64,000 nt of DNA from assembly GCF_000294655.1 (NCBI RefSeq), contig NZ_CAHP01000021.1, positions 62,001 to 126,000 of the forward strand. Direction: 5' to 3'. Positions 1-64,000 of this stretch are shown here, piece after piece. Every line of letters starts with the position of its first letter. Position 1 is the first letter of the stretch. A program made the translations under genes and the position numbers. This DNA comes from Magnetospirillum molischianum DSM 120 (lineage in GTDB: Bacteria; Pseudomonadota; Alphaproteobacteria; Rhodospirillales; Magnetospirillaceae). The notes beneath the pieces are model-generated. The model did not search any database, had not been told where the DNA came from, and saw nothing but the letters and a program-made list of their open reading frames with translations.

Positions 1-138
1 GCGACCGGCGCGGCGGGCCTGTTCGACCCCGTTCGGGGTCAGGGGCGAATCGCGATGCCCCTGAACCCGACCCTCACGGTTAGAGAGGGTCTCGCCGTGA
101 CGGATCAGCAGGATGGTCGGCCCCGCCGCGTGACTCAT
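1..138 (-). CDS. Histidine phosphatase family protein (N-terminal 46 residues only)
   Basis: The reverse strand reads an ATG at 138 followed by an open frame to the window edge. Residues 9-17 contain the strand plus catalytic loop ILLIRHGET, the RHG signature of the phosphoglycerate-mutase/histidine phosphatase superfamily in which the His is phosphorylated. The downstream QGHRDSPLTPNG stretch is also typical. The ATG overlaps the pheT stop by four bases (ATGA), so it is probably translationally coupled to pheT. The substrate cannot be inferred: family members act on phosphoglycerate, cobalamin intermediates or phosphoproteins. The C-terminus lies outside the window. Confidence 0.85.
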   Translation of the reverse strand, partial: MSHAAGPTILLIRHGETLSNREGRVQGHRDSPLTPNGVEQARRAGR

Positions 139-2531
139 CCGCGCAACTCTCCGCCAGTGGCCTTGATAACGGCCTGGACGATACGGGACGAAACCGCCTC
201 GATCTCATCGTCGGTCAAGGTCCGCTCGGTTGGCTGCAAGGTGACGCTGATCGCCAGCGACTTCTTGCCCTCAGGAAGGTGCGTGCCCTCATACAAATCG
301 AACACAACAACGTCGCTGACCAGAGCCTTATCGGCATTGCGGGCGGCACGAACCACCTGTTCAGCCGCAACTTTGCTGTCGAGGATGAAAGCAAAGTCAC
401 GGTCGAGCGGCTGGAACGCCGAAGCCTTCAGCAAAGGCCGCGCCCGGCTGGGCTTGGTCTTGGCTGGCGGCAACGCTTCGAGGAACAGTTCGAAACCAGC
501 CAATGGGCCTTTGATATCAAGCTTGGCCAGCACCGCCGGATGCAACTCGCCGAAAAATCCGACCGGCTTGTTGCCAAGGCGCAACGTTCCCGCGCGACCG
601 GGGTGGTACCAGGACGGTGCTTCGGCCACGGTCTGGAAGCCGTCGGGGCTGAGACCAGTCGCGGCAATCGCCGCCAGCAGATCGGCCTTGGCGTCGAAAG
701 CATCGACCGGACGCGACGCGCCGGTCCAGTGACGGGCCGCACTCTTACCGAACCGCAGACCGGCGGCGACCAGACGCTGCTGCCCCGGCTCCGGCCCATC
801 GAATTGCGGCCCGATCTCGAACAGGCCGAAATCGCGAATGCCGCGATCGACATTGCGACCAACAGCCGCGACCAAATTGGGCAACACCGAAGGACGCATC
901 GCGTCGAGATCGGCAGAAATCGGATTGGCCAGTTGCAGCGCATCGGCACCGCCACCGAACAAGGCGGCCTGGGCCTGGGGCAGGAACGACCACGTGACCG
1001 TCTCGACCAGTCCGCGCGAGGCCAGTTGACGCCGCACCCAGCCAACCCGGCGCTGCGAGGCCGTCAGGATCGGTTTCGGCATCGGATTGCGCGGCAACGA
1101 CACCGCCGGAATGGCATCAAAGCCGATGATACGGACGATTTCCTCGACCAGATCCTGCTCACCGCCGATATCAGCCCGCCAGGACGGCGGATTAACCAGC
1201 AACCCCTCGCCATGCTCGGCGACGGCGCAGCCCAGCGTATGCAGGATCGCCTCCTGCTGCCCGACCGGAACCTCGACACCCCCCAAGGCAGCGACGCGGC
1301 CGGGGCGCAGCACAATCGATTTCTGCCAGTCGGGCTCGGTCCCGGCGATCACCGGCTCGGACACCTCGCCACCGCACAGGTCGAGGATCATCCGGGTGGC
1401 TAATTCCATCGCCGGCACGACGAAGGCGGGATCGACGCCGCGTTCAAAGCGGAAGCGGGCGTCGGAAAGAATCTCCAGCCGACGGCCGGTGGTGGCGGTG
1501 CGAGCCGGATCGAACCACGCCGTCTCCAGGAAGACAGAGGTGGTGGTCTCGGAACATCCTGAGGATTCGCCGCCGATCACTCCGGCCAGTCCCAGCGGGC
1601 CGGTCTCGTCGGCGATCACCGTCATCGACTCGTCCAGAGCGTAGCTCTTGCCGTTCAGCGCCGCCAGGGTTTCCCCCGGCTGGGCCAGACGAGCCGTGAT
1701 ATCGCCCTTGACCCGGTCGGCGTCGAAGACATGCAGCGGCCGATTGAGGTCATACGTGAAGAGATTGGTGATATCGACCAGAGCCGAAATCGGCCGCAAA
1801 CCGATCGAGGCAAGACGATCCTTCAGCCATTGAGGGCTTTCGCCGTTCTTTACACCGCGAATGAAGCGGCCTGCGAACAGCGGGCAAGCTCCGGCGGCCT
1901 CCGGGGGGAAGTCGAGAGTGACCTCAATCGGGCTGGCAAACGTTCCCGGCACCGGCTCGACCGACAGCGGCACCAGCCGCCCCAGACCGGCAGCGGCAAG
2001 ATCGCGGGCGATGCCGCGAACGCCCAGGCAATCAGCCCGGTTGGGAGTAACGGAGATATCGATCACCGGATCGAAGGAAACCACGTCGAGCAGCGCCGCG
2101 CCGACCTCGGTTGCCACATCCAGCTCGGCAATCCCGTCATGGTCCTCGCCCAGGGCAAGTTCGCGCCACGAGCACATCATCCCCTGGCTTTCAACGCCGC
2201 GAACATTCCCCTTCTTCAGCGCTTCGCCCGTGACCGGAATCACGACACCGGGACGGGCCAGGATGACCTTCAGTCCGGCGCGGGCGTTGGGGGCACCGCA
2301 AACCACCTGGATCGTCGTCTCGCCGGTGGCAACAGTACAGACCTGAAGCCGGTCGGCATTGGGATGGCGCTCGGCCGACAGGATGTGGCCGACGATAAAG
2401 CCGGACAGGCGGCGGGCGGGATCTTCGACGTCTTCGACCTCAAGGCCGATCGAAGTCAGCGCCGAAACGATCTCGTCCAGGGTCGCGTCGGTGTCGAGAT
2501 GAGACTTCAGCCAGGACAGCGAGAATTTCAT
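135..2531 (-). CDS. pheT: Phenylalanine--tRNA ligase beta subunit
   Basis: The 798-residue protein is the expected length for bacterial PheT, which pairs with PheS to charge tRNA-Phe. The N-terminus has the EMAP/OB-fold tRNA-binding domain ([19 protein letters not shown] around residues 44-62). The B3/B4 editing and B5 domains follow, and the C-terminal ~95 residues form the FDX-ACB anticodon-binding domain, beginning near [13 protein letters not shown]. The start overlaps the pheS stop by four bases, and the end overlaps the start of the histidine phosphatase gene. Long frames on the opposite strand are shadows. Confidence 0.98.
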
Positions 2532-3604
2532 CGGGTAAGCCCCCCCGAAAGCGTGGGAACGTCGAGCGGCACGAAGCCGTAATGGCGCAACCAGCGCAGG
2601 TCGGAATCAAAGAAAGTACGCAGATCGGGAATGCCGTATTTCAGCATCGCCAGCCGCTCGACGCCCATGCCGAAGGCAAAACCCTGATACTCGTCTGGAT
2701 CGATCCCGCAATTGCGCAGCACGTTTGGATGAACCATCCCGCTGCCCAAGACTTCCAACCAGCCCGCACCGGGGCCGATCCGCAGCTCACCACCCTCGCG
2801 CGAGCAACCGATATCGACCTCGGCCGACGGCTCGGTGAAGGGGAAGAAGCTGGGGCGGAAACGAACCGGAACGTCGTCAACCTCGAAGAAGGCGCGGACG
2901 AATTCGATCAGGCAGCCCTTCAGATGCCCCATATGGGTCGTCTTATCGATCACCAGCCCCTCGACCTGATGGAACATCGGGGTATGGGTCATATCGGAAT
3001 CGCATCGATAGGTGCGGCCGGGAACGATGACGCGGATCGGGGGCTTCTCGCTCAACATGGTGCGGATCTGCACCGGCGAAGTATGGGTGCGCAACAGATG
3101 GCGTCCGCCATCGGCGCGCTCGCCAAAATAAAAGGTGTCGTGCATCTGCCGGGCGGGATGCTCCGGCGGGATGTTGAGCGCGGTGAAATTGTGGAAATCG
3201 TCCTCGATGTCCGGACCTTCGGCGATCGCAAAGCCCATCTGGGCGAAGATCTGGGTGATTTCCTCGATCGTCTGGCTGATCGGGTGAACGCGGCCCTGGG
3301 TCTCGGGGCGCGGCGGCAGGGTGACGTCGATCCGTTCCCGCGCCAGCCGTTCGTCCAGCGCCTTGGCCTCAAGGGCGGCGCGGGCGGAGTCCAGGGCGAC
3401 GGCAACCTCGTCGCGGGCGACATTGAGCACCGCGCCGGCAGTCTTACGCTCGTCGGGACTCATTGCGCCCAACGACTTCATCAGCCCGGAAATGCTGCCT
3501 TTCTTGCCCAGCGCCGCGACGCGGGCGGCTTCAAGCTGCTCCAGGCTCGTTGCCGCCGCGATGGCGGCAAGCGCCTCGGCGCGCAGTCGATCCAGATCGT
3601 GCAT
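2528..3604 (-). CDS. pheS: Phenylalanine--tRNA ligase alpha subunit
   Basis: This 358-residue class II synthetase alpha subunit carries the catalytic site of (PheST)2. The N-terminal coiled coil starts [15 protein letters not shown]. The motif 2 region contains [18 protein letters not shown], and motif 3 is [19 protein letters not shown] near the C-terminus. It lies upstream of pheT with an ATGA overlap. A GC-rich hairpin sits between it and rplT, so pheST may be partly uncoupled from the ribosomal genes by attenuation. Confidence 0.98.
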
Positions 3605-3632
3605 CGGTCCGTTTCCTCTGCTTAAGACGCGA

Positions 3633-3665
3633 AGAGGGGCCGCACCCCACCGGGCGGGCCCCTCT
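3633..3665 (-). terminator. GC hairpin between rplT and pheS
   Basis: The arms 3633-3641 and 3657-3665 form a nine-base-pair perfect stem (AGAGGGGCC / GGCCCCTCT). It lies in the 93-bp gap downstream of rplT and upstream of pheS on the minus strand. The downstream sequence is only weakly T-rich, so it could be a leaky terminator, an attenuator or a processing site. Confidence 0.55.
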
Positions 3666-3697
3666 CCAAACCATCGCTCCCCTTTAAGGGGGGAACC

Positions 3698-4054
3698 CTA
3701 CCGGAGGGCGGCCTGAGCCTTTTCCACCAGCGAGCGGAACGCCTCGGGCTCACGGATGGCGATGTCCGACAACACCTTGCGGTCAAGGGCGATGCCAGCC
3801 TTCTTCAGCCCATCCATGAAGCGGGAATAGGGCAGACCATAGGCGCGCGAACCGGCGTTGATACGCTGGATCCACAAAGCGCGGAAATTGCGCTTCTTGG
3901 CGCGACGGTCGCGGTAGGCGTAACGCAGCGCCTTCTCGACCTTTTCAATCGCAACGCGGAAGCAGGTGCTGGCGCGGCCACGATAGCCCTTGGCGAGCTT
4001 CAGAATCTTGCGGTGACGGGCGTGGGTCGTCACGCCTCTCTTGACGTGCGCCAT
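3698..4054 (-). CDS. rplT: 50S ribosomal protein L20
   Basis: The 118-residue basic protein starts [20 protein letters not shown] and matches L20 over its full length; the family is usually about 117-120 residues. L20 binds 23S rRNA early in 50S assembly and in several bacteria also represses its own operon by binding the mRNA leader. It follows rpmI after three bases, the usual rpmI-rplT order. infC, often first in this operon, is not adjacent here. Confidence 0.98.
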
Positions 4055-4057
4055 GGG

Positions 4058-4261
4058 TTAGACTCCGTTCGGCAGGTAGAACTTCTTAACATTGTCCCCG
4101 TCCGTCTTGAACAGGACGAAGGTGCCGCGCGCCTGGCGCTTCATCTTCTGGGACTTGGCGGAAAGGCAGTGCCGCTTGAAGGCGACGTTGCCCTTTACCT
4201 TGCCACTGCCGGTGATGCGGAACCGCTTCTTGGCCGCACTCTTGGTCTTCATCTTGGGCAT
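4058..4261 (-). CDS. rpmI: 50S ribosomal protein L35
   Basis: The product is 67 residues, [20 protein letters not shown] onward, the standard L35 N-terminus. A longer in-frame start at 4375 is rejected because it would put the promoter inside the gene and give an N-terminus unlike L35. The sequence AAGGAAAGC lies just upstream as a ribosome-binding site. It is cotranscribed with rplT. Confidence 0.97.
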
Positions 4262-4346
4262 TTTCGCTTTCCTTGATCTAAAGCGTTTATAGATAAGCGC
4301 ACGGCAAGGCAGCCCTAACGGCCTTGTCCGCGCGGAGAAGGGGACG

Positions 4347-4375
4347 CTTATACCGCCGCCCCCGGTCGATTGCAA
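4347..4375 (-). promoter_or_regulatory. Predicted sigma-70 promoter for rpmI-rplT
   Basis: On the minus strand TTGCAA (4375-4370) is followed by a 17-base spacer and TATAAG (4352-4347), close to the -35/-10 consensus. Initiation near 4340 would leave a leader of about 80 bases before rpmI, where L20 autoregulation could act. Confidence 0.7.
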
Positions 4376-4393
4376 GCATCGCCGCCGGAGCGA

Positions 4394-5854
4394 TCAGAGC
4401 TGATCGGACACAGGACTCTGCCGCCCGGATCGCCACGCCTCGACGGTGAAGCCAAACACCATCAGAACGAGCGGAACGCAGGGAAGCGCATGCCGCATCT
4501 CCATATGGATCAGGGCGTAACTCCCAATGAAAACGGCAACCACACACCAGAGATACAGGGCGGCGATGGTCTTTGTGTCGCCCTGGCGGAATCTCTTGAA
4601 AAACAACAGGGGCGGGCCGACGACGGCAACGATCAGGCAGCAGAACGACATCACACTCAACAGGCCGATCACCAGAAGCGGCACCACGAATTCAAACGAA
4701 CCATGCCGCACGGCAATCCACATTTCACGTGTGCCCGGAATGATCCGCTGGCCGATTTCCGAATGCAATCGGGCCAGTTCGTTGAAATTGGACACCGGAT
4801 TAAAGACCTGATCGGCAAAATGTCCGAACTGAATATTGCTGAAGACCGTCGCAAGAAAAGCCAGCGGATGGGCTTTTACGGTGCCGAGAAAATGCGACAA
4901 GGTAAGGTGGCCAAAATCGATCGGGTCCAGATGGAGCTGGTTCTCGACAGCGGCGGCAAGGCCGAAAACCCCATTCATTCCCTTACCGATATCAATGGTC
5001 CGGGCAACCTGGCAGATCAGATCGTCGCAGGTGAATGGATTGCCCAACCCTCGGTCCAGCATGTTGATGCTGGGCCAAAGCCAGTTGATCCCCCCGGTTA
5101 TGCTGAAAAAGGCATGCCCAGTTCGGACGTGATTCCAATATGTGACGCCAAAGAAAAGAACGGCGACAGGAATCAGAAACAGCATCGCATTGAACAGGGT
5201 TCGCCCCCACCCAAGACGGCGGCAATACCCGGCCAGGACAAGTCCCGACAGGGGCAGAAACGTATGCATGAGTCCGACATCACGCAGGGTGATGGAGGCG
5301 ACCCATGCCAGCCCGAGAAGGAACGAAAGACCAGGGTGCGGCTGCATATAGCCCAGGATCTGAGCAGAAATAGTTAAAAAAACAACGATAAACACAGAAC
5401 CGTAAAAACTATCCGTCAGAATTGCTAAATCAATCAGCAAAAAACCTGACAATGCCGCCATGATTATAAGACTGATAAGAATTCTTTTATTTTCAATGAA
5501 TCTGACAGAGAACCATGAAATGAACATTAGAACCAACAAACTGACGACAGTCTGGGTTGTTATGAGTACCCATTGAAAATTCGATGCAGAGAGAAGCTTG
5601 GCGCCCGCGATCAGAAGCGGGTACCCATAGGGACGAAAGAGCTTCTCCGGGCTATACTCTCCGACCCACTCGACCTGCCGCCAAAGCGTCGGATCGTCTA
5701 AAATCATCTGGGCAATATTGATATAAGAGTTTGAATCGGGCAGGATCGCCGGCCCGATCGTAATCAATAGATAAATCTTAATAAAGAATAAAAACAAAAA
5801 GAGATAAAACATATAATGTTTATGAAACAAGCCCCCATAAGATCTTGAAATCAA
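4394..5854 (-). CDS. Polytopic membrane protein, GT-C glycosyltransferase-like
   Basis: The 486-residue protein has about ten hydrophobic segments. An early luminal loop reads LPDSNSYINIA after the first helix, resembling the acidic loop of GT-C enzymes that use polyprenyl-phosphate sugars. Charged loops and a basic C-terminal tail follow. No close family could be named from sequence alone. The 5' half (about 5380-5880) is clearly AT-rich compared with its neighbours, which suggests horizontal origin. It sits alone between rpmI and pyc, with no other cell-envelope glycan gene nearby. It might act on a lipid or glycan, but the function is unproven. Confidence 0.7.
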   Translation of the reverse strand: MISRSYGGLFHKHYMFYLFLFLFFIKIYLLITIGPAILPDSNSYINIAQMILDDPTLWRQVEWVGEYSPEKLFRPYGYPLLIAGAKLLSASNFQWVLITTQTVVSLLVLMFISWFSVRFIENKRILISLIIMAALSGFLLIDLAILTDSFYGSVFIVVFLTISAQILGYMQPHPGLSFLLGLAWVASITLRDVGLMHTFLPLSGLVLAGYCRRLGWGRTLFNAMLFLIPVAVLFFGVTYWNHVRTGHAFFSITGGINWLWPSINMLDRGLGNPFTCDDLICQVARTIDIGKGMNGVFGLAAAVENQLHLDPIDFGHLTLSHFLGTVKAHPLAFLATVFSNIQFGHFADQVFNPVSNFNELARLHSEIGQRIIPGTREMWIAVRHGSFEFVVPLLVIGLLSVMSFCCLIVAVVGPPLLFFKRFRQGDTKTIAALYLWCVVAVFIGSYALIHMEMRHALPCVPLVLMVFGFTVEAWRSGRQSPVSDQL

Positions 5855-6240
5855 TTCTATATTCCTTGAATATTTTTCTTGTAGAGAATGACCGATCTAT
5901 CGAACGCCGATCGGAAAACTCTTAAACAATAAAAATTGCCGACAGCAACTTCGGGTCACGGCAATTCACGCCGAGACACTCTCATGCCCCGACGCCATTG
6001 GCAACCTTACGGAGGCGTGCCCCCGTGAGGGATTGCGGGGCGGTCAGATTCATATGGAGATGGGGAAGAGGCGATCTGAATCGAGTCTCCCCCCCGGCTA
6101 AAGCCTCCCGGAAACGCCGGGGGGGAGAGCCGGGGCTTTTCCGGCCCCGGTCGGGGCGGGCCCGAAAGCCCGCTCTTGTCCCTGTCATGTCCTGGGCGGG
6201 GGCCGCACCTCTCCGGGCGCGTGCCCCCCGCGCCCCTCCC
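5855..6240. other. Gene-free interval between the membrane protein gene and pyc
   Basis: No plausible coding frame was found. The left part (5855-5960) is AT-rich and probably holds the promoter of the leftward membrane protein gene. The right part holds two GC hairpins behind pyc. The middle is GC-rich and featureless. Confidence 0.6.
6130..6173 (-). terminator. Tandem GC hairpins downstream of pyc
   Basis: Two adjacent stems are visible: CCGGGGC/GCCCCGG at 6130-6136 and 6144-6150, and GCGGGC/GCCCGC at 6156-6161 and 6168-6173. They lie 70-110 bases past the pyc stop. No T-run follows, so they may stabilise the 3' end rather than terminate on their own. Confidence 0.5.
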
Positions 6241-9200
6241 TTACTCCAACACGACCAACAGATCCTTGGCCTCGACCTGGGTACCGGGGGTGATCGCCAC
6301 CTGGGCGACAGTCCCAGCGCGATCGGCCCGCACCGCCGTTTCCATTTTCATCGCCTCGATCGCAACCAGCAGATCGCCCTTTTCCACCGCTTGACCGGGA
6401 CGGACGGCAACGCTGACCACCAAACCCGGCATCGGCGCGCCGACATGGGCAGAGTTGCCCGGCTCGGCCTTGGGACGGGCGACGCGGACGTGAGCAACCT
6501 TGCTGTCGTCGATACGGACGATGCGCGGCTGGCCGTTCAGTTCGAAGAATACCTTGCGCTCGCCATCCTCATCGGCCTCGCCGATGGCGAGGAAGCGGAC
6601 GATCAGGCTTTTACCCCGCTCCAGATCGATCGCGATCTCCTGCCCCGGAGTCATGCCGTAGAAGAAGACATCGGTCGGCAACGCCGAGACATCGCCGAAG
6701 CTGCGCTCGTGCACGGCGTAATCGGTGAACACTTTCGGATACATCAGATATGACGCCAGTTCGGCGTCGCTGATCGACCGCCCGGCCTTGGCTTCGGCCG
6801 CGACACGCTCGGCGGCAAGATCGGCGGGCGGCAGCACCGCGCCGGGACGGACCCGGATCGGCTCGATTCCCCCCAACACTTTTTTCTGCAACGCCTCGGG
6901 AAAGCCGCCGACCGGCTGGCCCAGATCGCCCCGGAAGAACGACACCACCGACTCGGGGAAAGCGATTTCCTTGTCCGGGTCGAGCACATCGGCCGGGGTC
7001 AGATTGCTGGTGACCATCATCAGCGCCATGTCGCCGACCACCTTGCTGGTGGGGGTGACCTTAACCACGTCGCCGAACATCAGATTGACGTCGGCATAGG
7101 CCTGAGCAACCCAATCCCAATGCTGTTCGACCCCCAACGACCGGGCCTGGGCGCGCAGGTTGGTATACTGACCGCCCGGCATCTCGTGGCGATAGACATC
7201 GGCGGTGCCCGAACGAATATCGGCCTCGAACGGCGAATACAGCGCCCGCACCCCTTCCCAATAGCGCGACAGATCGTTCAGCGCGCCATGATCCAAGCCG
7301 GGATCGCGAGGGTGATGCGCCAGAGCGGCACAGATCGACCCCAACGGCGGCTGAGAGGTCAGGCCGCTCATTGCGTCCATCGCCGCATCGACGGCATCGA
7401 CGCCGGCATCGACCGCAGCCAGCACGCTCGCCGCCGACAGGCCCGACGTGTCGTGGGTATGGAAATGGATCGGCAGACCGACTTCCTGCTTTAGCGCCGT
7501 GACCAGCCGGGCAATTGCCTTGGGCCGGGCCAGACCGGCCATGTCCTTGATCCCCAGGATATGGCTTCCGGCCGCTTCCAGCTCCCGAGCCATCGCGACA
7601 TAGTATTTAAGGTCATATTTCGACCGCGCCGGATCGTCGATATCGCCGGTATAGCAGATGGTGCCTTCGCACACCGCACCGGTCTCGCGCACCGCGTCGA
7701 TGGCGACCCGCATGTTATCGACCCAGTTCAGCGAGTCGAACACCCGGAAGATATCGACACCATTCGATGCCGCCTGCTGGACGAACTGGCGCACCACATT
7801 ATCGGGATAATTGGTGTAGCCGACGGCGTTGGCGGAGCGCAGCAACATCTGAAGCAGCAGGTTGGGCATCTCGCGCCGGAACAGACGCAGCCGTTCCCAC
7901 GGATCTTCCTTGAGGAAACGCATCGCGACGTCAAAGGTCGCTCCTCCCCAGCACTCGACCGAGAACAGGCCGGGCAAACGACGGGCATAGGCCGGAGCCG
8001 CCGCGGCCAGATCGTAAGTCCGCATCCGGGTCGCGATCAGCGATTGGTGGGCGTCGCGGAACGTGGTGTCGGTGATCAGCACCCGCTGCTGCTCGCGCAT
8101 CCATGCCGCCAGCCCCTCGGCACCCAGACGGTCGAGCAATTGCTTCGACCCCTCCGGCGGCGCGATCGGCGGATAGGAGGGCGCGACGGGCATCGCGATC
8201 ACCTTCGGCCGCCCCAAACCGGCAACCTCGGGATTGCCATTGACCATCACCTCGCCGACAAAGCGGAGCAGACGGCTGGCACGGTCGCGCCGTTCCTGGC
8301 GGGCGAACAGTTCGGGGGTCTCGTCGATGAAGCGGGTGGTGTACTCGCAGGCGACGAAGCTGGGATGGCTGATGACCGATTCCAGGAACGTCAGGTTGGT
8401 GGCGACGCCGCGAATACGGAACTCACGCAGGGCGCGGTCCATCCGGGCAATCGCCTCGTCCGGAGTCGGAGCCCAGGCCGTGACCTTCTCCAGCAACGAA
8501 TCATAGTGGCGGGTAATCAGGGCGCCGGAGAACGCGGTTCCGCCGTCCAACCGGATACCGAACCCGGCCGCGCCACGATATGCGGTGATCCGGCCGTAAT
8601 CGGGAATGAACGCATTGGAGGGATCTTCGGTGGTGATACGGCACTGGATGGCGTGACCGTTCAACCGCACTTCATCCTGGTGCGGCAGTTCGGCGCAGGG
8701 ATCACCGATCACCGCCCCGGCGGCGACACGAATCTGAGCCTTGACGATATCGACCCCGGTAACGACTTCCGTAACGGTGTGTTCGACCTGAACCCGAGGA
8801 TTGACCTCAATGAAGTAGAAGGCACCGCTATCGACATCCATCAGGAACTCGACGGTCCCGGCGTTGCTATACCCAGCCGCCCGCGCCAGCGTCAGCGCCG
8901 AGCCGCACAAGGCGGCGCGCTGCGTCTCGTCGAGATAGGGGGCGGGAGCACGCTCGACCACCTTCTGATTCCGACGCTGGACCGAACAATCGCGCTCGAA
9001 CAGATGGATCAGGTTGCCCGCGGCATCGCCCAGAATCTGGACCTCGACATGGCGGGCGCGGCGGACCAGCTTTTCAAGATAAACCTCGTCATTGCCGAAC
9101 GCGGCCTTGGCCTCGCGCCGAGCCACCGCGACCAGTTCGGGCAGTTCGTCCGGTCCTTCGACCACCCGCATCCCGCGCCCGCCGCCGCCCCAACTGGCTT

Positions 9201-9702
9201 TCAGCATCAACGGATAACCGATCGCGGCGGCCTGCCGACGGCATTCCTCGGTATCGGCGGGCAGCGGCCCCGTCGCGGGCATCACCGACACACCAGCGGA
9301 AATGGCAAGGTTGCGGGCGGCAACCTTATTGCCCAACAGACGCATCACCTCGGAAGACGGGCCGACGAACACCAGCCCGGCATCACGCACCGCATCGGCG
9401 AATTCGGGATTTTCCGCCAGGAAGCCATAACCGGGATGAACGGCGTCACAGCCGGACTCGAGCGCCACTCGCACGATCTCGTCGATGGCGAGATAGGCTT
9501 CGATCGGCCCCTTGCCCTTACCGATCAGATAGGACTCGTCGGCTTTGAACCGATGCAGCGCGAAGCGATCCTCGGTCGAATAGATAGCAACGGTGGACAT
9601 CCCCAGCTCGGTTGCGGCCCGGCAGATACGGATCGCGATCTCGCCGCGATTGGCGACGAGCAGCTTGCGGAGCGGAAGGCGGCAGGGGATGGCGACGGTC
9701 AT
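6241..9702 (-). CDS. pyc: Pyruvate carboxylase
   Basis: This 1153-residue single-chain enzyme makes oxaloacetate from pyruvate, ATP and bicarbonate, refilling the TCA cycle. Domains in order are biotin carboxylase (from RKLLVANRGEIAIRICRA near residue 12, with the ATP-grasp glycine loop WGGGGRGMR), the carboxyltransferase (ITDTTFRDAHQSL near 540), the conserved tetramerisation region, and the biotinyl domain with EAMKMET, whose Lys near residue 1119 is biotinylated. Length matches the family. It is divergent from a FadR-type regulator across a 149-bp interval, so that regulator is a candidate controller. Confidence 0.98.
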   Translation of the reverse strand: MTVAIPCRLPLRKLLVANRGEIAIRICRAATELGMSTVAIYSTEDRFALHRFKADESYLIGKGKGPIEAYLAIDEIVRVALESGCDAVHPGYGFLAENPEFADAVRDAGLVFVGPSSEVMRLLGNKVAARNLAISAGVSVMPATGPLPADTEECRRQAAAIGYPLMLKASWGGGGRGMRVVEGPDELPELVAVARREAKAAFGNDEVYLEKLVRRARHVEVQILGDAAGNLIHLFERDCSVQRRNQKVVERAPAPYLDETQRAALCGSALTLARAAGYSNAGTVEFLMDVDSGAFYFIEVNPRVQVEHTVTEVVTGVDIVKAQIRVAAGAVIGDPCAELPHQDEVRLNGHAIQCRITTEDPSNAFIPDYGRITAYRGAAGFGIRLDGGTAFSGALITRHYDSLLEKVTAWAPTPDEAIARMDRALREFRIRGVATNLTFLESVISHPSFVACEYTTRFIDETPELFARQERRDRASRLLRFVGEVMVNGNPEVAGLGRPKVIAMPVAPSYPPIAPPEGSKQLLDRLGAEGLAAWMREQQRVLITDTTFRDAHQSLIATRMRTYDLAAAAPAYARRLPGLFSVECWGGATFDVAMRFLKEDPWERLRLFRREMPNLLLQMLLRSANAVGYTNYPDNVVRQFVQQAASNGVDIFRVFDSLNWVDNMRVAIDAVRETGAVCEGTICYTGDIDDPARSKYDLKYYVAMARELEAAGSHILGIKDMAGLARPKAIARLVTALKQEVGLPIHFHTHDTSGLSAASVLAAVDAGVDAVDAAMDAMSGLTSQPPLGSICAALAHHPRDPGLDHGALNDLSRYWEGVRALYSPFEADIRSGTADVYRHEMPGGQYTNLRAQARSLGVEQHWDWVAQAYADVNLMFGDVVKVTPTSKVVGDMALMMVTSNLTPADVLDPDKEIAFPESVVSFFRGDLGQPVGGFPEALQKKVLGGIEPIRVRPGAVLPPADLAAERVAAEAKAGRSISDAELASYLMYPKVFTDYAVHERSFGDVSALPTDVFFYGMTPGQEIAIDLERGKSLIVRFLAIGEADEDGERKVFFELNGQPRIVRIDDSKVAHVRVARPKAEPGNSAHVGAPMPGLVVSVAVRPGQAVEKGDLLVAIEAMKMETAVRADRAGTVAQVAITPGTQVEAKDLLVVLE

Positions 9703-9851
9703 GGGTCATCCTTTTGAACGAAAGTGACAAGACGGATAAAACTCTTTACCGAACTTGTAAACAGGGTTCTTGCACTTGCCTAACGAACGTCTTTTGGCGT
9801 ACCTAGACCATTCGGCCAATTTCGGCAGGACATGGCACATCAAAGGCTGGC

Positions 9852-10610
9852 ATGACAGAGCGGATCAGACCTCCAAAACTGGCGGACAGCATCGCCCACC
9901 ATCTTGAACGGTTGATCCTTGAGGGAAGTCTGCGTCCGGGAGAGAGATTGTTGCCGGAACGCGAACTGGCCACACGCTTCGATGTCTCCCGCCCCTCTCT
10001 ACGCGAAGCGCTGGACAAGCTGGAAGCACGCGGTCTGCTGGTTTCCGAACGTGGCGGTGCCACCCGAGTCGCGCCCTTGCTGGGCGAGACCTTTACCGGG
10101 CCGATCCGCGATCTGCTCAACACCCGACCCGAGACAGTTCTGGATTACCTCGAATTCCGCCGTCTGGTCGAAGGGGCCGCCACCGGGCTGGCGGCGTTAC
10201 GGGCCACCGAGATCGATCATGCCTGCCTGAAGCGATGGTTCGAAGCGATGGAAACGGCCAATGCCGCCGCCAATCACGCCGCCGAAGCCGAAGCCGGGGC
10301 CGAGTTCCACCTCGCCATCTATGAGGCGTCGCACAATCTGGTGATGTTGCATGTGATGCGGGCGCTGTCGGACCTGCTCTGTCACGACGTGTTCTACAGC
10401 CGGGCGATGCTGTACCGACGTCAGGCCGTGCGCGACTTGCTACTCGACCAGCATCGCGCCATCCTCGAAGCGGTCCTGGCCGGGGACGAAGCCGCCGCAC
10501 GCACCGCCGCCGAGACCCATATCGATTTCACCCGTGACGCACTCCGCCAGATCGCCGAAGCTGACGCCCGGCTCGACGCCTCGCTGTCACGAATCGGCCG
10601 CGCCGTCTAA
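9852..10610 (+). CDS. FadR/GntR-family transcriptional regulator (FCD domain)
   Basis: The 252-residue protein has an N-terminal winged helix (LLPERELATRFDVSRPSLRE, residues about 34-53), typical of GntR. A C-terminal all-helical FCD domain follows, with His and acidic residues that bind metal or carboxylate ligands in relatives such as PdhR, LldR and GlcC. It is transcribed away from pyc, so control of pyruvate carboxylase or lactate/pyruvate metabolism is the simplest inference. No clear inverted operator was identified in the 149-bp interval. Confidence 0.9.
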   Translation: MTERIRPPKLADSIAHHLERLILEGSLRPGERLLPERELATRFDVSRPSLREALDKLEARGLLVSERGGATRVAPLLGETFTGPIRDLLNTRPETVLDYLEFRRLVEGAATGLAALRATEIDHACLKRWFEAMETANAAANHAAEAEAGAEFHLAIYEASHNLVMLHVMRALSDLLCHDVFYSRAMLYRRQAVRDLLLDQHRAILEAVLAGDEAAARTAAETHIDFTRDALRQIAEADARLDASLSRIGRAV

Positions 10611-10641
10611 CCGACGAAAAAGAAAGACGAAAGCGGCAGGA

Positions 10642-11355
10642 TCACACCGTCAGGCGTAGCACGCAGACTTCCAGCACGCGGGCGAGGAAGGTGACCAATT
10701 CGGTTGCCTGACCGGCATGGAAGGTGTGACTGTGGCGCGAGCCCAAAGCCATCATTCCGTCTGGACAGGCTCCGCCGGGAGAGATGCGAACCACCGCCGA
10801 GGATTGGACCAGCCCGGCCCCGTCGCCGAACAGAGCGGGATCGCCCGGCATGTCTTCCGTCAAGGCACAGTCCCGATCGCTGCCCCCCATCATCCGCACG
10901 ACCGTACCGGGGGCCAACGTCAGCAAGCCGGGCGCGGTCAGGGCGAGAATCGGGGCCGAAGGCGGCTCGAAACAGAGAGTGGCGACATCAACGTCAAGAA
11001 GGGCGGGCAGATCGTCGCTGACCGCCTCGGCCAGACCGGCCATATCGTCGGCGGCAATAATCGCCAGAACCGCACGATGGGTACGGGTCTGGATCGACAT
11101 GTTGCTGCGGCTGGTGTGGATCAGGTGTTCGGCGGCACCGCGTACGCGGTCAAGCTCATCGTGCAGACGGTCGATCATGAACATCTGCATATCGAGGACA
11201 CCGTTCTCCCTGGGCCAGCGCGACGGCGGCGACAAAGCCAGCAGAAGATCGGGGTGACGGATCAGATAGTCGGGATGAGCTCTCAGGAACGCATCGACCT
11301 GCCGCTCGTCAGGCAGCGCCACATCGGCGATCGCATCGTCGCGCTTGCGCGCCAT
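10642..11355 (-). CDS. DUF484 family protein
   Basis: The 237-residue protein matches DUF484: an N-terminal segment with VDAFLRAHPDYLIRHPDLL, a helical linker (MFMIDRLHDELDRVRGAAEHLI), then a GAF-like domain. Relatives lie beside xerC or priA in many proteobacteria, and their role is unclear. It is convergent with the regulator gene and divergent from priA, which starts 99 bp away. A signal-binding role for the GAF-like domain is an inference. Confidence 0.85.
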   Translation of the reverse strand: MARKRDDAIADVALPDERQVDAFLRAHPDYLIRHPDLLLALSPPSRWPRENGVLDMQMFMIDRLHDELDRVRGAAEHLIHTSRSNMSIQTRTHRAVLAIIAADDMAGLAEAVSDDLPALLDVDVATLCFEPPSAPILALTAPGLLTLAPGTVVRMMGGSDRDCALTEDMPGDPALFGDGAGLVQSSAVVRISPGGACPDGMMALGSRHSHTFHAGQATELVTFLARVLEVCVLRLTV

Positions 11356-11454
11356 TCCGAAAACCCCTTCTCGACCTATGGGAACGATAAAGGCACAGAC
11401 ATTGACGGCTCCAACATCTGTCGTCCAGAGCCTTGATCGGATAGACTCTACTCC

Positions 11455-13659
11455 ATGCCTGCCGCCTCCGCCACCCCCCCCCGCCCCGAATTTTCGCCCG
11501 GCAGTCGTATTGCGGTGCTGCTACCACTTCCGCTGGCCGGTCCTTACGATTATCGCGTTGGCCACGAGTCGGTCGCGGTGGGCGATTTTGTTCGGGTTCC
11601 GTTGGGCAATCGCGAGGCGGTCGGGGTAGCGTGGGGACCGGGTGACGGCGACATCCCTGAAACCCGGCTGCGCGCGATCACCGGACGGATGGAGGCCGCT
11701 CCACCAATGCCGGACGCACTCCGCGCCCTGGTCGATTGGGTTGCCGCCTATACCCTGGCCCCCCCTGGTGCGGTCTTGAAAATGGCAATGAGCGTTCCGG
11801 CGGCACTGGAGCCGGTGCGCGGCCCCCTGCTCTGCCATCTGGTCGAACCACAGCCCGACCTGCGATCCAGCACCGCCCGCACCCAGGTTCTCGCCTGCGC
11901 GGCGCGTCTGCCGCCGCTCACCGTCACCGATCTCGCCCGCGAAGCCGGCGTCGGCCCCGGAGTGGTGCGCGGACTGATCAAGGCCGGAGCGTTGAGGATC
12001 GAAGAGTCCGGCCTGCCGCCCGCGATCGCCGAGCCCGATGCAGCTTGGCCGGGACCGCGACTGTCGCCGGATCAGGCCAGAGCGGCAACGGCACTGGCCG
12101 ATTCCCTCGATCGAGGGTTTTCGGTCACCCTGCTCGACGGCGTAACCGGATCGGGAAAAACCGAGGTCTATTTCGAGGCCGTGGCGGCGACTCTGGCCGC
12201 TGGCCGACAAGTTCTGGTGCTGCTGCCCGAAATCGCGCTGTCCACACAATGGCTGCACCGCTTCGCCAGCCGATTCGGCTGCCCCCCCTCCGAATGGCAC
12301 TCCGAACTGGGCGACACCCGCCGCCGCGACACATGGCGAGCGGTGGCGACAGGACGGGCCAAGGTGGTTGTAGGAGCTCGCTCGGCCCTGTTCCTGCCCT
12401 TTTCCGATCTGGGCCTGATCATCGTCGATGAAGAGCATGACGGCGCATTCAAGCAGGAAGATGGCGTCAGCTACCACGCACGCGACATGGCGGTGGTGCG
12501 GGCACGACTGGGCGCGATTCCGGTGGTCTTGGCCTCGGCTACCCCGGCATTGGAGACAGTCGCCAATGTCCAGGCCGGACGGTATCGCAAGCTGGTTCTG
12601 CCTGATCGTCACGCCGGAGCGGCATTGCCGACGATTGCCTCGGTCGATTTACGTCGCAACCCACCGCCGCGCGGCCGCTGGCTTGGCCCCGATCTGGTCG
12701 CGGCGCTGACCGAGACCGCCGCCGCGGGCGAACAGGCGATGCTTTATCTGAACCGACGCGGCTATGCGCCCCTGACGCTATGCCGGGTGTGCGGCTTCCG
12801 GTTGCGCTGCCCCAACTGCACTGCCTGGCTGGTCGAGCATCGCGGAGCCGGGCGACTCATCTGCCACCATTGCGGCTATGCGGTTCGGCGGCCGGAATCC
12901 TGCCCGGAATGCGGCTCCGAGGAGGGGTTCACCGCCTGTGGCCCCGGAGTCGAGCGGGTTGCCGAAGAGGCCGCCCTGTTGTTCCCCGATCTGCGTCAGG
13001 CGGTGATGACCTCGGACACCTGCGGCGGTCCGGCCGCCGCCGCCGCTCTCGTCGGGGCGATGGCCGAAGGTCGCCTCGATCTTCTGGTCGGTACCCAAAT
13101 CGTCGCCAAAGGCTATCACTTTCCCCGTCTGACCCTGGTCGGCGTCATCGATGCCGATCTGGGGCTGGAAGGCGGTGATCTGCGCGCCGCCGAACGCACC
13201 TTTCAACTTTTATCCCAGGTGGCGGGGCGTGCCGGACGCGCCGAACGGCCGGGCCGGGTGCTGCTTCAGACCTGGCAGCCCGAACATCCGGTGATGCGGG
13301 CGTTGGTTGCAGGCGACCGCGACGGGTTCATGGAGCGTGAAGCCGAGATGCGCCGCGCCGCGTTGATGCCTCCGTTCGGGCGGTTGGCTGCCCTGATCCT
13401 GTCTGGTCCCGAGCCCGATCCACTCGATGATTTCGCACGGCGGCTGGGCCGCGCCGCCCCACCCGCGGCGGGGATCGACGTATTGGGACCAGCCCCGGCA
13501 CCGCTGGCGCTCCTGCGCGGTCGGCACCGCCGCCGCTTCCTCATCAAAGCCGAACGCGGCGTGCCACTTCAGGCCTGGCTGCGCGACTGGCTGGGACGGG
13601 TAGCGCCGACAGGGGGGATCAGGGTACAAGTAGACGTCGATCCAACCGGGTTCCAATAA
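11455..13659 (+). CDS. priA: Primosomal protein N', replication restart helicase
   Basis: The 734-residue superfamily 2 helicase restarts collapsed replication forks. Walker A is GVTGSGKT (residues 229-236) and the DEAD-like box is DEEH (VDEEHDGAF). The zinc-binding insertion is intact, with paired CxxC knots ([13 protein letters not shown] and [17 protein letters not shown]). The N-terminal DNA-binding domain and the C-terminal domain are both present. A hairpin lies just downstream, and the atp operon follows on the same strand. Confidence 0.97.
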
Positions 13660-13668
13660 CACCGCCTC

Positions 13669-13690
13669 CCCCGAACGGGCAGGTTCGGGG
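13669..13690 (+). terminator. Hairpin downstream of priA
   Basis: CCCCGAAC (13669-13676) pairs with GTTCGGGG (13683-13690) across a six-base loop, seven bases after the priA stop. There is no T-run, so termination may be partial. It separates priA from the atp promoter region. Confidence 0.5.
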
Positions 13691-13691
13691 C

Positions 13692-13720
13692 TTGCAAGGC
13701 ATCACTCGATGTGTTAGTTA
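13692..13720 (+). promoter_or_regulatory. Candidate promoter of the atp operon
   Basis: TTGCAA (13692-13697) is followed by a 17-base spacer and TAGTTA (13715-13720), about 110 bases before atpH. The -35 is good and the -10 is weak. It is the best match seen in the 168-bp interval. Confidence 0.4.
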
Positions 13721-13827
13721 ACCGGCGCGCTTAAAGGGGCCTTAACCCTGTCGGCGACGGAATGTTTTTGCTTGATCAGCATGTTGCGGCCGCCGCTTCG
13801 AACCTCGATCCCTAAGGACTTGCCCAG

Positions 13828-14382
13828 GTGCCATCCGAAACTATTGGCGTGATCGCCGACCGCTATGCCGGCGCCCTGTTCGAGCTGGCAGAGGCTCAAA
13901 ACGGCCTTGACGACGTCGCCGGTGATCTCCGGACGTTGAAGGCCATGCTGCACAACAGTGCCGACCTCCGCCGCTTGGTGGGAAGTCCGGTGTTGAGCCG
14001 GGCCGAACAAGGCCGGGCGATTGTCGCCCTGGCCAAGGCCGCAGGCTTCACCGACCTTACCACCCGCTTCCTGGGACTGGCGGCCAAAAGCCGTCGATTG
14101 TTCCTGATGGATGCGGCGATCAATTCCTATCTCGGCCGGCTGGCCGCGCGTCGCGGAGAACGGACGGCCGAAGTGGTCTCTGCCGTTCCGCTGTCGCAAG
14201 ACCAGCAAGACGCCTTGTCCACCGCTCTCCGCACGGCCTTCGGCGGCTCCGTCGCCGTCGAAGTAAAGGTCGATCCCGGCCTGCTCGGCGGTCTGGTGGT
14301 CAAGGTCGGCTCCCAAATGGTTGACAGCTCGCTCAAGACGAAGCTGCAGCATCTCAAGCTCGCTATGAAAGGGGTTGGATAA
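13828..14382 (+). CDS. atpH: F0F1 ATP synthase subunit delta
   Basis: The 184-residue delta subunit (OSCP equivalent) joins the F1 head to the peripheral stalk. It begins at a GTG with [20 protein letters not shown], the usual N-terminal helix, and ends [16 protein letters not shown] as expected. The stop overlaps the atpA start by one base (TAATG). As in other alphaproteobacteria the F0 genes are not in this operon. Confidence 0.97.
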
Positions 14383-15911
14383 TGGAAATCCGCGCCGCGG
14401 AAATCTCCGCAATCCTCAAGCAACAGATCGCCAGCTTCGGAACCGAGGCGGAAGTTGCCGAGGTCGGTCAGGTCCTGTCGGTCGGAGACGGTATCGCCCG
14501 CGTGCATGGCCTTGATAAGGTCCAGGCCGGCGAGATGGTCGAATTCCCCGGCGGCATCAAGGGGATGGCGCTGAATCTCGAAGTCGATAATGTCGGCATC
14601 GTGATTTTCGGCAACGACCGCTCGATCAAGGAAGGCGATGTCGTCAAGCGCACCGGCGCGATCGTCGATGTGCCGGTGGGCAAGGGTCTGCTCGGCCGCG
14701 TCGTTGATGCGCTCGGCAATCCGATCGACGGCAAGGGTCCGATCGAAGCCGCTGGCCGCGCCCGAGTCGACGTCAAGGCTCCCGGCATTATTCCGCGTAA
14801 GTCGGTGCATGAGCCGATGTCGACCGGCATCAAGGCGATCGATACCCTGATCCCGATCGGGCGTGGACAGCGCGAACTGGTGATCGGCGACCGTCAGACC
14901 GGCAAGACCGCGATCCTGATCGACACCATCATCAATCAGAAGCGCTGGCACAGCGGCACCGACGAATCGGCCAAGCTGTTCTGCATCTACGTCGCCGTCG
15001 GCCAGAAGCGTTCGACCGTCGCCCAGATCGTCAAGACGCTGACCGATTACGGCGCGATGGAATACACCATCGTCGTTGCCGCCACCGCGTCCGAACCCGC
15101 TCCGCTTCAGTTCCTGGCTCCCTATGCCGGCTGTGCGATGGGCGAGTATTTCCGCGACAACGGCATGCATGCCCTGATCATTTACGACGATCTGTCGAAG
15201 CAGGCGGTTGCCTATCGTCAGATGTCGCTGCTGCTCCGTCGTCCGCCGGGACGTGAAGCCTATCCGGGCGACGTGTTCTATCTCCATTCGCGTCTGCTTG
15301 AGCGCGCCGCCAAGATGGGCGACGCCGCCGGTAACGGCTCGCTGACCGCTCTGCCGGTGATCGAGACCCAGGCCAACGACGTGTCCGCCTATATCCCGAC
15401 CAACGTGATTTCGATCACCGACGGTCAGATCTTCCTCGAAACCGAACTGTTCTATAAGGGCATTCGTCCGGCCGTGAACGTCGGCCTGTCGGTGTCCCGT
15501 GTCGGTTCGGCCGCGCAGATCAAGGCGATGAAGCAGGTTGCCGGCTCGATTAAGCTGGAACTGGCGCAGTATCGCGAAATGGCGGCCTTTGCTCAGTTCG
15601 CGTCGGATCTCGATCCGGCGACCCAGAAGCTGCTCAATCGCGGCGCCCGTCTGACCGAGCTGTTGAAGCAGCCCCAGTTCTCGCCGCTTTCGACCGAAGA
15701 AGAAGTCGTGTCGATCTATGCCGGTGTGAAGGGCTATCTCGACAAGATCGACGTCCGTCAGGTTGGCCGCTTCGAAGCCGGTCTGCTGGCCGAAATCAAG
15801 GCGAAGTCGCCGGAGATTTTGACCTCGATCGCCGCCGACAAGCAGATTAAGGCCGAGACCGAAGAGAAGCTGAAGGCGGCCATCGTCGCTTTCGCCAAAA
15901 CCTTCGCCTGA
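14382..15911 (+). CDS. atpA: F0F1 ATP synthase subunit alpha
   Basis: This is the 509-residue non-catalytic nucleotide-binding subunit of F1. Walker A reads GDRQTGKTA near residue 170. The family signature [17 protein letters not shown] is present, as is the N-terminal beta-barrel. The length is typical. It is followed not by atpG directly but by a 147-bp gap with a large hairpin, which could alter the stoichiometry between upstream and downstream subunits. Confidence 0.99.
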
Positions 15912-15916
15912 TCGCC

Positions 15917-15965
15917 GCGACGTTCCGCTCCCGAATCGGTCAACCGATCGGGAGCGGGACGTCGC
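15917..15965 (+). repeat. Long near-perfect inverted repeat between atpA and atpG
   Basis: Six bases past the atpA stop, GCGACGT (15917-15923) pairs with ACGTCGC (15959-15965). The pairing continues inward through CCGCTCCCG/CGGGAGCGG and ATCGGT/ACCGAT, with one bulged A and one T-G wobble and a two-base loop. The stem is about 23 pairs. The operon continues downstream, so this is probably an RNA processing, stability or partial termination element. Confidence 0.75.
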
Positions 15966-16058
15966 TTCGTCACCCAAGGGTCGCGAGGGCGATCCTCCGA
16001 GAGCAGGCAAGCGCCCGCCGCCCCGGAGAAATCGTCACGCAAGGGAGTGTAGGAGTTC

Positions 16059-18388
<2,330 letters not shown>

Positions 18389-18405
18389 CGTAAAGGAACA
18401 TCGGC

Positions 18406-18807
18406 ATGGCCGAGAAGATCCAGTTCGAATTGGTGTCGCCGGCAAAGCTCTTGTTGTCAGAGCCGGTGGAAATGGTGGTGGTTCCGGGTGAGGACGGCGA
18501 TTTCGGCGCCCTTCCCCTGCACGCTCCGTTGATTTCCACCGTGCGGCCCGGTGTCATCGACATCCATAACAACGGCAAGGTCACCAACCGGATCTTCATC
18601 GCTGGCGGCTTCGCCGAAGTCACCGGCGAGCGGGTCACCGTTCTGGCGGAAGAAGCATTTCCGCTGGAGGAACTGACCAGCGAGATGGCGGCTGAACGTC
18701 GAGCCGCCGCCGACCTCGCCGTCTCCGATGCGCAGACCGACCTGGATCGCAGCCGGGCTGCCCGTCAGGTGGCGATTGCCGAAGCGATGGTCATCGCTTT
18801 GCGCTGA
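18406..18807 (+). CDS. atpC: F0F1 ATP synthase subunit epsilon
   Basis: The 133-residue epsilon subunit has the N-terminal beta-sandwich with GEDGDFGALPLHAPLI, the family signature, and a C-terminal helical part that can inhibit ATP hydrolysis. It is the last gene of atpHAGDC and is followed 29 bases later by a strong terminator. Confidence 0.96.
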   Translation: MAEKIQFELVSPAKLLLSEPVEMVVVPGEDGDFGALPLHAPLISTVRPGVIDIHNNGKVTNRIFIAGGFAEVTGERVTVLAEEAFPLEELTSEMAAERRAAADLAVSDAQTDLDRSRAARQVAIAEAMVIALR

Positions 18808-18836
18808 TTGTCCGCCAGCATCGACTGATATGGCGC

Positions 18837-18864
18837 GGGGCCGCTCTCCTGGGAGAGCGGCCCC
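18837..18864 (+). terminator. Rho-independent terminator of the atp operon
   Basis: GGGGCCGCTCTC (18837-18848) pairs perfectly with GAGAGCGGCCCC (18853-18864) across a four-base loop. GTTGCTTTT follows. The twelve-pair stem and T-rich tail are a textbook terminator. Confidence 0.9.
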
Positions 18865-18938
18865 GTTGCTTTTCGGCACCCCTCCCCCGGATCGGCCCGG
18901 ACTTGAACCGGACGGCGGGCTGTGGTCTGCTTTGCCCC

Positions 18939-19535
18939 ATGAGAAAACTTCACAGAGCCACCACGGCCGGACTGGCCGCGCTGCTGCTCCTGACGGGTCA
19001 AACTCAGGCGGCACCAACACCAGCATCGGACAGCGGCGATGTCGCGGCGCGAACCTTCTTGCTCGGCTGCGTCGCCTATGCTGGCGATTACGCCAAACTG
19101 CGCGACCATCTGCGGCCAGGGCAAGACATGTATCTGCCCGAGCTTTCTCCCACCGATGCCGTCCCCTTCCTACAGGGACGCGAAGGAACGGTCTGGGCCC
19201 GGCCCGACGCCGGAGTCACCCTGGCGCTGCTGAAACCCGACGAGACTTGCGTTGTGTTCGTGCGCAAGGTCTCGACCGAGGCGCTGTTCCGCCGCCTCGA
19301 AACCGGCCTGCGATCAAGCCTCAGCAAATCCTTTACGGTCCGCACCGCCGGAGAGGAGACCAAGGGAGCGATGCGGTCTCGTTTCATCGATCTGATCCCG
19401 TCCGGGTCTTATCGCGAAGACCTGATCAAGCTCTATACGACCGAACCGGCCGGAATGCGGGTGGTTCTCACCACCTCCGAGACCGCGAATCCAAATCTTC
19501 AGGCCATCATCACCCTCGGAACGAGGTCCCCATGA
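18939..19535 (+). CDS. Secreted protein of unknown function, paralogue 1
   Basis: The 198-residue protein has a signal peptide (residues 1-25, basic start then LAALLLLTGQTQA, cleavage after AQA/AAP). The mature part has two Cys residues, in FLLGCVAYAGDY and DETCVVFV. The overall pattern (one FLLGC-type motif, a central beta-rich segment) resembles the NMCC_0638 group of (lipo)proteins, but that assignment is tentative. Its stop overlaps the start of the next gene, which encodes a protein of similar layout. The start was set at the ATG that gives the signal peptide. Confidence 0.75.
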   Translation: MRKLHRATTAGLAALLLLTGQTQAAPTPASDSGDVAARTFLLGCVAYAGDYAKLRDHLRPGQDMYLPELSPTDAVPFLQGREGTVWARPDAGVTLALLKPDETCVVFVRKVSTEALFRRLETGLRSSLSKSFTVRTAGEETKGAMRSRFIDLIPSGSYREDLIKLYTTEPAGMRVVLTTSETANPNLQAIITLGTRSP

Positions 19536-20155
19536 GGCAGAAACTCGTTGTGACGCTGCTGGCGCTGCTGTGCTCCGCCCCGGCTTTGGCTCAGACCGCC
19601 CCCGTTCTCGATCCCGCTATCGTCCGCGATCAGACCAGCCGTCTGGCCACGGCGGTTCTGGGGCAGATCTGTCTGCTCAATATCGGTGATACCGCCGCTG
19701 CCCTGGCCGCGGCCGCGCCGGGGGGAGAATTCGGCTTTATCGAAGCACCGCCCGACGTCGCCAAGGCGCTGCTCGGCGAACGCAATGGAAATGTCCGGGT
19801 GCTGCGCCGGGCCGGATTGGGTGTTATCTCGGTGGTGATCCCCCAGGACGGCCAATGCTCGGTGATGGCTGAATTCGCCGATGCCGCCGCCCTGCGGCGG
19901 CATCTGGACGCGATGATCGAGCGCGGCGGACTGAAGGATGGCGGGTCATTGCTCCCGCTCGATACCCGCGAGATGGAGGGGATGACCCTTACCGATTACG
20001 TCTTCAATCCAACGGGATGGTTCGCCAAAATCCTGGCGAAGCGCTTCGGCACCGACGGCAGCGCCCCGGTGGCGCTGGTAACCCTGGTCTCACCGCCCGG
20101 CCGCGCCGCGATGGAAGCGGTTTTGTCGGTTCGACTGTCACGCGACACGAAATAG
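19532..20155 (+). CDS. Secreted protein of unknown function, paralogue 2
   Basis: The 207-residue protein begins with signal peptide MRQKLVVTLLALLCSAPALA. Like its upstream neighbour it has an N-terminal Cys (GQICLLN) and a central DGQCSVMAEF segment, equivalent to DETCVVFV next door. A duplication is the simplest reading. It overlaps the previous gene by ATGA. A much longer frame running in from inside atpC is not real coding sequence upstream of this ATG. It converges with gmhB. Confidence 0.75.
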   Translation: MRQKLVVTLLALLCSAPALAQTAPVLDPAIVRDQTSRLATAVLGQICLLNIGDTAAALAAAAPGGEFGFIEAPPDVAKALLGERNGNVRVLRRAGLGVISVVIPQDGQCSVMAEFADAAALRRHLDAMIERGGLKDGGSLLPLDTREMEGMTLTDYVFNPTGWFAKILAKRFGTDGSAPVALVTLVSPPGRAAMEAVLSVRLSRDTK

Positions 20156-20174
20156 GCTGGAACCGTCCCCTGCT

Positions 20175-20711
20175 CTACCCGATCAGCCGTTCGATCTCCG
20201 CCACCGCTGCCGGAAGATCAGCGACGACATAATCGGCGCGCGTCGTCTCGACCGCAGACATGCCATGGCCGGTGCGGACAAGAAAGCTGATGGCACCGAC
20301 GCCATGGCCCAGTTCGATATCGACTTCCTTGTCGCCGATCACGAAAGCCTGGGCGGGATCGAAGCAATGGTCGGCAACCGCCTGACGGATCATTCCGGGG
20401 CGGGGCTTGCGGCAATCGCACGCCTCATTGGGACCGTGCGGGCAAAGATAAAGCCCGTCGATATGCGCGCCTTCGGCTGCCAACAAGGCATCAAGGCGGC
20501 GGTGTATCTCCGCCAGCCGGGTTAGATCGAAATAGCCCCGCGCGATACCCGACTGGTTGGTGACCACCACCACTCCCAGCCCAAGCTCGTTGAGCCGTCG
20601 CACCGCCACCGCCGCGCCGGGATACAGTTCGAGTTGATCGGGATCGGACAGATAATGCTTTTCGACGTTGAGGGTTCCATCGCGGTCGATCAGAACGAAG
20701 CGGCGGCCCAT
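20175..20711 (-). CDS. gmhB: D-glycero-D-manno-heptose 1,7-bisphosphate 7-phosphatase (GmhB-type HAD phosphatase)
   Basis: The 178-residue HAD phosphatase of ADP-heptose/LPS inner-core synthesis has catalytic DRDGT in FVLIDRDGTLN, motif II in VVTNQSG, and motif IV in VIGDKEVDIE. It also has the zinc loop CPHGPNEACDCRKP that marks GmhB/HisB-N enzymes. The frame opens at 20750, but the ATG at 20711 begins right at the HAD strand and avoids overlap with rsmB. Distinguishing GmhB from related sugar or histidinol phosphatases rests on this loop; other heptose genes are not in the window. Confidence 0.85.
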   Translation of the reverse strand: MGRRFVLIDRDGTLNVEKHYLSDPDQLELYPGAAVAVRRLNELGLGVVVVTNQSGIARGYFDLTRLAEIHRRLDALLAAEGAHIDGLYLCPHGPNEACDCRKPRPGMIRQAVADHCFDPAQAFVIGDKEVDIELGHGVGAISFLVRTGHGMSAVETTRADYVVADLPAAVAEIERLIG

Positions 20712-20715
20712 CGTC

Positions 20716-22002
20716 TTAGACCCGGCGCAGACGGGCGGCGAAGAAGGCATCCATGCCCCCCTTCTCTCCCAAATGACAGGGCAGCGTGCGCAGATCGCCT
20801 GCGGGAGTGATCAGCTCACCCAGCCCGCCAACCTCATCGGGACGGATCGGATCACGCACCAGCGGTGCCCCGGCGGCCAGCGCCCGTTCGACCTGATCGA
20901 TCCCTTCCTGCGGTTCCAACGAGCAAACGCAATAGATCAGCACCCCGCCGGGCGCGAGCAACGCGGTCGCCGCATCGAACAAACGAGCCTGGGCCGCAGA
21001 CAGTTTGGTGACGTCGGCCGGGCTTTTATGGCGGGCGACATCGGGATGGCGACGCAATGTTCCGGTAGCGGAACAAGGGGCGTCGAGCAGCACCGCATCG
21101 AAGGTCTCGCCCGGACTCCAGGTGGCGGCATCGGCGGTAACGATGGTGGCGGACAGCCCCAGCCGGGCCAGATTGTCGGACAATCGCGCCAGTCGGGGAG
21201 CCGAGCGGTCAAGCGCGGTCACCACCGCCCCGGCCGAGGCCAGTTGCAGCGCTTTCCCCCCCGGTGCGGCGCATAGATCGACAACGCGCTTTCCCCGCAC
21301 ATCGCCGAACAGCCGCGCCGGCAGGGCGGCGGCGGCATCTTGAATCCACCACCCGCCCTCATCGAACCCGGCCAAGCGGGACACGGCACCGCCGCCGGTA
21401 CGCCGCAGCGATCCGGTGGGGAGGATTTCAGCCTCCAGCCGAACGGCCCAGCCCTCGGGATCGGCGGCAACGGTGATATCGACCGGAGCCTCGGTCAGAT
21501 GGGCGGCAGCGATGGCGTGAGCGGTCTCGTCGCCATAGGTCGCCGACCACGACCGCCACAGCCAATCCGGCGTGTCGAGACGAGGGGCATCCTGCGCCGC
21601 GATCATCTCGGCTCCTTCACGCGACAAACGGCGCAACACCGCGTTGATCAACCCGGTGAACCCGGCCATCGGAGTGTGCTTGACCAGATCGACAGTCGTC
21701 GAGATCGCCGCATGCGGCGGCAGATCGAGGAACAGCAATTGGCAGACACCCAACCGAAGGGCGTGGCAGGCCAGAACGGCGCGCGGTCCAAGCGGACGAT
21801 CGAGACACAGCGCGATCAGCGCGTCGATCTGGCCCAGACGGCGCAACGTGGTGGCAAGCAGCATCCGAACGAAAGCGCGGTCGCGCTCCTCCAGATCCGA
21901 CAGGCGACGATCTTCGAGCATTTCGTCCAGCAGACGATCACGATCGAGGACGGCGGAAAAAAGTTCAAGAGCAAGGGCACGGGGAGTCGGCTTGGGCGCC
22001 AT
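20716..22002 (-). CDS. rsmB: 16S rRNA (cytosine-C5) methyltransferase, RsmB family
   Basis: The 428-residue protein has an N-terminal NusB-like RNA-binding domain (residues about 1-130) and a Rossmann methyltransferase. The SAM loop is DLCAAPGGKALQLA. The motif IV cysteine lies in LLDAPCSATGTLRRHPD, and the catalytic motif VI cysteine in YCVCSLEPQEG. RsmB makes m5C967 in 16S rRNA. It lies three bases behind the TPR gene stop and four before gmhB, so all three may share a transcript. Confidence 0.92.
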   Translation of the reverse strand: MAPKPTPRALALELFSAVLDRDRLLDEMLEDRRLSDLEERDRAFVRMLLATTLRRLGQIDALIALCLDRPLGPRAVLACHALRLGVCQLLFLDLPPHAAISTTVDLVKHTPMAGFTGLINAVLRRLSREGAEMIAAQDAPRLDTPDWLWRSWSATYGDETAHAIAAAHLTEAPVDITVAADPEGWAVRLEAEILPTGSLRRTGGGAVSRLAGFDEGGWWIQDAAAALPARLFGDVRGKRVVDLCAAPGGKALQLASAGAVVTALDRSAPRLARLSDNLARLGLSATIVTADAATWSPGETFDAVLLDAPCSATGTLRRHPDVARHKSPADVTKLSAAQARLFDAATALLAPGGVLIYCVCSLEPQEGIDQVERALAAGAPLVRDPIRPDEVGGLGELITPAGDLRTLPCHLGEKGGMDAFFAARLRRV

Positions 22003-22005
22003 GGA

Positions 22006-23583
22006 TTACCTTTTTCGATCGTCAAGCCAATGCGGCTCGACCACCGAACGGGTCTTGCGGCTTTCGGCCAGTTTACGGACATGGGCAAGGTTGCGCGCCG
22101 CAACCTTGGCCGGGCGCTTCGCGCCATGGGTGTGAAAGACCTCCAGCGCGGAGGACAGGGCCATCTCGGCCTCGACCAAATGACCGCCCCCCTCGGAATG
22201 GCGGTCGAGCAGGAACAGAGCCGAACCCAGGGTGTTCTGCGTTGCCGCCCAGGCCAGCGGGGTACGGTCGCGGCTGCGGATCTCCAACACAGAATTGCAG
22301 GCATCGACCGCTCGCTGCAAGACCTCGGTATTGCGGAGCTGATCGCCATAGACTTCCAACACCTGGGCAACGGTATGCATCACGTCGGCCCAACGCCCCG
22401 GAGTCTCGGTACGGGTATAGACCTGAAGCGTCGCCTGGAGCGCCTGAAGCGCCTCGCGCAACAACTCGGTCTGTCCGGTCATCAGATCGAGCCGGTACAG
22501 AGCCGTCCCCAGCCGCATCTGCGTCGCGGCCCACTCCTGCGGCATCACGGCGCGAGGCAATGTTTCCGCCGCCGAGCGCCATTCGCGAATCGCCTCTTCC
22601 AGCAAAGGCACAGGTTCCTTGGACCGGTCGGCCTTAGCGGCAACAACGGCGGCGATGTGGCGATGGATCAGCCCGCCTTCCCACCCCGCATCGGTACGAC
22701 CCAGCCGTCGCTCGGCCTGACGATAGGCGTTGGCCGCCTTGTCGGCCCACGTGACAGCCTGCTCCGCCGGAGCAATCGCGGCGGCGGCGGCAGCAATATG
22801 GCCAAACAGCATCTGCACCGAACGCTGCTGCGGCATTGTCATCTGTACCGACGGCTTGGCGGCCATCGGTTCGGCGGCAACGGCGGCGGGCAGCAACAAA
22901 CGGCGTAACGCCGAACGGCGCGGCTCGCTTCCCGGATCGGTGGCGGCGAGCAGCGCGGCAAAGAGTAAATTGACCACCGGCTCGGACAGATCAAGGGGCA
23001 ACTCGATGCGGGTGGCGGGACCGAACCGCTCCTCGTCGCTGGCGGCGGTGGCCAGCCGCAGACGATAACCGTCCTTGGTCAGGTCGCCCCACAGCAGCAG
23101 GTCGGCATCCTCTTCAACGACAGCGTGGCGAGTGTTCATCGTCACCGCCGCGACCAGCCCCGGATCTTCCAGCCCATCGAGCTGAAACAGCTTTGGCAGC
23201 GCCTGAACCTTCAACGCGGTTCGCGCCGCCAGGGCCTGGTTGAGTCGGGAGGCTCCCGATCCATCGGCATCGTTGCCCAACGCCGCGACGAGAACGGTCA
23301 GAACGGGAGGATCGGGCTGCGGCACCGTGGGCTGGGCCACTGCGGGAGATTTGGGCCGCAGCAAACCGGTCAGCATTTCCAACAGGCTTTGCCGCAGCGT
23401 CCGGGTCAGATCGGTCGGCGCGGAGGTCGCCAGCGGCGGAGGGCTGGCACTGGACTCGGGACGAGCCGACTCGGGGCGCGCGGGAGCGGAAGCGGCGGGC
23501 GCACTGCCGCCGGTCTGTCCCGCCAGCGCACGCGCCCGCTTCAGCCGTTCAGCCCGTTTGTCGCCGTCATCCTCATTGACCAT
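22006..23583 (-). CDS. Tetratricopeptide-repeat protein of unknown function
   Basis: The 525-residue protein has a charged, Ala/Pro-rich first ~75 residues, a middle region of about 200 residues that may sense nucleotide or stress (no family recognised), and at least three C-terminal TPR units of the WAATQMRLGTALYRLD / WADVMHTVAQVLEVYGD / WAATQNTLGSALFLLD type. These units are also seen in CHAT- and NB-ARC-associated proteins. No catalytic domain is apparent. It lies upstream of rsmB on the same strand. Confidence 0.75.
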   Translation of the reverse strand: MVNEDDGDKRAERLKRARALAGQTGGSAPAASAPARPESARPESSASPPPLATSAPTDLTRTLRQSLLEMLTGLLRPKSPAVAQPTVPQPDPPVLTVLVAALGNDADGSGASRLNQALAARTALKVQALPKLFQLDGLEDPGLVAAVTMNTRHAVVEEDADLLLWGDLTKDGYRLRLATAASDEERFGPATRIELPLDLSEPVVNLLFAALLAATDPGSEPRRSALRRLLLPAAVAAEPMAAKPSVQMTMPQQRSVQMLFGHIAAAAAAIAPAEQAVTWADKAANAYRQAERRLGRTDAGWEGGLIHRHIAAVVAAKADRSKEPVPLLEEAIREWRSAAETLPRAVMPQEWAATQMRLGTALYRLDLMTGQTELLREALQALQATLQVYTRTETPGRWADVMHTVAQVLEVYGDQLRNTEVLQRAVDACNSVLEIRSRDRTPLAWAATQNTLGSALFLLDRHSEGGGHLVEAEMALSSALEVFHTHGAKRPAKVAARNLAHVRKLAESRKTRSVVEPHWLDDRKR

Positions 23584-23638
23584 GGCGCTACCCTATACGG
23601 CACCGGCGCGGTGGGGGCAACCGGCCCGGCTCAAAACA

Positions 23639-23663
23639 GGGCGATCGCCATCGGCGACCGCCC
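23639..23663 (-). terminator. Terminator of lysS
   Basis: On the minus strand GGGCGGTCGCC and GGCGATCGCCC form an eleven-pair stem with one mismatch, followed by TGTTTTG. It starts 15 bases past the lysS stop. Confidence 0.75.
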
Positions 23664-23677
23664 CGCCGCAGTGAGGC

Positions 23678-25261
23678 TTAGATGGCTTCACCGTTGATTG
23701 CCTTGTCCAACAAGGCAATGGTCTCGGGAACACCGTAGAGACGGATAAAGCTGCCCAGGCGCGGCCCCTGCTCGGCCCCCAGCAGAACCTCGTAGCACGC
23801 TCGGAACCACGCCTTGAGATCGGCAAAACACGGGCGCTTGCCGATCTCATAGACCAGGGCCTGAAGATCTTCGGCCGACGCATCGGCAAGCAAGGCCTCC
23901 AGCCCGGCCTTCAGTGCGGCAAAGGCTGCGGCCTCGTCCGCCGTCGCGGCGCGATAGCGAAGCGACGGTTTGACGAAATCGCGGTAATAGGCGATCGCAT
24001 AGCCGACCAGCGAATCGAGGATCGGCGCTGTTTCCGGGCTGGCGCCGGGGACGTAGCGGCGAATGAAGCCCCACAAAACCGAGGGATCCTCGGAATGGCA
24101 GACGCTGGCGAGGTTCAGCAGAATGCCAAAGGTCAGGTGGGCGGCCTCGCTCGGCGGCTGGCCGTTATGAATGTGCCAAACCGGGTTTTCCAGCCGTTTG
24201 GCCTCATCCTCGGCCGGGAACTTGCCCAGGAAGGTCAGGTAATCGTCAACCGCGCGCGGAATGGCATCGAAATACAGCCGCTTCGCCGCCTTGGGCTTCT
24301 GGAACATGAACAAAGCCAGGCTTTCCGGCGGAGCGTATTTCAGCCAATCCTCGACCGCGAGGCCGTTGCCCTTCGACTTCGAAATCTTCTGCCCCTTATC
24401 GTCAAGGAACAGTTCGTAGGTCAGGGTCTGCGGCGGCTGGCCACCGAGAATGCGGGCGATCCGAGTTGACAGTTCGACCGAGGGAATCAGATCCTTGCCG
24501 CTCATCTCGTAATCGACACCGAGCGCGACCCAGCGCATACCCCAGTCGGCCTTCCATTGCAGCTTGCACTTGCCGCCGGTCACCGGGGTTTCGACCAGGG
24601 TTCCGTCCGTATCGCGGTAGATGATGGTGCCGTCGTCGGGCCGGGTTTCGACCACCGGCACCTGCAACACGATCCCGGTCTTGGGACAGACCGGCAGGAA
24701 CGGCGAATAGGTAGCGCGGCGTTCCTCGCCCAGCGTCGGCAGAACGACGTTGATCACCTCGTCATAATGACGCAGCACGCCGAGCAGCGCCTGATCGTAG
24801 CGCCCGGACTTATACCAGTCGGTCGCCGACTGGAATTCGTACTCGAAGCCGAATGCGTCGAGGAACGACCGCAACCGGGCGTTGTTATGATGGCCAAAGC
24901 TTTCGTGAGTGCCGAACGGATCGGGAATAGAGGTCAGCGGCTTGCCGAGATGGCTGCGCACCATTTCCTTGTTCGGGATGTTGTCGGGCACTTTGCGCAG
25001 GCCGTCCATATCGTCCGAGAAGGCGAACAAACGGGTGGGAATCTCGGGGGCCAGCAGGGAAAACGCACGCCGGACCATGGTGGTGCGCACCACTTCGCCG
25101 AATGTGCCGATATGAGGCAGACCCGACGGGCCGTAACCCGTCTCGAACAAAACATAGCCTTTATCCGGTTTTTTTCCCTGCAACCGTCCGTCCAACAGAG
25201 CGCGGGCTTCCTGGAACGGCCAGGCGGCGGCGGTACGGGCAAGGTCGCGTAGATCGGGCAT
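23678..25261 (-). CDS. lysS: Lysine--tRNA ligase, class I
   Basis: The 527-residue protein is a class I (archaeal-type) LysRS, common in alphaproteobacteria in place of class II. The HIGH-type signature is SGLPHIGTF and the KMSKS-type loop is [10 protein letters not shown]. The C-terminal helical anticodon-binding domain is present. It stands alone between the TPR gene and the divergent M23 peptidase gene; the 265-bp interval between them contains no gene. Confidence 0.96.
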
Positions 25262-25526
25262 TTTCTAGAACTTCCAGAAGACGGATAAAGCCGGAGACGA
25301 TATTCCCGCCGGGCGGTCACGTCAATCGTCAGCCCCGAAATCGGTGGCACCGTCCTATTCTGACACCGATCGATATAACGAAGAAAACATTCGACTTGCC
25401 CGGATCAGGAGTTCTTACCTATAGGTTAGCATTGGAAGGCTGACTACACTGCACTTTCCCAAAGTCGGATCGGCGTTGCCAACTGGCGGTCGGCGGCCCG
25501 GACTGTAACAAGGGGGGCTGATCAAG

Positions 25527-26723
25527 GTGGGGGACCAGCGAGCGATCCGGGCGGTCGGACAGCGCTTTAAGGCGGTTCGTCGCGCCTTCGTCGCCACCGT
25601 GCCCGAGTCCCGAGTCCTGATTCGCCGCGCCGATGGCACGGCGGTACAGATCGCCTTGGGACGGGGACGACTGGCCGCGCTTGGCGCTGCCGTGGTGGCC
25701 TGCGCGCTATGGACCACCACGGCCACTCTGATGCTGATGCGTCAGCCCGAAGAACTGATCCAGCGCGAACAGCGGCTGGAGGAAATGCTCTCCGCCACCC
25801 ATACAGCGCAGCAGCGGCTGATCGCCTCGCAGAAGATGGTGGCCGACATCACCCGCGAAGTCGATCTGGTCCAGTCCAGCCTGATGGCTCTGGCCGAATC
25901 CAACGCAGCCCTGGTCAAGGGCGCACCTGAGACGCAAAGACACGCTCCGCTCCCCGCGCCGGTTACCGATCGGGCACAAATCGACGACCCGCCCGCCGAA
26001 TCCGAGGTCCGTGCCGTGCGCGATCAGGTCCGGCGGCTGGAAACCTCGCTGGAACGGCTGCGTCTGGCCTATGCCCAGGCGGTACAGAGCACCAGCGATG
26101 CCGCCACCGCCCGGATTGCCGATGCCGAACATTCCCTGGTCCGGCTGGGAATCGATCCCGGACGGGTCATTCAACCCCATCGCCCCGAGCGGGGGCGCGG
26201 CGGGCCGTTCGTGCCGATCAACACCATGGCGACGAGCGAACCCGGCCTCAACAACCTGCTCGACCGGCTCGACCGCTGGAGCGGGGTCAAGGCGGCGATG
26301 CAGACGATGCCGCTGGGCGATCCGCTTCCGGCCGAGTATGAGGTCAGCTCACCCTTCGGCCGCCGCAACGATCCGCTCAACCGTCGCACCGGCGTTCACG
26401 AAGGCGTCGATCTCACCGCGCCGTTCGGCACCCCGGTTCACGCGACCGGCGAGGGACAGGTTCTGTTCGCCGGGCCATGGGACCGCTACGGTCTGGCTAT
26501 CGAGATCGATCATGGCGGCGGAGTCACCACCCGCTATGCTCACTTGTCCCGTATCCTGGTCCGCGAAGGTCAGCACGTCAGTCGCTCGACCGTGATCGGA
26601 CTGCTCGGCAATACCGGCCGCTCGACCGGCCCCCATCTCCATTACGAGGTCCGTCTGTCAGAAGTCCCGCGGGACCCCCTCAAATTCATCGCGGCAGGTG
26701 ACCATGCTCTCAAGATTTGGTAA
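25527..26723 (+). CDS. M23 family metallopeptidase with N-terminal membrane anchor
   Basis: The 398-residue protein starts at a GTG. After about 50 residues there is one membrane span (AALGAAVVACALWTTTATLM), then a coiled-coil region (about 75-215), and a C-terminal LytM/M23 domain. The zinc ligands are visible as GVHEGVDL (HxxxD) and GPHLHYEV (HxH), so it should be an active peptidoglycan endopeptidase in the periplasm. The bactofilin gene overlaps its 3' end by 20 bases. Bactofilin-M23 pairs of this kind are known to control cell shape in other bacteria. Confidence 0.93.
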   Translation: MGDQRAIRAVGQRFKAVRRAFVATVPESRVLIRRADGTAVQIALGRGRLAALGAAVVACALWTTTATLMLMRQPEELIQREQRLEEMLSATHTAQQRLIASQKMVADITREVDLVQSSLMALAESNAALVKGAPETQRHAPLPAPVTDRAQIDDPPAESEVRAVRDQVRRLETSLERLRLAYAQAVQSTSDAATARIADAEHSLVRLGIDPGRVIQPHRPERGRGGPFVPINTMATSEPGLNNLLDRLDRWSGVKAAMQTMPLGDPLPAEYEVSSPFGRRNDPLNRRTGVHEGVDLTAPFGTPVHATGEGQVLFAGPWDRYGLAIEIDHGGGVTTRYAHLSRILVREGQHVSRSTVIGLLGNTGRSTGPHLHYEVRLSEVPRDPLKFIAAGDHALKIW

Positions 26724-27198
26724 AGGCGGCAACGGATCGTCGGCACGCAAGTCGTCAGGTAAAGATACACTTTCGCTAATCGGAACCGATGTTCGCATCG
26801 TCGGCAACATCACAACCGAAGGCGAAATCCAGATCGACGGCCAGCTTGAGGGCGACATCGCCTGTAGTCGGCTGCTGATCGGCGAATCCGGTCGTATCAC
26901 CGGCGAAATCACCGCCGAAACCACCCAGGTTCACGGTGAGGTCATCGGCAAGATCACCGCCGGAGCGGTGGTGATCGCACGAGCCGGACGCATTACCGGC
27001 GACATTATCCATGACAGCATCGAAATCGAGGCCGGAGCGCAATTAGAAGGTCGGCTGATCCGCAAGTCAGGGCATCACCAGACCCAGCCCGCTCCCGCCT
27101 TGGCGACGGCCTCCGAACCGGCCCGGCTGGCCCCTCCCCGCAAGGAAAAGGACAAAGCCGCCAACGGGGATCTGTCCGCCGCCGCCAGCACCGCGTGA
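26704..27198 (+). CDS. Bactofilin (polymer-forming cytoskeletal protein)
   Basis: The 164-residue protein has the bactofilin beta-helix (LIGTDVRIVGNITTEGEIQI, then GxI repeats to about residue 115) flanked by disordered basic and Ala/Pro-rich ends. Bactofilins self-assemble without nucleotide and recruit cell-wall enzymes. Coupling to the upstream M23 gene suggests they work together at the membrane. A GTG at 26698 is an alternative start. Confidence 0.95.
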   Translation: MLSRFGKGGNGSSARKSSGKDTLSLIGTDVRIVGNITTEGEIQIDGQLEGDIACSRLLIGESGRITGEITAETTQVHGEVIGKITAGAVVIARAGRITGDIIHDSIEIEAGAQLEGRLIRKSGHHQTQPAPALATASEPARLAPPRKEKDKAANGDLSAAASTA

Positions 27199-27244
27199 GC
27201 GGCATAGCGGAGCGAACAAATCCCGCAGACGAAGGTGGATGGAT

Positions 27245-27547
27245 CTAGCGGCGGAAAGCCGAGCGACGCCAACGGCGCGGACGGTGGCGGCAGACCAAAG
27301 ACAGGGTCACGCCCATGGTGCCGACCACAACCCAGGCAGGCAGGTCGAGGACCATTGCCTGAACCGTATCGAAAAGGGTACGACCGGTTTCGGCGGTGTC
27401 GGGGGCATGACCGGAAAGCAGCAAAACAAAATCGGCGGTGATCAGCCCGACATAATCGGCCGGGCCTAAGGCCATGACCGCATCGGCCGATGCCATGATG
27501 ACGGCGAGACCGACCAGCAGCCACCCCGTCACACGTCCGAAGAGCAT
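27245..27547 (-). CDS. Small inner-membrane protein, unknown
   Basis: The 100-residue protein has two or three hydrophobic segments (GWLLVGLAVIMASADAVMA, VGLITADFVLLL, VVVGTMGVTLSLV) and a very basic tail. AGGGGGAAATC precedes the ATG at 27547, which is preferred to the frame start at 27574. It is divergent from ccmA. The function is unknown. Confidence 0.65.
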   Translation of the reverse strand: MLFGRVTGWLLVGLAVIMASADAVMALGPADYVGLITADFVLLLSGHAPDTAETGRTLFDTVQAMVLDLPAWVVVGTMGVTLSLVCRHRPRRWRRSAFRR

Positions 27548-27634
27548 GATTTCCCCCTGGGCAAATCGAATCATATTATCGTGATGCCTGAGGTTTGCTC
27601 CGACCCGGAGACAATTTCAACACCTTTTCCAGGG

Positions 27635-27652
27635 CATTACGCATGCGTAATG
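27635..27652. promoter_or_regulatory. 18-bp perfect palindrome upstream of ccmA
   Basis: CATTACGCATGCGTAATG is its own reverse complement across all 18 bases. It lies 43 bp before the ccmA start and 88 bp before the divergent small membrane protein start, the usual place for a dimeric regulator site. The regulator is unknown. Confidence 0.65.
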
Positions 27653-27694
27653 TACGGGTGTAATCGCCTCTCGCCAAGGCGACGGAATTTTGCC

Positions 27695-28372
27695 ATGGTG
27701 CCGACCATGAACGCCCCCGAATTTCCCCTTTTTCGCGGTTGCAAACTGGCCTGCCGACGCGGCGGACGGCTGGTGTTTTCCCGTCTCGATTTCACGCTTG
27801 AACACGGGGGCGCGCTTTTGCTGCTCGGCCCCAACGGTTCGGGCAAATCGAGCCTGCTGCGCGTGCTGGCCGGGCTGCTGCGCCCCTCCGAAGGGCGGCT
27901 GGAATGGAACGGGCAGACCCTGGCCGACGATCCCGAAGCACATGCCGCCAGAACCCACTATCTGGGGCATCACGACGCGATCAAGCCGGTCTTGAGCGTC
28001 GCCGAGACCGTTAGATTCTGGGCCAGACTGCACCGAACCGAATCCGCCCAGGCCGATCGCGCCGCCGACGCGGCAATCGAGCGCTTTGGCCTGGGTCATC
28101 TTGCCGACATGCCGGGGCGGATGTTGTCGGCGGGACAGAAGCGGCGGGTCAATCTGGCCCGATTGCTGGCCGCGCCCTGCCCGCTTTGGCTGATGGACGA
28201 GCCGACGACCGCACTTGACCGCGCTTCAATCGCGGTGTTGGAGACGGTTCTGGCCGAACATCGCGCCACGGGAGGAATGGTTGTGCTCTCAACTCATGCC
28301 GACATCGTTCTGCCGGATGCCGAGGTTTTGACTCTCGACCGCTTCGCCCCCGCTCCCGAAGGCCTGTCATGA
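27695..28372 (+). CDS. ccmA: Heme exporter ATP-binding protein CcmA
   Basis: The 225-residue ABC ATPase has Walker A GPNGSGKSS, signature LSAGQKRRVNLARL and Walker B LWLMDEPTTAL followed by the His switch (STHADIV). With CcmB it drives release of heme-loaded CcmE in system I cytochrome c maturation. Two in-frame ATGs (27695, 27707) are both plausible; the frame upstream contains the palindrome and is not coding. ATGA overlap with ccmB. Confidence 0.92.
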   Translation: MVPTMNAPEFPLFRGCKLACRRGGRLVFSRLDFTLEHGGALLLLGPNGSGKSSLLRVLAGLLRPSEGRLEWNGQTLADDPEAHAARTHYLGHHDAIKPVLSVAETVRFWARLHRTESAQADRAADAAIERFGLGHLADMPGRMLSAGQKRRVNLARLLAAPCPLWLMDEPTTALDRASIAVLETVLAEHRATGGMVVLSTHADIVLPDAEVLTLDRFAPAPEGLS

Positions 28373-29034
28373 CCCGTTTCTTCGAAGTGGTTCACCGCGA
28401 TCTGCGTCTGGCGCTGCGCCAGGGATCGGACAGCGTGATGGTGGTGACGTTCTTCATCCTGACGGTGATTCTGTTCCCCTTCGGTCTGGGGCCGGAAACC
28501 AACCTGCTGGAGCGGGTGTCCCCCGGCGTCCTGATGGTCACCGCCCTGCTGGCCTCGATGCTGTCGCTCGACCGGCTGTTCCAGGCTGATTACGAAGACG
28601 GATCGCTGGAATTACTGGCGATGTCGCCAATGCCGCTGGAACTGGCGGTCGCAGCCAAGATGCTGGCTCACTGGCTGACCACCGGCCTACCCTTGATCGT
28701 CGTCGCGCCGGTTCTCGCGGTCCTACTGCACCTGCCCGCCGACGGCTTTGCCCCCCTGCTGGCGGCGATGGCGCTCGGCACCCCGGTCCTGTCCCTGATC
28801 GGCGGCATTGGCGCGGCTCTGGTGCTGGGGGCACGGCGCGGTGGCGTTCTGCTGTCGCTGCTGATTTTGCCGCTTTATATTCCGGTGCTGATTTTCTCGG
28901 TTGGCGCGATCGACGCCGCGATCCAGGGGCTGGACGCGGGACCGCACCTTCTGATCCTCGGTGGCGTTATGATCGCCGCCCTGGCGCTGTCGCCCTGGGT
29001 TGCCGCCGCGGCACTGCGTCAGGCGGTCGAGTGA
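28369..29034 (+). CDS. ccmB: Heme exporter membrane protein CcmB
   Basis: The 221-residue protein has six predicted membrane helices and the usual CcmB N-terminus (FFEVVHRDLRLALRQGSD). It is the membrane partner of CcmA. The remaining cytochrome c maturation genes (ccmC-ccmH) are not adjacent. The stop abuts the stop of the convergent hemerythrin gene with no intervening base. Confidence 0.93.
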   Translation: MTRFFEVVHRDLRLALRQGSDSVMVVTFFILTVILFPFGLGPETNLLERVSPGVLMVTALLASMLSLDRLFQADYEDGSLELLAMSPMPLELAVAAKMLAHWLTTGLPLIVVAPVLAVLLHLPADGFAPLLAAMALGTPVLSLIGGIGAALVLGARRGGVLLSLLILPLYIPVLIFSVGAIDAAIQGLDAGPHLLILGGVMIAALALSPWVAAAALRQAVE

Positions 29035-29511
29035 TCAGGGGCCGAGGCGGGGCCGATGATCGGCACCGTCGCGGCGGCGGGAAGAATACCTGCGGCGCTT
29101 GTGGTTGATGGCCTCGACATAGGGGCGCATCTCGCTATCGCCCCGCGTGATGTGGAAAATCATCCAGGTGGCAAGCGAGTCGCCCAGGGTGCGCAGGATG
29201 CCAAAGCGGATTTGGTCGCTTCCATCGGCGAAATGCTTGAGCACGGCATCCAGACGCTTCAGCAGCATCTGATGACCAAGGCGGTGAGCCTCGATGTCAG
29301 GAAAACCGATGCGACCTTGCAACGCCTCTTCCCGAACGAAATGACCGAAACAAAGATCGCGGAGCTGGGAAATGGCCGAGACAATGGCTTCGCCATCACT
29401 CAGGCCGGACGTGACTGTTTGCAGTCTACCGATCAACGCCATCATCGCACGATGATCGGCATCAATCTCTTCGTCGCCAATCGCAAACGAATCATCCCAG
29501 GCGATCGACAT
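29035..29511 (-). CDS. Bacteriohemerythrin
   Basis: The 158-residue four-helix protein carries the diiron ligands in order: DADHRAM, HFVREE (HxxxE), EAHRLGHQ (HxxxH) and FHITRGD (HxxxxD). It should bind O2 reversibly, for storage, sensing or delivery under microaerobic conditions. The last 20 residues are Arg-rich and unusual for the family. It is convergent with ccmB. Confidence 0.93.
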   Translation of the reverse strand: MSIAWDDSFAIGDEEIDADHRAMMALIGRLQTVTSGLSDGEAIVSAISQLRDLCFGHFVREEALQGRIGFPDIEAHRLGHQMLLKRLDAVLKHFADGSDQIRFGILRTLGDSLATWMIFHITRGDSEMRPYVEAINHKRRRYSSRRRDGADHRPRLGP

Positions 29512-29717
29512 CGTTTCCTCCCGACCGATACGTTTACGCCTACTTTGTTACCATAGCGCGTCATGCCCTCCCCTGGGAAGCTCGATAGTGATGGGTCCGG
29601 GTCGCGGGCCTTTCCATCTGGATTGTGATGGGTGATAATAATAGAGTTTCGTATATATTCCGATTTCTCCATCGGATTTCCGGTTCCTTCCGCCATGACT
29701 CTAGGGGTTTACCAACG

Positions 29718-30512
29718 ATGACCGCGCGCCGCTCCAGCCAAAGCACCGCTGCTCGCATTGCTGGCTCAATCATCGCATTGGGCCTTCTGGCCGGATGCGC
29801 CACCCCGCCGCCGGAGTCCGACCCGGAAGCCCTGGCCGAGTGGGAGCAAGTCAACGACCCGCTGGAGCCGATGAACCGCGAGATCTTCGCGTTCAACGAA
29901 TTTCTCGACACCTATGCGATCCGGCCGGCCGCCGAGGGCTACCGCAATGTCGTGCCGCAATTCGGCCGCGACCGGCTGCACGACGCCCTTGAAAATCTGA
30001 AATCGCCGCTGGTGTTCGCCAACGACCTGTTGCAGGGCGAGACGGATCGCGCCGTTCAGACCTTCTTCCGCGCCGCGTTCAACACCACCTTCGGCCTGCT
30101 GGGCTTCGTCGATATCGCCACCGAAGCCGGTATCCCCGCTCATGAAGAGGATTTCGGCCAAACCCTGGCGGTGTGGGGCATTGAAGAAGGGCCGTATCTG
30201 GTTCTTCCCCTGTTCGGTCCGTCGAATCCGCGTGATGCCTTCGGCACCGCTGTCGAATGGTACGGTGATCCGGTCGATCTCGTTCTGCTCAACATGGGGT
30301 ATGATTGGGCGACGTGGACCCGCAGCGGGATTTCCGGCCTCGACAAGCGGGAACGGCTGATCGATACGCTGGATGACATCAAGCGCACCTCGCTCGATTA
30401 TTACGCCTCGTTGCGCTCGCTCTACCGCCAACACCGTACCGCCGAAATCGCCAACGGCCGTAACCAGACCCGGTTGAGCACCACCTCCACTTCGGGAGCG
30501 TCGTCGCGATGA
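29718..30512 (+). CDS. mlaA: MlaA (VacJ) outer-membrane lipoprotein
   Basis: The 264-residue protein has a lipobox LLAGC with Cys27 as the lipidation site. The VacJ core begins NDPLEPMNREIFAFNEFLD. MlaA sits in the outer membrane and removes mislocalised phospholipids from the outer leaflet, handing them to MlaC. The start was set at the ATG at 29718, behind TAGGGGT, because it gives a proper signal peptide. ATGA overlap with mlaC. Confidence 0.95.
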   Translation: MTARRSSQSTAARIAGSIIALGLLAGCATPPPESDPEALAEWEQVNDPLEPMNREIFAFNEFLDTYAIRPAAEGYRNVVPQFGRDRLHDALENLKSPLVFANDLLQGETDRAVQTFFRAAFNTTFGLLGFVDIATEAGIPAHEEDFGQTLAVWGIEEGPYLVLPLFGPSNPRDAFGTAVEWYGDPVDLVLLNMGYDWATWTRSGISGLDKRERLIDTLDDIKRTSLDYYASLRSLYRQHRTAEIANGRNQTRLSTTSTSGASSR

Positions 30513-31159
30513 TCTCCCGCCGTCCGTTTTTGCTGGCCGCTCTGGGAGGCGTCTCCCTGTTGGTCTCACCGCTTCGTCTCGCTGCCGCCGAAGCTCCTCC
30601 GGCTGATCCGGCCGTCGCCTTCATCAACCGTCTGGCCGATACGGCCATGCAAACGATGGTCGGCAAGGGCGTTCCGGATCAGGAGCGGGCGTCCCGCTTC
30701 CGCACCCTGTTCACCACCGACGTCGATCTGGTCGAGATTGGCCGCCGGGTCCTGGGCCGCTACTGGCGTACCGCCAGTCCAGAGCAGCAGCAGGACTTCT
30801 TGCGCCTGTTCGAGGATATCGTCGTCCTCACCTGGTCAACCCGCTTCAAGGATTACGGCGGCGACTTGCGCCATGCCGTCGTTGGTTTCGTCGATGATGG
30901 CGATCGTGGCCTGACGGTCACCTCGCGGGTCGAACGCGACCATCAGCAGCCGATCATGCTGCAATGGCGGCTGAAGCGGACCGAGGGCGGGTTCCGCGTC
31001 GTCGATCTGATCGTCGAAGGCTCGTCGATGGCCGTCACATATCAGTCGGAATATGCCTCGGTGATCCGGGCCAACGGCGACCGGATCGACGGGTTGCTGA
31101 ATGCCCTGCGCTCCAAGGTCGCCGATCTTCAGTCCGGCGCCGCCGCGCCGCGCAACTGA
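30509..31159 (+). CDS. mlaC: MlaC/Ttg2D periplasmic phospholipid-binding protein
   Basis: The 216-residue protein starts with a twin-arginine-like signal (SRRPFLLAALGG, residues 3-14). The MlaC fold follows ([37 protein letters not shown]). It carries phospholipid between MlaA and the inner-membrane MlaFEDB complex, whose genes are not in this window. Confidence 0.93.
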   Translation: MISRRPFLLAALGGVSLLVSPLRLAAAEAPPADPAVAFINRLADTAMQTMVGKGVPDQERASRFRTLFTTDVDLVEIGRRVLGRYWRTASPEQQQDFLRLFEDIVVLTWSTRFKDYGGDLRHAVVGFVDDGDRGLTVTSRVERDHQQPIMLQWRLKRTEGGFRVVDLIVEGSSMAVTYQSEYASVIRANGDRIDGLLNALRSKVADLQSGAAAPRN

Positions 31160-31193
31160 TCTCGCACGATCCCCGGTTTCTCCCCTTCCCAAT

Positions 31194-31213
31194 ACTGAAC
31201 CGTATGGTTTAGT
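31194..31213. promoter_or_regulatory. Probable TetR-family operator
   Basis: ACTGAACCGTATGGTTTAGT is symmetric at 16 of 20 positions around AACC-N4-GGTT. It lies 25 bp before the TetR-family gene, inside its likely promoter, which fits autorepression. Confidence 0.65.
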
Positions 31214-31237
31214 TTTGGGAAGGTATATGGAGGAACA

Positions 31238-31846
31238 ATGACCGAGTCGATTCGCTGTCCCCGACCATCGGCCAAGCGCGACGCCATTCTTGACGCCGCC
31301 TGTGCCGTGTTTTTAGAAGTCGGGTATGCCGCTGCCAGCATGGACAGCGTTGCCAACCGCGCAAGTGTGTCCAAGGCGACGATTTACGCCCATTTCAACG
31401 ACAAGGATGATCTGTTCGGCGCTGTCATTCGCATGCGCTGCGATCGCAACCTGAACCTGACCTCGGTCGATAGCGCGCTCGACGCACGCGACACCCTGAC
31501 CGTAATCGGCCAGCGGTTTCTGAATCTACTGCTGCAACCCGATTCGTTATCGATGTATCGGCTGGTGACCGCCGAAGCCCCGCGTCAGCCCGATCTGGCC
31601 CGTGCGTTCTATGAATCCGGCCCCGGCACCAGCAAGACCCAGATCGCACAGGCGATATCCGATCTGGGGCGGCGCGGCCTGCTGAACGTCGATGATGCGT
31701 GGCAGATGGCCGACCTGTTCATCGGCATGCTGCGCACCGACTTGTTCATGCGCACGTTACTCGGCTTGCCCCAAACCAAAGAGCGCACCGTCGATCAAGC
31801 GGTTTCTGCCGCTGTCGAAACGATGCTGCGGGCCTTTGGACCTTAA
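31238..31846 (+). CDS. TetR/AcrR family transcriptional regulator
   Basis: The 202-residue protein has an N-terminal HTH (AAASMDSVANRASVSKATIY, residues about 29-48) and a C-terminal helical ligand domain of the AcrR-associated type (TetR_C). GGAGGAACA precedes the ATG. No efflux pump is adjacent. The neighbours are mlaAC upstream and a phasin gene downstream. Confidence 0.92.
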   Translation: MTESIRCPRPSAKRDAILDAACAVFLEVGYAAASMDSVANRASVSKATIYAHFNDKDDLFGAVIRMRCDRNLNLTSVDSALDARDTLTVIGQRFLNLLLQPDSLSMYRLVTAEAPRQPDLARAFYESGPGTSKTQIAQAISDLGRRGLLNVDDAWQMADLFIGMLRTDLFMRTLLGLPQTKERTVDQAVSAAVETMLRAFGP

Positions 31847-31868
31847 CCCCCCGTCCAAGACGGGGGGT
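31846..31868 (+). terminator. Hairpin between the convergent TetR and phasin genes
   Basis: ACCCCCCGTC and GACGGGGGGT form a ten-pair perfect stem with a CAA loop. It begins at the TetR stop codon, and a short T-run (GGTTTT) lies further on. It could serve both strands. Confidence 0.7.
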
Positions 31869-31885
31869 GGGGCAGGTTTTGCCGG

Positions 31886-32326
31886 CTAAGCCTTGGGCGA
31901 TGCCTTCGTGAAGGCCTCGCGGGCTTCATCCAGGCTCTGGCTGAACCGCTTGTTGAGCAGATCGAAAGCGTCGGAATTGGCCTTGGTGATCAGTTCGGCC
32001 AGTTCGCGGGCATTGACCAGAGTGCGTTCGAACGCATCCTTAGCCAGCTCAGCCTGACGGGCCGCCTTTTCGTGCGGAGCCCCTGGTTCGACGATATCCT
32101 TGGAGAGGTGGGTAACTTCGTCGATGGCCTGCCGAAGAATTTCGACCTGACGCTTAACGACGTTCTGAAGCCCTTCGAAGGCCAGCTTGTTGGCCTGGGT
32201 CAGCGCCTCGATATTCTTGCGCTGGCTGGCAACGATGGTTTCGACATCGACACCGGGAACTTTGAAGTCGCCGAGATATTTGCTGACGTCAAAATCAAAA
32301 ATGTTTTCGGACTGCTTCGCGGCCAT
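31886..32326 (-). CDS. Phasin family protein
   Basis: The 146-residue amphipathic helical protein has the phasin_2 pattern (EALTQANKLAFEGLQNVVKRQ, then LAELITKANSDAFDLLNKR). Phasins coat polyhydroxyalkanoate granules. GGAGGGTGACAGC precedes the ATG at 32326, so the longer frame is rejected. A TGC-rich inverted repeat lies just upstream. Confidence 0.92.
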   Translation of the reverse strand: MAAKQSENIFDFDVSKYLGDFKVPGVDVETIVASQRKNIEALTQANKLAFEGLQNVVKRQVEILRQAIDEVTHLSKDIVEPGAPHEKAARQAELAKDAFERTLVNARELAELITKANSDAFDLLNKRFSQSLDEAREAFTKASPKA

Positions 32327-32342
32327 GCTGTCACCCTCCATC

Positions 32343-32367
32343 CGCTGCACGATATTGCAGTGCAGCG
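32343..32367. promoter_or_regulatory. TGC-rich inverted repeat, candidate PhaR operator
   Basis: CGCTGCAC (32343-32350) and GTGCAGCG (32360-32367) are perfect inverted arms nine bases apart, 17-41 bp upstream of the phasin start. TTGC-AGT-GCAG within it is one base from the CTGC-N3-GCAG site described for PhaR in Paracoccus. Binding by PhaR here is an inference. Confidence 0.6.
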
Positions 32368-32462
32368 AAGAGTGCCAAACCTGTACGGCCGAGTCAACAA
32401 ATGTCACCCCGCTGCGTACATTTCCCTAATCATTTTTAAATTATTAGAGGTTGTAGCTCCGC

Positions 32463-33257
32463 CTATCCAGCCAATTCACGGCTGCGGTGCTCGGCGGCGG
32501 CGATTGCATCACGCAACAAGGGGCCAAACCCGGCCGTCTCGTCCATCAGCACCGCCAGGGCGGCGGCAGTGGTTCCGGCCGGACTGGTTACGGCCCGGCG
32601 CAGATCGCCAGCGGAGTCGGCGGACAGGCGCAACAACTCACCGGACCCGGCAACGGTGGCTCGGGCCAGCCGCACCGCCAGATCGAGATCCAGCCCCAAC
32701 GCCACACCGGCTTCGGCCATCGCCTCGGCCAGCAGGAAAACATAAGCCGGCCCAGAACCGGACAAAGCCGTCACAGCATCCATCTGGGATTCGTCGGAGA
32801 TCCAACCGACCTCGCCCACGGCCTCCAGCAACGACGCGGCTAAGGCACGGCGGTCGGCGGAGACTGTTTCGTCAGCAAAACAGACCGTGATGCCTCGACG
32901 CACCGCCGCCGGGGTGTTGGGCATCGCCCGGACGATCGCCAGATCATCGCCGAACGCGCGGCGGAAATAGGCGGTCGGCTTGCCCGCGGCAATCGACAGA
33001 AACAAGGCGGTGGCGACAAAACGACGATAGGGCGGCAAAGCCGCATCCATCATCTGCGGCTTCACCGCCAGAACGACGACATCGGGAACAAAGCCGGGAG
33101 GAATCGAATCGGCATCGGCCACCACGGTCACCGGGCCGACAGTGGGGCGAGTGGGATCGACCACCACCAGATCGGCGGCAGCGATACCGCGATCAAGCCA
33201 ACCGGACAACAAAGCGGACCCCATCCGGCCACATCCGACCAGAAGCACCTTGGTCAT
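32463..33257 (-). CDS. proC: Pyrroline-5-carboxylate reductase
   Basis: The 264-residue NAD(P)H-dependent enzyme makes L-proline in its last biosynthetic step. The Rossmann motif is VLLVGCGRMGSALLSGW, and the C-terminal domain has DAVTALSGSGPAYVFLLAEA, the substrate loop. Length is normal. It follows the YbjN gene on the same strand by 21 bp. Confidence 0.96.
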   Translation of the reverse strand: MTKVLLVGCGRMGSALLSGWLDRGIAAADLVVVDPTRPTVGPVTVVADADSIPPGFVPDVVVLAVKPQMMDAALPPYRRFVATALFLSIAAGKPTAYFRRAFGDDLAIVRAMPNTPAAVRRGITVCFADETVSADRRALAASLLEAVGEVGWISDESQMDAVTALSGSGPAYVFLLAEAMAEAGVALGLDLDLAVRLARATVAGSGELLRLSADSAGDLRRAVTSPAGTTAAALAVLMDETAGFGPLLRDAIAAAEHRSRELAG

Positions 33258-33278
33258 GTCAATTCGTCCCCGAAATAA

Positions 33279-33785
33279 TTAGGCCTCGCCCGCCGTTTCC
33301 AGCATCGACGCGGCAACCGCATCACGGGCGCTTTTGCCGCCCCAGATTACAAACTGAAACGCAGGATAAAAGCGTTCGCACTCGCTGACGGCGATATCGA
33401 CCAGATCCTCGACCTGCTCCTGCGACAGGGCGGTTCCCCCCCGCAACAGCGAGGTGTGGCGGAACATCGGCACCGCCTCGTCCTCCCACAGACCGAAATG
33501 GCCAAGCCACAGCTTTTCATTAACGATAGCAAGCAGGTCGCAAATCGGCGTCCGCTTGGCTTCGGGGACTTTCATATCGAATGCGCAGGTGAAATGGATC
33601 GCGCCCATATCTTCGCGCCACGCGAAGTAGAGCGAGTAATTGCACCATTTCCCCGGAACCTCGGCGGCCAATTCCTCGTCGCTGCGCCGGTCGAAGGCCC
33701 AGTCGTTGGCGGCGACGAATTGTTCGACCAGATCGACCGGGTTGGCCTGAGGCTCGTCGTCTTGACAAGCAGCGGTCAACGTCAT
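33279..33785 (-). CDS. YbjN domain-containing protein
   Basis: The 168-residue protein has a single YbjN fold (CNYSLYFAWREDMGAIHFTC, then AIVNEKLWLGHFGLW). AGGAGGACGCAGGC precedes the ATG at 33785; the frame extends further upstream but without a ribosome site. YbjN proteins resemble type III chaperones and their role is unclear. Next to proC, as in many alphaproteobacteria. Confidence 0.88.
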   Translation of the reverse strand: MTLTAACQDDEPQANPVDLVEQFVAANDWAFDRRSDEELAAEVPGKWCNYSLYFAWREDMGAIHFTCAFDMKVPEAKRTPICDLLAIVNEKLWLGHFGLWEDEAVPMFRHTSLLRGGTALSQEQVEDLVDIAVSECERFYPAFQFVIWGGKSARDAVAASMLETAGEA

Positions 33786-33950
33786 GCCTGCGTCCTCCTT
33801 GGCATGGCTCCATGCGGGAAACCTGCCCGGAATCAAATTATTGTATCCGGACAGTTTCTTCCCGACAAAGGCTAGCCTAAGCACACGATTTCCGAGGACG
33901 CAAGGCAATCCTCGGTCAAAGCATGTGAATTTTTGTGGATAACCGACCGA

Positions 33951-34217
33951 TTACAGTCGGGTATCGGTCGCTTCGGCCAGACGCGCTTCGAGAACCCGAA
34001 TGCGGGCTTCCAGAGTTTCCTGTTCCTGCCGCGCCTTACGGGCGATGGCGCTGACCACCTCGAACTCTTCGCGGGTGACCAGATCGAGACCGGCGGTGAA
34101 GCGCTCGAAATGTTCACGAAGCCGGGTTTCGACCTCGCCGCGCAGACCCGACAGCGCTCCCAGGGCGCCATTGGCGACGCGGCCGAAATCGTTGAGAAGC
34201 GGATTATGGATGGACAT
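33951..34217 (-). CDS. Accessory factor UbiK family (BMFP) protein
   Basis: The 88-residue protein has the membrane-fusogenic BMFP domain: an amphipathic N-terminal half (DFGRVANGALGALSGLRGEV) and a C-terminal coiled coil (EVVSAIARKARQEQETLEAR). UbiK homologues assist ubiquinone biosynthesis. The ATG at 34217, behind CCAGGAATC, is preferred over the frame start 33 bases upstream. It is the first gene of the probable ubiK-ybjN-proC unit. Confidence 0.85.
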   Translation of the reverse strand: MSIHNPLLNDFGRVANGALGALSGLRGEVETRLREHFERFTAGLDLVTREEFEVVSAIARKARQEQETLEARIRVLEARLAEATDTRL

Positions 34218-34320
34218 GATGATTCCTGGGCTGGAAAATTGCGGCGACATTATGTACAGGCCAGCGCCGAAGCGCCAGCCTGTTGATGGCTTGTTTCCTC
34301 ACCCCTGCCCCGATGCAATG

Positions 34321-35334
34321 TCAGCCCTTATCGCTGACACCCGCCTCATCGAAAGTCGCCATGCCATTGTGGCAGGCCAGCGCCCCCCGGAGCAAGCCGA
34401 CGGCAAGCGCCGCCCCCGATCCTTCGCCCAACCGCAGCCCGAGGTCAAGCAACGGTTCGGTTCCCAGCGCCGCGAGAAGGCGGCGATGCCCCGGCTCAGC
34501 GGAAACGTGGGCGACCCGGCAATGATCGAGCGCGTCCGGCCGCACCGCCTTGAGTGCTGCCACCGCGGCGGTCACGACATAGCCGTCGAGCAGCACCGGC
34601 ACCCGGTGCATCCGCGCCGCAACCGTCGCCCCGGCCAGCGCAACCAATTCGCGTCCCCCCAGCGCCCGCAGGATTTCCAGCGGCGGCAGACCACGATGAC
34701 GGGCAACGCCAGCCGCGACCACTTCGATTTTGCGGGCCAGCGCGCCACCTTCGACGCCGGTGCCGCGCCCGGTCCAATCGGCTGCCTCTCCGCCATACAG
34801 AGCACAGGCCAGCGCCGCCGCAGGCGTGGTGTTACCGATTCCCATCTCGCCCAGCACCAGCAGATCGGCCCCTTCGGGCACGGCGTCAATTCCGGCCTGG
34901 AACGCAGCGGCGAACTCGGCTTCGGACAGAGCCGGTCCTTGCGTGAAGTCGGCCGTCGGGCGGTCGAGGTCGATCGAGACGACATCGAGGGCGACCCCGA
35001 ACGTCCGGCACAATTGATTGATCGCGGCACCACCGTGCTGGAAATTGGCGACCATCTGCACCGTCACTTCGGCGGGGAATGCGGAAACACCCAAGGCGGC
35101 GACACCGTGATTCCCGGCGAAGATCCGGGCGCAAGGCGCATCGAGCCGAGGCGGGTGGCGTCCCTGCCAGGTCGATAGCCAGCCCGACAGATCTTCCAGA
35201 CGGCCCAGTGACCCGGCCGGCTTGGTCAGGCGCGGTTCGCGCGCGGCCCACGCCGCAGCGGCAGCGGCATCGCCATCAGGCAGCCGCGCCAACAATGCGG
35301 AAACGTCGTCCATGCCGGAAATCGTCAGGGTCAC
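34321..35334 (-). CDS. cobT: Nicotinate-nucleotide--dimethylbenzimidazole phosphoribosyltransferase
   Basis: The 337-residue enzyme activates the lower ligand of cobalamin. It shows RIFAGNHGVAALGVSAFP, LLVLGEMGIGNTTPAAAL and a C-terminal RLGEGSGAALA, all hallmarks of CobT/CobU. It is divergent from cobS with 56 bp between the starts, too short for a B12 riboswitch. Confidence 0.95.
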   Translation of the reverse strand: MTLTISGMDDVSALLARLPDGDAAAAAAWAAREPRLTKPAGSLGRLEDLSGWLSTWQGRHPPRLDAPCARIFAGNHGVAALGVSAFPAEVTVQMVANFQHGGAAINQLCRTFGVALDVVSIDLDRPTADFTQGPALSEAEFAAAFQAGIDAVPEGADLLVLGEMGIGNTTPAAALACALYGGEAADWTGRGTGVEGGALARKIEVVAAGVARHRGLPPLEILRALGGRELVALAGATVAARMHRVPVLLDGYVVTAAVAALKAVRPDALDHCRVAHVSAEPGHRRLLAALGTEPLLDLGLRLGEGSGAALAVGLLRGALACHNGMATFDEAGVSDKG

Positions 35335-35390
35335 GATCTTGTCCCCAAGCTGTTGCTGTTAAAAGAGGTTCGACCTATAACCGAACCATC

Positions 35391-36176
35391 ATGGCCGAGT
35401 CACCCCTCATTCCCGCGAACCCGCCCCGCGGCTGGCTCGCCGATCTTCACCTTGCCGCCACCTTTCTGACCCGCATCCCCCTGCCCGATCCGGGCACGGT
35501 GCCGCCGGGCGGACTGGCGGCGGCGATGCGCTGCTTCCCGCTGGTCGGTGCCGGGCTGGGGCTGAGTGCCGGGCTGATCGTGGTCGCAACCTCGTCCCTG
35601 TTGCCGCCACTGGCGACGGCGCTTCTGGCCGTGCTGATCCTGGTGCTCGCCACAGGCGCGTTGCACGAAGACGGGCTGGCCGATTTCGCCGACGGGCTGG
35701 GCGCTCGTGGCGGGCCGGAGCGGCGACTGGAAGTGATGCACGATTCCCGCAACGGCACCTTCGGCGTTCTGGCGCTGGTGTTTTCGGTTGCTCTTCGTGC
35801 CGCCGCACTCGCGGCTCTGCCGGGAGTGGGGGTAAAGATCGGCGCCCTGGTCGCGGCAGCAGCGCTGTCACGCGCCATGATTCCGGTGGCGATGCGCCGC
35901 CTCTCTCCGGCCCGGCCCGATGGGCTGGCAGCGCTGGCCGGTCGGCCGGGGACGAGGTGCGCGGCAACCGCCATTGGCATCGGCGCGGTGATCGCCGGAC
36001 TGGGGCTGGGGCTGTCCGCGATCCCCGCCATTGCCTGCGCCGCCGTGGCGGGGCTGGGCGTCGCCGAATTGGCCCGCCGCCGCCTCGGCGGTTATACCGG
36101 CGATGTCTTGGGTGCCGTTGCCCAGGCGTCGGAGATCGCCTTCTTACTCGGCGCGGCCGCAGTGATCGCCGGATAA
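35391..36176 (+). CDS. cobS: Adenosylcobinamide-GDP ribazoletransferase (cobalamin synthase)
   Basis: The 261-residue polytopic protein has about six membrane spans and the conserved cytoplasmic motif HEDGLADFADGLGARGG, whose acidic residues bind magnesium. MHDSRNGTFG follows. It joins the nucleotide loop to adenosylcobinamide in the last step of B12 synthesis. The start is the ATG at 35391; the frame upstream is antisense to cobT. Confidence 0.95.
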   Translation: MAESPLIPANPPRGWLADLHLAATFLTRIPLPDPGTVPPGGLAAAMRCFPLVGAGLGLSAGLIVVATSSLLPPLATALLAVLILVLATGALHEDGLADFADGLGARGGPERRLEVMHDSRNGTFGVLALVFSVALRAAALAALPGVGVKIGALVAAAALSRAMIPVAMRRLSPARPDGLAALAGRPGTRCAATAIGIGAVIAGLGLGLSAIPAIACAAVAGLGVAELARRRLGGYTGDVLGAVAQASEIAFLLGAAAVIAG

Positions 36177-36200
36177 ACGCCTACCCTACACGGTTCATCG

Positions 36201-37052
36201 TCATCCACGCAGGTCGGCCTCGGCGACCAGAACCTCCTGCCGATAAAAGCCGCCCTCGGGAGCCAGAACCGACGTCAGCCACGGCAATAACGCCGCCAGA
36301 TCGCGGTCGAGTCCCCAGGGCGGGTTTACGACGACCAGCCCGCTGCCGTTCAGCCGGAACGGATCGACCGGGGGACGCAGCATCAATTCGACCGCCAGGG
36401 TCTCTACCCCGCCTTCGGAACGCAGAGCACCGTATAGCCGCTCGACCGGCTCCATTCCCTTGATCGGATACCACACCAGCGTAATGGCGTTGGCCCAGCG
36501 CCGCCGGATCCGGCGTAGCGCCACCAGCAAACGCTCGTGCTCGTCCTTGACCTCGAAGGGTGGATCGATCAGCACCAGACCGCGCCGTTCCGGCGGCGGC
36601 AACAACGCCTTGACCGCCACATACCCGTCCATGTGGTGAATACCGACACGGCGGTCAGCGGCAAAACGATGGCGCAGCACATCCACATCCTCGGGGTGCA
36701 GTTCGACCAGCGCCAGTCGGTCGGTTGCGCGCATCATTCCCCGCACCAGTTCGGGCGATCCGGGATAGCAGGTGCAGCCGCCGGCGGGATTGACCGCCCG
36801 AACCGCCGCCAGATAGGGATCGAGCGCCGATGGCGGCATCGCGGCCTCCAACAGCCGGGCAATCCCGCCTTTGAATTCTCCGGTTCGCTGTGCCTCGTCC
36901 GCTTCCAGGTTGTAAGCGCCGATCCCAGCATGGGTGTCCAACGCGAAAAATGGCGTTTCCTTACGCTTTAATGCGGTCACAACCATCGCCAAAACAGCGT
37001 GTTTTACGACATCGGCGAAATTTCCGGCATGATAGGCGTGGCGGTAATTCAT
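36201..37052 (-). CDS. rlmJ: 23S rRNA (adenine(2030)-N(6))-methyltransferase
   Basis: The 283-residue protein begins MNYRHAYHAGNFADVVKHA, the RlmJ N-terminus, and has the N6-adenine methyltransferase motif DPPF in LVLIDPPFEVKDEH. The 14-residue extension from 37094 is rejected because it precedes this conserved start. It is divergent from the PAS gene and convergent with cobS. Confidence 0.93.
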   Translation of the reverse strand: MNYRHAYHAGNFADVVKHAVLAMVVTALKRKETPFFALDTHAGIGAYNLEADEAQRTGEFKGGIARLLEAAMPPSALDPYLAAVRAVNPAGGCTCYPGSPELVRGMMRATDRLALVELHPEDVDVLRHRFAADRRVGIHHMDGYVAVKALLPPPERRGLVLIDPPFEVKDEHERLLVALRRIRRRWANAITLVWYPIKGMEPVERLYGALRSEGGVETLAVELMLRPPVDPFRLNGSGLVVVNPPWGLDRDLAALLPWLTSVLAPEGGFYRQEVLVAEADLRG

Positions 37053-37201
37053 AGCTCTTCCGTGTTTTCGGTATCGTTTATAGTATGATGTCATAGACCT
37101 TAATGCCGTATTTCGTATACTCTTTAGAAGGCATCCGTGTGTCCGATCGTTTTCGGTGGCGAATATCGGTCTATCTTCTTCTTTTTTAACGAGTGTGCGA
37201 C

Positions 37202-37726
37202 ATGAGCAAGCAGGATGTTCACCTGACTGGCGTCGAGCGTACTTTCGGCCGCGACGAAATTATCGTCAGCAAAACCGATCCTAAGGGACGGATTATTTAC
37301 GCAAACGAAGTATTTCTGAATATCGCCAGCTATACTGAAGATGAGGTTCTTGGCGCTCCCCACAGCATCATCCGGCATCCCGACATGCCCCGCTGCGTGT
37401 TCAAGCTGCTGTGGGACACGATTGAATCCGGCAAAGAAATTTTCGCCTACGTTTTAAATCGTGCAAAAAATGGCGACCACTATTGGGTTCTTGCCCACGT
37501 AACGCCTACTTTTGATGGAACTGGCAAGATTGTCAGCTACCACTCGAACCGCCGCTCACCACGACGCGAAGCGGTGATCAAGGCCGATGCGCTGTATCGC
37601 GAGTTATTGGCCATCGAACAGGCCCACTCCGACCGTAAGGCCGGAATGGATGCCGCTCTCCAAGCCATGGTCTCCAAACTGCAAGCGGCGGGAATTCCCT
37701 ATGATGAATTCGTCTTCACTCTCTAA
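37202..37726 (+). CDS. PAS domain protein (Aer-like sensor module)
   Basis: The 174-residue protein is mostly one PAS domain of the Aer type ([20 protein letters not shown], then [20 protein letters not shown], then [15 protein letters not shown]). In Aer this domain binds FAD and reports redox state. A short helical tail follows and there is no transmitter domain of its own. The next gene, a chemoreceptor with no sensor domain, overlaps it by 26 bases. Confidence 0.9.
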
Positions 37727-39014
37727 GGCTCTCTTCGCTGCCGCTCTGGCCTCGGCGATCGGCGCGATCGACGTTGTACTGACCATGAGCCACGGTCAAA
37801 TCATCGACAGCGCCATCACATCGTCATCAATGGCCTGTGGTCTGGTTGCGGTCCTATTGTTGATGCGCGCCAACAAAGAGATCAACCGCGCCACTGCGAT
37901 CCTGAACGCAGCGGCGGGGGGGCGTCTTGATTCTCGGGTGATCCGCATCACCGAACGCGGTCAGATCGGAGCACTTGAACACTCGATCAACCGCCTGCTC
38001 GATCTGACCGAAGTGTTCACCAAGGAAGCCGACGCCGCGATGGCTCTGACCTCCGAGGGCCGCTATTTCCGCCATATCCGCACCGAAGGCATGGTCGGCG
38101 AATTCGCCGATCACGCCCGCTTGATCAACCGGGCCTTAACCGAAATGGAGCGCCGCTCACGCGAGTTCACGGTCGAGGCAACCGGCGTCGGCAACACCAT
38201 CAAGCATGTCACTAGCGTCGTCGCCTCGACCGCCACCGAGTTAGAGGCAACCGCCCAGCAGATGTCGTTGATCGCCACCCAGACCAGCGATCAATCGAGC
38301 CGGGTCGCCACCGCGGCCGGAAATGCCTCGGTGCATGTCGAACAGGTTGCCTCCGCCGCCGAGCAGGTCTCGGCAGGCATCCGCGAGGTCGCCAGCCGCA
38401 TCCAGCGCTCCGCCCATATGGCGCAAGAAACGATGCATGTCGCCGTTTCCACCGATTCCGCCATCAACGGCCTCAACGAAGCGGCCCAAAAAATCGGCGA
38501 GGTGGTCAATCTGATCACCGAAATCGCCAGCCAGACCAACCTTCTCGCCCTCAATGCCACGATTGAAGCCGCCCGCGCCGGAGAGGCCGGAAAGGGCTTT
38601 GCCGTCGTCGCCAACGAGGTCAAGCACCTCGCCAACCAGACCGCGCGGGCCACCGAAGAGATTTCGACCCAGATCGGCAGCATGCGCGAAGCGACCCAGA
38701 ACGCCGTTTCCGCTGTCCGCACGATCGCCGGCAAGATTCGCGAAATCAATGACGACGCCATCGGAATCGCCGTCTCGACCGAACAACAAAGCTCTGCCGT
38801 TGCCGAAATGAGTTCCTCGATTCGCAACGTCGCCAGCGATGTCCAAACCGTCGCCGACACAATCGGTCAGGTTGCCGACACCGCAGGCACCGCCACCGAT
38901 GCCGCCGGTCAGGTCTTGATCGCCGCCGGGGATTTGGCGGGACGAACCGTTTCGATGAATGACGACATCGAGGCTTTCGTCACTCGTGTTTGCTCCGGTC
39001 TACGCCAGAAATAG
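37701..39014 (+). CDS. Methyl-accepting chemotaxis protein lacking a periplasmic sensor domain
   Basis: The 437-residue receptor has two closely spaced membrane helices (about 8-27 and 38-56), then a HAMP-like stretch and a long coiled coil. The MCP hairpin tip is [22 protein letters not shown]. There is almost no periplasmic loop, so sensing probably depends on the PAS protein encoded immediately upstream. Two adjacent ATGs (37701, 37704) could each start it. Confidence 0.92.
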
Positions 39015-39128
39015 GGCTATCGGCTGATTTAACCGCTTCCACCGTCCTGTAATTGACAGCAACCCCGTCGCGAGAGCACTTTTCGAATTTGTGCTGTTCG
39101 CGCCCTGGTTGGGGCTTGGGGCCGAATC

Positions 39129-39359
39129 ATGACCGAAACTGAATTCACCGAAACACTCGCCCGCCTGGGACTGTCCCAGGCGGCTTTTGCTCGTTTGCTC
39201 GACGATTTGGGGGAACGCCAACCCGCTCCAACCACTGTCTGGCGCTGGGCCGATGGCCGATCGCGCGTTCCTATCGGGATTGGTGCCCTGCTCCGCCTGC
39301 TCGAAACCCTTCCCGACGATCTCCGCATCGACCTCACCCGCAAGGCGGCACGGCTGTAA
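39129..39359 (+). CDS. Small helix-turn-helix protein
   Basis: The 76-residue protein looks like one compact HTH: LSQAAFARLLDDLGER then PTTVWRWADGRSRVPIGIGALLRLLETL, resembling the XRE-like domain of MqsA- and YdaS-type proteins. No toxin partner is adjacent; neighbours are the MCP gene and the convergent PBP1A gene. Function unknown. Confidence 0.75.
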   Translation: MTETEFTETLARLGLSQAAFARLLDDLGERQPAPTTVWRWADGRSRVPIGIGALLRLLETLPDDLRIDLTRKAARL

Positions 39360-39400
39360 TTCCGAATTAACCGTGCCCCTCGCCGGGCGGGCGCATCCGC

Positions 39401-41872
39401 TCACTGCCCGAAAATTCCCTTCAGCAGATCGTCGATCGTATTGCCCAGACTACCACCGGAATCCTGGGGACTGGACCCGGTAGAATCGCCGGGGGATTCA
39501 GCCGGAACCGTTGATTCCATCGCGGGCATCGTCAGCGGATGAGGCGGCAGTCCCTGGTGCGCAGCGACCATGACCTTCTTCCACAACTGGGCTGGCAGGC
39601 CACCGCCAGTCACCTTTTTCATCTCGTTGCGGTAATCGTCATTGCCGAGCCAAACGCCGGTGACGTAATCGGCGGTAAAGCCCATGAACCAGGCGTCACG
39701 GTAATCCTGAGTGGTCCCGGTCTTTCCCGCCACGGGGCGATCAAGTCGGGCCGCACGACCCGAACCGTTTTGGACCACGGCGGTCATCATGTCCAACATC
39801 CGATCCAAGGCGACGGGCGAAATCACCTGCCCGAATCCTCCGCCTTGGCGCTTGAACAGGACCTGGCCGGATGGATCGGTGATCTGGGCGACGCCATAGG
39901 CGGTAACGCCCTGACCGCCATTGGCGAAGGCGGCAAAAGCATTGGTCATTTCCAGCAGAGTGACCTCGCTAGTCCCCAAGGCCAGGGTGGCGTCCTTGCG
40001 CAGATCGGATGAAATCCCCAGGCGGCGAGCAGTCGCGATCACTCGTTTGGGACCGACCGCCTCGACCAACCGCACCGCCACGGTATTGACCGATTCGGCC
40101 AGCGCCTGACGCAAGGTGATCATCCCGAGATAACGGCCGGTATAGTTTCCCGGACTCCAATTGCCCAACGTGATCGGTGCATCCTCGATGGTGTCGTCCG
40201 GGGTGTAGCCCCGTTCCATCGCGGTGAGATAGACAAACGGCTTGAACGATGACCCAGGCTGGCGCAGCCCCTGAGCCGCCCGGTTAAACTGGCTTTCGTC
40301 GTAGTCACGGCCGCCAACCATGGCCCGCACCGCGCCGTCGGGGGTCATCACCACCACCGCGCCCTGGCTGACATTGGCCTTGGCCCCCGGCCCGGTCAGC
40401 AGCGCCTTTAACTCGGCCTCGACCTTACGTTGCAGCCCAAGATCGATTGTGGTCTGGATCACGATGTCGCGACCGGCGACTTCGCGATACTGGTCGAGAT
40501 GGCTCATCATCCAGTCGGCGAAATAGCGCCCGGCAGCCGGAGCGCGGTGAACCAGCTGCGCCGCGCCGGTGATTTCGGCGGCATCAGCGGTTTTCTGGTC
40601 GATATACCCGGCCTCGACCATGTTCTGCACAACATTGGAAGTACGACGCCGCGATGCCTCGGGATCGTTGATCGGACTGTAACGCGACGGAGCCTTCAGC
40701 AGACCGGCAATCACAGCCGACTGATACAGCCCGATCTTACGGGCGGAAACGTCGAAATAGCGCCGCGCCGCAGCATCAACACCGAACGTGCCGGAACCAA
40801 GATAGACCCGGTTGAGATAGAGCGCGAGAATCTGCTCCTTGCTGAAACGCCGCTCCAGCCACAGCGCCATCAGCACTTCCTGCATCTTGCGCTTCATCGT
40901 CCGGTCGGGCGTCAGAAATAGGTTCTTGGCAAGCTGCTGTGTAACGGTCGAGCCGCCCTGAACCACATGTCCGGCGCGGATATTGGTATAAAACGCACGG
41001 GCCAGACCGAACAGATCGATTCCGAAATGGCTGAAGAAGCGCCGATCCTCGGTCGCCAGCACCGCCTGAACCAGATAGGGCGAGATTTCCGGCAGGGTCA
41101 GCGCCTCGCCGTACAAATCGCCGAATGCGGCAAATACCTCGCCCTCGACCGACTGAAACACCACGCTCGGCCGTCTGGTCGTCGCGGTCATCTTGTCGAT
41201 ATCGGGCAAATCGATGGCGTAATAGGCCACGACACCGCCGATGGCGACCCCGACCCAGATCGCCAGGGTCAACCCCCAGATCAGCAGCCGCTTCGCCCAG
41301 CCACCGCCACCGCCGCCCGAACGGCGTCGGGGTTCCTTAGGTAGTCGAGGCGGAGCGGGAGGAAGCGGCTCGGGCCGCAACCGTCCTTCCTGAGGTTTCG
41401 CCGCCGATCGCCGCGAGAGACGCGGTTCACGGACGGCTTCCGGCTCGGGCCGCGAGAGGCGCGGTTCACGGACGGCCTCCGGCTCGGGCCGCGAGAGACG
41501 CGGTTCACGGACGGCTTCCGGCTCGGGCCGCGAGAGGCGCGGCTCGCGGTCGGCCTCCGACTTGGGCCGCGAGAGGCGCGGCTCGCGGTCGGCCTCCGAC
41601 TTGGGCCGCGAGAGACGCGGTTCACGGACGGCTTCCGGCTCGGGCCGCACAGGGGCCGATGGCGGAATCGGCTGACGAGGCTGCTGCTGCGCCTCGCGAT
41701 AAAAGCGCGGCTCCCGTTGAGGATCGCGCGCCAAAGCAGGATAGGGCTTCGGCGGCGCGTCGGCTTCGCTCGACATCAGGCGGTCGGATGGATCGACCGA
41801 CAGCGGCGCTGGCGGCGTCACGGCGCGAGAGCTGGTCTCGGACACGACTCGGGGAGAAGAGGGAGCGGCCAT
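39401..41872 (-). CDS. mrcA: Penicillin-binding protein 1A (bifunctional transglycosylase/transpeptidase)
   Basis: The protein is 823 residues from the ATG, or 832 from a GTG at 41899. The order is a long disordered cytoplasmic region with a 13-residue repeat, one membrane helix (LLIWGLTLAIWVGVAIGGVV), the GT51 glycosyltransferase (ATEDRRFFSHFGID, GGSTVTQQLAKNLF), and the transpeptidase with SxxK in PGSSFKPF, SxN in ESVNTV and KTGTT. It polymerises and crosslinks peptidoglycan. The unusually long cytoplasmic extension is the odd feature. Confidence 0.95.
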   Translation of the reverse strand: MAAPSSPRVVSETSSRAVTPPAPLSVDPSDRLMSSEADAPPKPYPALARDPQREPRFYREAQQQPRQPIPPSAPVRPEPEAVREPRLSRPKSEADREPRLSRPKSEADREPRLSRPEPEAVREPRLSRPEPEAVREPRLSRPEPEAVREPRLSRRSAAKPQEGRLRPEPLPPAPPRLPKEPRRRSGGGGGGWAKRLLIWGLTLAIWVGVAIGGVVAYYAIDLPDIDKMTATTRRPSVVFQSVEGEVFAAFGDLYGEALTLPEISPYLVQAVLATEDRRFFSHFGIDLFGLARAFYTNIRAGHVVQGGSTVTQQLAKNLFLTPDRTMKRKMQEVLMALWLERRFSKEQILALYLNRVYLGSGTFGVDAAARRYFDVSARKIGLYQSAVIAGLLKAPSRYSPINDPEASRRRTSNVVQNMVEAGYIDQKTADAAEITGAAQLVHRAPAAGRYFADWMMSHLDQYREVAGRDIVIQTTIDLGLQRKVEAELKALLTGPGAKANVSQGAVVVMTPDGAVRAMVGGRDYDESQFNRAAQGLRQPGSSFKPFVYLTAMERGYTPDDTIEDAPITLGNWSPGNYTGRYLGMITLRQALAESVNTVAVRLVEAVGPKRVIATARRLGISSDLRKDATLALGTSEVTLLEMTNAFAAFANGGQGVTAYGVAQITDPSGQVLFKRQGGGFGQVISPVALDRMLDMMTAVVQNGSGRAARLDRPVAGKTGTTQDYRDAWFMGFTADYVTGVWLGNDDYRNEMKKVTGGGLPAQLWKKVMVAAHQGLPPHPLTMPAMESTVPAESPGDSTGSSPQDSGGSLGNTIDDLLKGIFGQ
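41411..41647 (-). repeat. In-frame 39-bp minisatellite in PBP1A
   Basis: Six tandem units of 13 codons encode P-[EPEAV or KSEAD]-REPRLSR. Two variants alternate as a block: EPEAV, KSEAD twice, then EPEAV three times. Lengths are exact multiples of three, so unit gain or loss would not break the frame. Confidence 0.9.
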
Positions 41873-41938
41873 GGCTGTTCTAGAACATGTCCCGGACACG
41901 GAGGAAAGGGAGCGATCGGTCTTGGCGTCCGCCGGGCG

Positions 41939-42766
41939 TCAGGCTCGGCCAGCCAACAGCGTGGCGACACCGTTGGCGATAAGGTCGTGGCAATGCACCG
42001 TCAACTCCTTGCGCGACGGAAACGACGCCAGGGAAGTCGCCGGATGGAACGTCACCTCGACAGTAACCCGGCCCAGCCCCAGCGCGCCCAGCAGGTGACC
42101 GACCAGCGTCATATCGCCGTACCAGGCGAGAAACGGACGCATCGCCCGCGTGATCGGCAATCCGTCGAGCCGGGTATAGGCAAGCGACACCGGCTGGACC
42201 GGCAAAGGCCGGATGGTACCGTCTGCCCCGGAAAAACCTGTTTCGGCAACCGACAGCAACGCGCTTTTGAACGGCAGAACCTGATTGCCGTCGTTGCTGG
42301 TGCCCTCGGCGAACAGAATCAGAGAATCGCCGCTTTCAAGCCGATGACGAACGCTATCACGCTCGCGCGCCGTCGCCGACGGGCGGCGATCGACGAACAC
42401 GGTACGAGCCAGACGGGCCAGCAATCCAAAGCCGGGCCATCCCGCCACCTCGGCCTTGGCGATGAAGCAGGCGGGGATCAGACTGCCCAGAACGATGATA
42501 TCGAGATAGCTGGCATGATTGGAGACAAACAGGGCCGGCCCGGCTCCCACATCGGGAGTACCGCGCGCCACCACCGTAAAGCCAATCAGGCGCATTACGC
42601 CCTGCCAGTAGAACAGGACAACCCGACCGGCCACCCGATGCGATACCAGACGCATCATCAGATAGGGGGGGACCAGCAGCAGTGTCCACACACTGAAGGC
42701 CGCGAAACGCGCCAGGGCAAGGACTGGCGAGACCATCACGGTCTCAGACTTCAGAGGTGGCGTCAC
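41939..42766 (-). CDS. 1-acyl-glycerol-3-phosphate / lyso-ornithine lipid acyltransferase (PlsC/OlsA family)
   Basis: The 275-residue acyltransferase has the catalytic HX4D motif in VSNHASYLD and the substrate motif LILFAEGTSNDG, plus an N-terminal membrane helix. Its start overlaps the OlsB-like gene by 23 bases. The pairing with OlsB favours OlsA (second acylation of ornithine lipid), but a general PlsC role cannot be excluded. Confidence 0.88.
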   Translation of the reverse strand: MTPPLKSETVMVSPVLALARFAAFSVWTLLLVPPYLMMRLVSHRVAGRVVLFYWQGVMRLIGFTVVARGTPDVGAGPALFVSNHASYLDIIVLGSLIPACFIAKAEVAGWPGFGLLARLARTVFVDRRPSATARERDSVRHRLESGDSLILFAEGTSNDGNQVLPFKSALLSVAETGFSGADGTIRPLPVQPVSLAYTRLDGLPITRAMRPFLAWYGDMTLVGHLLGALGLGRVTVEVTFHPATSLASFPSRKELTVHCHDLIANGVATLLAGRA

Positions 42767-43553
42767 GCACGTTGCGTCCGTAGTGGCTGCGATACTTGTC
42801 GGTGATCAGGTCGGTCTTGACCAGGACACAGATGTCGGTGGTGTTGAATTGGTGATCGATCACCGCGCCATCGCCGACAAAGCCGCCCAGGCGCAGATAC
42901 CCCTTGATCAACGGTGGCAACTCGGCCAGGGCGCGGCGGGGGTTCAGGCTTTCCTTTGCCATCAGATCCATATCGACATAGAGGTGAGGCAAGGCACGGG
43001 GGCGCAGGCGTTCGGGCGCCAGATGGTAGTGATAGAGATAACCGAGATGCCCGGCCAAACGTCCGGGATCGGTTCCCGGCAGGCTGGCGCAGCCGAACAT
43101 CAGTTCGATATTGTGTTCGAAGACATAGGCGGCGATGCCGTCCCACAGCTTCTTCATTGTCGCGCCGTTGCGATAGCCGGCATCGACACAGGACCGTCCC
43201 AGTTCCATGAACCGGCAACCGTCAGCCAAAATCGATGAAATGTCGTATTCACCGGCGGTATAGAACCGACCGAACGCCTCTCCCGCCGCACGGGGCATCA
43301 GGCGATAGGTTCCAACCACTCCCGCCGCACCCGTGCCGCGGGCACGGTCGATCACCAGCAAATGGTCGCAAACGGCATCAAAATCGTCGATGTCACGACG
43401 ACGGTCGCGGGTCGTATCGGTGGGATGGGCTCCCATCTCTTCGTAGAAGACGCGATAGCGCAGAGCCTGGGCGGCGGCTATTTCATCCGGGCCTTCGGCA
43501 AGCCTGACGTCGAGGCGGTCGGTAGGTTCATCTGCCGAAAGAGCGGATGGCAT
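42744..43553 (-). CDS. olsB: GNAT family N-acyltransferase, OlsB-like (ornithine lipid synthesis)
   Basis: The 269-residue protein fits the OlsB/hemolysin-like acyltransferase family: ALRYRVFYEEMGA near residue 30, FMELGRSCVDAGYRNGATMKKLWDGI, and HLYVDMDLM in the C-terminal half. OlsB transfers a 3-hydroxyacyl chain from ACP to ornithine. It overlaps the acyltransferase gene downstream, making a two-gene ornithine-lipid unit. Confidence 0.85.
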   Translation of the reverse strand: MPSALSADEPTDRLDVRLAEGPDEIAAAQALRYRVFYEEMGAHPTDTTRDRRRDIDDFDAVCDHLLVIDRARGTGAAGVVGTYRLMPRAAGEAFGRFYTAGEYDISSILADGCRFMELGRSCVDAGYRNGATMKKLWDGIAAYVFEHNIELMFGCASLPGTDPGRLAGHLGYLYHYHLAPERLRPRALPHLYVDMDLMAKESLNPRRALAELPPLIKGYLRLGGFVGDGAVIDHQFNTTDICVLVKTDLITDKYRSHYGRNVRDATSEV

Positions 43554-43596
43554 GATTCCTCTGAGTCCGTCGGGACGCGCGGATGGGCCGCGCCGT

Positions 43597-44028
43597 CTAT
43601 TTTTCTGCCCGTTCGTCGTCGGAAGTCAACGGAACTCCGTACAGTTCCAGTCGGTGACCCACCAGTCGAAAGCCATAACGGCGAGCGATCTCGCGCTGAA
43701 GCGTTTCGATTTCGCTACTGGTGAACTCAATGACCGCGCCCGATTGCATATCGATCAGGTGGTCGTGATGATCCCCGGCCGCTTCTTCATAGCGAGCCCG
43801 GCCATCGCCAAAGTCGTGGCGCTCAAGGATCGCCGCCTCTTCGAAGAGGCGCACGGTCCGATAAACCGTCGCGATACTGATGTTCGGATCGATGTGGGTC
43901 GAGCGACGGTAGACTTCCTCGACATCGGGATGGTCAGCCGAATCCGACAGCACACGGGCAATCACCCGCCGCTGCTCGGTCATCTTCATTCCCTTGTCGA
44001 TACAGCGCTGTTCGATGCGCGAGACCAT
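43597..44028 (-). CDS. fur: Fur family transcriptional regulator
   Basis: The 143-residue protein has the winged helix (ISIATVYRTVRLFEEAAIL) and the dimerisation domain with the HHDH metal site. The CxxC zinc site of E. coli Fur is missing (DMQSGAVIEF in its place), as in many alphaproteobacterial Fur/Mur proteins, so it may respond to Fe or Mn. It lies between the olsB-like gene and mucR. Confidence 0.92.
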   Translation of the reverse strand: MVSRIEQRCIDKGMKMTEQRRVIARVLSDSADHPDVEEVYRRSTHIDPNISIATVYRTVRLFEEAAILERHDFGDGRARYEEAAGDHHDHLIDMQSGAVIEFTSSEIETLQREIARRYGFRLVGHRLELYGVPLTSDDERAEK

Positions 44029-44123
44029 GGCGTATCCGTTGACCGGCGACGGGGGCGCCTGTTACCCACAAGCGGGCGCCGCCGCACCTTGATCGCCGGC
44101 GCCCGAATACCACTTGCGTTCGC

Positions 44124-44543
44124 TCAGACCGCCCGCTTGCGCGTCCGCGGCTTGGTCCCGAGGCCGATCTTCTTGGCCAGGCTGGACCGATGCTGAGCAT
44201 AATTCGGAGCCACCATCGGGTAATCGGCAGGCAGGCCCCAACGCTCGCGATATTCCTCAGGGGTCATGTTGTAAGCGGTCTTGAGGTGCCGTTTCAACAT
44301 TTTCAGTTTCTTGCCGTCTTCGAGGCAGATGATGTAGTCGGGAGTCACCGACTTACGCACCGGAACCGCGGGCTGGGGCCGCTCGGGAACTGCCGGAGTC
44401 GTCCCAACCGACGACAGGGTACGATAGACCTCCTGGATCAGGTGGGGCAGCTCTCCGATCGCCACACTGTTATTGCCGACATGCGCCGACACGATCTCGG
44501 TGGTGAGCGCAAGAAGTTCATTGTTACTCGAACGCTCCGACAT
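44124..44543 (-). CDS. mucR: MucR/Ros family transcriptional regulator with degenerate zinc finger
   Basis: The 139-residue protein matches MucR throughout, but the zinc-finger ligands are eroded: CLEDGKKLKMLKRHLKTAYN has D for the second Cys and lacks the final His at its usual place. Such variants are known among MucR proteins and can still bind DNA. The second paralogue 2.6 kb away keeps all ligands. It is upstream of fur. Confidence 0.93.
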   Translation of the reverse strand: MSERSSNNELLALTTEIVSAHVGNNSVAIGELPHLIQEVYRTLSSVGTTPAVPERPQPAVPVRKSVTPDYIICLEDGKKLKMLKRHLKTAYNMTPEEYRERWGLPADYPMVAPNYAQHRSSLAKKIGLGTKPRTRKRAV

Positions 44544-44615
44544 TTAGAGCACCCCTCCCATTTCCTAACGATTGGCTCTATATAATTCCTTAAATCGGGG
44601 GAAGCAATAACCAAT

Positions 44616-44891
44616 ATGACAAAGCAAGACGACTGGAATCACATGACTGAAAACCCGAACTACTGCCTTGACATCACAGCGGAGGTCTGCCCGATGACCT
44701 TCGTTAAGGCCAAGTTGCTGATCGAACGGATGGCTCCCGGCGAAACAGCCGAAATATGGCTAAAAGGCTGGGAACCTATCGAAAATGTGCCGAGATCGAT
44801 CCGGGAACTGGGGCACGAAATTCTGAATATGACTCGGATCGCTGACAATGACCCGCTTGGGCTACATCGCCTTTTGATATGCAAGAAATAG
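44616..44891 (+). CDS. TusA-family sulfurtransferase-like protein
   Basis: The product is 91 residues, or 82 from the second ATG at 44643. The TusA fold is clear from YCLDITAEVCPMTFVKAKL, with the catalytic Cys in CPMT where TusA has CPxP. That variant is common in alphaproteobacterial homologues. It may relay sulfur in thiomodification or metabolism; the partner is unknown. Convergent with rimI, with one base between them. Confidence 0.82.
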   Translation: MTKQDDWNHMTENPNYCLDITAEVCPMTFVKAKLLIERMAPGETAEIWLKGWEPIENVPRSIRELGHEILNMTRIADNDPLGLHRLLICKK

Positions 44892-44892
44892 T

Positions 44893-45402
44893 TTAGGTAG
44901 TCTTGCCGGGATACTCAGAGGACAGCTCTCTAAATTGAGATTGATCCAGTGTCCGACGCATGGTCAATGCATCAACACCTCCGTAATATCCCTTACGTCG
45001 TCCGACCTGAGCAAATCCGTGGCGGCGATAGAGCGCCTGACCGGCCAGATTGTCGTCGGCAACCTCCAGAAACATCGTCGCCGCCCCTTGCGCCGCCGAG
45101 TCCGCCATCGCCGCCTCAAGCAGCCGCCCCCCAACCCCCTGACACCGCCAGGGCGGCAACACGGCCAGGGTCAGAATCTCGGCTTCGTCAAACGTGCGCC
45201 GCCACATCACCAACCCGGCCGGTCCCGGCGGGGTCGTGCTGGGCTGCAACTGGCCTCCATCGACGGCAATCAGAGCGCTGGAGCCGGGCATCACCAGCAC
45301 CTCGGCCATCGAGCGGGCACTCCACGATTCGACAAAACAGATCGCATGCATACCGGCCAGCAATTCGGCATGAAGCATCGCCGCCGGCACCAGTTCGATC
45401 AT
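44893..45402 (-). CDS. rimI: Ribosomal protein S18-alanine N-acetyltransferase (RimI)
   Basis: The 169-residue GNAT enzyme has the acetyl-CoA loop CQGVGGRLL and the RimI-like ending (NLAGQALYRRHGFAQVGRRKGYY). The ATG at 45402 overlaps the tsaB stop (ATGA). The frame's upstream 95 residues are antisense-like and rejected. The tsaB-rimI order is widely conserved. Confidence 0.93.
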   Translation of the reverse strand: MIELVPAAMLHAELLAGMHAICFVESWSARSMAEVLVMPGSSALIAVDGGQLQPSTTPPGPAGLVMWRRTFDEAEILTLAVLPPWRCQGVGGRLLEAAMADSAAQGAATMFLEVADDNLAGQALYRRHGFAQVGRRKGYYGGVDALTMRRTLDQSQFRELSSEYPGKTT

Positions 45403-46061
45403 GACTTCGATCCGGGAAGGGTAACGTCCGGGGCACGGAGATACAAAGGTTCGGGCGGCCAGGCTCGCCCCTCGCGCCAGAGTTCCGCCCCCAACCGGGC
45501 GACGAAAACGGCATCCGGCCATCCGGGCGACGAGGCCGCCACCGCATCGGGCAACACCGCCAGCAGCCGCGCCCCAGCATCGCCAGCGACCAGAACCGGG
45601 CCGGTCAGCCGAGCCGAAACCTCGTCTGGGGCCAACGCCTCGACCGCGCCTAACGGGGTCAGGTCGGAGCGAAAAAACTGAATCCAAGGATGGTCCCGCT
45701 TCGAATCGAGCGCAACCACTACGGTACGACCGACTCGTTCCGCTTCGGGAATGGCCGCTGCGACCGCCAGCGGCGTCGGCACTCCGGCCAGGGGGAGGCC
45801 AGAAGCCAGGGCGAAGCCACGCGCGGCAGCCAGACCGATACGCAGGCCGGTAAACGCTCCCGGCCCGACCGTCACGGCCAACAGATCGAGTTCGGCGATG
45901 GTTAGACCGGCTTCATCCAGCACGGCCTTCACCATCGGCATCAGGGCTTCGCTTTGGCCGCGAGCCATCACGGTCAGGCGATGGGCGGCCACCCGCCCAT
46001 CGCGCAGCAGCAGCGCCGCCGAACAGGCAGAGGTCGAGGTGTCGATGGCAAGAACATTCAT
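45399..46061 (-). CDS. tsaB: tRNA threonylcarbamoyladenosine biosynthesis protein TsaB
   Basis: The 220-residue member of the ASKHA fold starts MNVLAIDTSTSACSAALL and has VGPGAFTGLRIGLAAARGFA. TsaB binds TsaD and TsaE in making t6A37 of ANN-decoding tRNAs. The ATG at 46061 is preferred since it starts the conserved strand. Confidence 0.95.
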   Translation of the reverse strand: MNVLAIDTSTSACSAALLLRDGRVAAHRLTVMARGQSEALMPMVKAVLDEAGLTIAELDLLAVTVGPGAFTGLRIGLAAARGFALASGLPLAGVPTPLAVAAAIPEAERVGRTVVVALDSKRDHPWIQFFRSDLTPLGAVEALAPDEVSARLTGPVLVAGDAGARLLAVLPDAVAASSPGWPDAVFVARLGAELWREGRAWPPEPLYLRAPDVTLPGSKS

Positions 46062-46104
46062 CAGGCGGCTATACTGCGCCCGGCCAATCAAGGAAAGACC
46101 TAAG

Positions 46105-46674
46105 ATGTCGCCTCTGGTACCCATTTCCCCATCCGCCTTCAATATCGAGTTGGCCCTGGCCTATGCCACCGCCAATAATTTCACCGGCAACCCGGTCTAT
46201 CGCACCGATGCCGATTGCTGGCTTCATGCCGACGCCGCCCCATTGCTGACCCAGGCGGCAGCGCTGGCCCATCCGCTGGGATTACGACTGCGCATCCGCG
46301 ATGCATTCCGCCCGGCCGAAGCGCAATGGGCGTTGTGGAGCATCTGCCCCGATCCTGAATTTCTGGCTGATCCACATCAGGGATCGACCCATTCAATGGG
46401 CGTCGCGGTCGATGTCGATCTGATCGATATCGTCAGCGGTCTGCCTCTCGACATGGGAACCGGGTTCGACGCTTTCACCCCGCTCTCTCATCACGGTCGC
46501 CTCGACATCCCGCCCGAGGCGCAACGTCACCGCGCGCTCCTGCTTGGAGTCATGACCGCCGCCGGTTGGGGCCATTATCACTCTGAATGGTGGCACTATC
46601 AGATAGACGACGCCCGTTCTTTCTATCCGTTACTCTCCGATACCGTTCTCGGGGATCGATCGATGATGCCGTAA
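46105..46674 (+). CDS. D-alanyl-D-alanine dipeptidase (VanX/DdpX-type, M15D)
   Basis: The 189-residue zinc peptidase has the metal motif STHSMGVAVDVDL (SxHxxGxAxD) and the downstream EWWHYQ, which supplies the general base and third ligand. There is no obvious signal peptide, so it is probably cytoplasmic and recycles D-Ala-D-Ala. It is divergent from tsaB, and no vancomycin-resistance genes are nearby. Confidence 0.88.
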   Translation: MSPLVPISPSAFNIELALAYATANNFTGNPVYRTDADCWLHADAAPLLTQAAALAHPLGLRLRIRDAFRPAEAQWALWSICPDPEFLADPHQGSTHSMGVAVDVDLIDIVSGLPLDMGTGFDAFTPLSHHGRLDIPPEAQRHRALLLGVMTAAGWGHYHSEWWHYQIDDARSFYPLLSDTVLGDRSMMP

Positions 46675-46727
46675 TCTCCCCGATTAGGAGATCCGTGAGA
46701 CTCTTCGCAAAAAAATGAAAAAAGTGC

Positions 46728-46755
46728 TTGCGCCCATCGAATCTTTTCGTAATAT
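46728..46755 (+). promoter_or_regulatory. Promoter of tRNA-Gly
   Basis: TTGCGC (46728-46733), a 16-base spacer and TAATAT (46750-46755) lie 48-75 bases before the mature tRNA 5' end. GC-rich sequence follows the -10, as in stable RNA discriminators. Confidence 0.7.
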
Positions 46756-46802
46756 GCGGACCTCCGGACGCCGGGACTTTCCGGCACCGGGCGCAAGACA
46801 GA

Positions 46803-46877
46803 GCGGGCGTAGCTCAGGGGTAGAGCACAACCTTGCCAAGGTTGGGGTCGAGGGTTCGAATCCCTTCGCCCGCTCCA
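46803..46877 (+). tRNA. tRNA-Gly (anticodon GCC)
   Basis: The acceptor GCGGGCG (46803-46809) pairs with CGCCCGC (46867-46873). The anticodon loop TTGCCAA has GCC at 46835-46837. The T arm contains GGTTCGAATCC, and the CCA end is encoded (46875-46877). A promoter lies upstream and a terminator downstream, so it is a single-gene unit. Confidence 0.97.
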
Positions 46878-46907
46878 AGTCTCTCACGAAAGTGAGAGCA
46901 TCATCAA

Positions 46908-46937
46908 AAGGCTGGACCTTGTGGGTCCGGCCTTTTT
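46908..46937 (+). terminator. Terminator of the tRNA-Gly transcript
   Basis: AAGGCTGGACC (46908-46918) pairs with GGTCCGGCCTT (46924-46934) through eleven pairs including one T-G wobble, with five T residues at 46933-46937. A second small hairpin, CTCTCAC-GAAA-GTGAGAG, lies between the tRNA and this stem. Confidence 0.88.
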
Positions 46938-47021
46938 GCTGTCTTCCCGCTCGTGTGCTTGGCTCTGACGCCGGAGAACGCACCAAGGTGTCGGTAAGCC
47001 TTGTAATTAACTACAGAAATA

Positions 47022-47037
47022 AGTCATGTACATGACT
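47022..47037. promoter_or_regulatory. 16-bp perfect palindrome upstream of the second mucR
   Basis: AGTCATGTACATGACT is fully self-complementary and lies 148 bp before the mucR paralogue, in the 247-bp gene-free interval after the tRNA terminator. It is a candidate operator; the binding protein is unknown. Confidence 0.5.
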
Positions 47038-47184
47038 GTACTGATGCGGCGATTCCTGACGCGCGGAACATTTGAGTCTTCAGGAGCAGAGGCCCGGACT
47101 TGGCGTCGATGCCTTTCCCGCCAGCCCAGCCGCGAAATTCACGGTACGCAATGCGCCGTGACCGCCTGATTGGAGTCTGTCTGT

Positions 47185-47682
47185 ATGATCCGCCTGACAT
47201 CGAAAATTGTGGCCGCCTTCCTTCGGAACAACGTCGTCGCGACGGCCGATCTTCCCGAACTGATCCGCAGCACTCACGCAACGCTGACCAATATCGACAG
47301 CCCCGCCGTCGAAGCGCAGGAACGGCAGCAGCCCGCCGTGCCGGTTCGTAAATCGGTGACACCGGATGCGGTGTACTGTCTGGAGTGCGGCAAGCCTCAG
47401 AAGATGCTGAAACGACACCTTCAGACCGCTCACAATCTGTCGGTGGACGCATACCGCGCCAAATGGTCGCTGCCGACCGATTATCCGATGGTTGCCTCGA
47501 CCTATGCCGCTCGCCGCTCGGAACTGGCCAAGTCGATCGGCCTCGGCACCAAACCGAGACAGGACCGCGCCCAATCAGCCGCCGAACAGGCCGAAACGGT
47601 AGAACCAGTGGAAGCGGCAACGCCCGAATCCCAGCCGCAGCACCGCTACCCCGCCTCGCGCTGGTCGAAGCCGGTCGGCTAA
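47185..47682 (+). CDS. MucR/Ros family transcriptional regulator with intact zinc finger
   Basis: The 165-residue protein has the full finger CLECGKPQKMLKRHLQTAH (C2H2) and the conserved WSLPTDYPMV region, then a Gln/Pro-rich tail of about 40 residues absent from the other copy. ATTGGAGTC precedes the ATG at 47185. It shares much of its sequence with the copy at 44124-44543 but is on the other strand. Confidence 0.92.
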   Translation: MIRLTSKIVAAFLRNNVVATADLPELIRSTHATLTNIDSPAVEAQERQQPAVPVRKSVTPDAVYCLECGKPQKMLKRHLQTAHNLSVDAYRAKWSLPTDYPMVASTYAARRSELAKSIGLGTKPRQDRAQSAAEQAETVEPVEAATPESQPQHRYPASRWSKPVG

Positions 47683-47734
47683 GGGAATAGGGACGTCGTA
47701 GCCGACGCCAACCGAATAAGGAAGGATGGGGCCT

Positions 47735-48424
47735 ATGGCGAGCGATCTCGACAAGCTCAAATCACGACTTCAGGCGTTGCGGGCGAAAACCACGGCCAAC
47801 GGCTGCACCGAGGACGAAGCACTCGCGGCGGCGGCAAAGGTCGCCGAACTGCTGGACCGGCACGATCTGTCTCTCAGCGATCTCGACCTGCGCGAAGAAT
47901 TGTGCGAACAGGCCGCGCTTGAAACCAATCGCAAGCAGCGTCAGCCGATCTCGGCCTGCATCCCCGCCATTGCCGAGTATTGCGATTGCAAGGTCTGGCG
48001 CGAGAAAGACGAAGCTGGAAAAATCCGCTACGTCTTTTTTGGCTTGCGGCCCAGCCTTGAGATGGCCCGCTACGTTCATGACGTGATCGCGACCGCGATG
48101 CAGACCGCCTGGGAGGCCTATGCGCGCGACCAACGCTTCATCCGCTATGGCCATGACGAACGGGGATCGTTCCTGTTCGGCATGGCGGTATCGATTGCCG
48201 AGAAGCTTGGCGCGATGAAGGCCGAACGCGACGAATCAAACCGTCGCACCAGCGGTCGCGACCTTGTTGTCGTCCGTCAGGCCATCGTCGAGAGTGAATT
48301 CGCCAAACTTGACCTGTCGCTGCGGCGGGGCCGGGCATCGGGAAAGAAAGTCGCCGCCGCCGCCTTCGAGGCTGGACAGACCGCAGGCCATGCGGTGACG
48401 ATTCGCCCCGGCATCGCCGGTTGA
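47735..48424 (+). CDS. DUF2786 domain-containing protein
   Basis: The 229-residue protein has an N-terminal DUF2786 helical pair (LKSRLQALRAKTTANGCTEDEALAAAAKVAELL) and a C-terminal region with conserved aromatic and basic residues (FFGLRPSLEMARYVHDVI, SFLFGMAVSIAEKLG), matching the domain often found with DUF2786. The function is not known; relatives are frequent in phages and islands. AAGGAAGG lies nine bases before the ATG at 47735. Confidence 0.75.
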   Translation: MASDLDKLKSRLQALRAKTTANGCTEDEALAAAAKVAELLDRHDLSLSDLDLREELCEQAALETNRKQRQPISACIPAIAEYCDCKVWREKDEAGKIRYVFFGLRPSLEMARYVHDVIATAMQTAWEAYARDQRFIRYGHDERGSFLFGMAVSIAEKLGAMKAERDESNRRTSGRDLVVVRQAIVESEFAKLDLSLRRGRASGKKVAAAAFEAGQTAGHAVTIRPGIAG

Positions 48425-48491
48425 CCTCCGCACCGATTTTCGACCTGTCGTTTTGACGTACTAACGACATTTCCATTTCGGGACGAACGAT

Positions 48492-48968
48492 ATGAGTAAA
48501 CGCACCCCCGCCACATCCGCGATGGATAAGGCCAAAAAGCCGTTCGAGCTGTTGGAATATCAGTACGATCCCAACGCCGCCTCGATCGGGCTGCACGCGG
48601 CCCAATCAATGGGGCTGCCGCCGTCGCAGGTATTCAAGACCTTGATGGTCACCGCCGGGGACGAAGCGATGATCGCGGTGGTGCCATCGGACCACGAGTT
48701 GAACCTAAAGGCACTGGCCCATGCCACCGATAAGAAATCGGTGCAGATGATGGCGGTACACGATGCCGAGCGCCTGTCTGGCTACAAAGTCGGCGGGATC
48801 TCGCCCCTGGGCCAGAAAAAGCGTCTGCGCACGACCTTTGACCAGAGCGCCCTGCTCCTGCCCTTCATCGTCGTCAATGGCGGCCAGCGCGGACTTCAGA
48901 TCAAGGCTGCCCCGCTCGATCTGATCGAAGCAACCGGGGCGATTGTGGCTTCAATCGCAACAAAATAA
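48492..48968 (+). CDS. ybaK: Cys-tRNA(Pro)/Cys-tRNA(Cys) deacylase YbaK
   Basis: The 158-residue protein of the YbaK/ProX editing family has the conserved YQYDPNAASIGLHAAQSMGL segment and the Lys in VFKTLMV that clears misacylated Cys-tRNA(Pro). The ending GLQIKAAPLDLIEATGA is typical. It is the last core gene before the integrated element. Confidence 0.93.
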   Translation: MSKRTPATSAMDKAKKPFELLEYQYDPNAASIGLHAAQSMGLPPSQVFKTLMVTAGDEAMIAVVPSDHELNLKALAHATDKKSVQMMAVHDAERLSGYKVGGISPLGQKKRLRTTFDQSALLLPFIVVNGGQRGLQIKAAPLDLIEATGAIVASIATK

Positions 48969-49019
48969 TCCTGCTGCCTCAATGACGTAAGCCCCCTCAA
49001 GGACGACCGACTTTTCGAT

Positions 49020-49051
49020 AAAAAAACCCCGGAAACACTCGGTTTCCGGGG
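49020..49051 (-). terminator. Strong leftward terminator with no visible gene behind it
   Basis: CCCCGGAAAC (49027-49036) pairs with GTTTCCGGGG (49042-49051) in a ten-pair stem. Seven As at 49020-49026 make a T7 tail on the minus strand. No gene is recognised on that strand upstream (49052-49255). Confidence 0.8.
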
Positions 49052-49183
49052 CAAAGTCAAACAGGGAGGCTTCACGTCTAGGAGACTGGAAATGTTAGGC
49101 TTTTTCGTGAACAATGACGACCGCAGGCGCACACAGGCGAAACCATCACTCCACTGATATTCATTGGAAATTTGGCCGGACTG

Positions 49184-49256
49184 GCCCATGATGCCGTTTG
49201 CCATCGTTCGCGATGATGCGCTATCAGCCGGATAAAAACGGCCCAAGAACGGCCCA
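49184..49256. repeat. Three GGCCCA boxes before the integrase
   Basis: GGCCCA occurs at 49184-49189, 49240-49245 and 49251-49256. The last two lie within a direct repeat of AACGGCCCA separated by two bases. Short direct repeats in this position often serve as integrase arm-type sites. Confidence 0.45.
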
Positions 49257-49270
49257 TGGAATTCAGCGCC

Positions 49271-50491
49271 ATGACAAAAGCCCTCACCGACAGCGTTGTG
49301 CGGACCCTCAAGCCGGAACGTGACGCGACCGACTGGCGCGAAGTATCTGACGGGGGCTGCCGAGGGCTACGGCTGAGAATCTCTCCGACCGGCGAGAAAG
49401 TCTGGGCAATCAAAGTCACTATCCATGGGCGACGGGTGCGCCACACCCTGGGGGCCTATCCGGCGATGTCGCTGACCGAAGCTCGGGATCGGGCGCGGGA
49501 TTATGCCGCTGAGGCAAGAGCCGGGGCTTCCCCCGCCGAACTCGACGCCCGCCGCCGCGCTGAAACGCTGACCGTATCCGGAGCCCATACCGAGTATCTT
49601 GACGCCATGCGCCCGGCTCTGCGCGCCAGCACGATCAATCTGAAGGAATCGATGTTTCGCGATCACGTCGCCCCCGCCCTGGGCAAGCGGATGATCGGGA
49701 CCATCCGCAAAGCCGACCTGATCGAGGTGGTTGCCGCTGTCACCGCCAAGGGCTTTCCGGTCCAGGCCAACCGGGTCTATTCGGAATTGATGGCCCTGCT
49801 GCGCTGGTGCGAACAGAAGGACTATCTCGACGGAGTGCCATCCGCGCGAAAGAAAGACATGCACAAGGTGGCGGGAACGGCCCAGGAACAGGCCCGCCGC
49901 CGGACATTGACCGAAGCCGAGCTTACCGCCGCATGGATCGGAACCGCCGACATGGGCGACTTGTCGCGGGATTACATCCGGCTGCTGATGCTGACCGGCC
50001 AGCGCCGCGACGAGGTGCGCTTGATAGACTGGTCAGAGGTTGATCTTGCCGCTGCCGTCTGGACGATCCCCGCCACCAAATACAAGACGCGCATCCCCCA
50101 GGCCGTTCCGCTGTCGTCCCAGGTAATGACAATTCTCAGGGCGCGGTGGGCCGAAGGAGCAACCGGCCCGGTGCTGCTCGGACGGACCGATGGAAAACCA
50201 TTCAACGGCACTCTGAGCGCGCTTCGTCGGCTGCGGGAGATTGTCGGCGGCAAGGGCGACTTCACCCTTCACGATATCCGCCGCACCCTGCGAACCGGCC
50301 TCGCCCGTCTCGGTGTGGATGAGACCACCGCCGAATTGGTGATCGGCCATGTCCCCCAAGGGATCGTGAAGGTTTATGACCAGCACGACCGCATGGACGA
50401 GCGCCGCGCCGCACTCCAGCAATGGGCCGACTACCTTGAGCGGCTGGCAACGCCCGGTACCAATGTGACGCCCCTCACCAGGGGGGCGTAA
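49271..50491 (+). CDS. Tyrosine-type site-specific integrase (P4 family)
   Basis: The 406-residue protein has the DUF4102 arm-binding domain (VVRTLKPERDATDWREVSD, GLRLRISPTGEKVWAIK), a core-binding domain, and the catalytic domain. The active-site Arg is in LTGQRRDEVRLIDW. The HxxR box is TLHDIRRTLRT, followed by VIGHVPQG and the nucleophile Tyr in VKVYDQHD. It catalyses integration and excision. The ATG at 49256 is an alternative start but overlaps a GGCCCA box. Confidence 0.95.
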   Translation: MTKALTDSVVRTLKPERDATDWREVSDGGCRGLRLRISPTGEKVWAIKVTIHGRRVRHTLGAYPAMSLTEARDRARDYAAEARAGASPAELDARRRAETLTVSGAHTEYLDAMRPALRASTINLKESMFRDHVAPALGKRMIGTIRKADLIEVVAAVTAKGFPVQANRVYSELMALLRWCEQKDYLDGVPSARKKDMHKVAGTAQEQARRRTLTEAELTAAWIGTADMGDLSRDYIRLLMLTGQRRDEVRLIDWSEVDLAAAVWTIPATKYKTRIPQAVPLSSQVMTILRARWAEGATGPVLLGRTDGKPFNGTLSALRRLREIVGGKGDFTLHDIRRTLRTGLARLGVDETTAELVIGHVPQGIVKVYDQHDRMDERRAALQQWADYLERLATPGTNVTPLTRGA

Positions 50492-50587
50492 ATACCAATC
50501 GGTGGGGATAGGGCGACGGCCTGACAAGCCCGGAACTCCGACCGGGTTTCTCCACCGACCACTTCGGAGGCACCACGGAGGGTGCAG

Positions 50588-51346
50588 ATGGTTATGATTC
50601 CTGAAATCAGAGGCGCGGGAAAAGAGTGGTCTTGGCCCGTCTTCATTCGTCCGTCGTTTATTCCGGTCGGAATGCTGTGCCTGACGGACGTAATTGACCA
50701 TGAAGGACGTCACATCTTCGGTGCAGCTTGGCCCGACATCACGAAGCCTATAAGCACTCCATCAGAGAGTTCCCCAAAAATTTTACTTGGCGGATTGGGA
50801 TCTGTGGGGATGGGACAACATAAACCGACCCCAAGCCTTGACCCTATTCACAATGAAATGATCAAAGAGGCAGTCAAATGGACAAGACAGCTTCTGCACT
50901 CGCTCAATGACGCCTCTATCGTCATCGACGAAAAAACTGGTGATGAATATAAATTAAACCGGAGTCTATGGGCTTCACGGGATGGAACAATAGTCCTCAC
51001 GAGCGGTCGTATTCCTCCCGGACTAGGAATATCTGTCGGCTGGGTCTATGTCCGCGAGGACATGCTGAAGGCTGTTTGGGAGGTGAAGGCTACGGAAGAG
51101 GAGATTCCGAAAACTGATTTTGCCAGCCACCTGGACGCCTACAAGGCGTGGGAGGCCGACGTTCTGGCGCAAACTGGCAAGAAGCCACCCCTCCAAACCC
51201 TGAAGCCCGGTACAAAGAGCGCCGAGGCTTGGGGAAAAGAGCGGGGGCTTTCCAGATGCGATGTTGTCAAAGTGAGGGAGATGTGCGGCCATAAACCGAA
51301 AAGAGGGCGCCCAACATATTCACCAGATAATTCACATAATCAATAA
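50588..51346 (+). CDS. Hypothetical protein, element-encoded
   Basis: The 252-residue protein was not recognised. It is mixed alpha/beta without membrane spans and has lower GC than the flanking genes. The C-terminal ~75 residues (SHLDAYKAWEADVLAQTGKK, then KPKRGRPTYS) are basic and may bind DNA. GGAGGGTGCAG precedes the ATG. Its 3' end enters the ATTCAC/GTGAAT array. Confidence 0.65.
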   Translation: MVMIPEIRGAGKEWSWPVFIRPSFIPVGMLCLTDVIDHEGRHIFGAAWPDITKPISTPSESSPKILLGGLGSVGMGQHKPTPSLDPIHNEMIKEAVKWTRQLLHSLNDASIVIDEKTGDEYKLNRSLWASRDGTIVLTSGRIPPGLGISVGWVYVREDMLKAVWEVKATEEEIPKTDFASHLDAYKAWEADVLAQTGKKPPLQTLKPGTKSAEAWGKERGLSRCDVVKVREMCGHKPKRGRPTYSPDNSHNQ

Positions 51347-51392
51347 TTCACTGGTGAATTTGTGAATTAGGTACCCGACGCAGTATGTGAAT
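51318..51392. repeat. Array of six ATTCAC/GTGAAT half-sites
   Basis: ATTCAC lies at 51318, 51330 and 51346; the reverse half GTGAAT lies at 51354, 51362 and 51387. The middle pair forms AATTCAC-TG-GTGAATT. The layout is three forward then three reverse copies in 75 AT-rich bases, upstream of the excisionase-like gene and the long coupled operon. It may be an operator, an Xis site or an iteron-type origin. Confidence 0.8.
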
Positions 51393-51426
51393 AATAGCGG
51401 GCAGTCTCGAACGAACGAGGTTGCCC

Positions 51427-51609
51427 ATGAACACCGCCCCCCAGCTTTACACGCCCAATGAAGTCTGCGCCGTTCTGAAGATCGGACGGACCAAGCTCTA
51501 TGACCTGATCGGCAAGAAGTCGCTTCAGGTCATCAAGCTGGGCAAATCAACTCGTATCACGGCTGATAGCCTCAACGCCCTGATCACGATCAGACAGGAT
51601 GCCGCCTGA
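51427..51609 (+). CDS. Excisionase-like helix-turn-helix protein
   Basis: The 60-residue protein has a MerR-type/Xis winged HTH: LYTPNEVCAVLKIGRTKLYD then VIKLGKSTRITADSLNALI. Small proteins of this kind act as excisionases (recombination directionality factors) or repressors. It is the first gene after the half-site array. Confidence 0.85.
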   Translation: MNTAPQLYTPNEVCAVLKIGRTKLYDLIGKKSLQVIKLGKSTRITADSLNALITIRQDAA

Positions 51610-51610
51610 G

Positions 51611-51805
51611 ATGGGCGCGCATGAAAAAGGCCGCGCCCTGGCGGGGGCGCGGACCTTCGAAACCATCCAAGCTGAGCGTCTGGACGGGTTCGAAAATAGC
51701 GAATTTCCCCGCAACCTGCAACTGCGCCGCCTTGCGGCCCTCGGCCTTCGCGGTTCGATGGCGGCGGCTGTTGCCTCGCTGGCTTGGCCGGGCGGTGCGG
51801 CATGA
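51611..51805 (+). CDS. Small hypothetical protein (64 residues)
   Basis: The protein is basic and Ala-rich, starting MGAHEKGRALAGARTFETIQ. No family was recognised. It starts one base after the previous stop and overlaps the next gene by ATGA, which supports it as a coding gene in the coupled run. Confidence 0.55.
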   Translation: MGAHEKGRALAGARTFETIQAERLDGFENSEFPRNLQLRRLAALGLRGSMAAAVASLAWPGGAA

Positions 51806-52209
51806 GCGCCCCCGCCCGATCCCTCGCCCTGTTGCCGCTGATACGCGATCAATTCCCGGCCCTTGATTGCCGCGATGGGCAAGCCACTGCCGACGCCCTG
51901 ACGTCTTTGGCCCTGGCGCTGGGGCGGGCCGGATTGACCTGGACCGATCTGGCTGAACTGGTCACGGAAGGCGCATTCCATCTGGTCGCCCGAGACCGAG
52001 CTTCCGCGCCGGAAGGCCGGTGGCCTGAACTCGGCGACCTGCTGGGCCTGCTTCTCGGTCGGCTGAACGGCGACCTGTCGGCCAGCGAGCGGCGGCAACT
52101 GGAGCGGTTGAGCATGAAATGGGATGCCGGAACACCCCTTCATAATCGCGATGCAGGGACGATTCACCGCACATTCCGGCGGATCGTCCTGGCGGGAGTG
52201 ACGCCATGA
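51802..52209 (+). CDS. Hypothetical protein (135 residues)
   Basis: The predicted helical protein has LTSLALALGRAGLTWTDLAEL and LSASERRQLERLSMKWDAGT. No named family was recognised. It is coupled on both sides by ATGA overlaps. Position before the DUF1376 gene suggests a replication-control or regulatory role, which is only an inference. Confidence 0.6.
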   Translation: MSAPARSLALLPLIRDQFPALDCRDGQATADALTSLALALGRAGLTWTDLAELVTEGAFHLVARDRASAPEGRWPELGDLLGLLLGRLNGDLSASERRQLERLSMKWDAGTPLHNRDAGTIHRTFRRIVLAGVTP

Positions 52210-52358
52210 CCCCGCGCCCAAGCCAGCAGCCCGACACCGTGCCGCCCAATTGGCGGCCGGTCGGCGGGGTAATCCTCGACATCTTGCGTCGTGCTGCCGG
52301 AAGCGATCCGGCCCGACTGGCGGCGATCGCGGCCCTGATCGACGGGGGTGGCAAATGA
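52206..52358 (+). CDS. Small hypothetical protein (50 residues)
   Basis: This gene is a 51-codon frame starting MTPRPSQQPDTVPPNWRPVG and ending in an Ala-rich helix. It is supported mainly by its ATGA overlaps with both neighbours. Function unknown. Confidence 0.5.
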   Translation: MTPRPSQQPDTVPPNWRPVGGVILDILRRAAGSDPARLAAIAALIDGGGK

Positions 52359-52594
52359 TCCCGTCCGGACCCCGGTTTCCCCGTCTGGTCGAGCACCTGC
52401 ACCGCCTCGGCCCGAGGGCTATGGGCGAGTTGCTCGCCGAGATCGCGACAGAGTGGGACATCCCGGACGATGACCTTGTCTCGACCCTCGAACGCTATGG
52501 CCGCCTCTCCCCCGAGATGCTGGCCGCTCTGAACGGTGTCCGATTCGCGTCACCCCCGATGACCGCCATTACTGGCGGCAAGGAGACGAGATGA
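52355..52594 (+). CDS. Small hypothetical protein (79 residues)
   Basis: The helical protein (FPRLVEHLHRLGPRAMGELL, then DDDLVSTLERYGRLSPEML) may have a compact HTH-like fold. No family was recognised. Coupled by ATGA on both sides. Confidence 0.55.
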   Translation: MIPSGPRFPRLVEHLHRLGPRAMGELLAEIATEWDIPDDDLVSTLERYGRLSPEMLAALNGVRFASPPMTAITGGKETR

Positions 52595-52791
52595 GCGCTC
52601 GCATTCTGAAATTACCCCGCACGGATGCCGGTCGAGCCGAGCTTCGCGCGGCGCTCAATCCCAAGAGCAGCGCCGATTTCCGGGCGTACCTCGTCGAGAC
52701 ATTCGACTGGGACGAAGAGGCGGTGGAAATGGTCCGGATGGGTATTTCCGAATACCCGGCCGCCGCCCTTCTAGTGCGGGAGGCGATGTGA
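52591..52791 (+). CDS. Small acidic hypothetical protein (66 residues)
   Basis: The sequence begins MSARILKLPRTDAGRAELRA and includes DFRAYLVETFDWDEEAVEMV. No match recognised. Its stop shares one base with the next ATG (TGATG). Confidence 0.55.
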   Translation: MSARILKLPRTDAGRAELRAALNPKSSADFRAYLVETFDWDEEAVEMVRMGISEYPAAALLVREAM

Positions 52792-53534
52792 TGCCCGGCC
52801 TCTTTCGCTTCGACTTCTATCCAAAGGATTGGCACTTGGACACCCGTGACCTGAGTTGCGCGGCCAAAGGTGTCTTTATCGACATCTTGTGCGCGATCTA
52901 TGCCCGAGGCGGCGGCATCCCGAACGACGAGCGGGAGTTGTGCCGGATCACCGGATGCGCCACGGCCAGAAGCCTCCGGCCTCTGCTCGCTGAATTGCTC
53001 GACAAGGGCAAGCTCAGGCTGGTGGATGGGCTGGTCATCAATGGTCGAGCCGCCGAAGAAATCGCCAAATACGAGGGCAGAAGCAAGGCTGGACGCAAGG
53101 GCGGGAAGGCCCGTTCCGCCCGAGTTCGAGCTGAACTCGACGCGAACTCGACCGGAACTGAAGCTGAAACTCAAGGCGATTTCGTTGAAAATCAATGCGA
53201 TGACAATAACCCCTCACCTTCACCGTCACCGTCTATAGATTCAGTAGGAGATAAATCTCCTCCTGGCGCGGCCTCGTCGATCGACGTGAAGAAGCCCCTA
53301 TTCGACCTGGGCACCCGCGTGTTGGGACCGCGTACCGGCGGCATGGTAACGAATTTAATCAAGCATCATTCCGGCGACCTCGACGCCACTATGCGGACCC
53401 TGGAATTCGCGGCTGGCAAGTCGAATCCTCGCGAGTGGGTCGGGGCGATCCTCAACGGCGAGCGCCGGGCATCGACCGAAGCGGTCATCGCCGAGACCGA
53501 CGCCCTGTATCGCCGACTGGGGGTGCTGCTGTGA
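52791..53534 (+). CDS. DUF1376 family protein (phage replication-associated)
   Basis: The 247-residue protein has the DUF1376 N-terminus (FRFDFYPKDWHLDTRDLSCAAKGVFIDILC), a winged-helix-like fold found in phage replication loci such as YdaU. A low-complexity Ser/Pro linker (about residues 143-152) leads to a C-terminal helical domain. It precedes the primase-helicase and may act as a replication initiator or loader. GTGA overlap with the next gene. Confidence 0.85.
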   Translation: MPGLFRFDFYPKDWHLDTRDLSCAAKGVFIDILCAIYARGGGIPNDERELCRITGCATARSLRPLLAELLDKGKLRLVDGLVINGRAAEEIAKYEGRSKAGRKGGKARSARVRAELDANSTGTEAETQGDFVENQCDDNNPSPSPSPSIDSVGDKSPPGAASSIDVKKPLFDLGTRVLGPRTGGMVTNLIKHHSGDLDATMRTLEFAAGKSNPREWVGAILNGERRASTEAVIAETDALYRRLGVLL

Positions 53535-55366
53535 GCGACATCACCGCCATCAAGCGCGCCTTGGTCGATCGTGCGCCCGAAGTTGCCGAACACCTGTTGC
53601 CGCGTGGCCGGAAGATGGGCCGGGAATGGACCGTGGGCAGTGTCGGCGGCGAGCCGGGCGAATCGCTCAAGGTCTGTGTCCAGGGTGCCAAGGCCGGAAC
53701 GTGGTGCGATTTCGCCGAAGGGGGCGAAGGCGGCGATCTGATCGACCTGTGGCGAGCGGTCAAACGCCAGCCCCTGCCCGAGGCGTTGGACGATATCCGC
53801 AATTGGTTGGGGATCGAACGGCCCCGGTTCGAGAAACCGGCCAAAGCGTGGCGTCGTCCCGACCGGCCGAAATGCGCTGCGCCGAAGTCGGACGTTCTGG
53901 CCTACCTGACCGGCGAGCGCGGTCTGTCCGAGGATGCGGTTCGCGCCTATCGGGTCGGCGAACAGGGTCGGACCATCGTGTTCCCCTCGCTGCTGCCGGA
54001 TGGCACCCTGGCTTTCGTCAAATTCCTGGGGATCGACCGCAGCCCCGAGGGCAAAAAGATCACCCGGGTTGAAGCTGGATGCGAGCCGGTCCTGTTCGGC
54101 TGGCAGGCGATCGACCGCAACGCTCGCGAAATCGTCATCACCGAAGGCGAGATCGACGCCCTGACCGCCTGGGATTTCGGCATTCCGGCCCTGTCGGTGC
54201 CGTTCGGGGGCGGGATCGGCGCGAAACAGGCATGGATCGAAAGCGAGTTCGAGCGGTTGGGCCAGTTCGAGGTGATCTATCTCGCGCTGGACAACGACCG
54301 GGAAGGCGAACTCGCCGCCGGGGAGATCGCCAACCGCCTCGGTCGTCACCGCTGCCGCCGGGTGATCCTGCCGCGCAAGGATCTGAACGAATGCCGCAAG
54401 GCCGGTTTGTCGGCGGAGGAAATCCGCGAGTGCTTCGCCGCCGCCCGGACCCTCGATCCGCCCGAACTGCGCCGGGCCGGGGAATTCACCGAGGATGTCC
54501 TTCGCCTGTTCTGGCCGACCGATGACCAGGAACCGGGCTATCGCCTGCCGTTCGCCAAGATCGGCGACAAGCTGGTGTTCCGGCCGGGCGAACTGTCGAT
54601 CTGGACCGGCCCCAGTGGTGCCGGTAAGTCACAAGTGCTGTCTCACGCTCTGGTGGCGATGGGCGATCAGGGCGCGCGGGTCTGCCTCGCCTCGCTGGAA
54701 ATGGCTCCGCGCCAGTCGCTAAAGCGGATGGTCAAACAGGCGGGCAATGTCGATCGTCCGACCGAACCCTTCCTTCGCGTCGTGATGGACTGGCTCGACG
54801 GCTGGTGCTGGGTGTTCGCCCTGGTCGGCAAGGTATCGGTGGCGAAGCTGCTGGAAATCTTCGAATACGCCCGCGCTCGGTATGGCTGCGACGTGTTCGT
54901 GATCGACAGCCTGATGCGGCTGGGGATCGGTTCAGAGGATTACGAGGGGCAGGAGAAGGCGGTGTTCGAGATCGTCACCTGGGCGGTCGAAAAGGCGGTT
55001 CACGTCCACCTCGTCGCCCATGCCCGCAAGGCCGACCGGGCCAGCGGCGGAGTTCCCGAACTGGAAGACGTGAAGGGAGCCAGCGAGATCGGGGCGAATG
55101 CGTTCAACATCCTGGGCGTCTGGCGCAATCGGAAGCTGGAAGACGAGATCAAGGCGGCGGAAGTCAGCGGCGATCAGAACGCCCTCGCCCCGTTGGCGGA
55201 CAAGCCCCCGGTGCTGCTGAACGTCGCCAAACAGCGCAATGGCGATTGGGAAGGGAAGATTGGCCTCTGGTTCAACCAAGCCACCTACCAGTACCGCAGC
55301 GCTCACGATGATCGGTTTGGCCACCAGTTCGTCGAGACCCCCGCAGGCTGGAGAGCACCGGCATGA
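53531..55366 (+). CDS. Toprim primase-DnaB-like helicase (Twinkle/T7 gp4 type)
   Basis: The 611-residue protein starts with GTG. The N-terminal part has a zinc-ribbon-like region, then Toprim motifs ITEGEIDALT and LALDNDREGE. The C-terminal RecA-like helicase domain has Walker A GPSGAGKSQ and Walker B VFVIDSLMRLG, and later HLVAHARKADR (sensor region). It could prime and unwind element DNA. Coupled on both sides. Confidence 0.92.
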   Translation: MSDITAIKRALVDRAPEVAEHLLPRGRKMGREWTVGSVGGEPGESLKVCVQGAKAGTWCDFAEGGEGGDLIDLWRAVKRQPLPEALDDIRNWLGIERPRFEKPAKAWRRPDRPKCAAPKSDVLAYLTGERGLSEDAVRAYRVGEQGRTIVFPSLLPDGTLAFVKFLGIDRSPEGKKITRVEAGCEPVLFGWQAIDRNAREIVITEGEIDALTAWDFGIPALSVPFGGGIGAKQAWIESEFERLGQFEVIYLALDNDREGELAAGEIANRLGRHRCRRVILPRKDLNECRKAGLSAEEIRECFAAARTLDPPELRRAGEFTEDVLRLFWPTDDQEPGYRLPFAKIGDKLVFRPGELSIWTGPSGAGKSQVLSHALVAMGDQGARVCLASLEMAPRQSLKRMVKQAGNVDRPTEPFLRVVMDWLDGWCWVFALVGKVSVAKLLEIFEYARARYGCDVFVIDSLMRLGIGSEDYEGQEKAVFEIVTWAVEKAVHVHLVAHARKADRASGGVPELEDVKGASEIGANAFNILGVWRNRKLEDEIKAAEVSGDQNALAPLADKPPVLLNVAKQRNGDWEGKIGLWFNQATYQYRSAHDDRFGHQFVETPAGWRAPA

Positions 55367-55695
55367 ATCCGAGAAACAACCCCATGCACCGACGTTCGTC
55401 GTCTCGCCTTCTGGCCGTGGCCGCTGCTGCACAAGCGCCCATTGCGCCCCGGCCGGTCGAGCTTCTCCACGGTGGGCAGATGGGCGAAGAGAACCTGTCA
55501 AAACCTGACATCCAGAACGCCACCCAGGCGGCGATCCGCGCCGGGTACAGCGAGAAGACGGCCCGTCAGCAGGGCGAGCGCCTGTTGAAAAATGTTGAAA
55601 TCCAAAAGGCCCTTTCCGGGGCCATCGACGCCCGCGCTCAGCGCACCGAGGTGACCGAATCCCCCGCGTCCAATCTGGACGAGGTGACGAAATGA
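55363..55695 (+). CDS. Terminase small subunit-like protein (short)
   Basis: The 110-residue protein contains TQAAIRAGYSEKTARQQGER, the HTH pattern of terminase small subunits of the Terminase_2 type, followed by LLKNVEIQKAL. Full-length relatives are about 150-180 residues with an oligomerisation domain that is missing here. It may therefore be a regulator or a truncated subunit. It holds one copy of each of the two repeat families of this region. Confidence 0.6.
   Translation: MNPRNNPMHRRSSSRLLAVAAAAQAPIAPRPVELLHGGQMGEENLSKPDIQNATQAAIRAGYSEKTARQQGERLLKNVEIQKALSGAIDARAQRTEVTESPASNLDEVTK
55583..55600 (+). repeat. 18-bp direct repeat, copy 1
   Basis: TGTTGAAAAATGTTGAAA, itself two TGTTGAAA units separated by AA. 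The same 18 bases recur at 56647-56664; here they encode LLKNVE. Confidence 0.7.
55668..55680. repeat. GTCCA-N3-TGGAC palindrome, copy 1
   Basis: Spacer ATC. It lies 12 bp before the ATG of the DUF2786 gene, inside the end of the terminase-small-like frame (reads SNLD). Confidence 0.8.
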
Positions 55696-56759
55696 CCGCC
55701 GCCCTGAACGCCGACAAACTCGGCAAACTGCTGGCCCTGGCGTCGAGCGACAACGACGCGGAGGCTTTGGCCGCGCTCCGCAAGGCGAAGGGGATGCTTG
55801 CCGCCGCCGGGATGGATTTCAAGGACGTGGCCGAACGGATGGCCGCGCCCAAGGCCAGCACCACCAGCTTCGATTATTCGGCATGGACCGGGGAGCCGCA
55901 GCAGCAGCCACCGAAGCCGAAGGGTTACACCAAGGGGAATTTCACCTGGGAATCGAAGGCCGCCTATGACGCCTACATGGCCCGGCAGAAAGCCCAGCGA
56001 GAGGCCGAACGCCAGCGGTACGCCCCGCAACGAGCGGCGGTTCTGGAAAAATACGGCAGCGAGGCGGCGGCGATCGCCCGCGATCCGCGCGAACAGGCGT
56101 TGCACGATGCCGCCTTGCCCTGGCTGGAAGGCTCGTTCGAACCGAGCCCCGGCTTCGAGTATCTGGCCGGGCGTTGGCACGACAGCATGGGCGGATGGAG
56201 TCGGTACGATTTCGGCAAGCACCCGGTGGACGAATGCCGGGCGGCGATCATGGCCGCGATACCGATGCCTCAGACGATTCGGGAGGCCCGAGACGAAGCG
56301 CGCTATTGGGCCGAGCGGGACGATGAACTGTGCCACGCCGTGGAATGCTGGGGTGATGAACAACTCGATCTACCCGCGTCCTATCGCCGCGAGATTGTCC
56401 GCAAGATGTTCGAGCGGGACATGCCGATTGTCACTCTCGATGACCTGCTTGTGCGGCTGGAATTCGCAGCCGATTCGGATGGGCATGACGATGCCCATTT
56501 GGCCGCCCCGTCCATTCTGGACACCTTCAACCGGCTGGTGATCAACGGGGCATCGTCCAATCTGGACAGCGCCACGCCACCCGTTCCGCCCGTCCAGACT
56601 GGACACCCGACCAGCACCGCCGCCCGCCGTGCTCACGTCCTCGACATGTTGAAAAATGTTGAAACCGCAAGCTGGTCGGATCGCGCCCTCGCGAAGGCGG
56701 CCGGGGTGTCGCCGACCACCGTTGGCAACCTGCGCCGACAGGTCCGAGGTGCGGCATGA
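55692..56759 (+). CDS. DUF2786 domain-containing protein, element copy
   Basis: The 355-residue protein has an N-terminal DUF2786 helical pair (LGKLLALASSDNDAEALAAL, KAKGMLAAAGMDFKDV). A charged middle is rich in Gln/Arg/Glu with helical propensity. A C-terminal HTH-like tail (WSDRALAKAAGVSPTTVGNL) suggests DNA binding. Three of the GTCCA-N3-TGGAC sites and the second 18-bp repeat lie in its 3' third. Function unknown. Confidence 0.75.
   Translation: MTAALNADKLGKLLALASSDNDAEALAALRKAKGMLAAAGMDFKDVAERMAAPKASTTSFDYSAWTGEPQQQPPKPKGYTKGNFTWESKAAYDAYMARQKAQREAERQRYAPQRAAVLEKYGSEAAAIARDPREQALHDAALPWLEGSFEPSPGFEYLAGRWHDSMGGWSRYDFGKHPVDECRAAIMAAIPMPQTIREARDEARYWAERDDELCHAVECWGDEQLDLPASYRREIVRKMFERDMPIVTLDDLLVRLEFAADSDGHDDAHLAAPSILDTFNRLVINGASSNLDSATPPVPPVQTGHPTSTAARRAHVLDMLKNVETASWSDRALAKAAGVSPTTVGNLRRQVRGAA
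56510..56522. repeat. GTCCA-N3-TGGAC palindrome, copy 2
   Basis: Spacer TTC; in the DUF2786 frame it reads SILD. Confidence 0.8.
56555..56567. repeat. GTCCA-N3-TGGAC palindrome, copy 3
   Basis: Spacer ATC. Followed by AGCGCCAC, as in copy 5. It lies 32 bases after copy 2. Confidence 0.8.
56592..56604. repeat. GTCCA-N3-TGGAC palindrome, copy 4
   Basis: Spacer GAC. It is read in a different frame (VQTGH) from copies 1-3 and 5, so the conservation is of DNA rather than of peptide. Confidence 0.8.
56647..56664 (+). repeat. 18-bp direct repeat, copy 2
   Basis: Identical to 55583-55600 and read in the same frame (LKNVE), although the surrounding proteins are unrelated. Confidence 0.7.
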
Positions 56760-57199
56760 CCGCCGTTCTTGCGCTCACCCTGTCGGCACCACGCTTCGGC
56801 TGGGCAGTTGGCTCGCTATCCGGTCGGATCACCAGCGGCCGGGCATCCCTGCCGGTGGCAACGCCGGATCGCCCCGGCATTCCGTTCCAGGCGTTGCGCC
56901 GCTGGCTGACCGAAACCAAGCGGACCGCCGGCGATCTGGCCCTGGTGCTGGTGGACGAAGCACCACCCGGAACCGCGATCACCCATGCCGGGCTGTTCGC
57001 GATCGCTGCCGCCTGGGCCGATCACCACGGCATCACCATCGAGACCGCGCCCGCCGCGACAGTGGCCCATGCCCTGACGGGCAATCCGGACGCCCACCTC
57101 CCCGCCCTGGTCGCCGCGCTGCGCTCAGTCGGCCAATCCCCCACCACCCGCGAGGAAGCCCGCGCCCTCGCAATCCTGCTGTGGAGCCTGACCCGATGA
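56756..57199 (+). CDS. RuvC-like phage resolvase with eroded active site
   Basis: The 147-residue protein follows the layout of phage RuvC-like nucleases: strand 1 VLALTLSAPRFGWAVG, central LVLVDEAPPGTAITHAGLFA, then WADHHGITIETAPAATVAHA and final helix REEARALAILLW. The first catalytic Asp (ALDLG in active relatives) is Thr, the Lys-rich GK loop is altered, and the terminal DxxDA/EADA motif is EEARA. It probably lacks the standard RNase H-fold metal site. Coupled by ATGA on both sides. Confidence 0.65.
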   Translation: MTAVLALTLSAPRFGWAVGSLSGRITSGRASLPVATPDRPGIPFQALRRWLTETKRTAGDLALVLVDEAPPGTAITHAGLFAIAAAWADHHGITIETAPAATVAHALTGNPDAHLPALVAALRSVGQSPTTREEARALAILLWSLTR

Positions 57200-57369
57200 C
57201 GCCCCATCCGCAGACACCCCGCCAAATTGAGCGGAAACAGCCCCAGGGCGGGCGAAGCATCCCGGCCCGCCAACGTAGCAAGGAACAGAACATGCCGTTA
57301 AAGGGCCTGAAACGGGAAACTAGGGCCATGTCCAGTTTGGACAGCGCCACTCCCATCATCACGAGGTGA
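57196..57369 (+). CDS. Small basic hypothetical protein (57 residues)
   Basis: The frame reads MTPHPQTPRQIERKQPQGGR onward and ends SSLDSATPIITR, the SSLDSATP part being specified by a GTCCA-N3-TGGAC site. It may be coding (ATGA overlap) or simply spacer. No family recognised. Confidence 0.4.
   Translation: MTPHPQTPRQIERKQPQGGRSIPARQRSKEQNMPLKGLKRETRAMSSLDSATPIITR
57330..57342. repeat. GTCCA-N3-TGGAC palindrome, copy 5
   Basis: Spacer GTT. It lies 31 bp before the next gene start and is followed by AGCGCCAC as in copy 3. Confidence 0.8.
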
Positions 57370-57373
57370 ACCG

Positions 57374-57583
57374 ATGACCGAATCGTATCCCCCCTCCGAT
57401 CTGTCCCAGGTGCTGGGCGAGGCGGGCCGGGGCGATTGGAAGGCCACCGACACCCACGCGGTCCAGCGGATGATGCCCTATCAGAACCTGTTCTATCTGC
57501 GGCAAATGTTCGACGCGGCGGAAGAGGGTATCAACGAGGCGTTCGGGGTGCCGCCGACGCCGAAGAAGGTCGCGGCGCGGTGA
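57374..57583 (+). CDS. Hypothetical protein (69 residues)
   Basis: The C-terminal half (MMPYQNLFYLRQMFDAAEEG) resembles the tail of large phage-associated proteins, so it may be a stand-alone or residual tail module. That reading is from memory of the pattern and is weak. Stop and next start share GTGA. Confidence 0.5.
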   Translation: MTESYPPSDLSQVLGEAGRGDWKATDTHAVQRMMPYQNLFYLRQMFDAAEEGINEAFGVPPTPKKVAAR

Positions 57584-58215
57584 ACAAGGCCATGTATCTG
57601 TCGCCCCGCTGTGGCGCGAAGACCCGGGCCGGAACCCCCTGCCAGTCTCCCGCGATGGCGAACGGACGGTGCCGGATGCATGGCGGCACCTCCCCCGGTG
57701 CCCCCAAGGGCGAGGCGAACGGCAACTGGCGGCACGGCGCCTATGTCGCGGAACGGTTCCTACGCTGGGCCGCTCAGGGGATGCGGGGTAAGGGGGCTGC
57801 GGCGCGGGCCTGGGAGCAAGAGTTCCTGGCCCTGCCTTCCGACGAACGGGCGGCGGTGCTGGAAGGGGTGGCGATGCTCCGCGCCTTCCACGCCCACCGC
57901 GCCGCCTCGGCCGATCTGCCCGCCGAAGGGATCGACCAGTTGGACACGATCTTCAATCGCAACGCCCGGACGGTAGCGACCATCGCCCGCGCCCGGTTGG
58001 TGCTGGCTCTGGCTGCGGCCGAGGGCGTGACAATGCCCGGCGATCAGGAACCAGAGGCCGACCAATGCGGGGACGCGACCAGCGAGGCGGAACGGATCGA
58101 GCGGTTGCTGGCGGTGCTGGAGGAAGATCAGCTCAGAAGTGCAGACTCCTCAACCACCAGCAACGCGACGATCTCGTCGTCAGTGACGCGGTACGATTCC
58201 TCCACCACGTCGTAG
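57580..58215 (+). CDS. HGG-motif element protein with an anomalous C-terminus
   Basis: The 211-residue protein starts with GTG. Its N-terminus is CGAKTRAGTPCQSPAMANGR followed by CRMHGGTSPGAPKGEANGN, a Cys/His knot and HGGxSxG motif common in islands and prophages. A helical region follows to about residue 183. The last ~28 residues (Ser/Thr-rich, SADSSTTSNATISSS) are antisense to the ImmA/IrrE gene end and look random. The original C-terminus was probably lost when the neighbouring module arrived. Confidence 0.75.
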   Translation: MNKAMYLSPRCGAKTRAGTPCQSPAMANGRCRMHGGTSPGAPKGEANGNWRHGAYVAERFLRWAAQGMRGKGAAARAWEQEFLALPSDERAAVLEGVAMLRAFHAHRAASADLPAEGIDQLDTIFNRNARTVATIARARLVLALAAAEGVTMPGDQEPEADQCGDATSEAERIERLLAVLEEDQLRSADSSTTSNATISSSVTRYDSSTTS

Positions 58216-58883
58216 CGGTCCACCCAGTGCCCGTCGAACCAGTAGTCCGCCTTTACCCGGACGCGGCGGGACGATTTCGCCTCACCGTAGAGGACATCGA
58301 AGGCCGGAGAGCGGTCGTCGAGCTCATCGCGTAGGCGTCGGGCGATGCGGGGGTTGGCCTTGGCCCATTTCCGGCGCCCCTGCGCGTGGCAGATGACAGC
58401 GAGCGGCGTCGGGTGGTACTGGACGAACCGAAGCGCGGTCGCCGTTATGCTGACGCGGAAGTCGTTAGCCACGGTACGGACGGCCTCCAAAGAAGGCGTC
58501 CTTACCTCGGAGATCGGCGCCTTGACCATGAAGGGGGGCAGCACAAGGTCTGCGGCGTAGCCGTCTGCGACCTTCTCCACTTGGTTGGCAATGCGCGGTC
58601 CGCCGCCGATGTCCTCGGGTCGGCATACAAATGACTGACCACGATGGTGGTGCCAATGTCCCAGTTCGTGCGCCAGCGAGAAGCGGGCGCGGTGCAAACC
58701 GCGTCTGCGGTCGATAGTGACTACTGCGGTGTCACCGCGGCCAATAATCCTCGCCTCACAGCTCACTAGATTCCTATAGCGGACGGTGACGTCGCGGGAC
58801 GCTGCCACCTCTTCGAGTTCGATGTCGCGGGGAGCGAGCATCCCGAGTTCCAGGAGAAGCATCTCAGCGGGCGAGAAGCTCAT
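58128..58883 (-). CDS. ImmA/IrrE family metallo-endopeptidase
   Basis: The 251-residue protein has the zinc motif HELGH in FSLAHELGHWHHH and the ImmA third-ligand region EKVADGYAADLVLP. ImmA-type peptidases cleave repressors or signalling proteins in response to stress or phage. Its start overlaps the upstream gene by ATGA. The C-terminal ~90 residues contain a basic segment and no recognised domain. Confidence 0.9.
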   Translation of the reverse strand: MSFSPAEMLLLELGMLAPRDIELEEVAASRDVTVRYRNLVSCEARIIGRGDTAVVTIDRRRGLHRARFSLAHELGHWHHHRGQSFVCRPEDIGGGPRIANQVEKVADGYAADLVLPPFMVKAPISEVRTPSLEAVRTVANDFRVSITATALRFVQYHPTPLAVICHAQGRRKWAKANPRIARRLRDELDDRSPAFDVLYGEAKSSRRVRVKADYWFDGHWVDRYDVVEESYRVTDDEIVALLVVEESALLS

Positions 58884-59317
58884 GCGTGTTTATCCATGTC
58901 GAAGTCGAAGCCGAGGCGTGCAAGGTCGTCGAGGAGGCCGTCGAGTTCCTCTTCCGTAATCGCTTCTCCCTTCCGCGCGGCGAGCGTCAGCTTGTCCGTC
59001 ACACGGCGGTCGGCGATCAACTGGTCGAACAGCCGCTTCTTGTCCGCAAACGACAGAATTTTTACCTCGGCGGGTGCCTCCGTCGCAGCGCGTGAGCCGC
59101 GCGCGGCTGCCCGTGCCCGGACCTTTTCGCGGAGTCGACGTCCGCTGCCGACGATGGCGGCGTTGATGGTTATGGTGGCGTCAGCGACCGCAGCCGCGAC
59201 ACCGCCGAGTTCCTGCTCCGCTTCGACCAGCAGATCGTCGTCCGAGATCGCCATGAGGTCGAAGACCAAGTCGTCGAGCAGTTCCTCAAGCCTGTTCGTC
59301 GCGTTGGTGTTGGTCAT
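58880..59317 (-). CDS. Hypothetical protein between sigma factor and ImmA peptidase (145 residues)
   Basis: The protein is predicted all-helical: acidic ends (LEELLDDLVFDLMAISDDDL; ITEEELDGLLDDLARLGFDF) surround a basic centre (SGRRLREKVRARAAARGSRA). It was not recognised. By position it may be the substrate or partner of the ImmA peptidase, or an anti-sigma factor. The ATG at 59317 gives an ATGA overlap with the sigma gene; 59326 is an alternative. Confidence 0.7.
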   Translation of the reverse strand: MTNTNATNRLEELLDDLVFDLMAISDDDLLVEAEQELGGVAAAVADATITINAAIVGSGRRLREKVRARAAARGSRAATEAPAEVKILSFADKKRLFDQLIADRRVTDKLTLAARKGEAITEEELDGLLDDLARLGFDFDMDKHA

Positions 59318-59856
59318 GGCTTCCATCCCTTTGGAAAATGTTTGGCCACCCGCCGACGGATGCGCCGAAGGGCCGTGTCGTAGGTCGTCTGGTTCATCCC
59401 GAAAGCGGCTTTGATCTCGGCGGGAGTCATGCCATCGACGCGCCCCATCAGCACCGCCTGCGCCTCGTCGTCGTCTCCGAACATGTCTACGATCACCTCG
59501 TTGAGGCGGGCACAGGCGTCGTTGGACGCGGCCTCCTGCTCTGGTGTTGGCGTCGGTGACGGGACGGTGTCTTCCATCTGCACCAGTTCAGCCTCTTTGG
59601 CGACCGCACGAAGGCGCTTTCGGGACGCCCAGGCAATGCTGCGCATCACCTGCATCAGGCAGGCTACAAACGGCTGGTCGGATGGTACCGTCCGCTGGCC
59701 GTCCAGGATACGCCGGATGGCCTCCTGGAGGAGGTCGTCCGGGCCGTAATCGGTCCCGAGACAACGGAGCCGTGCACCCCTGGTGAGACGGAACAAGTCC
59801 GCCTGACTGAGCGCCTTCAAGCGCGCGATAATTTCAGACCGTTCTAGCAACATCAC
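59314..59856 (-). CDS. Sigma-70 family (ECF-like) RNA polymerase sigma factor
   Basis: The 180-residue protein has a region 2-like segment (YGPDDLLQEAIRRILDGQRT, then FVACLMQVMRSIAWASRKR), a linker, and a region 4-like HTH (GMTPAEIKAAFGMNQTTYDT, then ALRRIRRRVAKHFPKGW). It is a plausible specific sigma factor for the module, perhaps acting on its own promoter in the divergent interval. Confidence 0.8.
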   Translation of the reverse strand: MMLLERSEIIARLKALSQADLFRLTRGARLRCLGTDYGPDDLLQEAIRRILDGQRTVPSDQPFVACLMQVMRSIAWASRKRLRAVAKEAELVQMEDTVPSPTPTPEQEAASNDACARLNEVIVDMFGDDDEAQAVLMGRVDGMTPAEIKAAFGMNQTTYDTALRRIRRRVAKHFPKGWKP

Positions 59857-59904
59857 CCCCGCATGGCGACGCCCATTTGACCAGGAATGCCCCTAAGCGG
59901 ATCG

Positions 59905-59948
59905 GTCGCGGACAGCGCCATGAAATTTTTCCACGACATGTCCGCGAC
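59905..59948. promoter_or_regulatory. Inverted repeat in the divergent promoter region of the cargo module
   Basis: GTCGCGGACA (59905-59914) and TGTCCGCGAC (59939-59948) are perfect inverted ten-base arms 24 bases apart. They lie 49 bp upstream of the sigma factor start and 87 bp before the DUF2188 start, so one factor could control both arms. Confidence 0.75.
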
Positions 59949-60034
59949 TAGTTCTGCATGGAGCATTAACCGTTGAAGGCCGTGAGAGGGCGGCCGCACC
60001 TCCAGTCATTATTGCCACGAAAGGAACAGTTTTA

Positions 60035-60259
60035 ATGTCTAAGCGCAACCAACATGTGGTGCCGCACAACGGGAAATGGGCCGTCCGCGGCGCGGGAGCA
60101 TCCCGCGTGACGTCGGTTCACGAGACCCAGCGGGTGGCCATCGACCGTGGCCGCGAGATTTCCCGCAACCAGGGCAGCGAACTGCTCATCCACGGGCGCA
60201 ACGGCCAGATCCGCGAACGCGACTCGCACGGCAACGACCCCTTTCCGCCCAAGGGCTGA
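60035..60259 (+). CDS. DUF2188 domain-containing protein
   Basis: The 74-residue protein matches DUF2188 throughout: HVVPHNGKWAVRGAGASRVT, a central helix (TQRVAIDRGREISRNQGSEL), then IHGRNGQIRERDSHGNDPFP. AAGGAACAG precedes the ATG. The fold is a small alpha/beta domain of unknown function that often accompanies defence or mobile genes. Confidence 0.9.
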   Translation: MSKRNQHVVPHNGKWAVRGAGASRVTSVHETQRVAIDRGREISRNQGSELLIHGRNGQIRERDSHGNDPFPPKG

Positions 60260-60318
60260 ATGACGAGGCGCGCGCCCATGATGGGTAACCTAATCGCCGT
60301 ACTGGCAAGGAGAAAACT

Positions 60319-61437
60319 TTGAGAACCTTGGACTTCAAGTCGTTTCCCTACGTCCCGGCCTTGCGCTCGCGGGATTCCGAGAAACTGGCCTTCCAGTCGC
60401 TGCCGGAAAGCTACCAGAACCGCCTGCTCCCGCTGGTAACCCTTTTCCGCAGCGGCAACGGGACGGATTTCGGGATGCCGTTGAGCAAAGCGACGCGCAT
60501 GGTCGGTGGGCGCCCGTTCATCCTTGACATCGACCGTATTCAGGCACAGGTGTCCCGCACGGCCGACCAAGACATCATCGACGCGGCGAGGGCGTTCAAC
60601 TCGACACTGAATGCGCTCACGGCGCCAACGGGCGGGTTCTCAGCGTGGCGGGATTTTGTCGACGCCGTCCCCAACGCCGTGCCGTGTGCCGTCATCGGCG
60701 GGACGGTCAAGGAGTTCATCTCCCAGGTCCGTGCCATCCTCGCCAGCAAGGGGAAGATTGCCATCCGGACGTCTGGTTCCAACGCCGAGATGGAGCACGT
60801 TCTCGCCGCGCTGCGGGCGGTTCCCGACGTCACGGACGTACTCCTCATCGTGGATCTCGGCGACGTGCGCGGTCGGGTCGCCCGGGCGGTTCAGGTCTTT
60901 GAGGTAACGCGCAGCCGGTTGGTCGCGGCCTTGCCGTTGGATTGGCCCTTCCTTTCCCTCGTCTGCCTCGGAACCAGCTTCCCGTTCGAGACCCCGCCCG
61001 CAGGCGTCACGCCGCTGGACATTGAGGAGGCGGACGTCTTTGACGCAATCGGGGGCTTCGCGGTGGCGCAGTACGGCGACTACGCGGGCATGCCAGTGCG
61101 CCCGCAGAAGGGTGGTGGCATGGGTTATCCCCGCATCGTCGGCCCCACAGATCGGGAGTGGATACAGTCTCGCGGCCAGAACATCGGGGCGCTGAAGGAG
61201 TACATTTCGTGCGCCGATGAGCTCAAGAAGGCGGGATGGGCAAACATTCCTGGGCTGTGGGGTTCTGATCGCATCGACGCGGCGGCCGCAGGTAACATCG
61301 CCAACATGGGCAATGCGGCGAAATGGCTAGCGGTGAAGATGAACATTCACCTCTATCGCCAGCTAGATCGCGTGTCCGCTCTGGCAGAAACCCCCCAGCC
61401 CAACGCCTACGATGACGAGATGCCGGACAACGATTGA
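60319..61437 (+). CDS. Beta/sce7725-like family protein
   Basis: The 372-residue protein begins at a TTG, with AAGGAG five bases before it. It starts with SFPYVPALRSRDSEKLAFQS and has VPCAVIGGTVKEFI, VLLIVDLGDVRG and WPFLSLVCLGTSFPFE, a TIM-barrel-like beta-strand pattern found in the phage beta-protein family (PF14350), to which sce7725 is related. No enzymatic residues can be assigned. It converges on the sce7726 gene with one base between stops. Confidence 0.7.
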   Translation: MRTLDFKSFPYVPALRSRDSEKLAFQSLPESYQNRLLPLVTLFRSGNGTDFGMPLSKATRMVGGRPFILDIDRIQAQVSRTADQDIIDAARAFNSTLNALTAPTGGFSAWRDFVDAVPNAVPCAVIGGTVKEFISQVRAILASKGKIAIRTSGSNAEMEHVLAALRAVPDVTDVLLIVDLGDVRGRVARAVQVFEVTRSRLVAALPLDWPFLSLVCLGTSFPFETPPAGVTPLDIEEADVFDAIGGFAVAQYGDYAGMPVRPQKGGGMGYPRIVGPTDREWIQSRGQNIGALKEYISCADELKKAGWANIPGLWGSDRIDAAAAGNIANMGNAAKWLAVKMNIHLYRQLDRVSALAETPQPNAYDDEMPDND

Positions 61438-61438
61438 G

Positions 61439-62059
61439 TCAGTTGCCCAGCGCAGCGACCAGCCTCTCACCGCGCGCCCGAAAACGCGCCTTCAAAGAGG
61501 CCATGGCCACCGAGCGGAGGATAGACGGCCGGATCGCTGCGATCCGCTGACGGAGGATGTAGGCGTATTCCTCCTTCTGGAATGGCACGCGACCGCGCTC
61601 GAACGCTGCTTCAATGTCCTCCCTGAGCAGGAACGACGCGAGCGCCGAGGGCTCCTTGACCGTGACGATCCGGCCTAACCGCTTCTGCCGAACAGTGCCG
61701 TCCGAGCCCACCCGGTAGACGCCGACGCGGCCTTCACCAACCTCATCGACAACAGCGTCGACCTTGTCGAGGTGGCGGTCGCCGCAGACTACCCCGACAT
61801 TGTCGAAGTGGCGCATCATGCGCCGGATCTGGTCGGGGAGCCGGTCGAGTTTGTCGGCGTCGCTCTTGATCTCGAAGGCATGCAGGTGGCCGTTGAACAG
61901 CGCTATATCCACCCGTCCACGCCACGAATCGACGACCATTTCGCTCGCCGGTACGGGGTCCGACCTCCAGTGGCGGCTCCCGACTAGGTAGCGCAAGAAC
62001 GCCTTCTTCACGTCTGCGGCCGGGCCGCCGCCGAATGGGTCGAAATCACAGCGATCCAT
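61439..62059 (-). CDS. sce7726 family protein (PD-(D/E)XK nuclease-like)
   Basis: The 206-residue protein has the core VDIALFNGHLHAFEIKSDAD followed by KLDRLPDQIR. This is the sce7726 signature, where D (VDIAL) and ExK (FEIKSD) form a PD-(D/E)XK-like metal site. The rest is alpha/beta. sce7725 and sce7726 genes are neighbours in other genomes, but here they face each other instead of running in tandem. Confidence 0.85.
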   Translation of the reverse strand: MDRCDFDPFGGGPAADVKKAFLRYLVGSRHWRSDPVPASEMVVDSWRGRVDIALFNGHLHAFEIKSDADKLDRLPDQIRRMMRHFDNVGVVCGDRHLDKVDAVVDEVGEGRVGVYRVGSDGTVRQKRLGRIVTVKEPSALASFLLREDIEAAFERGRVPFQKEEYAYILRQRIAAIRPSILRSVAMASLKARFRARGERLVAALGN

Positions 62060-62660
62060 GCAAGAAACGTAGCGCTCTCAAATATTCAGGAATCGAGCCC
62101 GCATGAGGCTTCATGCCCATACTCGCATCTGGTACAGGCAGGATGCAAGGTCGGCAGCACCTGGGTATTGGTTGCCCAGGACAGGAACAGGCCAGAGAAC
62201 CACCTTTCGATTCCCCCAGGGATGGCCGGATCTATAGCAGGTTCTTGGCGGGGAGGTTCGGGCGTTGGCAGAGGGGGCGGCGGATCGTAGCCCCCCGCAT
62301 GTTCCACCAATACCGAAGCCCGCTGGCAATGCCGCCCTGGTCACGCTCCTCAGACTCGCTTCCGGCCATGACGCCACCCCGCGACAGCTTGGAATGGGCA
62401 ATGATTGCCTGAATTCTACTGAGCGTAAAGCCTCCCGAAAGTGGGACGGTCGGTCCGGTTGCAGCTATCGACAGGAACCCGAACACCCGGGCTTCAGCCA
62501 CACGGGGTCGGAAACGACAAAGGCCCCACCGTTGCCAGCGGGGCCTATCTGAGCCTCAGGAAGCTTGTCATCGCTTAGACCCCGAGGCTGCCGCCGAAGC
62601 GGTCTTCCAAGCCCGATGCCGAAGCAGCGCGGGAACATGATTAATATCGTCCAATCTGGA
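62060..62660. other. Interval without a supported gene
   Basis: About 600 bp. The longest reverse frame (62232-62501, 89 codons from a GTG) has no ribosome site and no recognisable fold. The region contains a terminator for the toxin operon at its right side and the sixth GTCCA-N3-TGGAC copy at its edge. It may be the remnant of a deleted gene. Confidence 0.5.
62521..62546 (-). terminator. Terminator of the Xre-PemK operon
   Basis: AGGCCCC (62521-62527) pairs with GGGGCCT (62540-62546). On the minus strand the stem is followed by TTGTCGTTT. It is 115 bases past the toxin stop. Confidence 0.65.
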
Positions 62661-62661
62661 C
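62649..62661. repeat. GTCCA-N3-TGGAC palindrome, copy 6
   Basis: Spacer ATC. It ends on the first base of the pemK-like stop codon and is otherwise non-coding, 5 kb from copy 5. Confidence 0.8.
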
Positions 62662-63062
62662 TAATTGTCCATTAATCCGAGGGCGACACGCACACATTGC
62701 TGGATGGCTTGCAGATCGTCAGCAGGCATCTGAAATGTGCAATAGCCCCGTTTTCCCCCTTCGCCGCGAACCTTGATCCGATCAAGTCGGGCCAAGCTGA
62801 CGGTGGAAAGCATATCGCATTTCGCCCACATCGGACTGCGAGCAGGTGGGTAGGCTCCGGATGATAAGAGGTGGTGGTAACGCTCCAAAGGTGAGGGCTC
62901 GGTACTGCTCAACGGGACCACCGTGCAAAGGCCCAGTCGATTTCTGAAGCGTGGTGACACGATCACGACAGGGCGGACCTTCACCATTTCCGGCGGCACG
63001 AAGCCCGTTCCAAAGTCGCAAATGACGATGGTCCCCGTGGGCGGATGGAACGTCAAAGGCAT
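62661..63062 (-). CDS. PemK/MazF family type II toxin
   Basis: The 133-residue protein has the MazF/PemK SH3-like barrel: GTIVICDFGTGF, VKVRPVVIVSPRFRN (KxRPVVIVS is the family signature), CTVVPLSST. These toxins are sequence-specific mRNA endonucleases. The antitoxin candidate is the Xre-type gene four bases upstream, not a MazE/PemI-like protein. Confidence 0.88.
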   Translation of the reverse strand: MPLTFHPPTGTIVICDFGTGFVPPEMVKVRPVVIVSPRFRNRLGLCTVVPLSSTEPSPLERYHHLLSSGAYPPARSPMWAKCDMLSTVSLARLDRIKVRGEGGKRGYCTFQMPADDLQAIQQCVRVALGLMDN

Positions 63063-63066
63063 GACG

Positions 63067-63315
63067 TCACTCGCCCCCCTTCAGCCGCACGCCGGGACCG
63101 CCGCTGCCTTGATAGTCACCGGCAGGGATGAAAACGGCACCAGCGGCTTCGAGAGCGGCCTGAACCTTCTCGGCATTACCGGCGCTGCTTCGCTCCAAGC
63201 CGAGCTTCTCCATACGTTGGATCGTCGGAAGAGAAAGCTCGGATGCTGCGGCAAGGTCTTTCTGCTCCCACCCCAGGAACAGGCGAGCCACTTTGATCTG
63301 CGTTGAGGAAATCAT
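63067..63315 (-). CDS. Xre-family HTH regulator, candidate antitoxin
   Basis: The 82-residue protein is a single HTH (VARLFLGWEQKDLAAASELS, LPTIQRMEKLG) with a short C-terminal arm. AACATGATTTCC marks its ATG at 63315; the upstream in-frame start is less likely. It is cotranscribed with the PemK-like toxin and faces operator-like repeats. Confidence 0.85.
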   Translation of the reverse strand: MISSTQIKVARLFLGWEQKDLAAASELSLPTIQRMEKLGLERSSAGNAEKVQAALEAAGAVFIPAGDYQGSGGPGVRLKGGE

Positions 63316-63323
63316 GTTCCATC

Positions 63324-63385
63324 CATAACGTATGATGTTTGAAACTTGACGCATGGAACGTCATAAGTTATGTATTAAACATAAC
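63324..63385. promoter_or_regulatory. Divergent operator/promoter region with CATAAC half-sites
   Basis: Half-sites CATAAC (63324-63329), GTTATG (63367-63372) and CATAAC (63380-63385). The last two form an inverted repeat with a seven-base spacer, and CATAAGTTATG (63362-63372) is also palindromic. The AT-rich region lies between the Xre gene and the rightward gene, fitting repression by the Xre protein. Confidence 0.65.
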
Positions 63386-63409
63386 GAACGACATCCGAGG
63401 CATCAAGCC

Positions 63410-63679
63410 ATGTTCATCGACCGCCGCACCCTGTTCCTCGAAGCCTGGAAGCAAGCCCGCCGGATTCGCAGCCGGTACCGCAACCTCCGGACCGCCTTCG
63501 CCGCCGCGCTGCGCACCACCTGGGAACTGGTCCGGGCGTTCGCTGCCGAGGAAGCCCGCCGTCCCACCCCGAAGCCTGCTCCCGTCGTCCGGAAGTGGGA
63601 AGACGAGAACCCCTATCGCGCCCGTGCCGTCGCCGCCCGCAAGGCCCGGCTGGGAAGCTACGTCGTCAATTGCTGGTAA
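63410..63679 (+). CDS. Hypothetical basic protein (89 residues)
   Basis: The protein begins MFIDRRTLFLEAWKQARRIR and is Arg-rich and helical, with a C-terminal segment WEDENPYRARAVAARKARLG. No family recognised. The ATG at 63410 is preferred since the frame upstream overlaps the operator. A ribosome site for the next gene (TAAGGAG) overlaps its stop. Confidence 0.6.
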   Translation: MFIDRRTLFLEAWKQARRIRSRYRNLRTAFAAALRTTWELVRAFAAEEARRPTPKPAPVVRKWEDENPYRARAVAARKARLGSYVVNCW

Positions 63680-63692
63680 GGAGCCAACCGTC

Positions 63693-64000
63693 ATGGACTG
63701 CCATAATGCTGGCGGCAATGCCGCCCCCTTGCACACCGCTTCTCTGCCGATCACCCTCGATACCCTGATCGGGCTTGACGCGATCGTCGGCAAGATCAAG
63801 CCGAACAGCACCGAACACCGCGCCTTTGATGCCTTGTCCACCGTTGTGCGGCACGGGATCAAGGCGATCCTCGACCGCCCTGCCGCGAATGAACTGGTGC
63901 TGTGCTGGAAGCTGCGCCAGATCGGCGGCGAGATCGACACCGTTCCGGGCGAATCGTTCGAGGTTGACGACGAAGACCGCCGCCGCCTGTCCATTCTGGT
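63693..64000 (+). CDS. Hypothetical protein, 3' end outside window
   Basis: The frame starts MDCHNAGGNAAPLHTASLPI behind TAAGGAG and continues open to the window edge (102 codons). It has HRAFDALSTVVRHGIKAIL and acidic stretches (FEVDDEDRR). No family recognised. Confidence 0.6.
   Translation, partial: MDCHNAGGNAAPLHTASLPITLDTLIGLDAIVGKIKPNSTEHRAFDALSTVVRHGIKAILDRPAANELVLCWKLRQIGGEIDTVPGESFEVDDEDRRRLSIL

Follow-up and report, generated by a model that had tools for sequence, protein, structure and literature searches.

A mobile sigma factor-CapP cassette beside exchangeable defence-type genes: a new variant of CapH/CapP control, predicted to act by activation

Introduction

The damage-triggered controllers CapW, CapH with CapP, and CapK with CapS are described, in the available part of the source, as acting by lifting repression (PMC13373217). 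CapH is an HTH repressor and CapP a peptidase activated by single-stranded DNA (ssDNA), and the pair is encoded beside defence operons; CapK and CapS also give ssDNA-activated control of swapped defence operons, with a kinase that resembles anti-sigma kinases and with CapS as a DNA-binding repressor, and the controller as described there has no sigma factor (PMC13373217). In type III CRISPR, CalpL of the CalpL-CalpT-CalpS set, a Lon-SAVED protease triggered by cA4, is reported in the accessible text to cleave an anti-sigma factor and so to free a sigma factor (PMC12751052). SiwR and its relatives are WYL activators responding to genotoxic stress, according to the portion of the paper at hand (PMC10693628). 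Antiviral activity of P4 gop-beta-cII has likewise been reported (PMC9122126, available in part).

Here we analyse a window of 64,000 nucleotides from Magnetospirillum molischianum DSM 120, in which the genes for an ECF-type sigma factor, a small protein (p148) and a CapP-type peptidase stand back to back with defence-type genes. These three genes form a cassette that represents a new version of CapH/CapP control; its order, the kinship of its peptidase with CapP, a double promoter-like motif and the swapping of its payloads can be read from the sequences. With a probability of about 0.7, we propose that it controls antiviral operons as a mobile cassette with exchangeable payloads, in which the sigma factor would be released when CapP cleaves a 145-aa protein. 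Our literature search found no paper describing the cassette; the primary CapP paper lay outside its coverage.

Genes of the locus

The sequence-only reading had placed six ORFs at 58128..62059, in two arms around one promoter interval. All six are present there (Table 1) and the arms are divergent; however, the sce7726 gene is convergent with beta and is therefore not transcribed from the shared interval. The proposal of a single six-gene unit had to be given up, as the regulator arm is found again beside many different payloads and the payloads are swapped. Judged by sequence comparison, the six genes are two things: a conserved regulatory cassette, which is the minus-strand arm, and a swappable payload.

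Table 1. Features of the locus and of the surrounding element (window positions)
Feature	Position	Strand	Basis
Tyrosine integrase of the element	49256..50491	+	beside left repeat
Direct repeat of 39 bp, left copy (element of 15.9 kb)	49048..49086		repeat pair with 64966-65004
CapP-type M78 metallopeptidase of 251 aa, candidate trigger protease	58128..58883	-	profile matches (Pfam, PADLOC), alignment, match to solved CapP
p148, 148-aa ORF, proposed anti-sigma factor and CapP substrate	58880..59326	-	function inferred
ECF-type sigma factor, 180 aa	59314..59856	-	weak profile matches, predicted structure, Foldseek
Promoter-like arm towards sigma operon: TGTCCG, 18 nt, GCATT	59886..59914	-	motif counts
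Promoter-like arm towards payload: TGTCCG, 18 nt, GCATT	59939..59967	+	motif counts
DUF2188 / PADLOC PDC-S16, payload gene 1	60035..60259	+	Pfam, PADLOC
Beta_protein, P4 beta homologue, payload gene 2	60319..61437	+	Pfam, PADLOC
sce7726 / P4 cII homologue, convergent with beta	61439..62059	-	NCBIfam, PADLOC, alignment

The window peptidase matched Pfam Peptidase_M78 (E 1.8e-8) and, over residues 6-244, the PADLOC capP model (E 2e-52), whereas Lon and SAVED models gave no match at E up to 1. It is closer to the solved CapP than to IrrE, with the match to 7t5t spanning both parts, and it has the M78 type, the HEXXH motif and the C-terminal region of CapP. The HELGHW motif was invariant across 38 aligned peptidase rows. 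In the tree, a 100/99 branch separated the sigma-type CapP (41 rows) from the HTH-labelled CapP (22 rows, four of them weak: L060, for which no CapH was called, and the short L076, L078 and L079, the partner of L078 not being seen). The HTH identity of 18 CapP partners was assigned by eye from sequence.

The sigma-70-like factor with regions 2 and 4, as read earlier, agreed with structure prediction and fell below the curated sequence cut-offs: the window protein scored 34.5 bits against TIGR02937 (cut-off 42.9) and reached no Pfam or TIGRFAM cut-off. In the model (pLDDT 91.9), two helical domains are predicted at the positions of sigma 2 and sigma 4, which corresponds to the ECF layout of regions 2 and 4 only, in a sigma fold. 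ECF sigma chains headed the Foldseek list, in which just one of 246 matches was at E up to 0.001.

The small protein had been given 145 residues, a length that fits a start at the second ATG of the ORF (59317), and this Met, M4, was invariant in a 43-row alignment. Its counterparts range from 113 to 149 aa across cassettes. The best reading, with gene pairing and a predicted all-helical structure as what was observed, is that of a putative anti-sigma factor. Against it, the p148 profile had no significant match among solved structures. Alternatively, the protein could be a CapH-like DNA-binding repressor with CGGACA...TGTCCG as its operator, so that CapP cleavage would derepress the genes and the sigma factor would only assist. 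p148 does occupy the place of CapH before CapP, and its sole PADLOC match, a weak one, was to capH (E 0.038). However, no HTH match was obtained in profile searches, and comparison of the model with known folds gave helices to which no DNA-binding fold was assigned. As there was no HTH match in p148, and since the sigma gene precedes p148 where CapH+CapP has an HTH repressor directly before CapP, we did not file the cassette as CapH+CapP.

Recurrence of the cassette

The discovery search, with the peptidase alone as the query, returned 46 genome loci. Sigma factor, p148-type protein and CapP were all present in 41 of them, counted on six-frame ORFs (the first gene caller missed some genes) and including two loci with broken frames, L025 (sigma) and L039 (CapP and sigma). 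The five others comprised three loci cut by contig ends (L021, L035, L036), one with a disrupted CapP (L029) and one with p148 and CapP and no sigma (L050). The triad was also found in 21/21 plasmid loci fetched afterwards, out of 26 plasmid records; judging by equal identity and E-value, H25, H27, H28 and H29 appear to duplicate H26, and H39 appears to duplicate H38. The order was identical in all 65 loci checked (41, 3 further and 21 from plasmids, two second copies of another locus included), with stop-to-stop distances of 338-460 and 713-806 nt. L003 and L007 represent one site, and the locus of L086 occurs a second time as L106; L003 and L106 were excluded from the clustered motif analysis, and L106 was kept among the 21 plasmid loci. 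In a phylum sample, the p148 profile search was positive only for the window's own genome (1/398), a result that would fit a rarely occurring cassette as well as a lossy search.

The cassette shares with CapH and CapP the peptidase family, the position beside divergent defence operons and some payload proteins, as DUF2188 relatives adjoin 4 of the 18 HTH-type CapP pairs and are the first divergent gene in 3. In contrast, an ECF sigma factor and a helical protein here replace the HTH repressor, the peptidases take their own side of the tree, the double promoter motif is the cassette's own, and the logic is predicted to be activation. A recognised defence-type payload (CBASS, Pycsar, Bil, ubiquitin-like) adjoined the triad in 27/41 genome loci, as counted from clusters and scanned representatives. 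A copy of the cassette is found on plasmid pDE of the laboratory strain Cereibacter sphaeroides 2.4.1, where the neighbours are annotated as a nucleotidyltransferase and a SAVED protein. In nine Sphingomonas-type loci no payload was recognised, and in seven of these no divergent gene was called.

A divergent promoter-like motif

A promoter-like pair, TGTCCG-N17/18-GCNW on both strands, often lies between regulator and payload. The strict -35 pair, defined as outward CGGACA-N5..35-TGTCCG, was present in 30/44 discovery regions and in none of 1104 other windows (71 of 1104 with one mismatch allowed), nor was it found ahead of any of the 18 HTH-type CapP pairs, in their upstream regions. The motif was first spotted by eye and then counted on the same loci, and only 21 plasmid regions were held out; the strict pair occurred in 11 of these, or in 10/20 without the second copy. 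It was missing from 14/44 discovery and 10/21 held-out regions, and also from the prophage-like locus L108, where the triad is present. After clustering of the sigma factors at 50% identity, the outward pair was retained in 25 of 37 clusters. The window holds two motif copies versus 0.04 expected, and the genome seven versus three in the reversed control.

The absence of the strict pair from the 1104 other windows, together with the triad common to both the genome and the plasmid loci, stands against a mere neighbourhood, in which the element would simply carry an ordinary ImmA module and a sigma gene next to cargo, with no regulatory link to the payload. Unrelated genes do collect in mobile elements; still, we find this explanation scarcely credible.

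Among 30 representatives, GCNW started 17 or 18 nt past the box in 52/60 arms, one mismatch being allowed, and the -10-like boxes agreed more within a locus than between loci (6.03 vs 4.39 of 8; 0/5000 permutations). ECF sigma factors recognise a -35/-10 pair, often at their own promoter; the conserved promoter-like pair, which faces both sides, is a candidate site for such recognition. The motif is an inverted repeat, as the operator of a CapH-like repressor might be. However, the inner gap varied from 6 to 31 nt in these representatives while each arm held its own spacing to the -10-like box, which is not expected of one palindromic operator, and we regard repression by the 145-aa protein as unlikely.

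Proposed regulation

In the reading that we prefer, release of a sigma factor, the ECF sigma would be kept inactive at rest by the 145-aa protein. CapP would probably sense ssDNA, arising from phage replication or DNA damage, and the activated peptidase would cleave the 145-aa protein and free the sigma factor. A tentative guess at the cleaved site would be TLAAR (residues 114-118) or a linker at 83-92 that is modelled with low confidence. This would guide RNA polymerase to the two back-to-back promoters (TGTCCG / GCNW), one of which would drive the sigma factor's own operon as positive feedback, and the opposite one the defence payload, here DUF2188-beta, with the cII/sce7726 gene convergent as in P4. 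Anti-sigma function, cleavage, the ssDNA trigger, promoter use and the antiviral effect are what we infer. The earlier suggestion that the peptidase removes a sigma inhibitor and so turns on the DUF2188-beta arm receives indirect support from gene order, the double motif and CapP kinship.

The 145-aa protein is a putative substrate of CapP, and the three genes always lie close together, which would also suit CapP acting on the sigma factor itself, or a 145-aa co-activator, with cleavage ending or tuning the response. Against this, what is removed in both precedents, CapH/CapP and CalpL, is an inhibitor according to the available texts (PMC13373217, PMC12751052), and we hold such a scheme to be very unlikely. 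Release of the sigma factor would make the cassette resemble CalpL-CalpT-CalpS, as a protease, an anti-sigma factor (presumed here) and a sigma factor in an immune locus; unlike there, the protease is a CapP-type M78 peptidase, and no CRISPR genes were seen beside the cassette (genes only were considered). It would share damage-responsive activation of adjacent genes with SiwR and its relatives, in which a WYL transcription factor acts and no sigma or peptidase cassette was seen in the accessible text (PMC10693628).

As the cassette stands beside many antiviral gene sets, and the two-way promoter is often shared, it is probably their plug-in switch. If so, a sigma-based controller would silence a dangerous payload with no repressor and amplify itself, and one short promoter could place it in front of a new payload. 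The motif can be searched for and may flag unknown defence genes. A controller of this kind may also explain the occurrence of ImmA peptidases and sigma factors next to loci of the CBASS, Pycsar, Bil, ubiquitin-like and beta/cII types.

Payload and mobile element

In the window, the first payload gene matched Pfam DUF2188 (E 2.8e-25) and PADLOC PDC-S16 (E 1.2e-40). The 372-aa product of the second had been called beta/sce7725-like; it matched Pfam Beta_protein (E 8.9e-33) and PADLOC beta (E 5.3e-53), and no sce7725 match was among those listed up to E 1. The third matched NCBIfam sce7726_fam (E 2.9e-28) and PADLOC cll, the P4 cII model (E 1.9e-37), and the acidic/lysine core noted earlier, D...ExK, was kept in the window protein and in four aligned homologues including P4 cII. 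This protein, put forward earlier as a candidate nucleic-acid effector, is encoded on the strand opposite to beta. As in P4 (NC_001609), a cII/sce7726 gene comes after beta, in convergent orientation, and the element encodes an integrase; unlike in P4, DUF2188 takes the place of gop and the sigma-CapP cassette lies alongside. P4 gop had no match in the element (tblastn, E up to 1), and the payload was therefore filed as a gop-less relative of gop-beta-cII.

PD-Lambda-2, as modelled in PADLOC, also combines an ImmA-like domain with a Beta-like protein, and a short ImmA gene beside beta was found in 6/11 other Alphaproteobacteria genomes with beta. The window, however, gave just weak partial matches (PD-Lambda-2_B, 0.015; PD-Lambda-2_C, 2.5e-4 over 34 residues), neither model being matched at full length.

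Co-occurrence of both arms outside this genome, on which the earlier reading depended, was found on an Azospirillum ramasamyi plasmid, where a sigma factor, a 141-aa protein, CapP, beta and a convergent sce7726 gene occur and DUF2188 is absent. The location within a mobile element was likewise upheld, by the tyrosine integrase and by 39-bp direct repeats that bound the element. The right copy of the repeat lies just past the window end.

Genes of the locus and the carrier element

All six ORFs that the sequence-only reading had placed at the locus were found. The peptidase matched the PADLOC capP model (E 2e-52), and a profile of 38 peptidase rows, in which HELGHW did not vary, matched the solved CapP 7t5t with E 3.8e-20 versus 1.9e-8 for IrrE; judged by sequence, it is a CapP homologue. 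The sigma factor scored under the Pfam and TIGRFAM cut-offs. Its profile matched a solved ECF sigma factor (E 2.3e-5), and its model (pLDDT 91.9) placed helices at the sigma 2 and sigma 4 positions. ECF sigma chains topped the Foldseek list for this model, though only one of the 246 matches reached E 0.001, and we regard the protein as ECF-like. The third protein, p148 (148 residues, or 145 counted from an invariant second methionine), gave no match in Pfam, NCBIfam or PHROG; its sole match, to PADLOC capH, was weak (E 0.038). The DUF2188 protein corresponded to candidate PDC-S16 of PADLOC, and beta and sce7726 fell into the P4 beta and cII families, respectively.

The module sits in a 15.9-kb element that has a Toprim/DnaB-like gene besides its tyrosine integrase; the integrase and the flanking 39-bp direct repeats bear out the mobile-element location proposed earlier. 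Between beta/cII and the element's right end lies a PemK/MazF-like toxin gene (PF02452, E 2.6e-14) with a small, sub-threshold HTH-like gene next to it. A second, weaker capP-profile match was present elsewhere in the window's own genome (G000:C42:39143-39646, E 9.9e-14, in a 491-aa frame).

Features of the locus in window coordinates
Feature	Position	Strand	Remark
HGGxSTG-domain ORF	57436-58215	+	E 3.3e-12; overlaps capP 3' end on opposite strand
CapP-type peptidase	58128-58883	-	
p148	58880-59326	-	
sigma factor	59314-59856	-	
promoter-like arm	59886-59914	-	motif match
promoter-like arm	59939-59967	+	motif match
DUF2188	60035-60259	+	
beta	60319-61437	+	
sce7726/cII	61439-62059	-	
PemK/MazF-like and HTH-like genes	62661-63315		

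Conservation of the regulatory cassette

With only the peptidase as query, a pattern search recovered 46 loci from genome contigs (L-numbers denote loci gathered in our searches), 41 of which carried the complete triad of sigma, p148 and CapP when scored with profiles derived from the same loci. The other five were at contig ends (L021, L035, L036), had a disrupted peptidase (L029) or lacked sigma (L050). Queries with the window's single sequences, at a limit of E 10, already listed 29 ORFs for p148 and 44 for sigma, counting the window's own copy and weak matches. In a hold-out of 21 plasmid loci from 26 records, fetched after the discovery set, all three genes were present throughout (21/21). 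Gene order was identical in the 65 loci checked (41 genome, 3 further and 21 plasmid loci), and the stop-to-stop distances ranged over 338-460 and 713-806 nt. These comparisons indicate that the three genes form a conserved regulatory cassette. Among 15 IMG/VR loci that encode a related peptidase, two (L107, L108) also had the triad.

A search of 385 genomes of the window's class gave 96 PADLOC capP matches at E up to 1e-10, many to other ImmA proteins. By eye, 18 of the 30 loci returned had a helix-turn-helix protein of 104-125 aa ahead of a long CapP, as in CapH+CapP, whereas the sigma-type cassette, seen at L058 and in the window, has sigma and p148 instead. In a tree of 63 peptidases a 100/99 branch split 41 sigma-type from 22 HTH-labelled rows, four of these labels being weak and the sampling uneven (sigma-type rows mostly from the window-peptide search, HTH type from the PADLOC model). 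No description of a sigma-type CapP was found in the literature searched; the original CapP paper lay outside that search and could mention one. At L056, L057, L066 and L067 a DUF2188 relative lay divergent from an HTH-type CapP pair, at three of these loci as the first gene, so DUF2188 may be widespread among damage-induced payloads.

Two promoter-like arms between sigma and payload

Outward TGTCCG boxes were visible by eye in most gaps between sigma and payload. The strict divergent pair, CGGACA-N5..35-TGTCCG, was present in 30/44 discovery regions and in 25 of the 37 sigma clusters at 50% identity. It was missing from all 1104 other 550-nt windows taken from these loci and from all 18 regions upstream of HTH-type CapP pairs, and Markov shuffling yielded it in a mean of 0.07 of 44 regions. 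Hold-out plasmid regions had it in 11/21 cases (10/20 once a second copy was dropped). The contig of L107 starts at the sigma gene. The strict pair was absent at L108; this IMG/VR contig carries the triad together with genes that by eye resemble those of phages, so the cassette may be moved by phages. With one mismatch allowed, the background rose to 71/1104 windows, so relaxed motif counts are no proof.

In 30 representatives, a -10-like GCNW started 17 or 18 nt past the box in 52/60 arms (one mismatch allowed), and the box-to-box gap varied from 6 to 31. The -10-like boxes agreed at 6.03 of 8 positions within a locus versus 4.39 across loci (0/5000 permutations). Spacing fixed per arm with a free gap between arms fits two sigma-dependent promoters and not one palindromic operator. 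The two arms were the only motif matches in the window (0.04 expected); the whole genome gave 7 matches versus 3 in a reversed control, so the predicted regulon is the window locus.

The p148 model was a small helical protein, and its gene is tightly linked to sigma. A CapP relative of the peptidase destroys an inhibitor upon ssDNA sensing (excerpt of PMC13373217). Since the cassette thus joins a sigma factor, a linked small helical protein and a peptidase with an inhibitor-destroying relative, the simplest reading is that p148 would be an anti-sigma factor; such protease/anti-sigma/sigma logic exists in immunity in CalpL/CalpT/CalpS (excerpt of PMC12751052). In this scheme p148 would bind sigma, ssDNA would trigger the peptidase to cleave p148, and freed sigma would use the two TGTCCG/GCNW promoters.

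Exchange of payloads

The payload beside the cassette changes between loci. A recognised defence-type operon was present at 27/41 genome loci, with types assigned through cluster membership and scans of representatives only: CBASS cyclase (15, one of them, L039, in fragments), Pycsar (2), Bil-like (2), multiubiquitin/ThiF (3), E1-JAB (4) and E1-like (1). L008 had an NsnA-like gene. No defence payload was recognised at nine Sphingomonas-type loci (one titled Bacillus), seven of which had no divergent gene called, or at four others. By annotation, the 21 plasmid loci carried a nucleotidyltransferase with SAVED or phospholipase (5, one a second copy), multiubiquitin/ThiF (4), ThiF plus patatin (1), beta/sce7726 (1), DUF2188 (4) and other or unannotated genes (6).

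Sphingomonas-type cassettes (L041-L048, L051, L105), none with a recognised payload, had a shorter p148 (113-116 aa) and an inner gap of mostly 25 nt, with several copies in S. yabuuchiae NS355. A near-copy in a record titled Bacillus sp. 2B10 (L045) is probably contamination.

The window shares its convergent arrangement of beta and cII with gop-beta-cII of P4, a system that protects against lambda and P1 (excerpt of PMC9122126). In P4, gop lies ahead of beta; DUF2188 takes that position here, and gop was not found in the window's element. This gop-less relative of the P4 system is putatively antiviral. Plasmids from Sinorhizobium fredii and Rhizobium sp. BG4 also carried convergent beta and sce7726, as did 4 of 11 other Beta_protein genomes among the 385 searched (L124, L125, L131, L134). 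On an Azospirillum ramasamyi plasmid beta/sce7726 adjoins the sigma, p148 and CapP genes, giving the co-occurrence beyond this genome for which the sequence-only reading had proposed a search.

A short ImmA-domain gene (167-186 aa) directly preceded Beta_protein in 6/11 other Alphaproteobacteria genomes (L126, L129, L130, L131, L134, L136), which makes a second kind of ImmA-beta linkage; L131 and L134 also had convergent sce7726, and in several of these loci a protein that by eye looked membrane-spanning preceded the ImmA gene.
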